Shown here in pieces: positions 1 to 63,704 of a stretch of 63,704 nt of DNA. This DNA comes from Betaproteobacteria bacterium. Lineage in GTDB: Bacteria; Pseudomonadota; Gammaproteobacteria; Burkholderiales; Burkholderiaceae_D. Location: assembly GCA_016868055.1 (NCBI GenBank), contig VGHX01000003.1:1-63704 (forward strand), given 5' to 3'. Under the pieces are notes generated by a model. The model was not told where the DNA came from. It saw only the letters and a program-made list of their open reading frames with translations, and searched no databases. The position numbers were made by a program, and so were the translations under genes. Each line of letters begins with the position of its first letter. Positions within the stretch are counted from its first letter, which is position 1.

Positions 1-622
1 CATACAAGAAGCGCATCGAGCCGATCACTGCAGCCAGACCGACACCAAAGCCGACCAACAACACAGTTAATTCAGTTTGAACCATCAGTGCGTAGTACAG
101 CAGTGGCGCTTTTTCCGGATCGACCAAGGCGCCAGCAATCTTCAGCGTACCGATCGCAGGTTCTGCGTAGGTCACACCGATACCCAGCAAGCCAGCGATG
201 ATCAACACGCCGACCAAAGGTAGTTTTTTCGGAAGCGTGTTACCGATGACGTCACCGAAGGGCATGAGGCCGAGTTTTAGGCCTTCCATAAAGATCATCA
301 GACCAATGATCACAGCAACCAAACCTCCGGTGATCTCAACCGAACCAGTCACCGACCGCTGCAATACTAAAATCTGGAACAGTGCGAGGTAGACCGCGAG
401 CGGCACCACCGCATTGACTTGCTCCATGAAACGCACACTGATGTACGGCTGTAGCAGGTTATAAATGTCAGCGCCCGCGAGCTGCATCTTCTCGGGCTTC
501 ATCGGGATTTCATTCCCGTTCTTGTCGAGCTTCGGTTTTGGAATGAGTTTCGAGTAGCTGATCGAGTCGGAATCGACCGTTACAGCCTGCACGTACTCAC
601 CGAAGCGAATATTCTTCGCCAT
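1..622 (-). CDS. DUF1538-like multi-pass membrane protein (partial, runs off window start)
   Basis: Reverse translation from ATG at 622: MAKNIRFGEYVQAVTVDSDSISYSKLIPKPKLDKNG...GSVEITGGLVAVIIGLMIFMEGLKLGLMPFGDVIG; hydrophobic, DUF1538-like. Confidence 0.65.
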   Translation of the reverse strand, partial: MAKNIRFGEYVQAVTVDSDSISYSKLIPKPKLDKNGNEIPMKPEKMQLAGADIYNLLQPYISVRFMEQVNAVVPLAVYLALFQILVLQRSVTGSVEITGGLVAVIIGLMIFMEGLKLGLMPFGDVIGNTLPKKLPLVGVLIIAGLLGIGVTYAEPAIGTLKIAGALVDPEKAPLLYYALMVQTELTVLLVGFGVGLAAVIGSMRFLY

Positions 623-870
623 GTCTCCCCTCCGGTTAAAAAGTTACCGCGCGGAAAGAATACTTGAACCGAGATGAGATTGACAATCAATAAAATAGAG
701 AAAGTGAATAATTTATTAATGACATGTGAGTAATTTGGTAATAAAGCCCTAAATCGCCTGAAAACACTCGAATAGTTACGCCTCGGGTTAATTGATTGGC
801 CACGACTTGTAGGGATTTTGGCGCGGTGGCGCGTGCTATTCTCGGCCCCATACCAAGAGGAGACCGACCC

Positions 871-1734
871 ATGAGAGGCTGGACTATCCCCGCGCTGCTG
901 ATCAGCGCAATTGCTTTCGCTGCACCGGTCGCGCGCGCTGCTTGTCCAAGTGATGCTGAGATCGATGCCTACCTTGAGGATTTCACGCAACGCCGCTTGA
1001 GCCGCGCATTTACCAATGACATCAGCGTGGCCGATGCGGAGTGCGCCAAGCAGAAACTGGCAAAAAAACTGACGCATGTGCTGGGTAGCCCAATTGGCTA
1101 CAAGGCGGCATTTACCAGCGCAGCGGTGCAGCAGCGTTTTGGTGTGGATGGCCCGCGCTGGGGCTATATGTACGACCGCAATATCATCGACATCATTGCC
1201 GTACTACCGCATGACTTCGGCGCGCGTCCGTTGTACGAAGCAGATCTGATCGTTGAAGTGAAAGATGCCGGCCTGTCGGAGGCGAGCACACCGTTGCAAG
1301 CCTTGGCGCATCTTGAATCCATCGTGCCGTTTATTGAACTGCCCGACCTGATGCTGGATGGGCAGTTTTCAGGGAATCGATTTACCGCAGTGAATGTAGG
1401 TTTTCGTGGTGGTGTGGTCGGACAAGAGATTCCGGTGCAGGTAACGCAGGCATTTGCAGATTCATTAGCGAATATGACGGTGGTGCTGATTGATGAAGCT
1501 GACGGTAATAAAGAACTTGGGCGCTCCAAAGGTAATGCGATTATGGGTAACCCGCTGAATGCAGCGATCTGGTTGGCAAAATCGTTGAAGCAAGCGGGCA
1601 TCTCGCTAAAAAAAGGCGATCTGCTGAGTTTAGGTAGTTTGATTACGCCAGCGCCAACCCAGGCAGGTATGCGCGTGCGCTTGCAATATATCGGTCTGCC
1701 GGATGATCCCACTGTGTCGGTGGTATTTAATTAA
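871..1734 (+). CDS. Secreted 2-keto-4-pentenoate hydratase/FAH-superfamily-like protein
   Basis: Signal peptide MRGWTIPALLISAIAFAAPVARAA followed by a hydratase-like body (GSPIGYKAAFTSAAVQQRFG, YEADLIVEVKDAG, LGSLITPAPTQAG). Confidence 0.75.
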   Translation: MRGWTIPALLISAIAFAAPVARAACPSDAEIDAYLEDFTQRRLSRAFTNDISVADAECAKQKLAKKLTHVLGSPIGYKAAFTSAAVQQRFGVDGPRWGYMYDRNIIDIIAVLPHDFGARPLYEADLIVEVKDAGLSEASTPLQALAHLESIVPFIELPDLMLDGQFSGNRFTAVNVGFRGGVVGQEIPVQVTQAFADSLANMTVVLIDEADGNKELGRSKGNAIMGNPLNAAIWLAKSLKQAGISLKKGDLLSLGSLITPAPTQAGMRVRLQYIGLPDDPTVSVVFN

Positions 1735-1748
1735 AAATAAACGACTGA

Positions 1749-1824
1749 ATCCCGGCCTGCGCCGGGATGACTCGATAGGGGCTGTGAATTAATCCGAATG
1801 GTTGGGCCCCAGCCTGCGCCGGGG
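1749..1824. repeat. Two REP-like GC hairpins (atCCCGGCctgcGCCGGGat; CCCCagcctgcgccGGGG)
   Basis: Inverted repeats at 1749-1768 and 1807-1824; related copy at 35234-35261. Confidence 0.7.
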
Positions 1825-1843
1825 TTATCTGAGGGGACATCGC

Positions 1844-3439
1844 ATGATGCAATACACACGTTTTTTGCCTTGGGTGTTGACCGGGTTTGGCATATTCCTG
1901 TTATTGCCAATATCGATTTGGTTATCGCTGTTGTCGCTGGCATTATTTCTGGTCGGCTTGCATGACTACCGCCAAACGCACCACGCAATTTTGCGTAACT
2001 ACCCGGTCACGGGTCATTTGCGTTTCATGCTTGAATATATCCGTCCCGAGATACGGCAATATTTTTTGGAAAGTGACGAGGAAGACCTGCCGTTCTCACG
2101 TAATCAGCGTGCGATGGTGTACTCACGCGCCAAGCGCCAAAATGATAAACGCGGCTTCGGCACGATACGTTCAATGTACGCCAGCGATAGCGAATGGTTT
2201 GTGCACTCCGCCGCCCCCAAGCATGCCGATCCTGCGACGATGCGTGTGCAAATCGGCGGGCCAAATTGCAAGCAGCCTTATTCGTCATCGATCTTCAATA
2301 TCTCGGCGATGAGCTTCGGCTCGCTTTCACCGAACGCAATTCGCGCGCTGAATCGTGGCGCGCACATGGGTGGCTTTGCGCATGACACCGGCGAGGGCTC
2401 GATCTCGCCATATCACCGTGAGCATGGCGGTGATTTGATTTGGGAGATTGGTTCGGGGTATTTTGGTTGCCGTAATTCGGCGGGTCATTTCGATGCGGAG
2501 AAGTTCGCGCAGCAAGCGCAGTCACCGCAGGTCAAGATGATTGAAATAAAACTGTCTCAAGGTGCGAAGCCCGGTCATGGCGGGGTACTGCCTGCGGCTA
2601 AGGTGACTGCAGAAATCGCGAGCACACGCGGCGTGCCGATGGGTCAGGATTGTGTTTCACCGGCAGGGCATAGCGAGTTTTCTACGCCGCTGGGTTTGGT
2701 GGACTTTATTCGTCGTCTGCGTGAACTCTCCGGTGGTAAGCCGGTGGGTTTCAAGTTGTGTATCGGTCAGCCGTGGGAATGGTTCGGTATTGTGAAGGCG
2801 ATGCTGAAAGAGGATACCTGGCCGGATTTTATTGTGGTGGATGGTAGTGAGGGCGGTACCGGTGCTGCGCCGGTAGAGTTTAGTGATCACATGGGCATGC
2901 CGATGCGCGAAGGGCTGCGCTTGGTGCACAACACACTGGTAGGTGTGGGTAAGCGTGATGTATTAAAAATTGGTGTCTCAGGCAAAATCATTTCTGCTTT
3001 TGACGTCGCACGTGCAATGGCGCTCGGTGCGAACTGGTGTAATTCTGCGCGTGGCTTTATGTTTGCGCTGGGTTGTATTCAGTCTCGCTCATGCCATACC
3101 GATCACTGCCCCACGGGTGTAGCCACACAAGACCCGGATCGTCAGCGCGCCTTGGTGGTGCCTGATAAAGCTACGCGCGTGAAAAACTTCCATGATCTGA
3201 CGGTTGAGGCGGTCGCTGAATTGGTTGGTGCAGCCGGTCTGGAACATCCTGAGCAAATCACGCCGCACTACATCATGGTGCGCGATGGTTCAGGGCGTGC
3301 GGTGTCGTTGGATACTCAAATTCCGACATTGACACCCGGCGTGTTGCTGGATGAGTCGCAGCTGGCGAATTTGCCGGAGCCGTTTTGCAGTGAGTGGCAG
3401 CTCTCGAGCGCCGAGAGTTTTGCGCGCGCGGCGAGCTAG
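1844..3439 (+). CDS. FMN-binding glutamate synthase family protein
   Basis: GltB-type FMN/Fe-S core: SFGSLSPNAIRALNRGAHMGGFAHDTGEG...GCIQSRSCHTDHCPTGVATQDP. Confidence 0.88.
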   Translation: MMQYTRFLPWVLTGFGIFLLLPISIWLSLLSLALFLVGLHDYRQTHHAILRNYPVTGHLRFMLEYIRPEIRQYFLESDEEDLPFSRNQRAMVYSRAKRQNDKRGFGTIRSMYASDSEWFVHSAAPKHADPATMRVQIGGPNCKQPYSSSIFNISAMSFGSLSPNAIRALNRGAHMGGFAHDTGEGSISPYHREHGGDLIWEIGSGYFGCRNSAGHFDAEKFAQQAQSPQVKMIEIKLSQGAKPGHGGVLPAAKVTAEIASTRGVPMGQDCVSPAGHSEFSTPLGLVDFIRRLRELSGGKPVGFKLCIGQPWEWFGIVKAMLKEDTWPDFIVVDGSEGGTGAAPVEFSDHMGMPMREGLRLVHNTLVGVGKRDVLKIGVSGKIISAFDVARAMALGANWCNSARGFMFALGCIQSRSCHTDHCPTGVATQDPDRQRALVVPDKATRVKNFHDLTVEAVAELVGAAGLEHPEQITPHYIMVRDGSGRAVSLDTQIPTLTPGVLLDESQLANLPEPFCSEWQLSSAESFARAAS

Positions 3440-3463
3440 CTTGCGTACAAGTTAAGGACAGCG

Positions 3464-4234
3464 TTAGCCGAACTGGTAGCGCTGTCCGGGCTCGGGTAGC
3501 CTGAGGTCGCGGCCGCTAAGGCCCGCATTGAGTTCTTCTGCGATTTGCTGCTCTAATCCTGGTTTTCGGTGCACGATCACGCTCGCCACATGTGCAGGCA
3601 TTGCATTAATGCGCTTGATGAGTGCGGTACTGTGCATGTGCATCGACAGATCTGCCATGTCAGTCATGGGCGCCGGATAAGAGCACTCCACCACCACTGC
3701 CTTCAGCTGGGGCTCTGTCGCAATCGCCTCCCAAAACGCCGCGCAGTCGTCACTGTCTCCCGAGAAGGCGATGGCATCGTGCTGCCGACTGACCAAATAG
3801 CCGCATGCAGGTATGCCGTGTGACGCGGGCAATGGCTTGAAAAAATACCCGGCAATATCGGCGCCTTGCACATCGATAGCGGCGAAGCGCATGAAGGGCT
3901 GATCTTCGCTGGGGATTTTGGTGAAGTCAGGCCAGATATGATCATTCAACAGATGCGTGCGCAGCAGCGCGATTACCTCGCTGCTGGCCCACACGGTGAC
4001 TGGCGTCGCGCGCGTACCTGCGACTGAGTCGAGCATAAGCGGTAAGCAGGCCACATGATCTAAATGCGCGTGGGTTAACACCACATGATCAATTTTTTTG
4101 AGTTGATCAAGCGACAGCGTAGTCAGACCCGTGCCGGCATCAATGATGAGCTGCTCGCCAATGCCGTAACAGGTGGTGTGTCGGCGGGTACCCCCGATAC
4201 CGCCGTTGCAGCCATGTAGAGTCAGTTCGATCAT
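3464..4234 (-). CDS. MBL-fold metallohydrolase, class II cyclic-nucleotide phosphodiesterase-like
   Basis: LIIDAGTGLTTLSL..HVVLTHAHLDHVACLPLMLDSV. Confidence 0.75.
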   Translation of the reverse strand: MIELTLHGCNGGIGGTRRHTTCYGIGEQLIIDAGTGLTTLSLDQLKKIDHVVLTHAHLDHVACLPLMLDSVAGTRATPVTVWASSEVIALLRTHLLNDHIWPDFTKIPSEDQPFMRFAAIDVQGADIAGYFFKPLPASHGIPACGYLVSRQHDAIAFSGDSDDCAAFWEAIATEPQLKAVVVECSYPAPMTDMADLSMHMHSTALIKRINAMPAHVASVIVHRKPGLEQQIAEELNAGLSGRDLRLPEPGQRYQFG

Positions 4235-4262
4235 GCGGTGCTGGACGAATGATTTCGCCGCA

Positions 4263-5240
4263 TCATAGCGCAATGCGCGCGCGCAGCACGGGTAGTCGGG
4301 CGGCTTGTATGCTGACCCTGGCCTCTATGGCCTCGCCGAGATACTCGCCATCAGCGGCCATCGGCACCGGCTGCTGTGCCTTGATGTGCAAATCACCAAA
4401 ACACTGATGAATCACACCGGGTTCGCCGAGATGGCGGCCGAGCAGCATGCGCGGCAGCAGAGAAAGTACACGCAGCAGGCCCATGCGTTCGGCGATCAGC
4501 AGGTCGAGTGCGCCGTCATCAATCGCTGCGCTAGGCGCGATTTGCATACCGCCGCCATAGGTGGCCGAGTTCAGCGCGCTGGCGAGCAAGACTGGCCCTG
4601 CATGAATTGCTTGTCCATCAATCGAGATGCGCAGATCAAAGCTCTCGAGTGCTGAGAGCATGATGAATGTCGCAAGCGTGTAGCGTGGCATGCCGCCCAA
4701 CCACGCAGGTAATGACTGCGCTTGTTGCACGGTAGCGGCGTCAAACCCGGTACAAAAACTCGAGATGAATAATTTATTTTGGGTAAAGCCGCGTGCATTG
4801 GTGTAACGGATCTCACCGAGATCAATTTGCTCCGGGGCGGATTGCAGCGCGTGATCAAGCGCGACCGACCATTTCATTCGGTCGACGCCGAGCGCGCGCG
4901 CGGTGTCGTTACCGCTTCCCACTGCGACCAAGCCGAGCGTGTGGCCACCTGCCAGTAGCGCGGGCAGCAGCTGATTCACGCTACCGTCTCCGCCAAACAC
5001 GATCACGCGGCTACCGGGCGGTAGTGCCTCGACTACACGGATCGCGGTAATCGCCTCGCGACTGACGAACACCATCGGGCGGCGTGGCAGCGGCGCGGTA
5101 TGTTTTTCAATTTGCCGTTTGTAGCCGGTAGCGCGGCCACCGGCCGCATTGGCGTTCAGCAGCAGCACGGTTTTTGGCTCGCGATCGGCGCGAGCCGGGT
5201 TTGCGTGGCTGAGTTGTTCGGAAGGTAGCGCGGTTTCCAT
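4263..5240 (-). CDS. Diacylglycerol kinase-family / YegS-BmrU-like lipid kinase
   Basis: VLLLNANAAGG..VIVFGGDGSVNQLLPALLAGGHTLGLVAVGSGNDTARALG. Confidence 0.88.
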   Translation of the reverse strand: METALPSEQLSHANPARADREPKTVLLLNANAAGGRATGYKRQIEKHTAPLPRRPMVFVSREAITAIRVVEALPPGSRVIVFGGDGSVNQLLPALLAGGHTLGLVAVGSGNDTARALGVDRMKWSVALDHALQSAPEQIDLGEIRYTNARGFTQNKLFISSFCTGFDAATVQQAQSLPAWLGGMPRYTLATFIMLSALESFDLRISIDGQAIHAGPVLLASALNSATYGGGMQIAPSAAIDDGALDLLIAERMGLLRVLSLLPRMLLGRHLGEPGVIHQCFGDLHIKAQQPVPMAADGEYLGEAIEARVSIQAARLPVLRARIAL

Positions 5241-5281
5241 CGCGCGCAGTGTACCCTGCGGCGATGGACATCTTGATGGGT

Positions 5282-8200
5282 TCAGCTGAACTCGTCGCCG
5301 CTCTTCTTGGGAATGACCGGCGGTTCAAACCAGCGGTATAGCACCGGTAGCACTACCAGCGTGAGCAGGGTGGAAGTGATCAGCCCGCCAATCACTACCA
5401 CGGCCAGTGGCCGCTGAACTTCGGAGCCAGGCCCCGTGGCGAACAGGAACGGCACCAAGCCCAGCAGCGCCACGGTGGCTGTCATCATCACCGGTCTGAA
5501 GCGCTGCGAGCAACCATCGCGCAGTGCTTGATCAATCGGCACGCCTTGCTCACGCAGGCTGCGCACATAGGTGATCAGCACTACGCCGTTCAGCACCGCG
5601 ATACCCCACAGCGCGATAAAGCCAACCGACGCGGGCACAGACAGGTACTCGCCGGTCACCGCGAGCCCGAACACACCACCAATCGATGCAAACGGCAGCA
5701 CGGTGATAATCAGCGCCGCCAGCTTGACCGAGTTGAACATCATGAATAGCAGGAAGTAAATGGCCAGCACCGTTAGCGGCACGATGACCATCAAGGTACC
5801 CATAGCGCGCTGCATATTCTCGAACTGACCACCCCATGAGAAGTAATAGCCCTCCGGTAGTTTGACCTCAGCCTCGACCCGACGCTGCACCTCGGCGACG
5901 AAGCCGCCCAAGTCGCGATCAACCACATTGCTACCCACCACCACACGGCGTTTACCGGTTTCGCGATTGATCATTGGCGGGCTATCGACCAGCTTGATGC
6001 TGGCCACACTTTCAAGCGGGATCAATGCGTTGTCTGCCGTGCGCAGCGTGGTCTCGCGGATGATGTCAACCGAGTTACGGAAATTCTCCGGGTAGCGCAT
6101 TTGTATGGCATAGCGTCGCTCACCCTCATACAGCTGGCTGACTTCGTTACCACCGATCGCGGTTTCGATAATGGCGTGAATATCTGCCACGTTAATGCCA
6201 TGGCGGGCGATTGCACGACGATCAATATCGATCGTGAGCGTTTGCTGCCCGGATAATCGGTCAACCCGAATATCTCGAGCGCCAGGTACAGTTTTAACGA
6301 TTTGCGCGACTTGCTCGGATAGGCGTTTCAGTTCATTCAAATCGTCACCAAAAATCTTGATCGCTAACTGCGAGCGCACACCGGTCAGCATTTCATCGAC
6401 GCGCTGCGCAATCGGCTGGTTCATCACGATCTGCACACCGGGTATGTGCGCTAATGCCTTGCGAATATCGTTCTCGATCTCGGATTGCTTGCGATCTGTT
6501 TCTGGATCAATAGAGACAATCGGGTTAGATTCGTTTGGTCCGGAAGGATCTGCCGGGGATTCGCCACGACCTAAAATCGCCACCGCTGATCGCACCCCGG
6601 GCACTTCAGCGACGAGTTTCATGGCTTCGACATCGATTTTTATCGCTTCATCCAGCGAGATACTCGGCATGCGGATAATCGACGGCGTGATCGAGCCTTC
6701 CTTCATGATTGGAATAAAGCTCTTACCCAGTAACGGAAATAGCGCAAAAGAAGTGAGCAGTAGTACAACTGCTGCGGCCACGGTTTTCTTTTGCGATGCC
6801 ATCGCCGCATTGAGCATCTTCAGGTAGTAGTGCTTCATGAAGGCGATCGGCTTGGTGTCGTGATCAGCACCGCCTCTCAGAATGTAGGCGCACAGCGCTG
6901 GCGATAGCAGCAACGAAATCGCTAATGACACGGCCAGCGCAATGGCGATCGTCAGCGCTAACGGACCGAACATTTTGCCTTCCATGCCGGTGAGGGTCAT
7001 GAGCGGCAGGAACACCAGAATAATGATCGAGATACCGTAGATGGTCGGCTTGGCGACATCCAGCGTCGCCTCCAGCACAACCTTCAATCGTTCTTCCGGT
7101 TTGGCATGCCCGAGTTTATGGAATACGTTCTCTACCACCACCACGGTGCCATCGACCATCAAGCCGATCGCAATCGCCAAGCCGCCCAGCGACATCAAGT
7201 TGGCCGACAAGCCGATCTTGTTCATGATCATGAAGGTCACCAGCGGTGTAATCACCAGCGTTGCAATGACGACCAGCGAAGAGCGTATATCCCCCAGAAA
7301 AATAAACAGCACTACCACCACCAGCAGCACACCCTCCATTAGCACCTTGCCGACCATCCACAGCGAGGCATCGACTAATTCGGTGCGGTCATAGAATGGG
7401 GTAATTTGCAGACCACCCGGCAGCATTTGCTTGCTGTTGATTTCAGCCACGCGTTGTTTGATGCGTGTGACGATTTCTTTGGCGTTGCCACCTTTTAGCA
7501 TCATGACGATGCCACCGGTAGACTCGGTGACGCCATCTTTCACCAACGCACCCTGCCGAACCGCTGAGCCGATTTTTACTTGTGCTACATCGCGCACGAA
7601 GACAGCAACACCACGCTCTTCTTTCAAAACGATATTGGCAATATCTTCGACCGATCGTGTCAGGCCCACACCGCGAACCAGATACTGCTCGGCACCGAGT
7701 GGCAGAATGCCGCCACCGGAGTTAGCGTTGTTAGCAGCAATCGCGGTACGCACTTCATGCATACTGAGCTGGTAGTGCCGCAACCGATCAGGGTCGACCA
7801 ATACTTGGTACTGCTTTTCATAGCCGCCATATGAATTGATTTCGGCGACACCGGCAATCGATCGCAGCATTGGGCGCACTACCCAATCCTGAACCGAGCG
7901 CCGCTCCATCAGCTCGGCTTCGCTCAGCTTGCTTTTACCGTCATTAGGGTGATCCAAGGTGTACTGAAACACTTCACCGAGACCGGTTGATACCGGACCT
8001 AAAATCGGTGTGATGTCGGCAGGGAGTCGTGAGCGGACCTCCATCAGGCGCTCCATGACCAGCTGGCGCGCGAAATACACATCGGTGCTGTCAGTGAACA
8101 CCAGCGTGACGATGGATAGACCGCTGCGATTCAATGAGCGCATCTCGGTCAGGCCGGGTAGCCCGGTCATACCGATTTCTACCGGCACAGTGACGAAGCG

Positions 8201-8383
8201 CTCGACTTCTTCCGGGGTGCGCCCGGGCGCCTCGGTGGCGATTTGCACTTGCACGTTGGTGACGTCGGGGAAGGCGTCCACCGATAGCTTCATCGAGGCA
8301 CGCAGCCCGAAGCCGACCAAGGCGAAGGCAATCACTACCATCAACAGGCGCTGCGACAGCGCTGCTTTGATAAGAGCATTCAT
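5282..8383 (-). CDS. czcA: CusA/CzcA-family heavy-metal RND efflux pump
   Basis: 1033 aa, MNALIKAALSQRLLMVVIAFALVGFG..DAFPDVTNVQVQIATEAPG; typical HME-RND; operon with MFP and OMF. Confidence 0.93.
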   Translation of the reverse strand: MNALIKAALSQRLLMVVIAFALVGFGLRASMKLSVDAFPDVTNVQVQIATEAPGRTPEEVERFVTVPVEIGMTGLPGLTEMRSLNRSGLSIVTLVFTDSTDVYFARQLVMERLMEVRSRLPADITPILGPVSTGLGEVFQYTLDHPNDGKSKLSEAELMERRSVQDWVVRPMLRSIAGVAEINSYGGYEKQYQVLVDPDRLRHYQLSMHEVRTAIAANNANSGGGILPLGAEQYLVRGVGLTRSVEDIANIVLKEERGVAVFVRDVAQVKIGSAVRQGALVKDGVTESTGGIVMMLKGGNAKEIVTRIKQRVAEINSKQMLPGGLQITPFYDRTELVDASLWMVGKVLMEGVLLVVVVLFIFLGDIRSSLVVIATLVITPLVTFMIMNKIGLSANLMSLGGLAIAIGLMVDGTVVVVENVFHKLGHAKPEERLKVVLEATLDVAKPTIYGISIIILVFLPLMTLTGMEGKMFGPLALTIAIALAVSLAISLLLSPALCAYILRGGADHDTKPIAFMKHYYLKMLNAAMASQKKTVAAAVVLLLTSFALFPLLGKSFIPIMKEGSITPSIIRMPSISLDEAIKIDVEAMKLVAEVPGVRSAVAILGRGESPADPSGPNESNPIVSIDPETDRKQSEIENDIRKALAHIPGVQIVMNQPIAQRVDEMLTGVRSQLAIKIFGDDLNELKRLSEQVAQIVKTVPGARDIRVDRLSGQQTLTIDIDRRAIARHGINVADIHAIIETAIGGNEVSQLYEGERRYAIQMRYPENFRNSVDIIRETTLRTADNALIPLESVASIKLVDSPPMINRETGKRRVVVGSNVVDRDLGGFVAEVQRRVEAEVKLPEGYYFSWGGQFENMQRAMGTLMVIVPLTVLAIYFLLFMMFNSVKLAALIITVLPFASIGGVFGLAVTGEYLSVPASVGFIALWGIAVLNGVVLITYVRSLREQGVPIDQALRDGCSQRFRPVMMTATVALLGLVPFLFATGPGSEVQRPLAVVVIGGLITSTLLTLVVLPVLYRWFEPPVIPKKSGDEFS

Positions 8384-8387
8384 GAAG

Positions 8388-9566
8388 TTACTCCAGCTCG
8401 GCGCGCTTGCGCTGGCTGTTCAAGTGAAAGCTACCGTCGACCACAATCGGCGTGCCCTCATCCAAGCCCTTGCGTACCGGGCGCAACTCACCCGCAGCGG
8501 GATCGAGCATGACTTCGGTTAGACGAAATTTGTTTTCGGCGAGCCTTACGAAGACATAATCTTTGTCATTCTCACGTACCACTGCGGTGGCCGGAATAGC
8601 CAGTTGTTTGACGTGCTGGCCGCTCAAGGTGAGCGTGGCGAGCATTTGCGGCTTGAGCTCGAATTTGGGGTTGTTGACCTCGGTACGAATTGGCACCGTG
8701 CGGGTATCCGGCTGCACCGTATCACTGACAAACACAATACGTCCGGTAAGTTTTTGGGCGCCGAGCGCAGACACTTGTACATCGACTTTTTGATTCAACT
8801 GCACCGAGTTGGCGTCTTGCTCTGGTAGGGCGCCAATTACCCAGACATTCGACAGATCAGCCACCGTGAATAGTGGGTCACCGGGTTGCGCCACCTGCCC
8901 TTGGCTGACTTTACGTTCAATCACGATACCGCTACGGGTAGCGCGAATATTGACCTCGCTTGCGATGGCGCCGGTGGCGCGTAGTTTTTCTATGGTTTCT
9001 TCACGCAAGCCGATCAGCCGTAATTGATCATGCGCCGCGCGTAGCTCCGCGCGCGCGACTGATAGCTCTACTTCGCGCCGCTGCAATTCGGCAGTACCGA
9101 TCACATCCGCGGCCACCAGCGCCTTGGCGCGCTCAACCGCGCGCTCGGCCAAACTCGACATGGACAAGGCACGCAGGAACGCCAGCTGCGCATTGGTGAG
9201 CTCGGGGCTGGACAGCGTGGCCAAGGATTGCCCGGCCTTGACGCGATCACCGACCTCGGCAAACACCTGCATTACGCGTCCAGTGACCGATGAGCCGATA
9301 CGCATCGTCATGCGCTCGTTGGCTTCAATACGGCCAGAGACTTTTTGCTCAACCGCGATATCCGACATGGCGGCAGGTTCGACGCGGAAGGCTTTGGTCA
9401 TTTCAGGTGAGAGCTCAACCAGCATCGGGTCACTGGGCTTGGCAGCGGCTTTGGTTGCGCCACCGGTGCTGCCTGCTGCGGGAGCGGATTCTTTTTTATC
9501 GCATGCGGCCAGCAGCAGACTTGCTACAAGCAGCGCGGTGAGGGTAGACAAGGGCAAAGGTTTCAT
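8388..9566 (-). CDS. czcB: RND efflux periplasmic adaptor (CzcB-like)
   Basis: Lipoprotein-like N-terminus (LLVASLLLAACDKKE), barrel-sandwich motifs; adjacent to czcA. Confidence 0.9.
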   Translation of the reverse strand: MKPLPLSTLTALLVASLLLAACDKKESAPAAGSTGGATKAAAKPSDPMLVELSPEMTKAFRVEPAAMSDIAVEQKVSGRIEANERMTMRIGSSVTGRVMQVFAEVGDRVKAGQSLATLSSPELTNAQLAFLRALSMSSLAERAVERAKALVAADVIGTAELQRREVELSVARAELRAAHDQLRLIGLREETIEKLRATGAIASEVNIRATRSGIVIERKVSQGQVAQPGDPLFTVADLSNVWVIGALPEQDANSVQLNQKVDVQVSALGAQKLTGRIVFVSDTVQPDTRTVPIRTEVNNPKFELKPQMLATLTLSGQHVKQLAIPATAVVRENDKDYVFVRLAENKFRLTEVMLDPAAGELRPVRKGLDEGTPIVVDGSFHLNSQRKRAELE

Positions 9567-9623
9567 TGCGCTTCGCTTTTCTAAAGATGTAATTGGAATA
9601 ATTGGAATGGATTCAAATCGACA

Positions 9624-11000
9624 TTATTTTTCTGCAGCGTAGCGGCCGGTGAGTACATCGAGCTCAATGAGAGCGGATTGCAACTCGTAACGCGCGAGCA
9701 ACAGGTCTTGCCTGACCGCGCGGAGCACACGCTGCGCATCGAGTACTTCAAGAATGCCACGCTCACCGAAGCGGTAAGCGGCCTCGGCGACGCGCAATGC
9801 AGCCTCTGACGAACGAACAGCACCCTCGGACAAAGCCTTCACACGCACGGCCGCGATATCAACGGCGCGACGTGATAACTCGAGCTGCTGTATCAGTTCG
9901 GCGCGGCGGCCTTCCAGTCTGCCACGGGTACGCTCACGATCAGCGGCCGCTTCGGCTTTCGGGCCGCGGCGCTGATCGAGTAGCGGTATCTGTACCGACA
10001 AGCCGATCATGTCATTGCGAATATCGGGTTCGCGCAGTTGCGAGGCGCGTAGTTCTATCCCCGGTATAACGCTGGCATTCGCTTCTTGCAGACGGGATTG
10101 GGTGCGTTCGAGTTCGGCTTCGAGAAATCGAACCTCCGGATTGAATTGCGTAGCTTCGGCCCTCAGCTGATCCAGCGTTGGTAATACGCGCGTGTCTTCC
10201 AGGTTGCCTTCGAGTTCCCAGCGTGAAGGCAGCGTGCCGGCCGCTAACCGGTTCAGCGCGATGGCTGCTTGTGCAATTTGCAGTCGCGCAGTTTCTTCGC
10301 GCTGACGCGCGTTGATGATCTCAGCATCGGCACGGATCAAGTCGAGTTTGCCGGTCTCGCCGGTCTCAACGCGCACCTTGATGCGTTCGCGCGTTTGCTC
10401 AAGTAAGGAGAGTGACTCGGCCGCTTCACGCGCTTGTAGTTTGCGCAGTAAGTACTCGTTGGCGCGCAAACGCACCACGCCAACAAGTTCATTACGGGTG
10501 GTGGCAAAGGCTTGCTGCGAGCCTTGTTCTGCAAACAAGGCGCTGTTGATGCGCGCGCTGCGGAGTGCTGGATTTTCGATCACTTGCGACACGCCGATGC
10601 CGACGATACTGCCGCTGCTGGTGCCAGGTGTAAGCGCCGATCCACGACCGCCGTTCAGTTCGAGCCGCGGGTTGGGGTAGGCGGTGGCGGTGGTGATGCT
10701 CGCAGTTGCTATATCGACGGTCCGGCGCGCCGCATTCAAGCCCGCGTTGTGCTGCAGCACGGTGTTAACCAGCTCATCCAGTGTGATGATTCTGATCTCG
10801 GTATCTGGCGTGCTTTCTGCGCGTCCCAGCAACGGGCTCATAAGTAAAGGCAGTCCGAGCAAAATGACTAGCGCCACCCGTCGTGCCAGTACCAGCGGAA
10901 TGCAGTGCAGGTGCAGCGCTAAGCCCCGGCGCTGCTTGCGTGTTTGGTCAATCGATTGCAGTTGAATGGGTGGATATGCCACCGGCCAAGCGTTTGTCAT
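9624..11000 (-). CDS. czcC: TolC-family outer membrane efflux protein (CzcC-like)
   Basis: OEP helical repeats, operon position after adaptor and pump. Confidence 0.88.
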   Translation of the reverse strand: MTNAWPVAYPPIQLQSIDQTRKQRRGLALHLHCIPLVLARRVALVILLGLPLLMSPLLGRAESTPDTEIRIITLDELVNTVLQHNAGLNAARRTVDIATASITTATAYPNPRLELNGGRGSALTPGTSSGSIVGIGVSQVIENPALRSARINSALFAEQGSQQAFATTRNELVGVVRLRANEYLLRKLQAREAAESLSLLEQTRERIKVRVETGETGKLDLIRADAEIINARQREETARLQIAQAAIALNRLAAGTLPSRWELEGNLEDTRVLPTLDQLRAEATQFNPEVRFLEAELERTQSRLQEANASVIPGIELRASQLREPDIRNDMIGLSVQIPLLDQRRGPKAEAAADRERTRGRLEGRRAELIQQLELSRRAVDIAAVRVKALSEGAVRSSEAALRVAEAAYRFGERGILEVLDAQRVLRAVRQDLLLARYELQSALIELDVLTGRYAAEK

Positions 11001-11128
11001 TGTCAGCGATCTGTCAGAAACAGCTCGCGATTATGTCAGGAAATCTAGAGTTTTTCCTACGAGTAAATGCTATGTAGCTTCGTAAAATACGAAGCAAATC
11101 AAGGAGAGGCCAAATGGTAGGGGTAGGA

Positions 11129-12367
11129 TCAGCCGGTTCCGCCGCCCCAGAACTTTTGGTTGAAGGCGATCACCTCAGCGGCACTGACCACGGTGACCGT
11201 GGTCGCCGGCGGGTTCGGGGTTACCCGCAGGTTGGATGGCGGCGTAAACACGGTTTTTGAAACCGGGTTGGGTTGACCAAAACTGCGAACCGGGTTGGCG
11301 GGTGTTGGCTGGAACACGCGCTCGGTGCTGCTGGTGGTCGGCCTGGGCAGATCGAGCGGGGCGGGCTTCAGCTTCGCCGTGGTGAACGCATCCAGCGGTG
11401 ACACGGTTTTGCCGGCAAATCGCTCCATGCGCCCGAACGGAGCCAAGCTCTCGTAACCCATGGCGATTAAATTTTTAGCTGCTGTTGCCTGGCGCGCGAG
11501 TTCTCGTCCGCGGTCCAATTCTGGCGCTGCCAGCACGCTGGCGGGAAGTGCCGCCAGCCGGGTTCGATCAAGCGGCTTCAGGCTCGCTATCGAATTGGGT
11601 AGCTGCACCAGCACGGAGAGTGCGCTGAGCGGGTCAATGTTCGGGTCGTTGAAGTAATCGCCGTACTTGGCTTTTGGTATACCCAGCATGGCTGTGATTT
11701 CCTCAGCCTTGGGCTCGAGCGTGTTGCGTGCCTCTATCGCGGTGGTCGCTCGGGGGAAGTTCACCAGTGACGTAATGCCGAGCGCCTTGAGCGCGCTGGT
11801 GGCAGCCTTGTAGTTGCGGTACACCGTCGTCGAGATTTCGCCAGGTTTCTCGGGGTCTTCAATCATTTTGAATGCCGCAAAAGCCGAGGTCCCGCTCGGA
11901 AATGCATTCAAGTCATAGATACCCGCTTTGGACATTTCCGATAGCAGCACACCGTTGCGGGTGTTTTGGTAGAGCGCATCAATCGCGCCAGTGACTGAGG
12001 TACCCCTCGGGAATTGAGCGAGATTACTGACGCCGAGAGTTTTCAGCCTGATCCCGGCGAGCAGGTTTCTGTTCAGGATGTCCTCAGACAGCACCAAGTT
12101 ACCTGGGGTGGTCGGGTTGTTGTCTTCGGTGCGTCGTGCAACCATGCGAAACGCATCTGCCCAACTCACGCCCGCTGGAAAACCCCTCGGCGCTGCATCG
12201 GTGACTTTGGCGTCTTTGAGTAGTTCTTTCAGTTGTGCGTTACCCGTTTTGACGGCAATACTCTGGAGCGCAGCGGTCAGCTGCGTTTTCATTTGCTGCA
12301 GCGAGGGGTTCGGTGACGGCGTGGTCACGGACGCGGTGCTGCTGGTATTGGTAATCGAGGTTGCCAT
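11129..12367 (-). CDS. Hypothetical protein with imperfect internal FPxGTS repeats
   Basis: Recurring LKxLGΨxxLxxFPxGTSxxxAΨ units: RGFPAGVSWADAF, AQFPRGTSVTGAI, NAFPSGTSAFAAF, VNFPRATTAIEA. Confidence 0.7.
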   Translation of the reverse strand: MATSITNTSSTASVTTPSPNPSLQQMKTQLTAALQSIAVKTGNAQLKELLKDAKVTDAAPRGFPAGVSWADAFRMVARRTEDNNPTTPGNLVLSEDILNRNLLAGIRLKTLGVSNLAQFPRGTSVTGAIDALYQNTRNGVLLSEMSKAGIYDLNAFPSGTSAFAAFKMIEDPEKPGEISTTVYRNYKAATSALKALGITSLVNFPRATTAIEARNTLEPKAEEITAMLGIPKAKYGDYFNDPNIDPLSALSVLVQLPNSIASLKPLDRTRLAALPASVLAAPELDRGRELARQATAAKNLIAMGYESLAPFGRMERFAGKTVSPLDAFTTAKLKPAPLDLPRPTTSSTERVFQPTPANPVRSFGQPNPVSKTVFTPPSNLRVTPNPPATTVTVVSAAEVIAFNQKFWGGGTG

Positions 12368-12449
12368 AAGCCTGGTGCTGATCCGTCGGACGTGGCGAAT
12401 GGCTGGCACTACGCAACTTTCGTTCCAGTCAGAGGTATGCGCATCCCGG

Positions 12450-12540
12450 CATAAAAATCGAGATCAGTGCGGCAAGATCTTGCCGCGAGGGGCACCGTGC
12501 TTCCGCAGGGAGGACGGAGCCTGCTCGCGATTTTTGTGGT
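12450..12540. repeat. REP/structured intergenic element with 18-bp perfect palindrome GCGGCAAGATCTTGCCGC
   Basis: Palindrome 12469-12486 inside outer arms ATAAAAATCG / CGATTTTTGT. Confidence 0.5.
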
Positions 12541-12639
12541 CGCAACAACAAAGAAGCAACAGATTCGATCTGATAGGGGCCAACCCGCTGCGCTCACTCA
12601 CTGTATCAAAGCAAAAAAAGTGGATGATTTACGTCGATA

Positions 12640-13614
12640 TTGGATGATCCTGCCCGGCAAACGGGGAGTGATGTGGTGGCTGACGAATACGATAGCCCAT
12701 GGAAAGAAGCGATTGAGCAGTACTTCAGTCAGTTTCTACAGTTTTATTTTCCGCAGGTTCATGCGGAGATCGATTGGAGCAAGCCACATATTTTTCTCGA
12801 TAAAGAGCTACTAGCAGTTGCAAGAGAAGGTGAATTGGGTACACGCTTTGTCGATAAACTTGTTCGAGTGACCCGACGTAGCGGTACTGCCGAATGGATT
12901 TATCTACATCTCGAGGTGCAGGGTACGCCGCAAGAAAAATTCGCTGAGCGTATCTTCGTTTACCACTACCGGCTGTATGACCGATACCGTAAACCAATAG
13001 CAAGTCTCGCACTTTTGGCAGATGACAGAGCAAACTGGCGGCCCGACCACTTTGCGTACGACGTCTGTGGATGCCAACTGAGCCTGCGGTTTCCGATTGC
13101 AAAGCTAATTGACTGGAGCGGTAGTGACGAGAGGCTGGCCGATAATCACAATCCGTTTGCGTTCATCACACGAGCGCATTTAAAAACCCGGAGTACGCGC
13201 GAACAACCCAATGAGCGGTATTCCAAAAAACGACAGCTGCTACTTGATTTGCGCCGACATGGGTGGGATAAACGAACAGCATTTGATTTATACAAAATTC
13301 TTGATTGGATGATGCGTTTACCCGATGAGATGGAGGAGGCTCTGTGGGAAGATATCCAGAATTTTGAGTAGAGTGAGCAAATGAGATACGTGAGCTCTTT
13401 TGAACGTATTTTGACAGACCGGGGTTTCAAAAAGGGTTTGATGCAAGGCGAGGTACGCTTGATAGAGCGGCTGCTGAAGCAACGCTTCGGTGATTTACCA
13501 GCTTGGGTTGAGCAGCGGTTACAAATGGCGACTGAATCTGATCTCGCTAGGTGGGCTGATGCCGTGCTTTCTGCTGAGTCGCTGGAGTCGATACTAGGCC
13601 CATCGCCTCATTGA
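12640..13614 (+). pseudogene. Rpn-family putative nuclease/transposase with DUF4351-like C-terminus, interrupted by in-frame TAG at 13369-13371
   Basis: ORF 12640-13371 and ORF 13381-13614 are in the same frame (difference 741 nt); junction reads N-F-E-*-S-E-Q-M-R-Y-V. Confidence 0.75.
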
Positions 13615-13736
13615 GAGGCCGTAATCTATCTGCGCAGGATTGGGACTCTTCAGCTAATACTGAGCAGGAAACATGTCATAAGTACCTGCGCAGTGGAGGT
13701 GTCAACGATCATAGTGACCGTTACACCGAATCACGT

Positions 13737-16352
13737 TTATCCTGCCTCCACCCGCTGCGATAAGTGCTGCAGTGCTTCTTGTACCTGATCGACCAGTACG
13801 AGACACTGATCGCCCGGTTTCAATAGCGAGAGACCGCGGTCGATAGCGATAAACTCGCCGCGAATTTCCTCAATAAAGGATGCGCGTTGTGCGCCTTCCA
13901 AACCTTCACGCAGCAAGCCGATCACTTCGCCATCAGCGCGACCCCGTTGGCAGGCATCTTCGTAAAGAATAACGTTATCGAATGCAGCGCCAAGTACTCG
14001 TGTGAGTTGACGCAGATCTTCATCACGACGATCACCGGCACCACTAATTACCACAGTGCGTCGCATACCTTCAGCGGCTGGCATGGCATCAAACGCGGCG
14101 ACCAATGCGCGCATGGCGTGCGGGTTATGGCCATAGTCTGCAACCACGGCCGCACCGCGATACGACATTTGATTAAAGCGTGCCGGTGCACCTTTAATGT
14201 CGTTATTGAAGCTTTTGAGCCCCGCAACGATATCTAGCCACGATAAATCAAGCGCCCAGCATGCGCCCACCGCAGCGAGGGTGTTCTCTGCCTGAAATCC
14301 GAGCGTGCCGCCCAACGTCAGCGGTACATCGGCGAGCTTCATGCGGTGATGCTGCGCGCCTTCGGCCAGTACGATGTCGGCGTTTTCAACGTACACCACG
14401 CGATGGCCACGCGCACGATGCGTCACCATCACAGGATGCGTCGGGCTCTGCGCGAAAAAAATCACTTTACCGGGACAGTGCGGCGCCATGGATGCTACCA
14501 ACGGATCCGCTGCATTCAAGACGGCATAGCCGTTGGGCGACACATTTTGCACCGCGATTTGTTTAATGCGCGAGACATCTTCGGCGGTGTGCATATGGTT
14601 CAGACCAAGGTGATCACCTTCACCGACATTGGTCACCACAGCGACTGAACATTTATCAAAACCCAAGCCTTCGCGCAGCATGCCGCCACGCGCGGTTTCA
14701 AGTACTGCCGCTTCTACATGAGGATGCGCGAGTACGTTGCGTGCGCTCTTCGGCCCGCTGCAATCACCACTATCGGTTTGCCGGCCACCAACGTACACAC
14801 CATCGGTGTTCGTCATGCCGACGCAGAGTCCTTTGGTTGCAAGTACATGAGCAATGAGTCGCGTGGTGGTAGTTTTACCGTTAACGCCGGTGACTGCCAC
14901 GACAGGAATGCGCGCATCATCGCCTTGTCGAAACATCTGCTGAATCACTGCTTCGCCAATGTTGCGGCCTTTGCCATACGACGGCGTTAAGTGCATGCGC
15001 AAGCCGGGCGCTGCGTTGACTTCCACCACGCCACCGTTTTGTTCTTCCAGCGGACGCATGATGTTCTCGACCACGATATCCACGCCACACACATGCAAAC
15101 CTACCATCGCCGCAGCGTCGATCGCGCGCGCTGCAACTTCCGGGTGTACATCATCAGTCACATCTGTCGCACTGCCGCCGGTAGAGAGGTTGGCGTTATT
15201 GCGCAAGACAACACGTCGACCCACTTCGGGTACCGATTCTGGCGTCATCTGTTGCTCTGCGAGACAGGCGACCGCAATGTCATCAAAACTTATCTTGGTG
15301 AGTGAAGTCGCATGCCCCTCGCTACGCCGTGGATCAGCATTCAAGATGTTTACCAGCTCGCGCACGCTGTACTTGCTGTCACCAATCACTTGCGGCGGGT
15401 CACGTCGTGCCGCAGCCACCAACTTGTTACCGACCACCAGCAAGCGGTAATCACTGCCCGGGAAAAATTTTTCAACCAGCACCGGGCCTTTGCCGCGCGC
15501 CGCAATGGTCGCCGCTTCAAATGCTTTATCCATCTGCTCACGCAGGATGATGTTGACGGTAACGCCTTTGCCCTGGCTACCATTTTGCGGTTTGCACACT
15601 ACCGGCACACCGATGCGTTGCGCGACTTCCCACGCCTGTTCGGCGGTCTTGACCGGTGCGCCATGCGGTATCGGAACGCCGGCTGCGTGAAGCAGGTGTT
15701 TGGTCAGATTCTTGTCTTGCGCAATGGTTTCTGCGACTGCACTGGTGGAATCCACCTCAGCGGCTTGAATACGCCGCTGCTTGCAGCCCCAGCCCAGTTG
15801 TACCAGGCTGCCACTGGTCAGACGCCGAAACGGAATGCCGCGTGCTACCGCAGCGTTCACGATGGAGCCGGTCGAGGGGCCAAGACGATTGTCTTCATCC
15901 ATCTCGCGCAGCTCGGCCACCATGGCGGCGACGTCGGGTGCGGGCGAATGGTCAGCAACCTCGCCGCGACAGAGATCGAACACGTACTGCGAGACCTGCA
16001 TGGCGTACGTTAACGCCAGACGACCGACGTCTTCTTCGCTGTACTCAACAATCACTTGGTACAGCTGCGGCACGGGTGTGGCGTTGGTGAGTGAAAACGA
16101 CAACGGGCAACCTGCATTGGCTTGCAGCGCAAGTAATGTCGCCTCCAGCACATGGGCCATTGTCAGCGGGCCATGGTAGCCAGGTGCGCGCAGATCGGCG
16201 ACGCCCGGACAAATCGCACGCAGCTTGTCGACAAAGCCGCTCAGCTTATCGATTTCACATTCATCATTGGTGCAAGCGACTTCAATCTCGAGTGCGGTGT
16301 AGCGGCTCCAGAGGTTGGGCCCGCGCAGGGCACGTGTTTGTTTCAGTTCCAT
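13737..16352 (-). CDS. cphA: Cyanophycin synthetase
   Basis: 871 aa; N-domain, ATP-grasp (VCKPQNGSQGKGVTVNI) and Mur-ligase module with GVTGVNGKTTTTRL and C-terminal domain. Confidence 0.95.
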   Translation of the reverse strand: MELKQTRALRGPNLWSRYTALEIEVACTNDECEIDKLSGFVDKLRAICPGVADLRAPGYHGPLTMAHVLEATLLALQANAGCPLSFSLTNATPVPQLYQVIVEYSEEDVGRLALTYAMQVSQYVFDLCRGEVADHSPAPDVAAMVAELREMDEDNRLGPSTGSIVNAAVARGIPFRRLTSGSLVQLGWGCKQRRIQAAEVDSTSAVAETIAQDKNLTKHLLHAAGVPIPHGAPVKTAEQAWEVAQRIGVPVVCKPQNGSQGKGVTVNIILREQMDKAFEAATIAARGKGPVLVEKFFPGSDYRLLVVGNKLVAAARRDPPQVIGDSKYSVRELVNILNADPRRSEGHATSLTKISFDDIAVACLAEQQMTPESVPEVGRRVVLRNNANLSTGGSATDVTDDVHPEVAARAIDAAAMVGLHVCGVDIVVENIMRPLEEQNGGVVEVNAAPGLRMHLTPSYGKGRNIGEAVIQQMFRQGDDARIPVVAVTGVNGKTTTTRLIAHVLATKGLCVGMTNTDGVYVGGRQTDSGDCSGPKSARNVLAHPHVEAAVLETARGGMLREGLGFDKCSVAVVTNVGEGDHLGLNHMHTAEDVSRIKQIAVQNVSPNGYAVLNAADPLVASMAPHCPGKVIFFAQSPTHPVMVTHRARGHRVVYVENADIVLAEGAQHHRMKLADVPLTLGGTLGFQAENTLAAVGACWALDLSWLDIVAGLKSFNNDIKGAPARFNQMSYRGAAVVADYGHNPHAMRALVAAFDAMPAAEGMRRTVVISGAGDRRDEDLRQLTRVLGAAFDNVILYEDACQRGRADGEVIGLLREGLEGAQRASFIEEIRGEFIAIDRGLSLLKPGDQCLVLVDQVQEALQHLSQRVEAG

Positions 16353-16355
16353 GCT

Positions 16356-18566
16356 TTATGCAATTACCAGCGTTTGGGGTTGAACGGTACCGAAGGTATC
16401 GAGACCGGTTCGGATCAGTTGGGCCTCGAGCCCGAGTGCCCATGCGGCACCGATCGATGCCATCAGCACCTCGTGGGACAAAGCCGCAGCAGCGGGGCTG
16501 AGGTCGCGGCTGAGATTGATTTTGTCGGCCACAGCGTTGCCATGCGCCCGCACCAGAAAACCATCCTCAAGGAACAGTACACGCCGACCGGATTCACGAT
16601 GCGCAAGCAGCGCAGGGTGCTTGCCATCACGTGCATACAGCAGCACATCACCATCGGATAACTTGGCCATCTCGAGCACGGTGTCATCGTCTGCGTTTAG
16701 TACTGCCGCGCCAGTCTCGAGAACCACATCGATTTGCGTGCGCAAAATTTTGTAGCGATGTTCGGGCTCGGTCATCAGCTGCTCATCCAGCCCGGGTACT
16801 GGCTTGCTGTCGGTGACAATACCCACCCAGCAGCGGTCGTAGGCAAGGCCTTCGGTGAGCAACGACATCGGATCATTTTCAAATACGGCGGCTTCGACAT
16901 TTCGATTAATCAGCAGGCGCTGGCCGGGCTCCCAGTGCGCGCAATCGCCACGCTCCAGCTGCCTTGCGCCGACAAACAAACCCTCACGGCAGGCAACACC
17001 GACACGTGCACCGGATAGCTGCATTAGCCAGGCGACCAAACGCGCGATCGGCGTGGTGCCATCGCTGCCAGCGACACCGACGATAGGAATACGGCCACGC
17101 TGGCCTTCCGGAAACAGATGGCTGACGATAGCGTCTCCGACCGGGCGTACTTCCCCTTGCGCCGGCTTCAGATGCATCAGCAACCCGGGACCGGCATTCA
17201 CTTCAACCACTGCGCCGCGTTGTGATTCGAGTGGTTGCGCGATGTCTTTGCACACCAGATCGATACCGGCAATATCCAGTCCGATGATTTGTGCAGCAAG
17301 CGCGCAGGTGAATGCGTTATCCGGATGAATCAGATCGCTGCATTCAATCGCGTGGTTGCCATTCGCCGTGATCAGCACACGCTGCCCGGTGGATGGTACC
17401 GACTCGGTCGTCAGGCGCTGTCGTTGCAGGTTGCCTTGAATGACGCTGTTGGTGATGGGGTTGAGTTTTTCCAGCGGATGAATATCGGCGCTGCCACGGC
17501 GTGGGTCGCTGTTGATTTGCTGCTCGATCAGCTCTGCCACGGTCGATTGTCCGTCGCCAGTCACCCATGCGCTTTCACCCCTCGCAACGGCAATTACCTT
17601 GCCGCCAACCACGAGTACACGATGCTCATCGCCTTCAATGTAGCGCTCGACAATCACATCCGGGTCTTCGGCACGCGCGATCGCGTAAGCAGATTCAACC
17701 TCTTCGCGCGTACGAAGGTTGAGCATGACACCACGCCCGCGATTACCGTCACGTGGCTTGACCACCACCGGCAAACCAATCTCTTCGGCCACTTCCCACG
17801 CGGCCTCGACGCTGTGCACCACCTCGCCATTGGGCACGGGCACGCCGCAGCTGCGCAGCAGCGACTTGGTGAGGTCTTTATTGCCGGCGATGCCTTCAGC
17901 AATGGCGCTGGTGAGGTCGGTCTCGGCAGTCCAGATACGGTTTTGCAATGCGCCGTAACCGAGCTGCACCAGGTTGCCCTGGTTGAGGCGAATATGCGGA
18001 ATCTTGCGCTTCTTGGCGCTGGCCACGATATGCGCGGTCGAGGGCCCGAGGTAGTACTCGTCGATCGCTTTGCGAATCTTTGCCAGCTCGGGCTCGACCT
18101 CGAACGGTTGCTGATTGATCACTGCATGCAGTAGCTGCAGGCCAGCGTCGAACGCCGTTCTGCCGACTGTTTCGTCAGGCACTCGAAACACCATGCGGTA
18201 GGTACCGGAGCGCGTGGTCTCGCGGGTCTGACCAAAACCCGCCTCGAGTCCGGACAGCTCGAGCAACTCGATGATCACATGCTCAAGCACATGGCCCATC
18301 CAGGTGCCATCACGCAGCCGTTCTTCGAAACCGTAGGGCACACCAGGGCTGCAGTGATGCGCCGCGACCTGTGGCAAAACCGACAACAAACGGTCAATAA
18401 AGCCGGGTTGCCGATTGCTCGGCCATTTTTCCAGCACGCCCAGATCCAGCCAGGCCTCGAGTACCGAGGAATAGGTCCACATATTCGGACCACGCAGGAA
18501 GGTGATGCGCGGCACCTGAATCTCAAACGGGCCGGGCGGCATAGCAGCGGGAGTTGTAGTGCTCAT
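16356..18566 (-). CDS. Truncated cyanophycin synthetase paralog (CphA'/CphA2-like)
   Basis: 736 aa, ATP-grasp intact (VVKPRDGNRGRGVMLNL), Mur-like P-loop degenerate (GVAGSDGTTPIARL), lacks C-terminal Mur domain. Confidence 0.9.
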   Translation of the reverse strand: MSTTTPAAMPPGPFEIQVPRITFLRGPNMWTYSSVLEAWLDLGVLEKWPSNRQPGFIDRLLSVLPQVAAHHCSPGVPYGFEERLRDGTWMGHVLEHVIIELLELSGLEAGFGQTRETTRSGTYRMVFRVPDETVGRTAFDAGLQLLHAVINQQPFEVEPELAKIRKAIDEYYLGPSTAHIVASAKKRKIPHIRLNQGNLVQLGYGALQNRIWTAETDLTSAIAEGIAGNKDLTKSLLRSCGVPVPNGEVVHSVEAAWEVAEEIGLPVVVKPRDGNRGRGVMLNLRTREEVESAYAIARAEDPDVIVERYIEGDEHRVLVVGGKVIAVARGESAWVTGDGQSTVAELIEQQINSDPRRGSADIHPLEKLNPITNSVIQGNLQRQRLTTESVPSTGQRVLITANGNHAIECSDLIHPDNAFTCALAAQIIGLDIAGIDLVCKDIAQPLESQRGAVVEVNAGPGLLMHLKPAQGEVRPVGDAIVSHLFPEGQRGRIPIVGVAGSDGTTPIARLVAWLMQLSGARVGVACREGLFVGARQLERGDCAHWEPGQRLLINRNVEAAVFENDPMSLLTEGLAYDRCWVGIVTDSKPVPGLDEQLMTEPEHRYKILRTQIDVVLETGAAVLNADDDTVLEMAKLSDGDVLLYARDGKHPALLAHRESGRRVLFLEDGFLVRAHGNAVADKINLSRDLSPAAAALSHEVLMASIGAAWALGLEAQLIRTGLDTFGTVQPQTLVIA

Positions 18567-18715
18567 CGGATCGAGGTTCGGGCAAAAAGGTAAGATGTCG
18601 GATTATCAGGACTAAGCGGCCGACTTCGGCGACAGTGCGCGCAGTCTGCGACAGCAGCAAACCGCTTCAGTTCCGTTCACTGGATTATCAGCTCGCGACA
18701 CTTGGTTCCGTATTC

Positions 18716-21010
18716 ATGCCGCCCAGCGCACCATCTCACGTAGCAACTGCCGCAACTTCTACGCCGCACGATCATCGGGATAGCCCGCCGTTGCGCGCGC
18801 ATGAGCATGTCCTCGCTACGCTGGAACCCGATCTGAACCCGGCGCTTCAATTCGCGTCCAGCCGCTTGCTGCTGACAACCGAACGAATGATAAGCCATTC
18901 AGATGGCGAGGGGTGGTCTGAGTGGCCGCTGCAACCGGGCTTCACATTGCATCACAGCGATCATGGCGGCGTCGCAACACTGGCGCTGCATGATGAGCAA
19001 GGCACCTTGGCGCTGTGGCGTTTCACGTTAGCGCAAGAGGTGAGTGCGCTGCGTTTCATTCAACACTTCGACAAAGTCCAAGCCGCGCGTGGTGGGCAAT
19101 CGCTGACGCCCGAAGAGTCCGGTGCGCGTTGCCCGAGCTGCCACGCGCTACTGCCGGATCAAAGTGAAGAATGTCCGGTCTGCCACCGCGAGTTGCTGGA
19201 GCCGGTGTCGACTTGGGTGTTGCTGCGACTATGGCGTTTTGCGAAGCCTTACAAGATGCAGCTGCTGCTGGGTTTCTTCCTCACGCTGGCCTCGACCGCT
19301 GCGCTGATGGTGCCACCCTATTTATCGATGCCGCTGATGGATGAAATTCTCATCCCGCAGCAAACCGGCGCGCAGATTGATACCCAGGACGTGGTGTTAT
19401 ACCTATCGGGCTTATTGGTGGCGGCGCTATTGGCTTGGGGGCTTGGGTGGTGGCGCACCTATCTGTTGGCGCTGGTGTCGGAGCGTATCGGCGCGCATTT
19501 GCGCACCGCCACCTTCAACCACTTGATGACACTGTCGCTCGATTATTTCGGTGCCAAGCGTACCGGTGATCTGATAGCCCGTATCGGTAATGAATCCGAT
19601 CGTATTTGTATTTTTCTATCGCTGCATGCGCTTGATTTTGCGACCGATGTATTGCTACTAGCGATGACGACGGTGGTGCTGTTCACGATTAATCCGTGGC
19701 TGACCGTCGTTACCCTGCTGCCGCTGCCATTGATTATGTGGTTGATTCACTCGGTGCGCGATCGTCTGCGTACCGGCTTTGAAAAAATTGATCGTATCTG
19801 GGGTGATGTCACCAACGTGCTAGCCGATACGATTCCCGGCATTCGGGTCGTCAAAGCCTTTGCCCAAGAGGGTCGTGAGTCGCAACGCTTTCGCGAGGCG
19901 AACATGCATAACCTCGCGGTGAATGACAAATTAAACCGCACCTGGAGTTTATTCGCGCCGACGGTCACCATGCTGACCGAAGTCGGGCTGCTGATTGTGT
20001 GGGGCTTTGGTATTTGGTTGGTGATTCATCATGGCGTGACCGTCGGTGTTTTAGTGGCGTTTATTGCGTATATCGGTCGCTTCTACGGCCGACTCGACAC
20101 CATGAGCCGTATCGTGTCGCACACACAAAAAGCCGCTGCGGGTGCCAAGCGGATTTTCGATATTTTGGATCACAGTTCCAGCGTGCCCGAGCCTGCCAAT
20201 CCGGTGCCCGTTGCCAAGGCCCCAGGTACCATTGCGCTGCGCGATGTCGGTTTCCGCTACGGTAGTCGTCGAATTTTGAAGGGTATTAATCTCGAAATCC
20301 GGCAAGGAGAGATGATTGGTTTGGTCGGCCACAGCGGCTCGGGCAAGAGCACGCTGGTTAATCTGATCTGCCGTTTTTATGATGTCACCGACGGCGCGAT
20401 TACAGTGGATGGCATTGATTTGCGTCGCTTCTCGGTGGCGGGTTGTCGTCGCCACATTGGCTTGGTGCTGCAAGAGCCTTTCCTGTTTCACGGCACGATT
20501 GCCGAAAATATCGCCTACGGCAAACCGGACGCAACACGTGCCGAGGTGATTGCTGCAGCACGAGCCGCGCACGCGCATGAATTCATTCTGCGACTACGCC
20601 ATGGCTATGACTCGATTGTGGGGGAGCGCGGACAAGGGCTCTCCGGTGGTGAGCGTCAGCGCATTTCGATTGCGCGTGCGTTGCTGATTAATCCGCACAT
20701 TCTCATGCTTGATGAGGCTACCTCGTCAGTCGATACCGCCACTGAAAAAGAAATTCAAAAAGCACTCGATAACCTGGTCAAAGGCAGAACCACGATAGCG
20801 ATTGCGCATCGCTTGTCAACGTTGCGTCGCGCCGATCGCTTGGTGGTGCTGGAGCGTGGCGAAGTGGTGGAGATCGGATCGCATGATGAATTGATTGCTC
20901 AGCAGGGGGCGTATTGGCGCTTGTATGAAGCGCAAGCACGCAACGTCGATACCGAAGATGAAGCACCCGACCCATTGCGCATTCCTCTGGCCAAAGCGGG
21001 GAACGCATGA
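18716..21010 (+). CDS. ABC exporter (permease-ATPase fusion) with N-terminal extension and zinc ribbon; cyanophycin-cluster associated
   Basis: RCPSCHALLPDQSEECPVCHREL before TM domain; Walker A GHSGSGKST; LSGGERQRISIARALL. Confidence 0.88.
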   Translation: MPPSAPSHVATAATSTPHDHRDSPPLRAHEHVLATLEPDLNPALQFASSRLLLTTERMISHSDGEGWSEWPLQPGFTLHHSDHGGVATLALHDEQGTLALWRFTLAQEVSALRFIQHFDKVQAARGGQSLTPEESGARCPSCHALLPDQSEECPVCHRELLEPVSTWVLLRLWRFAKPYKMQLLLGFFLTLASTAALMVPPYLSMPLMDEILIPQQTGAQIDTQDVVLYLSGLLVAALLAWGLGWWRTYLLALVSERIGAHLRTATFNHLMTLSLDYFGAKRTGDLIARIGNESDRICIFLSLHALDFATDVLLLAMTTVVLFTINPWLTVVTLLPLPLIMWLIHSVRDRLRTGFEKIDRIWGDVTNVLADTIPGIRVVKAFAQEGRESQRFREANMHNLAVNDKLNRTWSLFAPTVTMLTEVGLLIVWGFGIWLVIHHGVTVGVLVAFIAYIGRFYGRLDTMSRIVSHTQKAAAGAKRIFDILDHSSSVPEPANPVPVAKAPGTIALRDVGFRYGSRRILKGINLEIRQGEMIGLVGHSGSGKSTLVNLICRFYDVTDGAITVDGIDLRRFSVAGCRRHIGLVLQEPFLFHGTIAENIAYGKPDATRAEVIAAARAAHAHEFILRLRHGYDSIVGERGQGLSGGERQRISIARALLINPHILMLDEATSSVDTATEKEIQKALDNLVKGRTTIAIAHRLSTLRRADRLVVLERGEVVEIGSHDELIAQQGAYWRLYEAQARNVDTEDEAPDPLRIPLAKAGNA

Positions 21011-21504
21011 TGGATGAGTCCAGCGGCAAGGCATGGATGCCGGTCGCTCACCGGCTGCGCCGGGATAGCTATGGCCGGCTCAACTTTACCGATGAAGCAG
21101 GTGAAGTGCATGTGGGTGTGGTGCCGGCGCAGGCCTTCCCGATTGATGCCCCCGGCGAGCAAGTGTCATTGCTGAGCACCGATGGGCATGAGCTGGTGTT
21201 TATCAATCAGCTGAGCGTGCTGGATGCGGACACCCGCGCCATGATCGAGCAAGAAATTGCGCAGCGCGAGTTTTTGCCTGTGATTGAGCGCTTGGTCGAT
21301 GTCAGTACGTTTGCGACGCCCAGCACCTGGACCGTAAAAACGGATCGCGGCTTAAACAGCTTTGTGCTGAAGGGTGAAGAAGATATTCGCCGGCTGCGCG
21401 ACGGCGGACTCATCATCACCGATAGCCACGGTGTCACTTACCGGGTGCACGACATTCGCGCCCTTGACCGCGGATCGAGAAAGCTACTCGATCGCTTTCT
21501 GTAA
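21007..21504 (+). CDS. DUF1854-family protein
   Basis: Overlaps ABC gene by 4 nt (ATGA); RDSYGRLNFTDEAGEVHVGVVPAQAFPI...GVTYRVHDIRALDRGSRKLLDRFL. Confidence 0.8.
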   Translation: MMDESSGKAWMPVAHRLRRDSYGRLNFTDEAGEVHVGVVPAQAFPIDAPGEQVSLLSTDGHELVFINQLSVLDADTRAMIEQEIAQREFLPVIERLVDVSTFATPSTWTVKTDRGLNSFVLKGEEDIRRLRDGGLIITDSHGVTYRVHDIRALDRGSRKLLDRFL

Positions 21505-21532
21505 ATTCTTGCGGCGGACCCGTCACCCGGTA

Positions 21533-21745
21533 CTAGTGGCTGACGGAGCCTTCAGCGATGGCATTCTCGGGGTTCATGAAAATCGGGCGGCCATCCGGTG
21601 TGTTGAGCGGAATGACGATTTCCTTGCCGTTATCGTCTTTCAGTAGCGCGCACAAGGTATGCGACGCGCGTAGCTCGCCATTCAGTTCAACCTCAAGATC
21701 AGCAATGACCAGCTCGACACCGGTCAGGATTTGTTTCACTTTCAT
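21533..21745 (-). CDS. Small hypothetical protein (70 aa)
   Basis: Intact ORF with upstream GGAAGG; MKVKQILTGVELVIADLEVELNGELRASH. Confidence 0.55.
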   Translation of the reverse strand: MKVKQILTGVELVIADLEVELNGELRASHTLCALLKDDNGKEIVIPLNTPDGRPIFMNPENAIAEGSVSH

Positions 21746-21808
21746 AGGATTATCCTTCCATGGGCAGTGCCACTGCCGCGCATTTTAACGGCAGCCTATA
21801 ATCCGCGC

Positions 21809-22549
21809 GTGAATTCTGCCCTGTCTTTTTTTCGTTGGCCGATACCCGCCCTGATGGCGTGGGCGGGTACCTGGGTGCTGTACAGCGTGCTGCTGCGTTT
21901 TAACATGGCGGCATGGTTGGCAGTGTCGACAGCTACGCTGGCCGGCGTCATGTTCTCGGTATTCGCCGCGACGATTTGGCGTCGCCTGGCAATTGCTGCC
22001 GGTTTCCCGCTCTCTTTACTGATTTCAGGCAGCGTGATGTTACCGGCCTGGGCTTGGCTATTACCGCTGCTGCTGATAGCGATTGTTTATCCCGTCAATG
22101 CCTGGCGCGACGCGCCATTGTTTCCAACGCCTTCGTCTGCGTTGCTCGGTTTGGCCGAGCGCGCGCCGTTGGCCAGGGACGCACGCATTCTGGATGCTGG
22201 CTGTGGGCTGGGAGATGGTTTAATCGCATTGCGCGCTGCTTATCCGGCAGCGGCTTTGTTTGGTGTGGAGTGGAGCTGGCCCTTGCGCGCGCTGACGGCA
22301 CTGCGCTGTCCATGGGCGACCATTCGCCAGGGCGATATGTGGAAAGCCGATTGGTCGCAGTACGACCTGGTGTATCTGTTTCAGCGACCCGAGACCATGC
22401 CGCGCGCCATCGAGAAGGCAAGAGCAGAACTGCGGCCTGGTACGTGGTTGGTGAGCTTGGAGTTCGTTGCTGAAGATATCAAGCCAACGGCGAAATTACA
22501 AAATGTTGAAGGTAAACCGGTGTGGCTGTATCGCGCACCTTTGCCCTGA
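21809..22549 (+). CDS. Membrane-anchored class I SAM-dependent methyltransferase
   Basis: N-terminal TM segments then ARILDAGCGLGDGLIALRAAYPAAALFGVEWS; probable GTG start at 21809. Confidence 0.75.
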   Translation: MNSALSFFRWPIPALMAWAGTWVLYSVLLRFNMAAWLAVSTATLAGVMFSVFAATIWRRLAIAAGFPLSLLISGSVMLPAWAWLLPLLLIAIVYPVNAWRDAPLFPTPSSALLGLAERAPLARDARILDAGCGLGDGLIALRAAYPAAALFGVEWSWPLRALTALRCPWATIRQGDMWKADWSQYDLVYLFQRPETMPRAIEKARAELRPGTWLVSLEFVAEDIKPTAKLQNVEGKPVWLYRAPLP

Positions 22550-22618
22550 AAGGCTCAGGAAAAAAGTTTTTTGCAGGCTTGGGTGGTCTGCACAAAATAC
22601 CACTGGCGTCTTGCCACC

Positions 22619-23539
22619 TCAAACATAGCCGCCGGCATAGATGATCACTTCGCCACCGGTGTTAATCTTGAAGCTCGAAATACCCGGCAAATCGTGCGTG
22701 TTTACCCCACCCAGATCAAGCTTAACGATGCCGCGTTGTTTGAGCTGCTCCATCGCGCCCCACAAAATCAGGTTATGCGCATTCAGAGCGCGGCCTTGCG
22801 GGTTGGTCCAACCCAATTGGTAGGTGGCGCTGCTGCCATGGATTAAAAACAGCATCGCAGCGACCGGCCGTGATTGCCAGCTGGCGTGAAGAATGAGTGC
22901 AGACTTTGCGCCGCCTTCTTCCAGATAATGCTCAATAAAGCCTAGCGGTAATGCATAGAATCGCTTGCGCTCGCGTTGTCGATTTTCTTCAGCGAGCACG
23001 CGCGGTAGTTCGGGTGAGTCGTGTTCTAACTCGGAAAGCTTCAGGCCTGAGCGCTCGGCAGCAGATAAGCGGTTACGCCAGTAAGGGTGCAAGCTGGCGC
23101 GTAGCGCTGTTAATGGTTGTGAGAGATCGAGCATCACGGTGGAGTAGCCCGTCAGCACGCGTGTCAGTGACGCCATGCTGGGATGCTGCGGGTCTGTCAG
23201 GTCCGGCGAAAATAAAATAACGCGTGGCCGGGCGACCGGCAACGACCGCTTGAGCTCGCGATGAATTTGCGCCTTGTCGGCGTCAGCGATATCACTGAGC
23301 CAGATCGGGCCGCGCGTGCAAAGCGCGATGCTGAATACGCCCGCATAGCGCCTGCAAACAAACTGTGCCAATGCGACGCTAAGCCCCTCAAACAAAATTT
23401 CAGCGCGATGTGTTCTCATACCCGGCAAGCGCATACTGGCGCCGTAAATCCAGTGCTGCTGCATCACCGCACTGTGCGCTGCATGTGCAGCATCCCAGCG
23501 CTCGCGAGAGGTTTGGTTCCAAATAATTTGCGTGTTCAC
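22619..23539 (-). CDS. FemAB/GNAT-like acyltransferase (copy 1)
   Basis: AMLFLIHGSSATYQLGWTNPQGRALNAHNLILWGAMEQLKQRGIVKLDLGGVNT; paralog at 53390-54334. Confidence 0.75.
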   Translation of the reverse strand: MNTQIIWNQTSRERWDAAHAAHSAVMQQHWIYGASMRLPGMRTHRAEILFEGLSVALAQFVCRRYAGVFSIALCTRGPIWLSDIADADKAQIHRELKRSLPVARPRVILFSPDLTDPQHPSMASLTRVLTGYSTVMLDLSQPLTALRASLHPYWRNRLSAAERSGLKLSELEHDSPELPRVLAEENRQRERKRFYALPLGFIEHYLEEGGAKSALILHASWQSRPVAAMLFLIHGSSATYQLGWTNPQGRALNAHNLILWGAMEQLKQRGIVKLDLGGVNTHDLPGISSFKINTGGEVIIYAGGYV

Positions 23540-23613
23540 GGTGGCGCTAAAGAGGTCTCATGTCTGTGATCGCGCTCGATATAATCAGTTGCAGTCATCG
23601 TAATCGTTAAAAC

Positions 23614-23841
23614 ATGCCCCAAGCCGCCAAGCCGCCAAGCCTACCGCCAAGCCAGATAAAGCCGGCTGTCCGACGGGTACGTGGGCTTGATCTGGATAAG
23701 CCGCGCCCGACAGCGGCAGGCTGGGCACTAATCATGCTTTATTTCGCCGTACCGGCCATGCTGATTGGCGCTTTTATCGACATCCTGATTCAGTGGGCAA
23801 GCGGCGAGTGCGTCGGTCTGTGGTGCTGGCTGTTTAAATAA
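23614..23841 (+). CDS. Micro-membrane protein (copy 1), divergent from FemAB-like gene
   Basis: One predicted TM segment and C-terminal DILIQWASGECVGLWCWLFK; matches ORF 54355-54552. Confidence 0.7.
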   Translation: MPQAAKPPSLPPSQIKPAVRRVRGLDLDKPRPTAAGWALIMLYFAVPAMLIGAFIDILIQWASGECVGLWCWLFK

Positions 23842-24039
23842 AATTTTCAAAAAGATAATTCGGCTGAGCCGAATAGTTACTTTGAATAGCAAGGGTAGCG
23901 TTATTTGGCAATTTGTTTCACAATTGCCATGATATCGTTTGGTGCGAGCTTGAGTTCTCCGATCTCGTGCCGAATTAAGAGACGATAGCGTGCGGCCTGG
24001 GTCATCAGGTCCCGAATCCGCTTGCACAAGGAGAGGCAG

Positions 24040-24903
24040 ATGTTTTTTTTCGTGGGACTAGGCGTCGTGTTTGGCTGCGTTTTTGGCGGCTACATTATGG
24101 CGGGCGGAAAAATGGCGCCGATTATCAAGGCGGCGCCAATTGAGGGCTTCATTATCGTTGGCTCGGGTATCGGTGCGCAGCTGATCGCCAACAGTATGCT
24201 GATCTTCAAAGGCGGCTTCGGCGGTATCGGGCGCTGTATTGCGGGACCAAAATGGAAGCCGCAGGATTATCTCGATCTGATTCTGATGGTGGGCAAGCTG
24301 CTCAACGTCATGAAAAAAGAGGGCGCGGTTGCCCTCGAAGCGCACGTCGAGAATCCGGATTCATCTGCTATTTTCGGTGAATACCCCAAGCTCGCGGGAG
24401 ACCATTCCATCGTTCACATGATTTGCGATACGCTGCGACTCGTCGTAATCGCGCAGGGTAACCTCGACGCGGATGCGGTCGATGACGTCATGAAGAACTA
24501 CATTAAAACCCACCATCACGATGAATTGAAATTCCAGGGCATGTTGTCTAACGTGGCGGGTGCGCTCCCTGCGCTCGGTATTGTGGCCTGCGTGTTGGGT
24601 GTGGTGAAAACCATGGGTGCGATTGATCAACCGCCACCTGTGCTGGGTGCGCTGATTGGTTCCGCGCTGGTGGGTACCTTCCTCGGGGTGTTCGTGGCAT
24701 ACGGTGTGTTTGACCCGCTCGCCGCGCGCCTGGGGCAAATCATTGACGAAGACGGTCAGATCTACAAAGTCATCAATGAAATGATTGTCCAGACCTTGCG
24801 TGGTCACCCAGTGCCGCTAGTGATTGAGGCGGCGCGGAGCGTGATCTCGCATCAGAATCAGCCAGGGTTTGCCGAAGTCTTCGACGGGCTCCGCGGCAAG
24901 TAA
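24040..24903 (+). CDS. motA: MotA-like flagellar stator protein (orphan)
   Basis: MFFFVGLGVVFGCVFGGYIMAGGKMAPII..., VGTFLGVFVAYGVFDPLAARL; no motB in window. Confidence 0.85.
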   Translation: MFFFVGLGVVFGCVFGGYIMAGGKMAPIIKAAPIEGFIIVGSGIGAQLIANSMLIFKGGFGGIGRCIAGPKWKPQDYLDLILMVGKLLNVMKKEGAVALEAHVENPDSSAIFGEYPKLAGDHSIVHMICDTLRLVVIAQGNLDADAVDDVMKNYIKTHHHDELKFQGMLSNVAGALPALGIVACVLGVVKTMGAIDQPPPVLGALIGSALVGTFLGVFVAYGVFDPLAARLGQIIDEDGQIYKVINEMIVQTLRGHPVPLVIEAARSVISHQNQPGFAEVFDGLRGK

Positions 24904-24987
24904 AAAATGCCGCTGGCGTTGTTGGAGGTGTCTTGCCGTACTTCATGTACTGTCTGCGACACCTCCGCCTAGCCAGCGACATTTTTC
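24902..24987. repeat. Long imperfect inverted repeat downstream of motA
   Basis: Arms 24902-24932 and 24958-24987 (aaaaatgNcgctggc...ggaggtgtc). Confidence 0.6.
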
Positions 24988-25214
24988 AAATATCGCGACT
25001 TTATTGGCCAGCGACATTTTCAAACTACATCGAGTACTGGCTGCAATATCTCCGCTTAGCCACCCCTAGATACTCATTTGCACCCTGACCGCCCCGCGGC
25101 AGAGTGTTTTCATTTATATATCTGACGGAATCTCGACGTTTTAATTGGCATGTAAATTGCTGCCTTTTCGGGCATTCGGAGTAAATCCGACGCTATTTGG
25201 AAAGGAGCCGCCCT

Positions 25215-25421
25215 ATGTACGATCAAGCGAGAATGATTATTGAAACGACAGCCAAAGCCATGGCTGCTGCTGCTGTCCCGGTGTCTAACCAGGGTCGCGG
25301 TGCGTCAGACAACGTGCAGTCGATTTGGCGTCGTCATGGCTGGGTGCCGCCGACTGAGCAAGGTAAAGATTTTCGCTCTACGCTACGAAACACCGCCGAC
25401 CGAGCCGCGTCGGTTTACTGA
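25215..25421 (+). CDS. Small hypothetical protein (68 aa)
   Basis: RBS GGAAAGGAG before ATG; MYDQARMIIETTAKAMAAAAVPVSN; followed by terminator. Confidence 0.55.
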   Translation: MYDQARMIIETTAKAMAAAAVPVSNQGRGASDNVQSIWRRHGWVPPTEQGKDFRSTLRNTADRAASVY

Positions 25422-25458
25422 TTGTCTCCTCCCTGTTCTTCGGAAACGGAGATTCGGG

Positions 25459-25490
25459 TTCAGCCCGCGCAGTGCGCGGGCTATTTTTTT
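25459..25490 (+). terminator. Rho-independent terminator
   Basis: gCCCGCGCagtGCGCGGGctaTTTTTTT. Confidence 0.85.
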
Positions 25491-25651
25491 GTGGGTCGCA
25501 TTTCCACCACCTTAGCGCTCTGGTTCACCTTTCAGGCAATCCGCTCGCTCCGCGATAGTGATCAGGACAATGTCGGCCGATTGAGCACACAAGCCCTGAG
25601 CTTTTGCTGTACTTGGTATCATCGAACGCTGGATCTCATCAGGAGTCAACC

Positions 25652-26041
25652 ATGCATTACTTTATTGGCACTGCGCTCAGCGCCTTCTTCATCTGTTCTA
25701 GCGCCATGGCGCAATCGGTTGATTTCATCGAGCCGAAAAATAATGCGACGGTATCTTCGCCGTTCAAAGTGAAGTTTGGCTTAGAGGGGATGCAAGTCGC
25801 GCCAGCCGGAGAAATGAAAGAGGGTACCGGTCACCACCATTTATTGATTAATGTGCCCGATGTGGCCGAGGGTGCGGTGATCCCAATGGATGATCAGCAC
25901 CGCCATTTTGGTAAAGGCCAAACAGAGACCGAGATCACATTACCACCCGGTCGTTATCGTCTCACGATGCAGTTTGCCGATGGCGCGCATCGCTCTTATG
26001 GCGCGAAAATGCGGAAATCAATTGAGGTAACGGTGAAGTAG
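25652..26041 (+). CDS. DUF4399-family exported protein
   Basis: Signal peptide; SVDFIEPKNNATVSSPFKVKFGLEGMQVAPAGEMKEGTGHHHLLIN. Confidence 0.85.
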   Translation: MHYFIGTALSAFFICSSAMAQSVDFIEPKNNATVSSPFKVKFGLEGMQVAPAGEMKEGTGHHHLLINVPDVAEGAVIPMDDQHRHFGKGQTETEITLPPGRYRLTMQFADGAHRSYGAKMRKSIEVTVK

Positions 26042-26104
26042 TGCCACTGGCTCGCGGCGGCCTTGTTTCTGTCGCCGCATGCCCGCTGCATCGGTAAGCC
26101 CCAC

Positions 26105-26214
26105 GCAATAAGACCGACGATGAGGCCTTCGCAATAAGGCCTTCGCAATAAGTCCTTCGCAATAAGTCCTTCGCAAGCAGGCCTGTGCAATAAGTCCTTC
26201 GCAATAAGGCCGAC
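26105..26214. repeat. 14-bp tandem repeat array, about 8 units (gcaataagtccttc)
   Basis: gcaataaggccttc gcaataagtccttc gcaataagtccttc gcaagcaggcctgt gcaataagtccttc gcaataaggccgac. Confidence 0.9.
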
Positions 26215-26224
26215 CGAATGTAAT

Positions 26225-27001
26225 CTACGCGGTTTTAATGAAGTACACCACGGTCAACGTGGCGCCAACCGCAATCACCAGACGCTTCAGCCATATCGCG
26301 GGTAGCTTGCGCGCAAATGCCGCGCCTACGTAGCCACCGATAGCTGCGGTGACCAAGGCCACCAAGGTATGCGGCCAGCTGATGGCACCGGCGATGATGA
26401 AGGTGAGGGCGGCCACGGTGTAGTTCATGGCCGAGGTCAGGTTCTTTAGCGCATTAATCTCTTGCATATCATCAAAGCCCTGAATCGAGAGCGCGGCCAG
26501 CGTCAAAATGCCCATGCCGGCACCAAAGAAGCCGCCATAAATCGCTACCATCAACTGAAACACAGCACCACCGATACTGCCCGGCTGTTCGGAAGCAGCT
26601 ATATGCAGTCTCTGCTTTAACCAGCGAATGATGCGGTTCACTCGCGCGCTCAGCGCAAACAGCGAAGTCGCCACCAGCAGCAACCAGGGCACTAGCCGCA
26701 TGAAGGTTTGATTGGATATCGCCAGCAGCAGTAAGGCACCGAGCAGACCACCAATGACCGAGAGTACTGCCAGCAGCACTGCCCAGCGGCCGTGTCGCAT
26801 GGCCTCGCGGCGATAGGCCCAGGCGCTCGAGAGACTGGCGGGCCAGAGTGCGACCGAGTTACTGGCGTTGGCGGTGACCGGGGGTACGCCCGCCATCAGC
26901 ATCGCCGGAAAAGAGAAAAAGGTACCGCCTCCTGCGATCGCATTCATGGCGCCGGCCAAAAAAGCACCCGCGGCGACCAAGGCCGCATCAGCAGGGGACA
27001 T
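26225..27001 (-). CDS. TauE/SafE-family sulfite exporter (TSUP)
   Basis: AGAFLAGAMNAIAGGGTFFSFPAMLMAGVPPVTANASNSVALWPASL. Confidence 0.9.
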   Translation of the reverse strand: MSPADAALVAAGAFLAGAMNAIAGGGTFFSFPAMLMAGVPPVTANASNSVALWPASLSSAWAYRREAMRHGRWAVLLAVLSVIGGLLGALLLLAISNQTFMRLVPWLLLVATSLFALSARVNRIIRWLKQRLHIAASEQPGSIGGAVFQLMVAIYGGFFGAGMGILTLAALSIQGFDDMQEINALKNLTSAMNYTVAALTFIIAGAISWPHTLVALVTAAIGGYVGAAFARKLPAIWLKRLVIAVGATLTVVYFIKTA

Positions 27002-27009
27002 GTGAGGGC

Positions 27010-27237
27010 TTAGGTTTGTTTCGCCTCAGCCGGGGCAGTCGCACCGTCGGCATCGGCGTCAGCGTCGGCTTGGGCTACCGGGGCTGAGCCCTGATCAGCG
27101 ATGTACTCGGTCAGGGTTTCTTCCTCGCTGCGATCTGGTTGGCCGTCATTTACCAACAGCGTTAGCAGGTAGATGGCGCCGATCATCATCGCCGTAACAA
27201 GGGTGACCAGCAGAGGAATCAGAAAATCGTTGTCCAT
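27010..27237 (-). CDS. Small single-TM protein with DADADADGA tail
   Basis: TM segment VTLVTAMMIGAIYLLTLLVND; acidic/Ala tail. Confidence 0.5.
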   Translation of the reverse strand: MDNDFLIPLLVTLVTAMMIGAIYLLTLLVNDGQPDRSEEETLTEYIADQGSAPVAQADADADADGATAPAEAKQT

Positions 27238-27340
27238 GGATCGTCTTCGCGGCCTGTGTCAAACACCGAATTCGCAGTGCGCCTCGGATTTTACACAAGT
27301 CTCGCAGACGAGAGATGCAGGAAAGATGATGCCCCGACCC

Positions 27341-27532
27341 CTAGCGCCCGAGGTCTTTGGCCGAGGTGCCGCCGATTCCCCAGTGCGCCTTGGGTACCTC
27401 GGAGATCAGGATGCGAATCGTCTCTCTCGGCGCACCAACGGCCTCATGCAAAGCCTGCGTGACTTTTTCAATTACAGCGCGTTTTTGGTCTTCGGTACGG
27501 CCTTCCAATAGATGGATTTGTGCGAACGGCAT
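27341..27532 (-). CDS. dmpI: 4-oxalocrotonate tautomerase
   Basis: MPFAQIHLLEGRTEDQKRAVIEKVTQALHEAVGAPRETIRILI. Confidence 0.88.
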   Translation of the reverse strand: MPFAQIHLLEGRTEDQKRAVIEKVTQALHEAVGAPRETIRILISEVPKAHWGIGGTSAKDLGR

Positions 27533-27553
27533 ATTGTTCTCCTTTGTAATGGG

Positions 27554-28603
27554 TCAAGCTGCCTTGGCAGCACGCTCTCTGCGCTCACGCGAGAGGGTCA
27601 ATGCAGCGTCTTCGATCATGTCTTCCTGACCGCCGACCATCTTGCGACGGCCAAGCTCTAGCAGCAACTCGCGGGCAGGGATGCCGTACTTCACCTCGGC
27701 ACGTTTTGCGAACAGCAGGAAAGAACCGTACACACCGGCGTAACCCAGCGTCAACGCATCGCGATCGATGCGAATCGGGAAGTCCATGATCGGCACCACC
27801 AAGTCTTCTGCGACATCCTGAATCTTCCAGACATCGACACCGGTGTCCACGCTCATGCGATCCAGCACGGCCACCAACACCTCGAGCGGGGTATTGCCCG
27901 CACCCGCACCCAAACCTGCAGCAGCGGCATCAATACGATTTGCACCTGATTCAATCGCTGCAATTGAGTTCGCAATCCCCATTGCCATGTTGTGATGACC
28001 ATGAAAACCCAGCTCAGTCTCGGGCTTGAGCGCCTGACGCACGGCATCGATGCGTACACGCACATCGTCCGGCAGCATGTAGCCGGCTGAGTCGGTGACG
28101 TAGATACAGTTAGCACCGTAGCCTTCCATCAGCTTGGCTTGCTGGACCAAACCTTCTGGCGTATTCATGTGCGCCATCATCAAAAAGCCGACCGTATCCA
28201 TCTCCATCTTGCGCGCCATGGTGATGTGCTGCTCCGATACATCACCCTCGGTGCAGTGTGTCGCTACACGAATCGTGTGCACACCGAGTTCATGCGCCAT
28301 CTTCAGATGATCAACCGTACCAATACCCGGCAGCAGCAGGGCAGAGACCTTGGCTTGCTTCATCAGCGGGATCACTGCGCCGAGATATTCCTCATCAGTG
28401 TGTGCAGGGAAGCCGTAATTAACCGATGAGCCACCCAGGCCATCGCCATGCGTAACTTCAATCAGCGGTACACCCGCATGGTCCAGGCCTTGCGCGATGG
28501 ACTTCATCTGATCGATAGTCATCAAATGGCGCTTAGGGTGCATGCCATCGCGTAGCGTCATGTCATGCAGGGTGATTTTTTTGCCTTGAATTGTCATGTT
28601 CAT
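27554..28603 (-). CDS. dmpG: 4-hydroxy-2-oxovalerate aldolase
   Basis: [33 protein letters not shown]...[17 protein letters not shown]. Confidence 0.95.
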
Positions 28604-28623
28604 TCTCCAGTCAGATCGCACAC

Positions 28624-29541
28624 TCAGGCAGCCACGGTCGCTTCAAGCTTCAGGCGGCCAGCGATAATCTCTTCAGCAAACATCTCGGCAGTACGCGCAC
28701 CGGCGGCCGTCATGATGTCGAGGTTGCCCGCATATTTAGGCAAGTAGTCACCCAGACCCTCCACCTCAAGGAACACCGAGACACGGTTACCATCAAATAC
28801 CGGGCCGTTGACTAAGCGATAGCCGGGCACATATTTTTGTACTTCCTTGATCATGTCGTGAATCGATTGCGTGATCTTGGCTTCATCCGGCTTGCCTTCG
28901 GTCAGGCAATGCACCGTGTCACGCATGATGAGTGGTGGCTCGGCCGGGTTGATGATGATGATGGCTTTACCTTTCTTGGCGCCACCGACACGCTCGATCG
29001 CACCTGCTGTGGTGCGTGTGAACTCATCGATATTCTTGCGGGTGCCGGGGCCAGCGCTACGGCTCGATACGGTAGCAACAATCTCGCCGTACGCCACAGC
29101 CTGAACACGTGACACGGCTGCCACCATCGGTATCGTAGCCTGCCCGCCGCAGGTCACCATATTCACATTCATCTCGCCGCGACCCACGTGTTCTTTCAGG
29201 TTCACCGGTGGAACGCAGTAAGGCCCGATCGCTGCCGGGGTGAGATCAATCATCAGCACGCCGAGCTCATTCAGCTTGCGCGAGTTTTCTGCATGCACAT
29301 ACGCTGAAGTCGCGTCGAACGCGATTTGTATGCCGTCTTCAATCACATGCGGTAGCAGACCATCGACACCCTCAGCCGTCGTTTTAATACCCATCTCACG
29401 CGCGCGTTTCAAACCATCAGATTCCGGATCAATACCCACCATCCATACTGGCTCGAGCACCGGCGAACGCTGTAGCTTGGCGAGCAAATCGGTACCGATA
29501 TTGCCGGGGCCGATCAGGGCACATTTAATTTTTTTGCTCAT
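28624..29541 (-). CDS. dmpF: Acetaldehyde dehydrogenase (acetylating)
   Basis: [62 protein letters not shown]. Confidence 0.95.
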
Positions 29542-29567
29542 GGTTTTACTCCCTTGAATAAAGCGGA

Positions 29568-30359
29568 TTAAATCAGGCTGCGTACGACGCCGCCATCGAC
29601 ACGCAGCGCCGCGCCATTGGTGGCTGCGGAGAGCGGGCTACACACATAGGCCACCATAGCGGCCACTTCTTTGGGGTCAATAAATCTGCGTAATAGTGAA
29701 GTCGGCCGCGCATTGGCGAAGAACCACTGCACCAGCTCATCGAAGCTCTTGCCTTGTTCGGCAGCGAGTTTGTCCAGAAAATCTTTAGCGCCTTCTGTCA
29801 GCGTGGGACCGGGTAGTACGCTATTCACCGTCACACCCGTGCCGGCACACGTTTCGGCAAGGCCGCGTGCAATCGAGAGCTGCGCAGATTTGGTCATACC
29901 GTAATGCACCATCTCTGCAGGCGGGCAAATGCCAGATTCCGATGAGATGAACACAATGCGACCACGATTACGCTGCTTCATCCCTGGCAGTACCGCGCGT
30001 GACAGTCGCACACCACTCATCACATTGGTCTCGAAAAACCGATGCCAGTCTTGATCGGGAATATCTTCAAATGCTTTTGGCTCGAAGATACCCATGTTGT
30101 TCACCAAAATATCAATCGCTGCACCATTGGTCAGCTTGGCGCAGCCGTCTGCTGTGGCGGCGTCCGCCACGATGCCATGCAGGGAAGCGTTCGGATGAGC
30201 CGCACGCAGTCGTTGTAATGCACGCTGCACGCTTTGCTCGCTGCGGCCGTTGATGGTGACGGTGGCACCTTCTGCGGCAAGTGCGTCCGCAATGGCATAA
30301 CCAATGCCTGCGGTAGAGCCGGTGACTAAAGCGTGTTGGCCGCTTAATTGCAAGTTCAT
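29568..30359 (-). CDS. SDR-family oxidoreductase within meta operon
   Basis: [39 protein letters not shown]. Confidence 0.9.
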
Positions 30360-30391
30360 TTTGGTTCCACTATTTGCTTCTGGAGGGCGTG

Positions 30392-31180
30392 CTATACGAA
30401 GCGCATCGAGACCGAGCCAAGGTCTTGGAAGCGCACCAGAATGTTGTCGCCGGCTGCCACCGGAATCGCTTCGGTCACACCGCCGGTCATGATGAAAGTA
30501 CCGGCCGGGATTTCTTGCCCGCGTGCGCCGAGATGATTCGCCATCATCGCGATCGCTGCAGCAGGATGACCCAGCACCGCCGCACCGGCGGCCATGGCAA
30601 CCACTTGGCCATTTTTTTCCAGCACCACGCCGAGCGTGCGCAGATCAAGTTCTTCTACATTGCGCGAGCGACCGCCGATCACAAATCGTGAGGCCGAGGT
30701 GTTATCTGCCACCACACTCTTGAGGTCAAATTTAAAGTCGCGGTAGCGGCTATCAATAATCTCCACCGCGGGGAGTACGAAGTCAATCGCAGCCATCACA
30801 GCACCGACATGACAGCCCGGGCCTTTGAGTGGGGCTTTGGTGACGACGCAGATTTCTGCTTCCACCTTGGGGTGAATCAGCTCCGACATTTTTATCTCGC
30901 CACCGTCCGGGCGCGACATGTAGTCAGACACAAAACCGAAGCAGGGCACATCCACACCCATCTGCTTCATTTTGGCAAACGAGGTGAGACCAGCCTTCAG
31001 GCCAACGGTTTTATGTCCGCGTGCTTCTTTACGCGCACGAATCGCGTCTTGAATGGCGTACGCATCTTCCCAATCCATCTGCGGATGGTCATCGGTGATC
31101 TTCAGCACATCGCGCGCCTCGAGCTCAGCGCTTTCGAGATGGATGGCCAGTTTTTCTATGGTGGCGTGATCAAGTTGCAT
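30392..31180 (-). CDS. dmpH: 4-oxalocrotonate decarboxylase
   Basis: Hydratase/decarboxylase family; MDWEDAYAIQDAIRARKEARGHKTVGLKAGLTSFAKMKQMGV. Confidence 0.88.
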   Translation of the reverse strand: MQLDHATIEKLAIHLESAELEARDVLKITDDHPQMDWEDAYAIQDAIRARKEARGHKTVGLKAGLTSFAKMKQMGVDVPCFGFVSDYMSRPDGGEIKMSELIHPKVEAEICVVTKAPLKGPGCHVGAVMAAIDFVLPAVEIIDSRYRDFKFDLKSVVADNTSASRFVIGGRSRNVEELDLRTLGVVLEKNGQVVAMAAGAAVLGHPAAAIAMMANHLGARGQEIPAGTFIMTGGVTEAIPVAAGDNILVRFQDLGSVSMRFV

Positions 31181-31196
31181 GTTGTTTTCCTTGCGA

Positions 31197-31985
31197 TCAG
31201 ATGAAGCGCACCGAGGTGCTACCGAGCCCGCCGACGGAGCAGTGCAGGCTATCGCCCGCTTGTACCGGTACCAATGGTGACTGCGAGCCAGAGAGAATCA
31301 CATCACCCGCTTTCAGGGTGATGCCGAGACGACCGAGCGTGTTCGCCAACCAAGCCACCGCGTTGACGGGAGAGCCCTGGACTGCTGCGCCGCAGGACGT
31401 GCTGATGATCTCGCCATTTTTATCGAGCACCATACCGGCCAGCGCTAGATCCAGATCGCGTGGGCTTTTGCGCGTACCACCGAGTGTGAACACACCGCAG
31501 GAGGCGTTATCTGCGACGGTGTCTTGAATTTTGATTTTCCAGTCCTTGATGCGCGAATCGACAATTTCGAAGCAGGGCATCACACAATCGGTCGCACGAA
31601 GTACGTCAGCCGCAGTCACGCCCGGGCCGGCCAGATCACGTCCCAGAATGAATGCCACTTCGGCTTCGGCGCGCGGTGCAATCATCTTGCTGGTATCCAC
31701 CGCTTCGCCTTCATTGAACACCATGCCGGACAGCAGGTGACCAAAGTCGGGCTGGTTGACCCCTAACATGTCCATCACCACCTTGCTGGTGACGCCGATT
31801 TTTTTACCCACCACCGTCTCACCGGTTTGCAGGCGGCGCTCGATCATGCGCAGCTGAATCTGGTAAGCATCATCAATACTGATCTCAGGCTCACGATTGG
31901 TCAGCGGATCAACCGCAACGCGTGAGACCAGCGCGTCGTACAGCTCATCGCCGTAGTGCTGGATTTTTTGAGGTGTCATCGCCAT
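31197..31985 (-). CDS. dmpE: 2-oxopent-4-enoate hydratase
   Basis: ISIDDAYQIQLRMIERRLQTGETVVGKKIGVTSKVVMDMLGVNQPDFG. Confidence 0.88.
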   Translation of the reverse strand: MAMTPQKIQHYGDELYDALVSRVAVDPLTNREPEISIDDAYQIQLRMIERRLQTGETVVGKKIGVTSKVVMDMLGVNQPDFGHLLSGMVFNEGEAVDTSKMIAPRAEAEVAFILGRDLAGPGVTAADVLRATDCVMPCFEIVDSRIKDWKIKIQDTVADNASCGVFTLGGTRKSPRDLDLALAGMVLDKNGEIISTSCGAAVQGSPVNAVAWLANTLGRLGITLKAGDVILSGSQSPLVPVQAGDSLHCSVGGLGSTSVRFI

Positions 31986-32007
31986 TGCTGCGTTCTCCGT
32001 TGGGAAT

Positions 32008-33462
32008 TCAAATTTTGATCATGACATTGCGCAGGTCGGTGTAGAACTCGAGCGAGTGCACACCACCTTCGCGGCCAATACCGGAGCCTTTGGAGCCACC
32101 AAAAGGCGTGCGCAGATCGCGCAAGAACCAGCTATTAATCCAGCACAGGCCGACGTGAATCGCATTCGCCATGCGTGTCGCCACTGAAATATCCGTGGTC
32201 CAAATCGAGGTAGCCAGACCGTAGGGCGTATCGTTGGCCAGGCGGATGGCTTCTTCTTCGGTATCAAACGGTGCGATATGACAGCAGGGTCCGAAAATTT
32301 CTTCGCGGATGATGGCCGAGCTTTCCGGCAAACCCGTCCAGATGGTCGGTTGCACAAAATGACCATTGGCCTGCGCACCGCTCATGCTCGGTTCGCCACC
32401 GCCAGTGACTACATGCGCGCCTTCCGCTTTGGCTTTTTGGTAGTAGGACAGTACCTTGGCTTTGTGCTCAGCCGAGATCAGTGGGCCCATGCCAACGCCG
32501 GGCATATTCGATGGCCCGATGGTTAAAGCTTCGGCTTTTTCTTTGAGAGCGTTAACGAATTTTTCAAAAATCGGACGCTGTACGTACACGCGTTCAGTCC
32601 CCAAACACACCTGACCACAGTTCTCGAATGCCGAGCGAGTGACGCTGGCCACCGCTTTATCAAAGTCGGCGTCGGCAAAGATCACCGCGGCGTTTTTACC
32701 GCCGAGTTCAAACGATACGGGACGCACACCTTTGGCTGCCGCCGCCATGATGGCTTCACCGGTGCGTGTCTCGCCGGTGAAGGTAATGCCATCCACATCC
32801 GGGTGACGGGTCAGAAACTCACCCGCTGAATTCGGGCCAAAACCATGCACGACGTTGTAAACCCCTTTGGGTATCCCGACGGTATTCATCACTTCGCCGA
32901 GCAGCGTTGCTGTGGCAGGCGTTTCTTCGGATGGTTTAACGATCACTGCGTTACCGCAGGCGAGTGCCGGGCCGACTTTCCATGTCATCAGCAGCAGCGG
33001 CAAATTCCATGGGCACACAACGGCCACAACACCCAAGGGCACGCGCACGCCATAGCTAATAGCGGTGCCGCCATCGGGCGTGGTCATCTGAAAACTCTCG
33101 GTCGGGACGTTCTTGATGATGTCGGCAAAAATCTTGAAGTTCGCGGCACCGCGCGGGATATCAATATGCGAGGCCAATGAGCGTGGCTTGCCGGTTTCCG
33201 CTAACTCAGCATCCAGAAACTCATCGAAACGACGGTTGATTTCATCGGCGACCGCGTTCAATAAATCAACGCGCTTCACCACGCTCAACTGGCCCCACTC
33301 GCCGGATAAAGCAGCACGTGCCGATGCGACGGCCGCATTGACTTCCGCCTGTCCGGCTTCGTGAACCAGACCAATCACGCTATTGTCGATAGGCGCGCGG
33401 TTTTCAAAGGTTTTACTGGTAGCGACAAACTCGCCGTTAATGAAGTTGAGAAACTGTTTCAT
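32008..33462 (-). CDS. dmpC: 2-hydroxymuconic semialdehyde dehydrogenase
   Basis: ALDH family; GVVAVVCPWNLPLLLMTWKVGPALACGNAVIVKPSEETP; FENCGQVCLGTERVYV. Confidence 0.93.
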   Translation of the reverse strand: MKQFLNFINGEFVATSKTFENRAPIDNSVIGLVHEAGQAEVNAAVASARAALSGEWGQLSVVKRVDLLNAVADEINRRFDEFLDAELAETGKPRSLASHIDIPRGAANFKIFADIIKNVPTESFQMTTPDGGTAISYGVRVPLGVVAVVCPWNLPLLLMTWKVGPALACGNAVIVKPSEETPATATLLGEVMNTVGIPKGVYNVVHGFGPNSAGEFLTRHPDVDGITFTGETRTGEAIMAAAAKGVRPVSFELGGKNAAVIFADADFDKAVASVTRSAFENCGQVCLGTERVYVQRPIFEKFVNALKEKAEALTIGPSNMPGVGMGPLISAEHKAKVLSYYQKAKAEGAHVVTGGGEPSMSGAQANGHFVQPTIWTGLPESSAIIREEIFGPCCHIAPFDTEEEAIRLANDTPYGLATSIWTTDISVATRMANAIHVGLCWINSWFLRDLRTPFGGSKGSGIGREGGVHSLEFYTDLRNVMIKI

Positions 33463-33665
33463 GGTGGGTCTTCCTTGAATGCAGAGTTATTTCGTTGCTT
33501 GAATTCGTTATTGCGCTTGGGTTCTTGCGTCTGCTACTTGGCTTCTTTAATTCGCGTCTTTGGCGGGCTTCTTTTACTGGCTTCTTGAATAAAGGTCTTT
33601 GCTTGATTCGCTCGTTAAACTTTTTTATCAGGTGATCTGATCAATTCATAATTTCGATACCCAAC

Positions 33666-34106
33666 TCAAGCAAGGCCAATCGCCTTCAAGCCAGCAGCGG
33701 CACATAACTCATCTTCTTCCGCCGTGCCACCGGATACACCAATGCCGCCAATACGCACACCATCGGCGACGATAGGCAGGCCACCACCGAAGATCACTAA
33801 ACGCGGTCTGGCCGCAATACCGATACGCAGCGTTTCATCATTCTTCAGCACTTCTTTCCACGCCGAGGTCGGAAAACCAAATCCGGCCGAGGTATAGGCC
33901 TTGTCGATCGCGATATCAATCGAATGCAGAAACGCACCCGGCATACGAAGAAAGCCGACCAATACACCTGCACGATCCGTAATTGCAACGTTAATCTGTA
34001 TGCCCAGCTGCCTGGCATGAGCGACGGTCGCTTCAAGCGCTCTATGTGCGGCTTCTGCAGTGATCACTGGCTGGTTCACGCTGACGGTCGAGAGTGTCTG
34101 GCTCAT
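33666..34106 (-). CDS. GlcG/HbpS-type (DUF336) protein
   Basis: VAITDRAGVLVGFLRMPGAFLHSIDIAIDKAYTSAGFGFPT; GGLPIVADGVRIGGIGVSGGTAEEDE. Confidence 0.88.
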   Translation of the reverse strand: MSQTLSTVSVNQPVITAEAAHRALEATVAHARQLGIQINVAITDRAGVLVGFLRMPGAFLHSIDIAIDKAYTSAGFGFPTSAWKEVLKNDETLRIGIAARPRLVIFGGGLPIVADGVRIGGIGVSGGTAEEDELCAAAGLKAIGLA

Positions 34107-34183
34107 GGTGAATGTCCCTTTCGGTGTGAGGAGAGATTACGGCTGGCGAGCTATACTGTCCAATACTGAATTTTTGGGCTCCG

Positions 34184-34198
34184 ATACTGATAAAGTAT
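34184..34198. promoter_or_regulatory. LysR-type binding box ATAC-N7-GTAT
   Basis: atac tgataaa gtat in divergent HbpS/LysR intergenic region; extra ATACTG half-sites at 34153 and 34163. Confidence 0.65.
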
Positions 34199-34304
34199 GG
34201 CTATTGGAGCGACTGCCGAAGCTATTTCGGGGGTAAATGCCGGGGTGACTTCGCAGGTAAATTCCGGAGTCATCTCGCGAAAAAGACTTGAAACGGGTAC
34301 GGCC

Positions 34305-35216
34305 ATGGATCTGAGACAAATGCGCTACTTCCTCGCGGTGGCAGAGGAACGCAACTTCACTCGGGCTGCCGAGCGCCTGCACATGGCGCAGCCGCCGCTG
34401 ACGCGGCAGATTCAGGCGCTGGAAGAGGACATCGGCGCCGCTTTGTTCGTGCGCACGGCACGCGGCGTGGTGCTGACTGAAGCTGGCGAGGCGCTGCTGG
34501 CCGAGGTGCCGAATTTGCTGGCGCTGGCGCAGCGCGCCAAAGAGCAGGCGGTACGGGCAAGCGAGGGACAAACCGGTCGGCTGGATGTCGGTATTTTTGG
34601 CTCCGGCGTGCTCAACGTCATACCACGCATCCTGGCGCAGTTTCATTCCGAGCGTCCCGAGGTGCGTATCGTGCTGCATAACCTGACCAAGCACGAACAG
34701 TTGCAGGCACTCCGAGAGCGACGCATCAGCGTCGGCTTCAATCGGCTGGTGCCGCCGGAGGACGATCTGGTGGTGGAGTCGGTGCTGCGCGAAAGCATGA
34801 TGGTGGCGCTGCCGGTCGACCACGCGCTGGCGACACAATCTGCGGTCACGATCGCCGATTTGTCGGATCACCCGATGATTCTCTATCCGCGTTTGCCGAT
34901 TGCCGGTCTTGCGCAGCAAGTTATCCAGGCATTCAATCGGGAGAAATCCGTGCTGCGCGTGGAGCAGGATGTGGAAGACATACTGACTGCGGTCGCATTG
35001 GTCGCGGGCGGTTTCGGTGCGTGCATCACCGTCGCGTCGACGGCTAGCCTGCGGCTGCCGGGCGTGGTCTACCTTCCGCTGGTCAGTAAGCATCTGCGCG
35101 AAATCGAGTTGAGCTGCCTGTTCCGACAATCCGACGATTCGCCGGTGTTGGCGGCCTTCGTCGACGTAGTGCGGGCGTTTGCAGCGAAGGCCAATGTGGC
35201 TTCGCGGCCGAAGTGA
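34305..35216 (+). CDS. LysR-family transcriptional regulator
   Basis: MDLRQMRYFLAVAEERNFTRAAERLHMAQPPLTRQIQALEEDIG. Confidence 0.93.
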   Translation: MDLRQMRYFLAVAEERNFTRAAERLHMAQPPLTRQIQALEEDIGAALFVRTARGVVLTEAGEALLAEVPNLLALAQRAKEQAVRASEGQTGRLDVGIFGSGVLNVIPRILAQFHSERPEVRIVLHNLTKHEQLQALRERRISVGFNRLVPPEDDLVVESVLRESMMVALPVDHALATQSAVTIADLSDHPMILYPRLPIAGLAQQVIQAFNREKSVLRVEQDVEDILTAVALVAGGFGACITVASTASLRLPGVVYLPLVSKHLREIELSCLFRQSDDSPVLAAFVDVVRAFAAKANVASRPK

Positions 35217-35233
35217 CGCAAAGAGCCAAAACG

Positions 35234-35261
35234 CTGGACCCCGGCCTGCGCCGGGATCCAG
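35234..35261. repeat. REP-like hairpin between convergent genes
   Basis: ctggaccccggcctgcgccgggatccag. Confidence 0.7.
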
Positions 35262-35282
35262 TGACGCTTATCAGCCTGACGA

Positions 35283-36227
35283 TCAGGTGTAGACGTCCGT
35301 GAACGACGGCGTTGCTTCACCGGTGTGATAGAAGATGCCGCTCCACAGCTTGTCTTCTGTCCAGGTGGTGACCGGACGATCGCGCATCGACAGATAACCC
35401 AGACCCGCAAAGGTCTCGTTGCGGTTACCGCTTGGGTCGAAGAAGTAAATCGTCTCGCCGCGTGTGATGCCATGGCGGGTCGGTGCGACATCAATCTTGA
35501 CCTTTTTCTTGGCCATCACATCCGCAGCCTTCAACACGTCGTGCCATGAGTCGAGGAAGAACGACACATGGTGCAAGCCGGAAGTGGGTGCGCCAACGAA
35601 AGCGATATCGTGAGGCTTGTTGGTGCAAGCGAGGAAGGCCGCTGCCTGAATCGCGCCGCCAGGGCCAACCAGTACTTGCTCGACCAGATGGAAATCAAGC
35701 ACATCTTTGAAGAACGCGACGTTGTCGGCGACGGTATTCACACCCGTCTCTGGGTTCAATTCGCACATCAACAGGCAGTGATCCACCCAGTGCGCGCCGG
35801 CACCGGTGATATTGTCTGGCCAAGGGTCCGGGTTGGTGGTACCCACTTCAGTACCGACGTATTCTTTCTGCGCGAACAACCGCATCTCATGGCCGCTCGG
35901 CAGTTTGTATTGCAGCATGCGACCGGTAGCAGGTAGCGCGCCTTCCGCGAGTTCAGTGACCTTGATGCCATGGGCTTCGATACGCTTTTTGAAATCGTCG
36001 AGGTCGCTGTCTTTTTCGCACTTGTAGGCGACGTGATTCATGCCGGCCTGATCAGACGGTGTCAGGACCAACGAGTAACGATCCCATTCATCCCAGCACT
36101 TGAGGTAGACATTACCTGCTTTGTCTTCCATGGTCACCTTCATGCCGAGCACTTCTGTGTAGTGCTTGACTGCAGCCCCCATGTCCATCACTTTCAGGCT
36201 GGCATGCCCAATGCGCATAACGCCCAT
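35283..36227 (-). CDS. dmpB: Catechol 2,3-dioxygenase
   Basis: [55 protein letters not shown]; extradiol dioxygenase. Confidence 0.94.
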
Positions 36228-36238
36228 GGCTCTCTCCT

Positions 36239-36598
36239 TTATTTTATGGTTGCAGGTGGGGTGGCCTGCGCATCGTACCCCTTGAAAAACGGTTTACTCA
36301 TCTTGCCGGCAACCTCCAGTCGCAATTGACAACTCGGACCAACCCGACAGGCAAGTGTGTAGCCTTGCATTTCTTCTTCCGCGCTCACATGGGCGCGGCT
36401 GACCGGCCCCAGTGTTTCGGTACTGCCTTCAATGATCTTGACTTTGCATACGCCACAGCCGCCATTAACGCAGCCGACCGGAATACCTTTGCGACCAAGC
36501 CGTATCATCCCTTGGAGGAGGCTCTCCCCAATCGCACACGGATAGCTTTCACCGGTTTGATCGATCGTGACTTGCACTTTGGGTCGAAAATCAAACAT
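36239..36598 (-). CDS. dmpQ: Chloroplast-type 2Fe-2S ferredoxin (XylT/DmpQ)
   Basis: [18 protein letters not shown]; upstream of C23O. Confidence 0.88.
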
Positions 36599-36607
36599 GG
36601 CCTGAAC

Positions 36608-37666
36608 TCACACGCGTTTGAACAAAGCGCTACGTGGTTTCGCCGCATCTGCAGCGGTGATGAATTTTTCGGCGTAGATATCGCGTTCGTACAAGCGACC
36701 CTGCATCAACGTGCCGAGGCAAGCCTCAATCATCGCGGGTGGCCCGCACAGATATGCCTTGTGGCCCGAAAAATCACCGTTGAAATGCTGCTGCGCGGCT
36801 TCATGCACAAAGCCCTTGATGCCATCGAAGCCGGAAGCGTCTTCCGACAGCGCAGGGATGTAGCTGAAGTTACTGTGCTGGGCTGCCAGCGCTTTGAACT
36901 CGTCGTCGTAATACAACTCGGCGTGATTGCGCTGCCCGTAGACCAGCGTGATCGGTTGCGTTGATCCCTGCGAGAGCAGATCGAGAATCATCGAGCGCGG
37001 GCTGGATAAGCCCGAGCCACCCGCCATGAAAATCATCGGCGCGTTGAGCGAGCTGCGCACAAAGAAGCGACCATACGGTCCGGAGACGCGCATCGAGTCG
37101 CCCACCTTTAGCGTCTCGTGCAGATACGCAGTACCAGGACCACCCGGAATAATGCGAACATTAATCTCCAGCTCGCCCGTACTTGCGATATCTTGCGGTG
37201 AGTTAGCAATCGAAAACGGTCGATCGCCTTCAATACCCGGTAAGGCCAGCTGCACATACTGACCTGCCTGAAAATCAATCGGCTTATCCAGCTTGAGCCA
37301 GATCGCCTTGATGGTGGGCGTCATCGTCTCGATGCGACTCACTGTGCAATGAAAATCCGTGACCGGAATAATGCGCGCGTCCGGATCTTCATCAACATCC
37401 GCCTCGATCTCGACATCGCTCTGCAGGGTGGCGCAGCAGGCAAGGGCTTTACCTTCATCACGCTCGAAATCCATCAGCGCGAATGGGTTAGCCAGTCCAT
37501 GATCGACGTCGCCATCCAATATAGTGACCTTGCACGTACCACACAGACCATGACCGCAGGCATGCGGGATATAAATACCTTGACGAAGGGCTGCGTCGAG
37601 GATGGTTTGGCCTTCCTCGACGTCAATCGTGGCGCCGAGCGGTTCAATGGTCAGTTGCTGTGACAT
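36608..37666 (-). CDS. dmpP: Phenol hydroxylase reductase P5
   Basis: PHACGHGLCGTCKV ferredoxin domain plus FNR (GDRPFSIANSP, FMAGGSGLSSPRSM). Confidence 0.94.
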   Translation of the reverse strand: MSQQLTIEPLGATIDVEEGQTILDAALRQGIYIPHACGHGLCGTCKVTILDGDVDHGLANPFALMDFERDEGKALACCATLQSDVEIEADVDEDPDARIIPVTDFHCTVSRIETMTPTIKAIWLKLDKPIDFQAGQYVQLALPGIEGDRPFSIANSPQDIASTGELEINVRIIPGGPGTAYLHETLKVGDSMRVSGPYGRFFVRSSLNAPMIFMAGGSGLSSPRSMILDLLSQGSTQPITLVYGQRNHAELYYDDEFKALAAQHSNFSYIPALSEDASGFDGIKGFVHEAAQQHFNGDFSGHKAYLCGPPAMIEACLGTLMQGRLYERDIYAEKFITAADAAKPRSALFKRV

Positions 37667-37733
37667 GGTGGTACGTGGTCCGTGCTGAGGTTGTGATCAG
37701 AGTGGCCTTGTCATGGTATCGATGCAGTACCGA

Positions 37734-38108
37734 TTAAAAACCGGTCTCGGCACGAATACCTTCCAACGCCGGCGTACGGAAGCGGATCAGACTCTTGTGC
37801 CCAATGCCATGATGTTCAAGCGACTTGCCCACATCAGGAATAAAGCGTTTGTTCGAGTTGAACCACTGCACACTTTTCCAATCGATATCCTCGAACTCGG
37901 GGTGCTCGCCATACAACTCCGGCAGCACTTCCATGATCACCGCACCGAACGGCAAGGTGCGCGGCACCGGAATGCAGAAGGGTGCCGCGAACATCGGATG
38001 ATTTTCCCAGTGCAGATACAGCAGATGCTTGCCGTGGAATTTGTCCTCGGTGTCTTGCTGAATCAGCGGGTAGTCACCGATGTGGCGTAGCATGTCATTG
38101 GTTGTCAT
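37734..38108 (-). CDS. dmpO: Phenol hydroxylase P4
   Basis: HPEFEDIDWKSVQWFNSNKRFIPDVGKSLEHHGIGHKSLIRFRTPALEGI. Confidence 0.92.
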   Translation of the reverse strand: MTTNDMLRHIGDYPLIQQDTEDKFHGKHLLYLHWENHPMFAAPFCIPVPRTLPFGAVIMEVLPELYGEHPEFEDIDWKSVQWFNSNKRFIPDVGKSLEHHGIGHKSLIRFRTPALEGIRAETGF

Positions 38109-38112
38109 GGCG

Positions 38113-47250: not shown

Positions 47251-48249
47251 TTACAGCGTGATACCGATCTTGGCGACACGCGCATTAAATGCAGTACGCA
47301 CCTCGGCCAGCGCTTCCTGACCATGCTCACCCAGCGCGATCTCGGCGACCGGTGCCAAACCTGCCTGCACCCGGTCGGACCACGCCTGGATCCAGCCGGT
47401 GACGATGTGCTTGTTCTCATCCGACTCAGCCGCGCAGGCCTTTACGATTGCATCGACCCAGCGCGCGCACTCGTCGTGCCACTCGGGCATGAACGAGGTC
47501 AGCATCGCGACGGCAGTGCCGCCTTTCAAGGTCAGGTGCTCGTCAACGAACGAGCCGTAAATCAGCGGGTAGAGCAGGCCATCGAGCGCGAGGTTTTGCG
47601 CAACGAACATCTCCATCGGGTCTTTCATCACCAGCGTGTCTTCCACCAGACGGCGCAACACTTGCCAGCGCGGGTCATTCAGCCAATCATTCTTGCCGGT
47701 CTGGAGTACGGCGGGGTCATCCACTGCCAGGCCAAAGCGCGTCAGGTACTGCGCGATACCCAAGTGATCCATCGCATGGAAATTGCAGGCTGCCGTGATG
47801 GCAGTGCCGTAGCCGTAGGCGCAGATAAAGGTGTTATTCATATTGCCGGCCCATGCCACATGGCGCAGCGGCATCAGCACCTTGCAAGCGCTCTCGCGAA
47901 CCTCATCGGTCATACGCGAGAGCAGACCGCGCGAATCGACAAAGCTGTAGTTAGCCTCAACCGCTTCGTGTTGACGCGCGCGTGTGATGGTCCAGTTGGC
48001 GTAGTAGTACTGACGTGGATCTTTCAGCACATACCAATCAGCGAGCTTGATCGCCGAGCGCGACGCATCGTAGATCTCGTGCGCTGGATCCCACGTCGGG
48101 CGGTAATGGAAGTTTTGCGTCGGCTGCAGACCAAGCGTCGCCTCTTGATAACGCGTCGCCGGCTTATCGCCACCAATATGTTTTGCGACGTGTGTAAAGG
48201 TGTTGCGGGCCGGTTTGATTTCTTTAGCCTGCAGATCAATGCTACTCAT
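47251..48249 (-). CDS. dmpL: Phenol hydroxylase P1 (oxygenase small subunit)
   Basis: 332 aa, GGDKPATRYQEATLGLQPTQNFHYRPTWDPAHEIYD. Confidence 0.93.
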   Translation of the reverse strand: MSSIDLQAKEIKPARNTFTHVAKHIGGDKPATRYQEATLGLQPTQNFHYRPTWDPAHEIYDASRSAIKLADWYVLKDPRQYYYANWTITRARQHEAVEANYSFVDSRGLLSRMTDEVRESACKVLMPLRHVAWAGNMNNTFICAYGYGTAITAACNFHAMDHLGIAQYLTRFGLAVDDPAVLQTGKNDWLNDPRWQVLRRLVEDTLVMKDPMEMFVAQNLALDGLLYPLIYGSFVDEHLTLKGGTAVAMLTSFMPEWHDECARWVDAIVKACAAESDENKHIVTGWIQAWSDRVQAGLAPVAEIALGEHGQEALAEVRTAFNARVAKIGITL

Positions 48250-48508
48250 CGTGCTCTCCCAGCTTGTTTTCGACGGGCTCGTCGAGGAATTGGACGTTGT
48301 TTTTGATGCAGAAATCGTTGAATAGGTCTTCCGGTAGCGCCAGCTCGACGCTCATATCGGGCCAGCCGACCGAGTATTCGAAGTTGACGAAGCCAGTCGC
48401 GCTGCGGCTGGTGACGCGGACATAACGCCGAGCCAAGGTGTCGGCATCGGCTTCGAGTGCGACCGAGTCTTTCTCGGGCAGTGTCGGTTCGGAGGGCGCT
48501 GACATCAT
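48242..48508 (-). CDS. dmpK: Phenol hydroxylase P0 (assembly component)
   Basis: RYVRVTSRSATGFVNFEYSVGWPDMSVELALPEDLFNDFC; start chosen at MMSAPSEP. Confidence 0.88.
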   Translation of the reverse strand: MMSAPSEPTLPEKDSVALEADADTLARRYVRVTSRSATGFVNFEYSVGWPDMSVELALPEDLFNDFCIKNNVQFLDEPVENKLGEHDE

Positions 48509-48558
48509 GCTTTTGTTGGCCTTATAACAAGTCATTCAGTTTGCTTATGCCTCCTATC

Positions 48559-48573
48559 GCAAGTGGCGTGCCA
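48559..48573 (-). promoter_or_regulatory. Sigma-54 -24/-12 promoter for dmpK operon
   Basis: Minus-strand TGGCAC-gccac-TTGC. Confidence 0.9.
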
Positions 48574-48737
48574 GAGTACCCAAAGTTTTGGCCTTAATCT
48601 CGATAAATGCCGGAAAACCATTCAAATTGCTTACTTAGCAGAAAATCATTGCGGCGCCACATTTTTGCTGTGATACAGCAAATTTGGCGCAAAATAGGGC
48701 AAATTTTTATGAAATAATGAAATATAGTTTTTGTAAT

Positions 48738-48755
48738 TTGATGAAATCATCAAAT
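48738..48755. promoter_or_regulatory. Candidate UAS for DmpR/XylR-type activator
   Basis: TTTGATG-aaat-CATCAAA inverted repeat about 170 bp upstream of the -24/-12 element. Confidence 0.65.
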
Positions 48756-48817
48756 TTAACCATCGATGGTCTAAAGAAAAAGCTTGGCAAGCGCCGATTT
48801 TTATCGATAATTTAGGT

Positions 48818-50491
48818 ATGAGCGCCGGAAAATCACCCACGCTGCCCCCCGACGATGATTTGCGTCGGCTTATCCATTTCTCTGCGGGGGATGGTCGGAT
48901 TTGGCTGGCTGGGCATCGGATGCTGCTGCTTCACCTGGGTGGATTGGCCAACCTGCGCAAAGAGTTGATTCAGACTATCGGCGTGATGCAAACCCGCCGT
49001 GTACTAAAGCGATCGGGTTATGAATCGGGTGTGCGGGATGCGGCGCTGGCGAGGCAAGTACGGCCGAATGCGGACCCGATGGATCAGTTTTCTGTCGGGC
49101 CGCAGCTGCATATGCTGGAGGGCGCGGTGCAGGTCACGCCCGAGATGTGCGAGTTTGATGTAGAGACCGGTGCTTTTCACGGAATTTTTCGCTGGGATCA
49201 GTCGTGGGAAGTGGAGACCCATGTGCGCGACTTCGGGCCTCAAACGGATCCGGTGTGCTGGATGCTGATCGGCTATGCCTCCGGCTACACCTCGGCATTT
49301 TTTGGCAAACAAATTCTTTTCAAAGAAGTGCAGTGCGCCGCCTGCGGAGAGGATCACTGCCGCATCGAGGGTCGTCCTGTCGACGAGTGGCCTGATGCCG
49401 AGGCCATCAAGGAAGACTACCAGGCCGACTCCCTGTTGGTGCGTATTGAAGACCTGCAGTCGGATCTGGAAAGTCTGCGTGTTTCGTTAGCGCCGAGTGA
49501 TGACTTAGGCGATCTGATCGGGCGTTCCAAATCCTTTGAAAAATCCATTGCGCTGTTACGCAAAGCAGCCAGCACGCAAGTGACAGTCCTGCTGACGGGC
49601 GAAACCGGCGTAGGTAAAGAGCGCTTCGCGCGTACCTTGCATGCGATGAGCCTGCGTGCCGATAAACCTTTTGTCGCGATCAATTGCGCAGCCTTACCGC
49701 ATGAATTAATTGAGAGCGAGTTGTTCGGCGCAGAGAAGGGCGCGTTCACTGGTGCGGGTGCCGCTCGACCGGGGCGCTTTGAGCGCGCGGATGGTGGCAC
49801 GCTATTTCTCGATGAACTAGGCGAGTTGCCGCTGGCCGCACAGGCGAAGCTGCTGCGTGTATTGCAAACGGGTGAAGTCGAACGGCTCGGCGCCACTGCC
49901 ACGCGCAAAGTGGATGTACGTGTCGTCGCAGCGACCAACGTTGATCTTGAGGCTTCGGTTGAAGCAGGGCGCTTCCGACGCGATCTGATGTATCGGCTGA
50001 ATGTCTACCCGATTGCCATTCCGCCTCTGCGCGAGCGTGTTGAAGACATCGAGCCGCTCGCCAATCATATGCTGCGGCAGTTTATGGCGCTGCATAACAA
50101 GCGTGTTGCGGGTATCACCGATCGCGCTTTGGATGCGATGCGTAGCTACCCATGGCCAGGCAACGTACGTGAACTGGAAAACCTGATCGAGCGCGGTTTG
50201 ATCATTACCTCGCCCGGGCAAATGGTGGATGTGGATGATTTGTTCGCGGTCGCACCGGCGCCACCGGCCGTCACGTTGTCTGCCACGGGTGAGTTGAAGC
50301 AAGCGATGCCGGGCGATATGGATAACTTGTTCGATGAACTCCAAAAGCGTGGTCTGTCGCTTGATGCCTTGGAAGACGCGCTGATTCAACAAGCCGTCGA
50401 GCGCGCGGGCGGTAATTTATCTGCGGCTGCTCGGTCACTGGGTTTGACGCGTCCGCAGCTGTCTTACCGTTTGCAGAAGGCAAAGGAGTAG
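48818..50491 (+). CDS. dmpR: Sigma-54-dependent regulator, DmpR/XylR/PoxR type
   Basis: XylR_N/V4R sensory domain, GETGVGKERFARTLH, GAFTGA, Fis-type HTH. Confidence 0.95.
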   Translation: MSAGKSPTLPPDDDLRRLIHFSAGDGRIWLAGHRMLLLHLGGLANLRKELIQTIGVMQTRRVLKRSGYESGVRDAALARQVRPNADPMDQFSVGPQLHMLEGAVQVTPEMCEFDVETGAFHGIFRWDQSWEVETHVRDFGPQTDPVCWMLIGYASGYTSAFFGKQILFKEVQCAACGEDHCRIEGRPVDEWPDAEAIKEDYQADSLLVRIEDLQSDLESLRVSLAPSDDLGDLIGRSKSFEKSIALLRKAASTQVTVLLTGETGVGKERFARTLHAMSLRADKPFVAINCAALPHELIESELFGAEKGAFTGAGAARPGRFERADGGTLFLDELGELPLAAQAKLLRVLQTGEVERLGATATRKVDVRVVAATNVDLEASVEAGRFRRDLMYRLNVYPIAIPPLRERVEDIEPLANHMLRQFMALHNKRVAGITDRALDAMRSYPWPGNVRELENLIERGLIITSPGQMVDVDDLFAVAPAPPAVTLSATGELKQAMPGDMDNLFDELQKRGLSLDALEDALIQQAVERAGGNLSAAARSLGLTRPQLSYRLQKAKE

Positions 50492-50562
50492 CGATGCGGC
50501 TGTGCGCGAGTCGTTATGTTGTACGAATTTGTCTGTAAATACGTCGTGAACGGAGGTGCAAC

Positions 50563-51288
50563 TTGGCCAAAAAATCATTTATCAGTTTGGTAGATAGCGG
50601 CGAGGAAACTGCGGGTTACCGTACCTTGATCGAGCGTACCTATGGCAGGCTGCGTGAAGATATTTTGGATGGTGTATTGCAGCCTGGTGAAAAACTATTG
50701 GTCGAGCATGTAAAGCAGCGCTATGAGGTTGGTGCTGGTACGGTGCGCGAGGCTTTGTCGCGGTTGGTGAGTGAGGCCATGGTGACCGCAGAAGGACAGC
50801 GTGGATTTACCGTTGCACCTATCAGTGCTGATGACCTGATCGATGTAACCAATGTACGCGTTGCGATTGAAACCGACGCGCTGCGCGCGTCGATTCGAAA
50901 CGGGGATGATTTTTGGCGACACCGCCTAAGGCTCGCGTATGAGCAATTATCCGCGTTAGAGCAGCCCTTGAAAGATGAGAACGTGCGGCGCTGGGAGCAA
51001 GCGAACGCAGCGTTTCACGGCGCGCTGCTGTCGGCGTGTGGGTCGCCATGGGCATTACGCGTGGTACAGCAACTCACGCATCACGCAGAACGCTATCGGC
51101 GCTACGCGATTGGTCTGCACACCGGACGTGATGTGCACGCCGAGCACCAGCAAATTTTTGAGGCTGCAGTAACCGGCCAAGATGCGCGCGCGGCACTCGC
51201 ACTTGAATCTCATATTCGTGCAACGCCAGAGTTGATTGTGAAAGCGATTCGCAGTGGCCAAAAGATTTTCGAGCATCAGGATTCATGA
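50563..51288 (+). CDS. GntR-family regulator (FCD type)
   Basis: TTG start with GGAGGT; YGRLREDILDGVLQPGEKLLVEHVKQRYEVGAGTVREALSRL. Confidence 0.88.
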   Translation: MAKKSFISLVDSGEETAGYRTLIERTYGRLREDILDGVLQPGEKLLVEHVKQRYEVGAGTVREALSRLVSEAMVTAEGQRGFTVAPISADDLIDVTNVRVAIETDALRASIRNGDDFWRHRLRLAYEQLSALEQPLKDENVRRWEQANAAFHGALLSACGSPWALRVVQQLTHHAERYRRYAIGLHTGRDVHAEHQQIFEAAVTGQDARAALALESHIRATPELIVKAIRSGQKIFEHQDS

Positions 51289-51376
51289 TGTCGGCAATTT
51301 TGTCATGACCAAAATTTCATCATTTATCAGGATTCGTGATGCCGGCAATTTTGTTATGACCAACGTTTGATCATTT
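51275..51376 (+). repeat. 51-bp tandem duplication spanning GntR stop codon
   Basis: atcaggattcRtgatgYcggcaattttgtYatgaccaa... twice, period 51. Confidence 0.9.
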
Positions 51377-51401
51377 TTACCAAGTACTTTTTAAGACTGC
51401 C

Positions 51402-52241
51402 ATGACGACAACAATTTCATCGCCCGAGATCGGGCACAGCATCGATGCCGGTGGTATCGACGTGAACTATCACGATGTTGGCACCGGCTTCCCGGTACTG
51501 CTGATTCATGGCTCGGGCCCTGGTGTATCCGCGTTTGCGAACTGGCGCTTAGTGATGCCTGAGCTGTCGAAGCAGCGCAGAGTGATTGCACCCGATATGG
51601 TGGGCTTTGGTTTCACCGAGCGGCCGCACGGCTTTGCCTACACCATGGATAACTGGGTAAAGCAGGCGATTGATTTGCTCGATGCCTTGGATTTACCGCA
51701 GGTGGATTTGGTCGGTAACTCTTTTGGCGGCGCGCTATCGCTCGCCTTGACCATTCGTTATCCGCAGCGTGTGCGGCGGCTGGTATTGATGGGCGCTGCC
51801 GGTGTGTCATTCCCGATCACGCCGGCACTCGATGCGGTGTGGGGCTATGAGCCTTCGTTTGAAAATATGCGCCGCATTATGGATTTATTTGCTTACGATC
51901 GCGGCTTGGTGAATGATGACCTGGCGCGTTTACGGTTTGAGGCGAGTAATCAGCCGGGTTTTCATGAGAGCTACTCGGCGATGTTTCCAGCGCCGCGCCA
52001 GCGCTGGGTTGATGCACTAGCCAGTAACGAAGATGACATCGCTGCGATTCAGCGAGAAACACTGATCGTACATGGCCGCGACGATAAAGTGATTCCGGTC
52101 GAGAGCTCATTACGACTGTCGCAGCTGATTTCGCGTTCGCAGCTGCATGTATTTGGGCGATGTGGTCACTGGACACAAATCGAGCACTCAGCCCGGTTTG
52201 CGCAGTTGGTGAGCAACTTCTTGTCCGAAGCAGACTTGTGA
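51402..52241 (+). CDS. dmpD: 2-hydroxymuconic semialdehyde hydrolase
   Basis: VLLIHGSGPGVSAFANWRLVMPELSKQRRVIAPDMVGFGFTERP; VGNSFGGALSLAL. Confidence 0.92.
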   Translation: MTTTISSPEIGHSIDAGGIDVNYHDVGTGFPVLLIHGSGPGVSAFANWRLVMPELSKQRRVIAPDMVGFGFTERPHGFAYTMDNWVKQAIDLLDALDLPQVDLVGNSFGGALSLALTIRYPQRVRRLVLMGAAGVSFPITPALDAVWGYEPSFENMRRIMDLFAYDRGLVNDDLARLRFEASNQPGFHESYSAMFPAPRQRWVDALASNEDDIAAIQRETLIVHGRDDKVIPVESSLRLSQLISRSQLHVFGRCGHWTQIEHSARFAQLVSNFLSEADL

Positions 52242-52349
52242 TCCTTATTGCGAGGCCGCTAGCTGCTTTGGCGCCGTCTGGCCGGACGACATAGTCGGTC
52301 TTTGATGTCGCTGCCGTGCCGTCAGCTTAGCTGGACGGGCCCGATCAAT

Positions 52350-52380
52350 TTCAAAAAACGCCAGGGGCCTTAGTGCCCCT
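52350..52380 (-). terminator. Rho-independent terminator (minus strand)
   Basis: Minus: AGGGGCactaagGCCCCTggcgTTTTTT. Confidence 0.8.
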
Positions 52381-52601
52381 TAGCCAATCCTGAAAATCCG
52401 CCAGCCCTCGCGGGTTTTGCGGAGCGAGAATTTCCACTCACCGCCGCGGCGCTTGGCGAATTGAATCGCAGCCACGCGCGCGCTCTCTGCACGACGGAAA
52501 TCCTGAATCAGGATGCTGTCGCCGACGAACATATCGCGGAAAGGGTAAAACACGCGCTCGGCCGGCTGGCGCTCTTCCGATGCCTTCTCGATCACGAACA
52601 T
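52380..52601 (-). CDS. Small hypothetical protein
   Basis: MFVIEKASEERQPAERVFYPFRDMFVGDSILIQDFRRAESARVAAIQFAKRRG; own terminator. Confidence 0.55.
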   Translation of the reverse strand: MFVIEKASEERQPAERVFYPFRDMFVGDSILIQDFRRAESARVAAIQFAKRRGGEWKFSLRKTREGWRIFRIG

Positions 52602-52723
52602 GGTGTATCTCCTCTCGTCCTCATGCGGGAAGAATCGGACGTTAGGCGGCAAACTTTAGCCGCCGACAGAGATTATTTTCAATTTGCTATGTTCGTGTGG
52701 TAACGGCTTTGTAGATTGGCCGC

Positions 52724-52802
52724 CACAATGGCTCAGCAAACTAGCGCCGCAGCAGTGTCTCAGCAGACAGGCCGCATGGCTCAGCAAACTAGCGCCGCCA
52801 GC
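52724..52802. repeat. Degenerate 24-bp repeats (atggctcagcaaactagcgccgc twice, 48 bp apart)
   Basis: Copies at 52728 and 52776 with a diverged copy between. Confidence 0.85.
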
Positions 52803-53313
52803 GTGGGAAGGCCTGAGCGCCGAGTGGGGTGTATTTCTGACGCGCGCTGATCGAGATGACTTTTGGGTAGACTGGCACGAACGTCCAACGCTCGCCTTGC
52901 GCAAAAAACGCCTCAGCCCACGCACCGCACACGACGCCGTCTTCGCGCAGGTAAGGCTCGCGCTGCGCCATCTGCTGCTGGAATTCGGCGAGCAGCGCGG
53001 TGCGGCGTTTCTCAGCGTCGCGCTTGGCCACCGCCGGGTCGCCTTCAACTTCCTTTATATACAGCGCGGTAAATATCTCCACCCCGCGCTTGAATTCATT
53101 CAGGCGCTTGCTGTCGTCAGTGAGGCTCTCAGCAAACACGCTGAAGATCGCTGAGCAGTGCAGGGCTTGTTGTGCCAGTCGTGGCTCGGCGCTGACCCGC
53201 GCGGGAGATACCAAAATGGCTGCAAGACCGACCATCCATAGGGTGATCGCCGCAAACCTGGCGTATGTGCCATTCGTTGGGAAAGAGACTACCGTGCGCG
53301 CATTGCTGGACAT
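52789..53313 (-). CDS. Hypothetical exported protein
   Basis: Signal-like ITLWMVGLAAILVSPARVSAEPRL; alpha-helical remainder. Confidence 0.5.
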   Translation of the reverse strand: MSSNARTVVSFPTNGTYARFAAITLWMVGLAAILVSPARVSAEPRLAQQALHCSAIFSVFAESLTDDSKRLNEFKRGVEIFTALYIKEVEGDPAVAKRDAEKRRTALLAEFQQQMAQREPYLREDGVVCGAWAEAFFAQGERWTFVPVYPKVISISARQKYTPLGAQAFPRWRR

Positions 53314-53389
53314 TCGAGAATCCTCGGTGAAAATCGGCTCACGCAGATGGTAATCGATGGCACGTCCCAGCCTCGAAGTACTGATCGGC

Positions 53390-54334
53390 TCACAACAGAT
53401 AACTTCCCGCCAGCGTAAGCAGCTTGCCGCCGGTTCTGAGCTTGAAGCGTGCAACCCCTGCGCTGCGTATCGTGTTGACGCCGCCAAGATCAAGCTGCTG
53501 TATGCCAAGCACTTTGAGCTCTTCGATCGCTTTCCACAGAATCAGGTTGTGCGCGTGCGCATCGCGCCCGGCATCAGTGGTCCATCCGATGTGATAAGTG
53601 GCAGATGCACCGTGCAGCAGAAACATCATTGCAGCAATACGCTCGCGACCAGCATCAGCGCGAAGGGTCAACAGGGTACTCGCGGCGCTTTTACGGGTGA
53701 GGGTATAGCGCTCGACAAATGCAGGCGGTAAGCCATCAAGACCGCGCGCTTGGCGTTGCGCGATATCGGCCTCCAACAACCACCGAAACTGATTCAGCTG
53801 CGTCCCAACGCGCTGCACTGAAAGACACGATGACTCGCTACTCGCCAGCTGATGACGCCAACGATGTTCAAGGTTGGCGCGTAACTGCTCCATGCTTGGT
53901 CTGAGGTCGAGCAGCACGGTCGACATACCGCTCACGACACGTCGCATCGGTGCGAGGCCGTTTGGCTCACCCGCGGCTTGCTCGGGGCTGACAAGCACGA
54001 CCCGCAGGCCCGATAGTGGCAAGGATTTTTTGAGTTGCTGATACACCTGCGATTGCACGTCGGGTAAAACCGGCTGGCGCCAAATCGGTCCGCGTGAGCA
54101 GAGCGCCACTGATGCAATACGTCCGAAGCTTCGCACGATGAACTGCGCCTGTGCCACTGTCTCGCCATCACGCACGACGCGCGCTCTCAGCACGGGAACA
54201 CCGAGCGTGAGCATCGCGCTACCGTAGGACCAGTCTTGTTGAAGTGCGCCGAGCGCGGCACTGTGTGCAGCGTCCCAATCAGCCATCTGATGGCCGCCCC
54301 AGTGCACCTGCCATCGATTAGAATCTTCGGTCAT
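53390..54334 (-). CDS. FemAB/GNAT-like acyltransferase (copy 2)
   Basis: MMFLLHGASATYHIGWTTDAGRDAHAHNLILWKAIEELKVLGIQQLDLGGVNT. Confidence 0.75.
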   Translation of the reverse strand: MTEDSNRWQVHWGGHQMADWDAAHSAALGALQQDWSYGSAMLTLGVPVLRARVVRDGETVAQAQFIVRSFGRIASVALCSRGPIWRQPVLPDVQSQVYQQLKKSLPLSGLRVVLVSPEQAAGEPNGLAPMRRVVSGMSTVLLDLRPSMEQLRANLEHRWRHQLASSESSCLSVQRVGTQLNQFRWLLEADIAQRQARGLDGLPPAFVERYTLTRKSAASTLLTLRADAGRERIAAMMFLLHGASATYHIGWTTDAGRDAHAHNLILWKAIEELKVLGIQQLDLGGVNTIRSAGVARFKLRTGGKLLTLAGSYLL

Positions 54335-54354
54335 ACCTGAGAGCCCATCCAAGC

Positions 54355-54552
54355 ATGCTCGAAAAAATGAAACGTCAACGTGATGAACAAACCGTTATGG
54401 GGCATCGACTCGAAGAGCCCCGCTTCACGCTGTGGGCAGCATTCTGGGCCTTGGTCTACGTTGGGCTGCCGGTAGCGGTGGTGGGGTTGATCTTGGATGT
54501 GCTGGTTCAATGGGTGACAGGGCAGTGCCTCGGACTGTGGTGCTATTTCTGA
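54355..54552 (+). CDS. Micro-membrane protein (copy 2)
   Basis: LDVLVQWVTGQCLGLWCYF; paralog of 23614-23841. Confidence 0.7.
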   Translation: MLEKMKRQRDEQTVMGHRLEEPRFTLWAAFWALVYVGLPVAVVGLILDVLVQWVTGQCLGLWCYF

Positions 54553-54566
54553 ACGCCTCAGATCGT

Positions 54567-54950
54567 CTACTTACCGCATGCGTAGCGCCACCCACCTGCG
54601 CCGCCCGGGTTTTGCGTTAACTTGTCGACCGGTCCGGGTGTATTCACTTGTCCAATCAGACTACCCTTTGCCATGCGCTCGGTGTACATCGAATACGAAA
54701 TAATCCGCGAGGTTTCTTTGGTGCAGTTGTACTCTTTGATTAGCTTCATGGACAGCATGCCACGCGGGCCAGGCTCGCGATATGACTGAATTTCTATCAC
54801 GCGTCGCAAGTCACCATTTTGCGAAATAGAAGAGCTCTCGGCGTAGACCACTGTGCCGCGAATGTTTTCAAAAACCTTGACCAACTCGGCGCGCGAAGCA
54901 GCGCAAACACAAAACAAAATGATGGCCAGGAGCAGATGTTTAGGTGTCAT
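54567..54950 (-). CDS. Surface-adhesin E-like exported protein
   Basis: Signal peptide; FENIRGTVVYAESSSISQNGDLRRVIEIQSYREP...MKLIKEYNC. Confidence 0.65.
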   Translation of the reverse strand: MTPKHLLLAIILFCVCAASRAELVKVFENIRGTVVYAESSSISQNGDLRRVIEIQSYREPGPRGMLSMKLIKEYNCTKETSRIISYSMYTERMAKGSLIGQVNTPGPVDKLTQNPGGAGGWRYACGK

Positions 54951-55056
54951 AGGGTCGCAAACGAAGTTACTAATTGTTTAATAAATGAGGTTTGCTTTAT
55001 ATTGCCATTGTTATACCGCAATTCAAAGCTAATTGGCGAATGATCTCGGAGAAAAA

Positions 55057-56259
55057 ATGCTCAATATTAGTCATCGCGCACAGAGTCTTGGCACAGAAAA
55101 CGCATTCATCGTGCTGGCCGAGGTCAACAAGTTACTGCGTGAAGGGCGCGACATTGTGTCGTTCTGTATTGGGCAACCGGATTTTCATACGCCGGTGCAT
55201 GTACAAGATGCCGCAGTTAAAGCAATTCGTGAAGGAAAACACGGCTACACACCATCCGCCGGGATTGCCGAGTTGCGGCAGGCGGTTGCCAATGAAATTG
55301 CTCGCACCAGAGGTATCACAGTCACCGCTGATGACGTGGTGGTCGCGGCCGGTGCTAAACCTTTCATTGGCTACACCATTCTTTCGGTGACGGATTACGG
55401 GGCCGGTGACGAGGTGATCTACCCGGTACCGGGATTCCCGATTTACGAATCGCAGATCAAAGCCAATGGCGCGGTCGGCGTGCCGATTTTTTTACGCGAA
55501 TCACGTGACTTCAGTCTTGATCCAAATGAATTAGCCGCGCTGATTACCCCTAAAACGCGGCTATTGATTTTGAATTCGCCGCAAAATCCTACCGGCGGTA
55601 TCATTCCCAAAAAAGATATGGCCGCCATCGCCGAGGTATTACGTGCGCATCCGCAGGTGTGGGTATATGCCGACGAGATTTACGGCCGACTGATTTACGA
55701 CGGTGAGTTTCACTCGATTGCTTCCGAGCCCGGCATGCAAGAGCGCACCATCATCGCGGATGGCCTCTCAAAAACCTATGCCATGACGGGCTGGCGCCTC
55801 GGCTATATGGCCAACAAAAAACTCGCGCCATTCTTCACCACCTGGATCACAAACACCGAGTCGTGTGCCTCGCAAATTACCCAGTGGGCCGGGGTACAAG
55901 CCTTGCTCGGACCACAAGATGACGCTGATCGTATGCGGGACATTTTCCAGCAGCGACGCGATTTGGTGGTCAGCCTGTTGAATGATATTCCGGGTGTAAC
56001 GTGTCAATCACCCGGCGGCGCTTTCTACGCGTGGCCGAATGTGACCGAGGCCTGTCATATCACTGGTTGTCGTGATTCAGAAGAGTTTCGTCAGCGTTTA
56101 TTAAATGAGGCCGGTGTCGCGGTGCTGGCTGATATTCACTTTGGCCCACGCGCCGCAGGTGAAGGGCAACATATTCGCCTGAGTTACGCCGCCTCGGATC
56201 AAGCGATTCGTGATGGCGTTGGGCGGATTCATGCATTCGTCAAACAACACGCGCGCTAA
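55057..56259 (+). CDS. PLP-dependent class I/II aminotransferase
   Basis: ILNSPQNPTGGIIPKKDM; DGLSKTYAMTGWRLGYM. Confidence 0.93.
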   Translation: MLNISHRAQSLGTENAFIVLAEVNKLLREGRDIVSFCIGQPDFHTPVHVQDAAVKAIREGKHGYTPSAGIAELRQAVANEIARTRGITVTADDVVVAAGAKPFIGYTILSVTDYGAGDEVIYPVPGFPIYESQIKANGAVGVPIFLRESRDFSLDPNELAALITPKTRLLILNSPQNPTGGIIPKKDMAAIAEVLRAHPQVWVYADEIYGRLIYDGEFHSIASEPGMQERTIIADGLSKTYAMTGWRLGYMANKKLAPFFTTWITNTESCASQITQWAGVQALLGPQDDADRMRDIFQQRRDLVVSLLNDIPGVTCQSPGGAFYAWPNVTEACHITGCRDSEEFRQRLLNEAGVAVLADIHFGPRAAGEGQHIRLSYAASDQAIRDGVGRIHAFVKQHAR

Positions 56260-56305
56260 GCAAGCATGCAAGCTATTCAAATAAAACAGTAGCCCGGGAA
56301 TTGTC

Positions 56306-63704: not shown

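Follow-up and report, generated by a model that had tools for sequence, protein, structure and literature searches.

To our knowledge, much is understood about FemX-like enzymes in the cell walls of Gram-positive bacteria and in antibiotic pathways but hardly anything about them in Gram-negative bacteria, and no membrane partner has been reported for the streptothricin-type aminoacyl-tRNA peptide synthases Sba18 and Sbb17. These synthases (9wqy, 9wqw) are the best PDB sequence match of the enzymes described here (E 4e-5, with an aligned AGINRFKLGFGG block) and, unlike our pair, belong to natural-product clusters and use a soluble small-molecule acceptor. The FemABX peptidyl transferases (S. 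aureus FemX and FemA, Weissella FemX; PF02388) share with our enzymes the same tandem-GNAT fold over ~300 residues (Z ~25–27) and, going by alignment, a lysine at the position matched to FemX Lys305 (PMC12945691). Our enzymes differ from them in being ~15% identical, shorter than S. aureus FemX and FemA, found in Gram-negative hosts and tightly linked to a membrane micro-protein.

The nearest functional analogies may be HfsK and TorE/NapE. HfsK, of the Caulobacter holdfast, is like our enzymes a FemX-like tandem GNAT in a Gram-negative bacterium and acts at the membrane by way of an unidentified component there (PMC5362036); the likeness would be one of function and not of family membership. 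As described, HfsK differs in having a C-terminal extension of 25 aa that c-di-GMP binding requires (PMC5362036), whereas our proteins end at the fold (copy A within a few residues of its last strand in the AlphaFold2 model). TorE/NapE are single-pass micro-proteins that assist in the membrane anchoring of a partner enzyme system (PMC6134056). Our micro-protein is likewise small and single-pass, a single helix with an N-in charge pattern, and is comparable by functional analogy only, TorE/NapE, unlike our pair, serving respiratory systems. The PEP-CTERM FemAB (TIGR03019) is also a FemAB-like protein of Gram-negatives; copy B scores 11.2 bits where its equivalog cut-off demands 260, and for copy A there is no match, which places both outside that family. 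No description of a FemAB and micro-protein pair was found in the literature searched.

Two such pairs lie ~31 kb apart in the window, by which we mean the whole stretch of DNA analysed (63,704 nucleotides), as the preliminary description had reported, and both are laid out identically, with enzyme and micro-ORF divergent (Table 1). The two FemABs align strongly (40% identity, E 3.5e-72) and carry the string quoted for them as ALCSRGPIW and ALCTRGPIW, and the micro-ORF motif P-x4-G-x3-D-x-L/I-x-Q-W-x2-G-x-C-x-G-L-W-C is found in both copies. The longest open reading frame of the copy A enzyme (53390..54352, minus strand, 320 aa) begins at a TTG at 54352, but in its orthologues the internal ATG at 54334 is the start, so that the 314-aa form (53393-54334) is more likely. 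The neighbours around pair A are the same in four sibling genomes, and comparison with related genomes revealed no clean empty site for the pair. The adjoining Adhesin_E-family protein, probably not part of the module, is secreted, and other contigs of the genome encode some four weaker paralogues of it.

Table 1. Features of the two pairs and their neighbours (positions in the window).
Feature	Position	Strand	Remarks
FemAB/FemX-like transferase, copy B	22619..23539	-	306 aa; apparent resident copy of the genus
Micro-protein, copy B	23614..23841 (stop codon included)	+	75 aa, one TM helix, C-terminal CVGLWCWLFK
motA (flagellar stator protein)	24022..24903	+	Pfam MotA_N 88 bits; follows micro-protein B directly
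FemAB/FemX-like tandem-GNAT transferase, copy A	53390..54334	-	314 aa from conserved ATG (more likely start); Pfam, AF2, Foldseek/VIA
Intergenic gap, pair A	54335..54354	.	20 bp between two divergent ATG codons
Micro-protein, copy A	54355..54552 (stop codon included)	+	65 aa, one TM helix, C-terminal CLGLWCYF
Adhesin_E-family protein adjoining pair A	54567..54950	-	stays next to pair A only in four sibling genomes

The preliminary description had let the module stand or fall with a coding signal in the micro-ORF. Such a signal is present, in that the micro-ORF recurs beside FemAB and is under purifying selection, with pairwise dN/dS of ~0.05–0.17 within the A and B groups, synonymous sites being saturated or nearly so in several of these comparisons. 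On this sequence evidence the micro-ORF is a real, conserved, unnamed gene for a predicted membrane protein; neither micro-protein A nor B matches any model in Pfam, NCBIfam, PADLOC or PHROGs. The 30 genus-level loci all have it beside FemAB, and 76 of 80 loci picked solely by their FemAB have it there in divergent orientation; the two sets overlap, so that some genus loci are counted in both. Three of the four exceptions are contig ends and the fourth is a paralogue, a Limnohabitans-type FemAB (L065, 6001-6915) whose MAG (WB5_2A_230) also has a full pair (L097). When 797 genomes (399 of the order and 398 of the phylum) were searched in reverse, with the micro-protein profile alone, every credible match had an adjoining FemAB, bar one chance match (L130). 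The terminal extensions inspected contained no Rosetta-stone fusions of the two proteins.

The pairing is looser in the Alphaproteobacteria. Among 240 genomes sampled afresh, 39 had a FemAB, and ~15 of the 27 new loci that were read carried a micro-ORF; about half of the FemAB relatives were without a detectable one, a count in which very divergent partners could have escaped the profiles. The enzyme family thus does not always need the micro-protein. A rule set beforehand, that a FemAB of at least 140 bits always comes with a micro-ORF, held in 13 of 13 cases in the first sample, failed in this one and was abandoned, the FemAB tree explaining presence better: presence and absence require 4 changes on it, where 2000 shuffles of the labels needed 21 on average and never fewer than 13. 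So few changes suggest that the micro-protein belongs to one FemAB subfamily and was gained about once, its presence mapping essentially to one clade. At one locus (L256, G1142:C14) a single in-frame TGA interrupts the FemAB frame beside an intact micro-ORF, be it by assembly error, decay or recoding.

Arrangement varies as well. In L270, from the fresh alphaproteobacterial sample, the micro-ORF lies downstream of FemAB on the same strand, and in genome G1073 a full micro-protein (L246, 1318-1584; DxxLYxxFxxxxDSCYGIFCLF) is encoded ~28 kb from FemAB, so that more than a shared promoter must link the two genes. The earlier statement that the promoter is shared was not supported in that form: the likely ATG codons are 20 bp (A) and 74 bp (B) apart, no sigma-70-like promoter was found around pair A (54000-54800), and elsewhere the partner is co-directional or unlinked. 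We therefore rejected a common promoter as the reason for the linkage.

While a real two-gene module, present twice and with genes evolving together, was thus borne out, the proposal that both genes had duplicated together was not. In the 2.7 Mb genome the FemAB search matched copies A and B alone. Of 21 genomes of the genus, 11 carry one A plus one B, eight have B alone, two have neither, and none has A alone. The FemAB tree places copy B in a clade confined to this genus and copy A in one shared with Limnohabitans and other Comamonadaceae, within whose radiation it lies. Duplication within the genus, in tandem or as a segment and followed by unequal divergence, might be suggested by the two copies within 63.7 kb and by the 11 of 21 genomes that have both; we hold it to be very improbable, as forcing all FemABs of the genus into a single clade lowers the log-likelihood by 85 and is rejected by the AU test (p-AU 0.00014), and as copy A nests with Limnohabitans and Comamonadaceae for both proteins. 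Tree and AU test together led us to discard it. Both proteins of copy A are closer to Limnohabitans than to copy B, the A-type micro-proteins having a mean identity of 52% to the Limnohabitans-type set versus 36% to the B type, and the pairwise distances among micro-proteins correlate closely with those among FemABs (Mantel r 0.87, 90 pairs, 0 of 2000 permutations). The micro-protein thus follows the same history as FemAB, and pair A probably arrived as a unit. We prefer to see pair A as acquired horizontally (a xenologue), or at least as the product of a divergence older than the genus; it looks to have come from a Limnohabitans- or Comamonadaceae-like source, with copy B as the resident pair, the direction of transfer being taken from nesting in an unrooted FemAB tree. 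The GC content of copy A is nothing unusual, which would fit an old transfer or a similar donor. Across Burkholderiales and Alphaproteobacteria, the two genes appear to have been inherited and moved together.

The model of micro-protein A is a single long helix (residues 26–55) with a short C-terminal turn (pLDDT 83). In all 112 micro-proteins scored, positive charge is higher in the N-terminal part than in the tail, from which we predict an N-in/C-out topology with a cytosolic PRxT motif and a periplasmic C-x4-C tail. Invariant or nearly so across Burkholderiales and Maricaulis are G16, P22, R23, T25, P39, D48, G56, C58, G60, W62 and C63, and the C-x4-C spacing is constant across two classes, even where four residues are inserted ahead of it. 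The Rhodobacterales-type micro-protein, which is divergent from FemAB in orientation, is shorter and retains the PRxT motif and the helix but misses the aspartate and the cysteine tail. Every version shares the presumed cytosolic PRxT stretch and the helix, the parts that a role in docking and anchoring would be expected to conserve.

Both enzymes match PF13480 (Acetyltransf_6; copy A 35.1 and copy B 42.5 bits, cut-off 22) and PF02388 (FemAB; 25.6 and 31.5 bits, cut-off 24). The AlphaFold2 model of the copy A enzyme (pLDDT 94, pTM 0.91) has its best Foldseek/VIA matches in FemX, FemA and the aminoacyl-tRNA peptide synthases, with VIA Z scores of 26.6 for S. aureus FemX, 26.5 for FemA, 24.8 for Weissella FemX and 24.7 for Sba18/Sbb17; MprF (17) and acetyl-CoA GNATs (at most 14) score well below these. 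It has the tandem-GNAT fold of FemX, with VIA Z of 24.5–26.6 over 275–301 residues. A block AGxxRFKxxxGG, in which F-K is invariant in all 40 enzyme sequences, aligns with AGINRFKLGFGG of Sba18 (its AGINRFK part) and with AGVVKFKKGYN of FemA. K304 (320-aa numbering) would by family alignment be the equivalent of FemX Lys305 and DhpH Lys329, the direct alignment being to Sba18 and FemA only; that lysine has been reviewed as the key residue of aminoacyl-tRNA transfer (PMC12945691). Fold and lysine position support an aminoacyl-tRNA-dependent transferase, and the enzyme is probably FemX-type, with aminoacyl-tRNA as its likely donor.

Of 11 Rhodobacterales-type loci, 9 have the tyrosyl-tRNA synthetase gene tyrS adjoining FemAB; coming from one lineage only, this hints weakly at an aminoacyl-tRNA donor. 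In these genomes (L142, L177-L183, L185) anmK often adjoins FemAB as well, and a short micro-ORF sits between tyrS and FemAB on the opposite strand, overlapping tyrS by a few bases in L178. In one Comamonadaceae lineage (L077, 2761-8903), an ABC ATPase gene and cytochrome c maturation genes (ccm) come right after FemAB. We found no operon context common to all lineages, the neighbours guaA, ccm, tyrS/anmK and motA being lineage-bound or partial.

Taken together, we propose that the pair forms a FemX-type transferase, probably dependent on aminoacyl-tRNA, with a single-pass membrane protein as its dedicated adaptor; to this reading, including its mechanism, we assign a probability of about 0.5. 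The micro-protein would insert in the membrane N-in/C-out, and its conserved cytosolic stretch G-H-x-[LI]-x-x-P-R-x-T would dock the otherwise soluble transferase at the inner membrane face. There, with its FemX-type lysine (K304 when counted in the 320-aa form), the enzyme would transfer an amino acid from aminoacyl-tRNA to a membrane-bound envelope precursor, perhaps a lipid or else lipid-linked peptidoglycan or glycan. The C-x4-C tail would lie in the periplasm, probably closed by a disulfide or capping the membrane, and may add a role that the Rhodobacterales version has lost with the tail. Pairing, selection, co-inheritance and lysine position are read from sequence and the fold from prediction, while we infer the aminoacyl-tRNA donor, the docking, the topology and the envelope acceptor.

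The near-invariance of both cysteines and an aspartate in all full-length versions of two classes, together with the N-in/C-out charge pattern, might instead speak for a micro-protein that controls the transferase as a periplasmic or redox sensor or an inhibitor, its C-x4-C tail serving as a thiol switch. We think this rather unlikely, as pairing persists in the Rhodobacterales branch where the whole tail is missing, and redox genes do not recur as neighbours across lineages. The absence of the cysteines from those still paired versions also weighs against the micro-protein as substrate, a small membrane peptide aminoacylated by FemAB in the way that aminoacyl-tRNA ligases act on scaffold peptides. 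Dedicated pairing, co-evolution and the aminoacyl-tRNA-dependent peptide synthases among the nearest solved relatives would all fit such a role, but the micro-protein has neither an invariant lysine nor a conserved terminal residue, its N- and C-termini differ in sequence and length, and where cysteines are present they are predicted to be periplasmic, away from the cytosolic enzyme; this reading appears improbable to us. A toxin-antitoxin or otherwise selfish module, in which the enzyme neutralises a small hydrophobic membrane toxin, seems highly implausible: the micro-protein is indeed a small single-TM protein with predicted periplasmic cysteines, and the pair moves between lineages as a unit, yet most loci are divergent and not co-directional, the partner is unlinked in G1073, many relatives have the enzyme alone, and the resident copy stays at one place beside motA. 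The arrangement and the enzyme-only genomes are not those of a co-directional linked pair with a toxic small protein, and the defence and phage models of PADLOC and PHROGs gave no match.

That position beside motA raises the question of whether the pair works with the flagellar motor, for instance by modifying an envelope component near the stator. As a neighbour of FemAB, motA is the most specific recurrent one: it adjoins copy B, FemAB at other loci of the genus, in L137 (f49) and L139 (f127), and in Azospirillum brasilense (NZ_CP059452), where 16 bp separate motA from FemAB, and the arrangements differ. Most lineages, however, lack it there: no A-type locus has it, Limnohabitans, Maricaulis and Rhodobacterales are without it, and so are most alphaproteobacterial loci. 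The Azospirillum FemAB, for its part, has no detectable micro-protein. As the link was also noticed after the fact, we treat it as a lead, and a function in the motor as a long shot.

Returning to the transferase with its membrane adaptor, a more specific version can be put forward tentatively, and we would not bet on it at even odds: an undescribed, widespread Gram-negative FemX-like aminoacyl-tRNA transferase complex of an enzyme and a 50–75 aa membrane adaptor with a periplasmic C-x4-C cap, which would decorate an envelope component with an amino acid and would be recruited, and possibly gated, by the adaptor. A micro-protein that has no family model, yet is conserved and moves with one enzyme subfamily, points to a two-part membrane enzyme missed by annotation pipelines. 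It makes a concrete candidate for the means by which a FemX-like enzyme that is soluble may reach the membrane, the kind of component proposed for HfsK, and isolates of Limnohabitans, Maricaulis and Rhodobacterales make the adaptor proposal testable.
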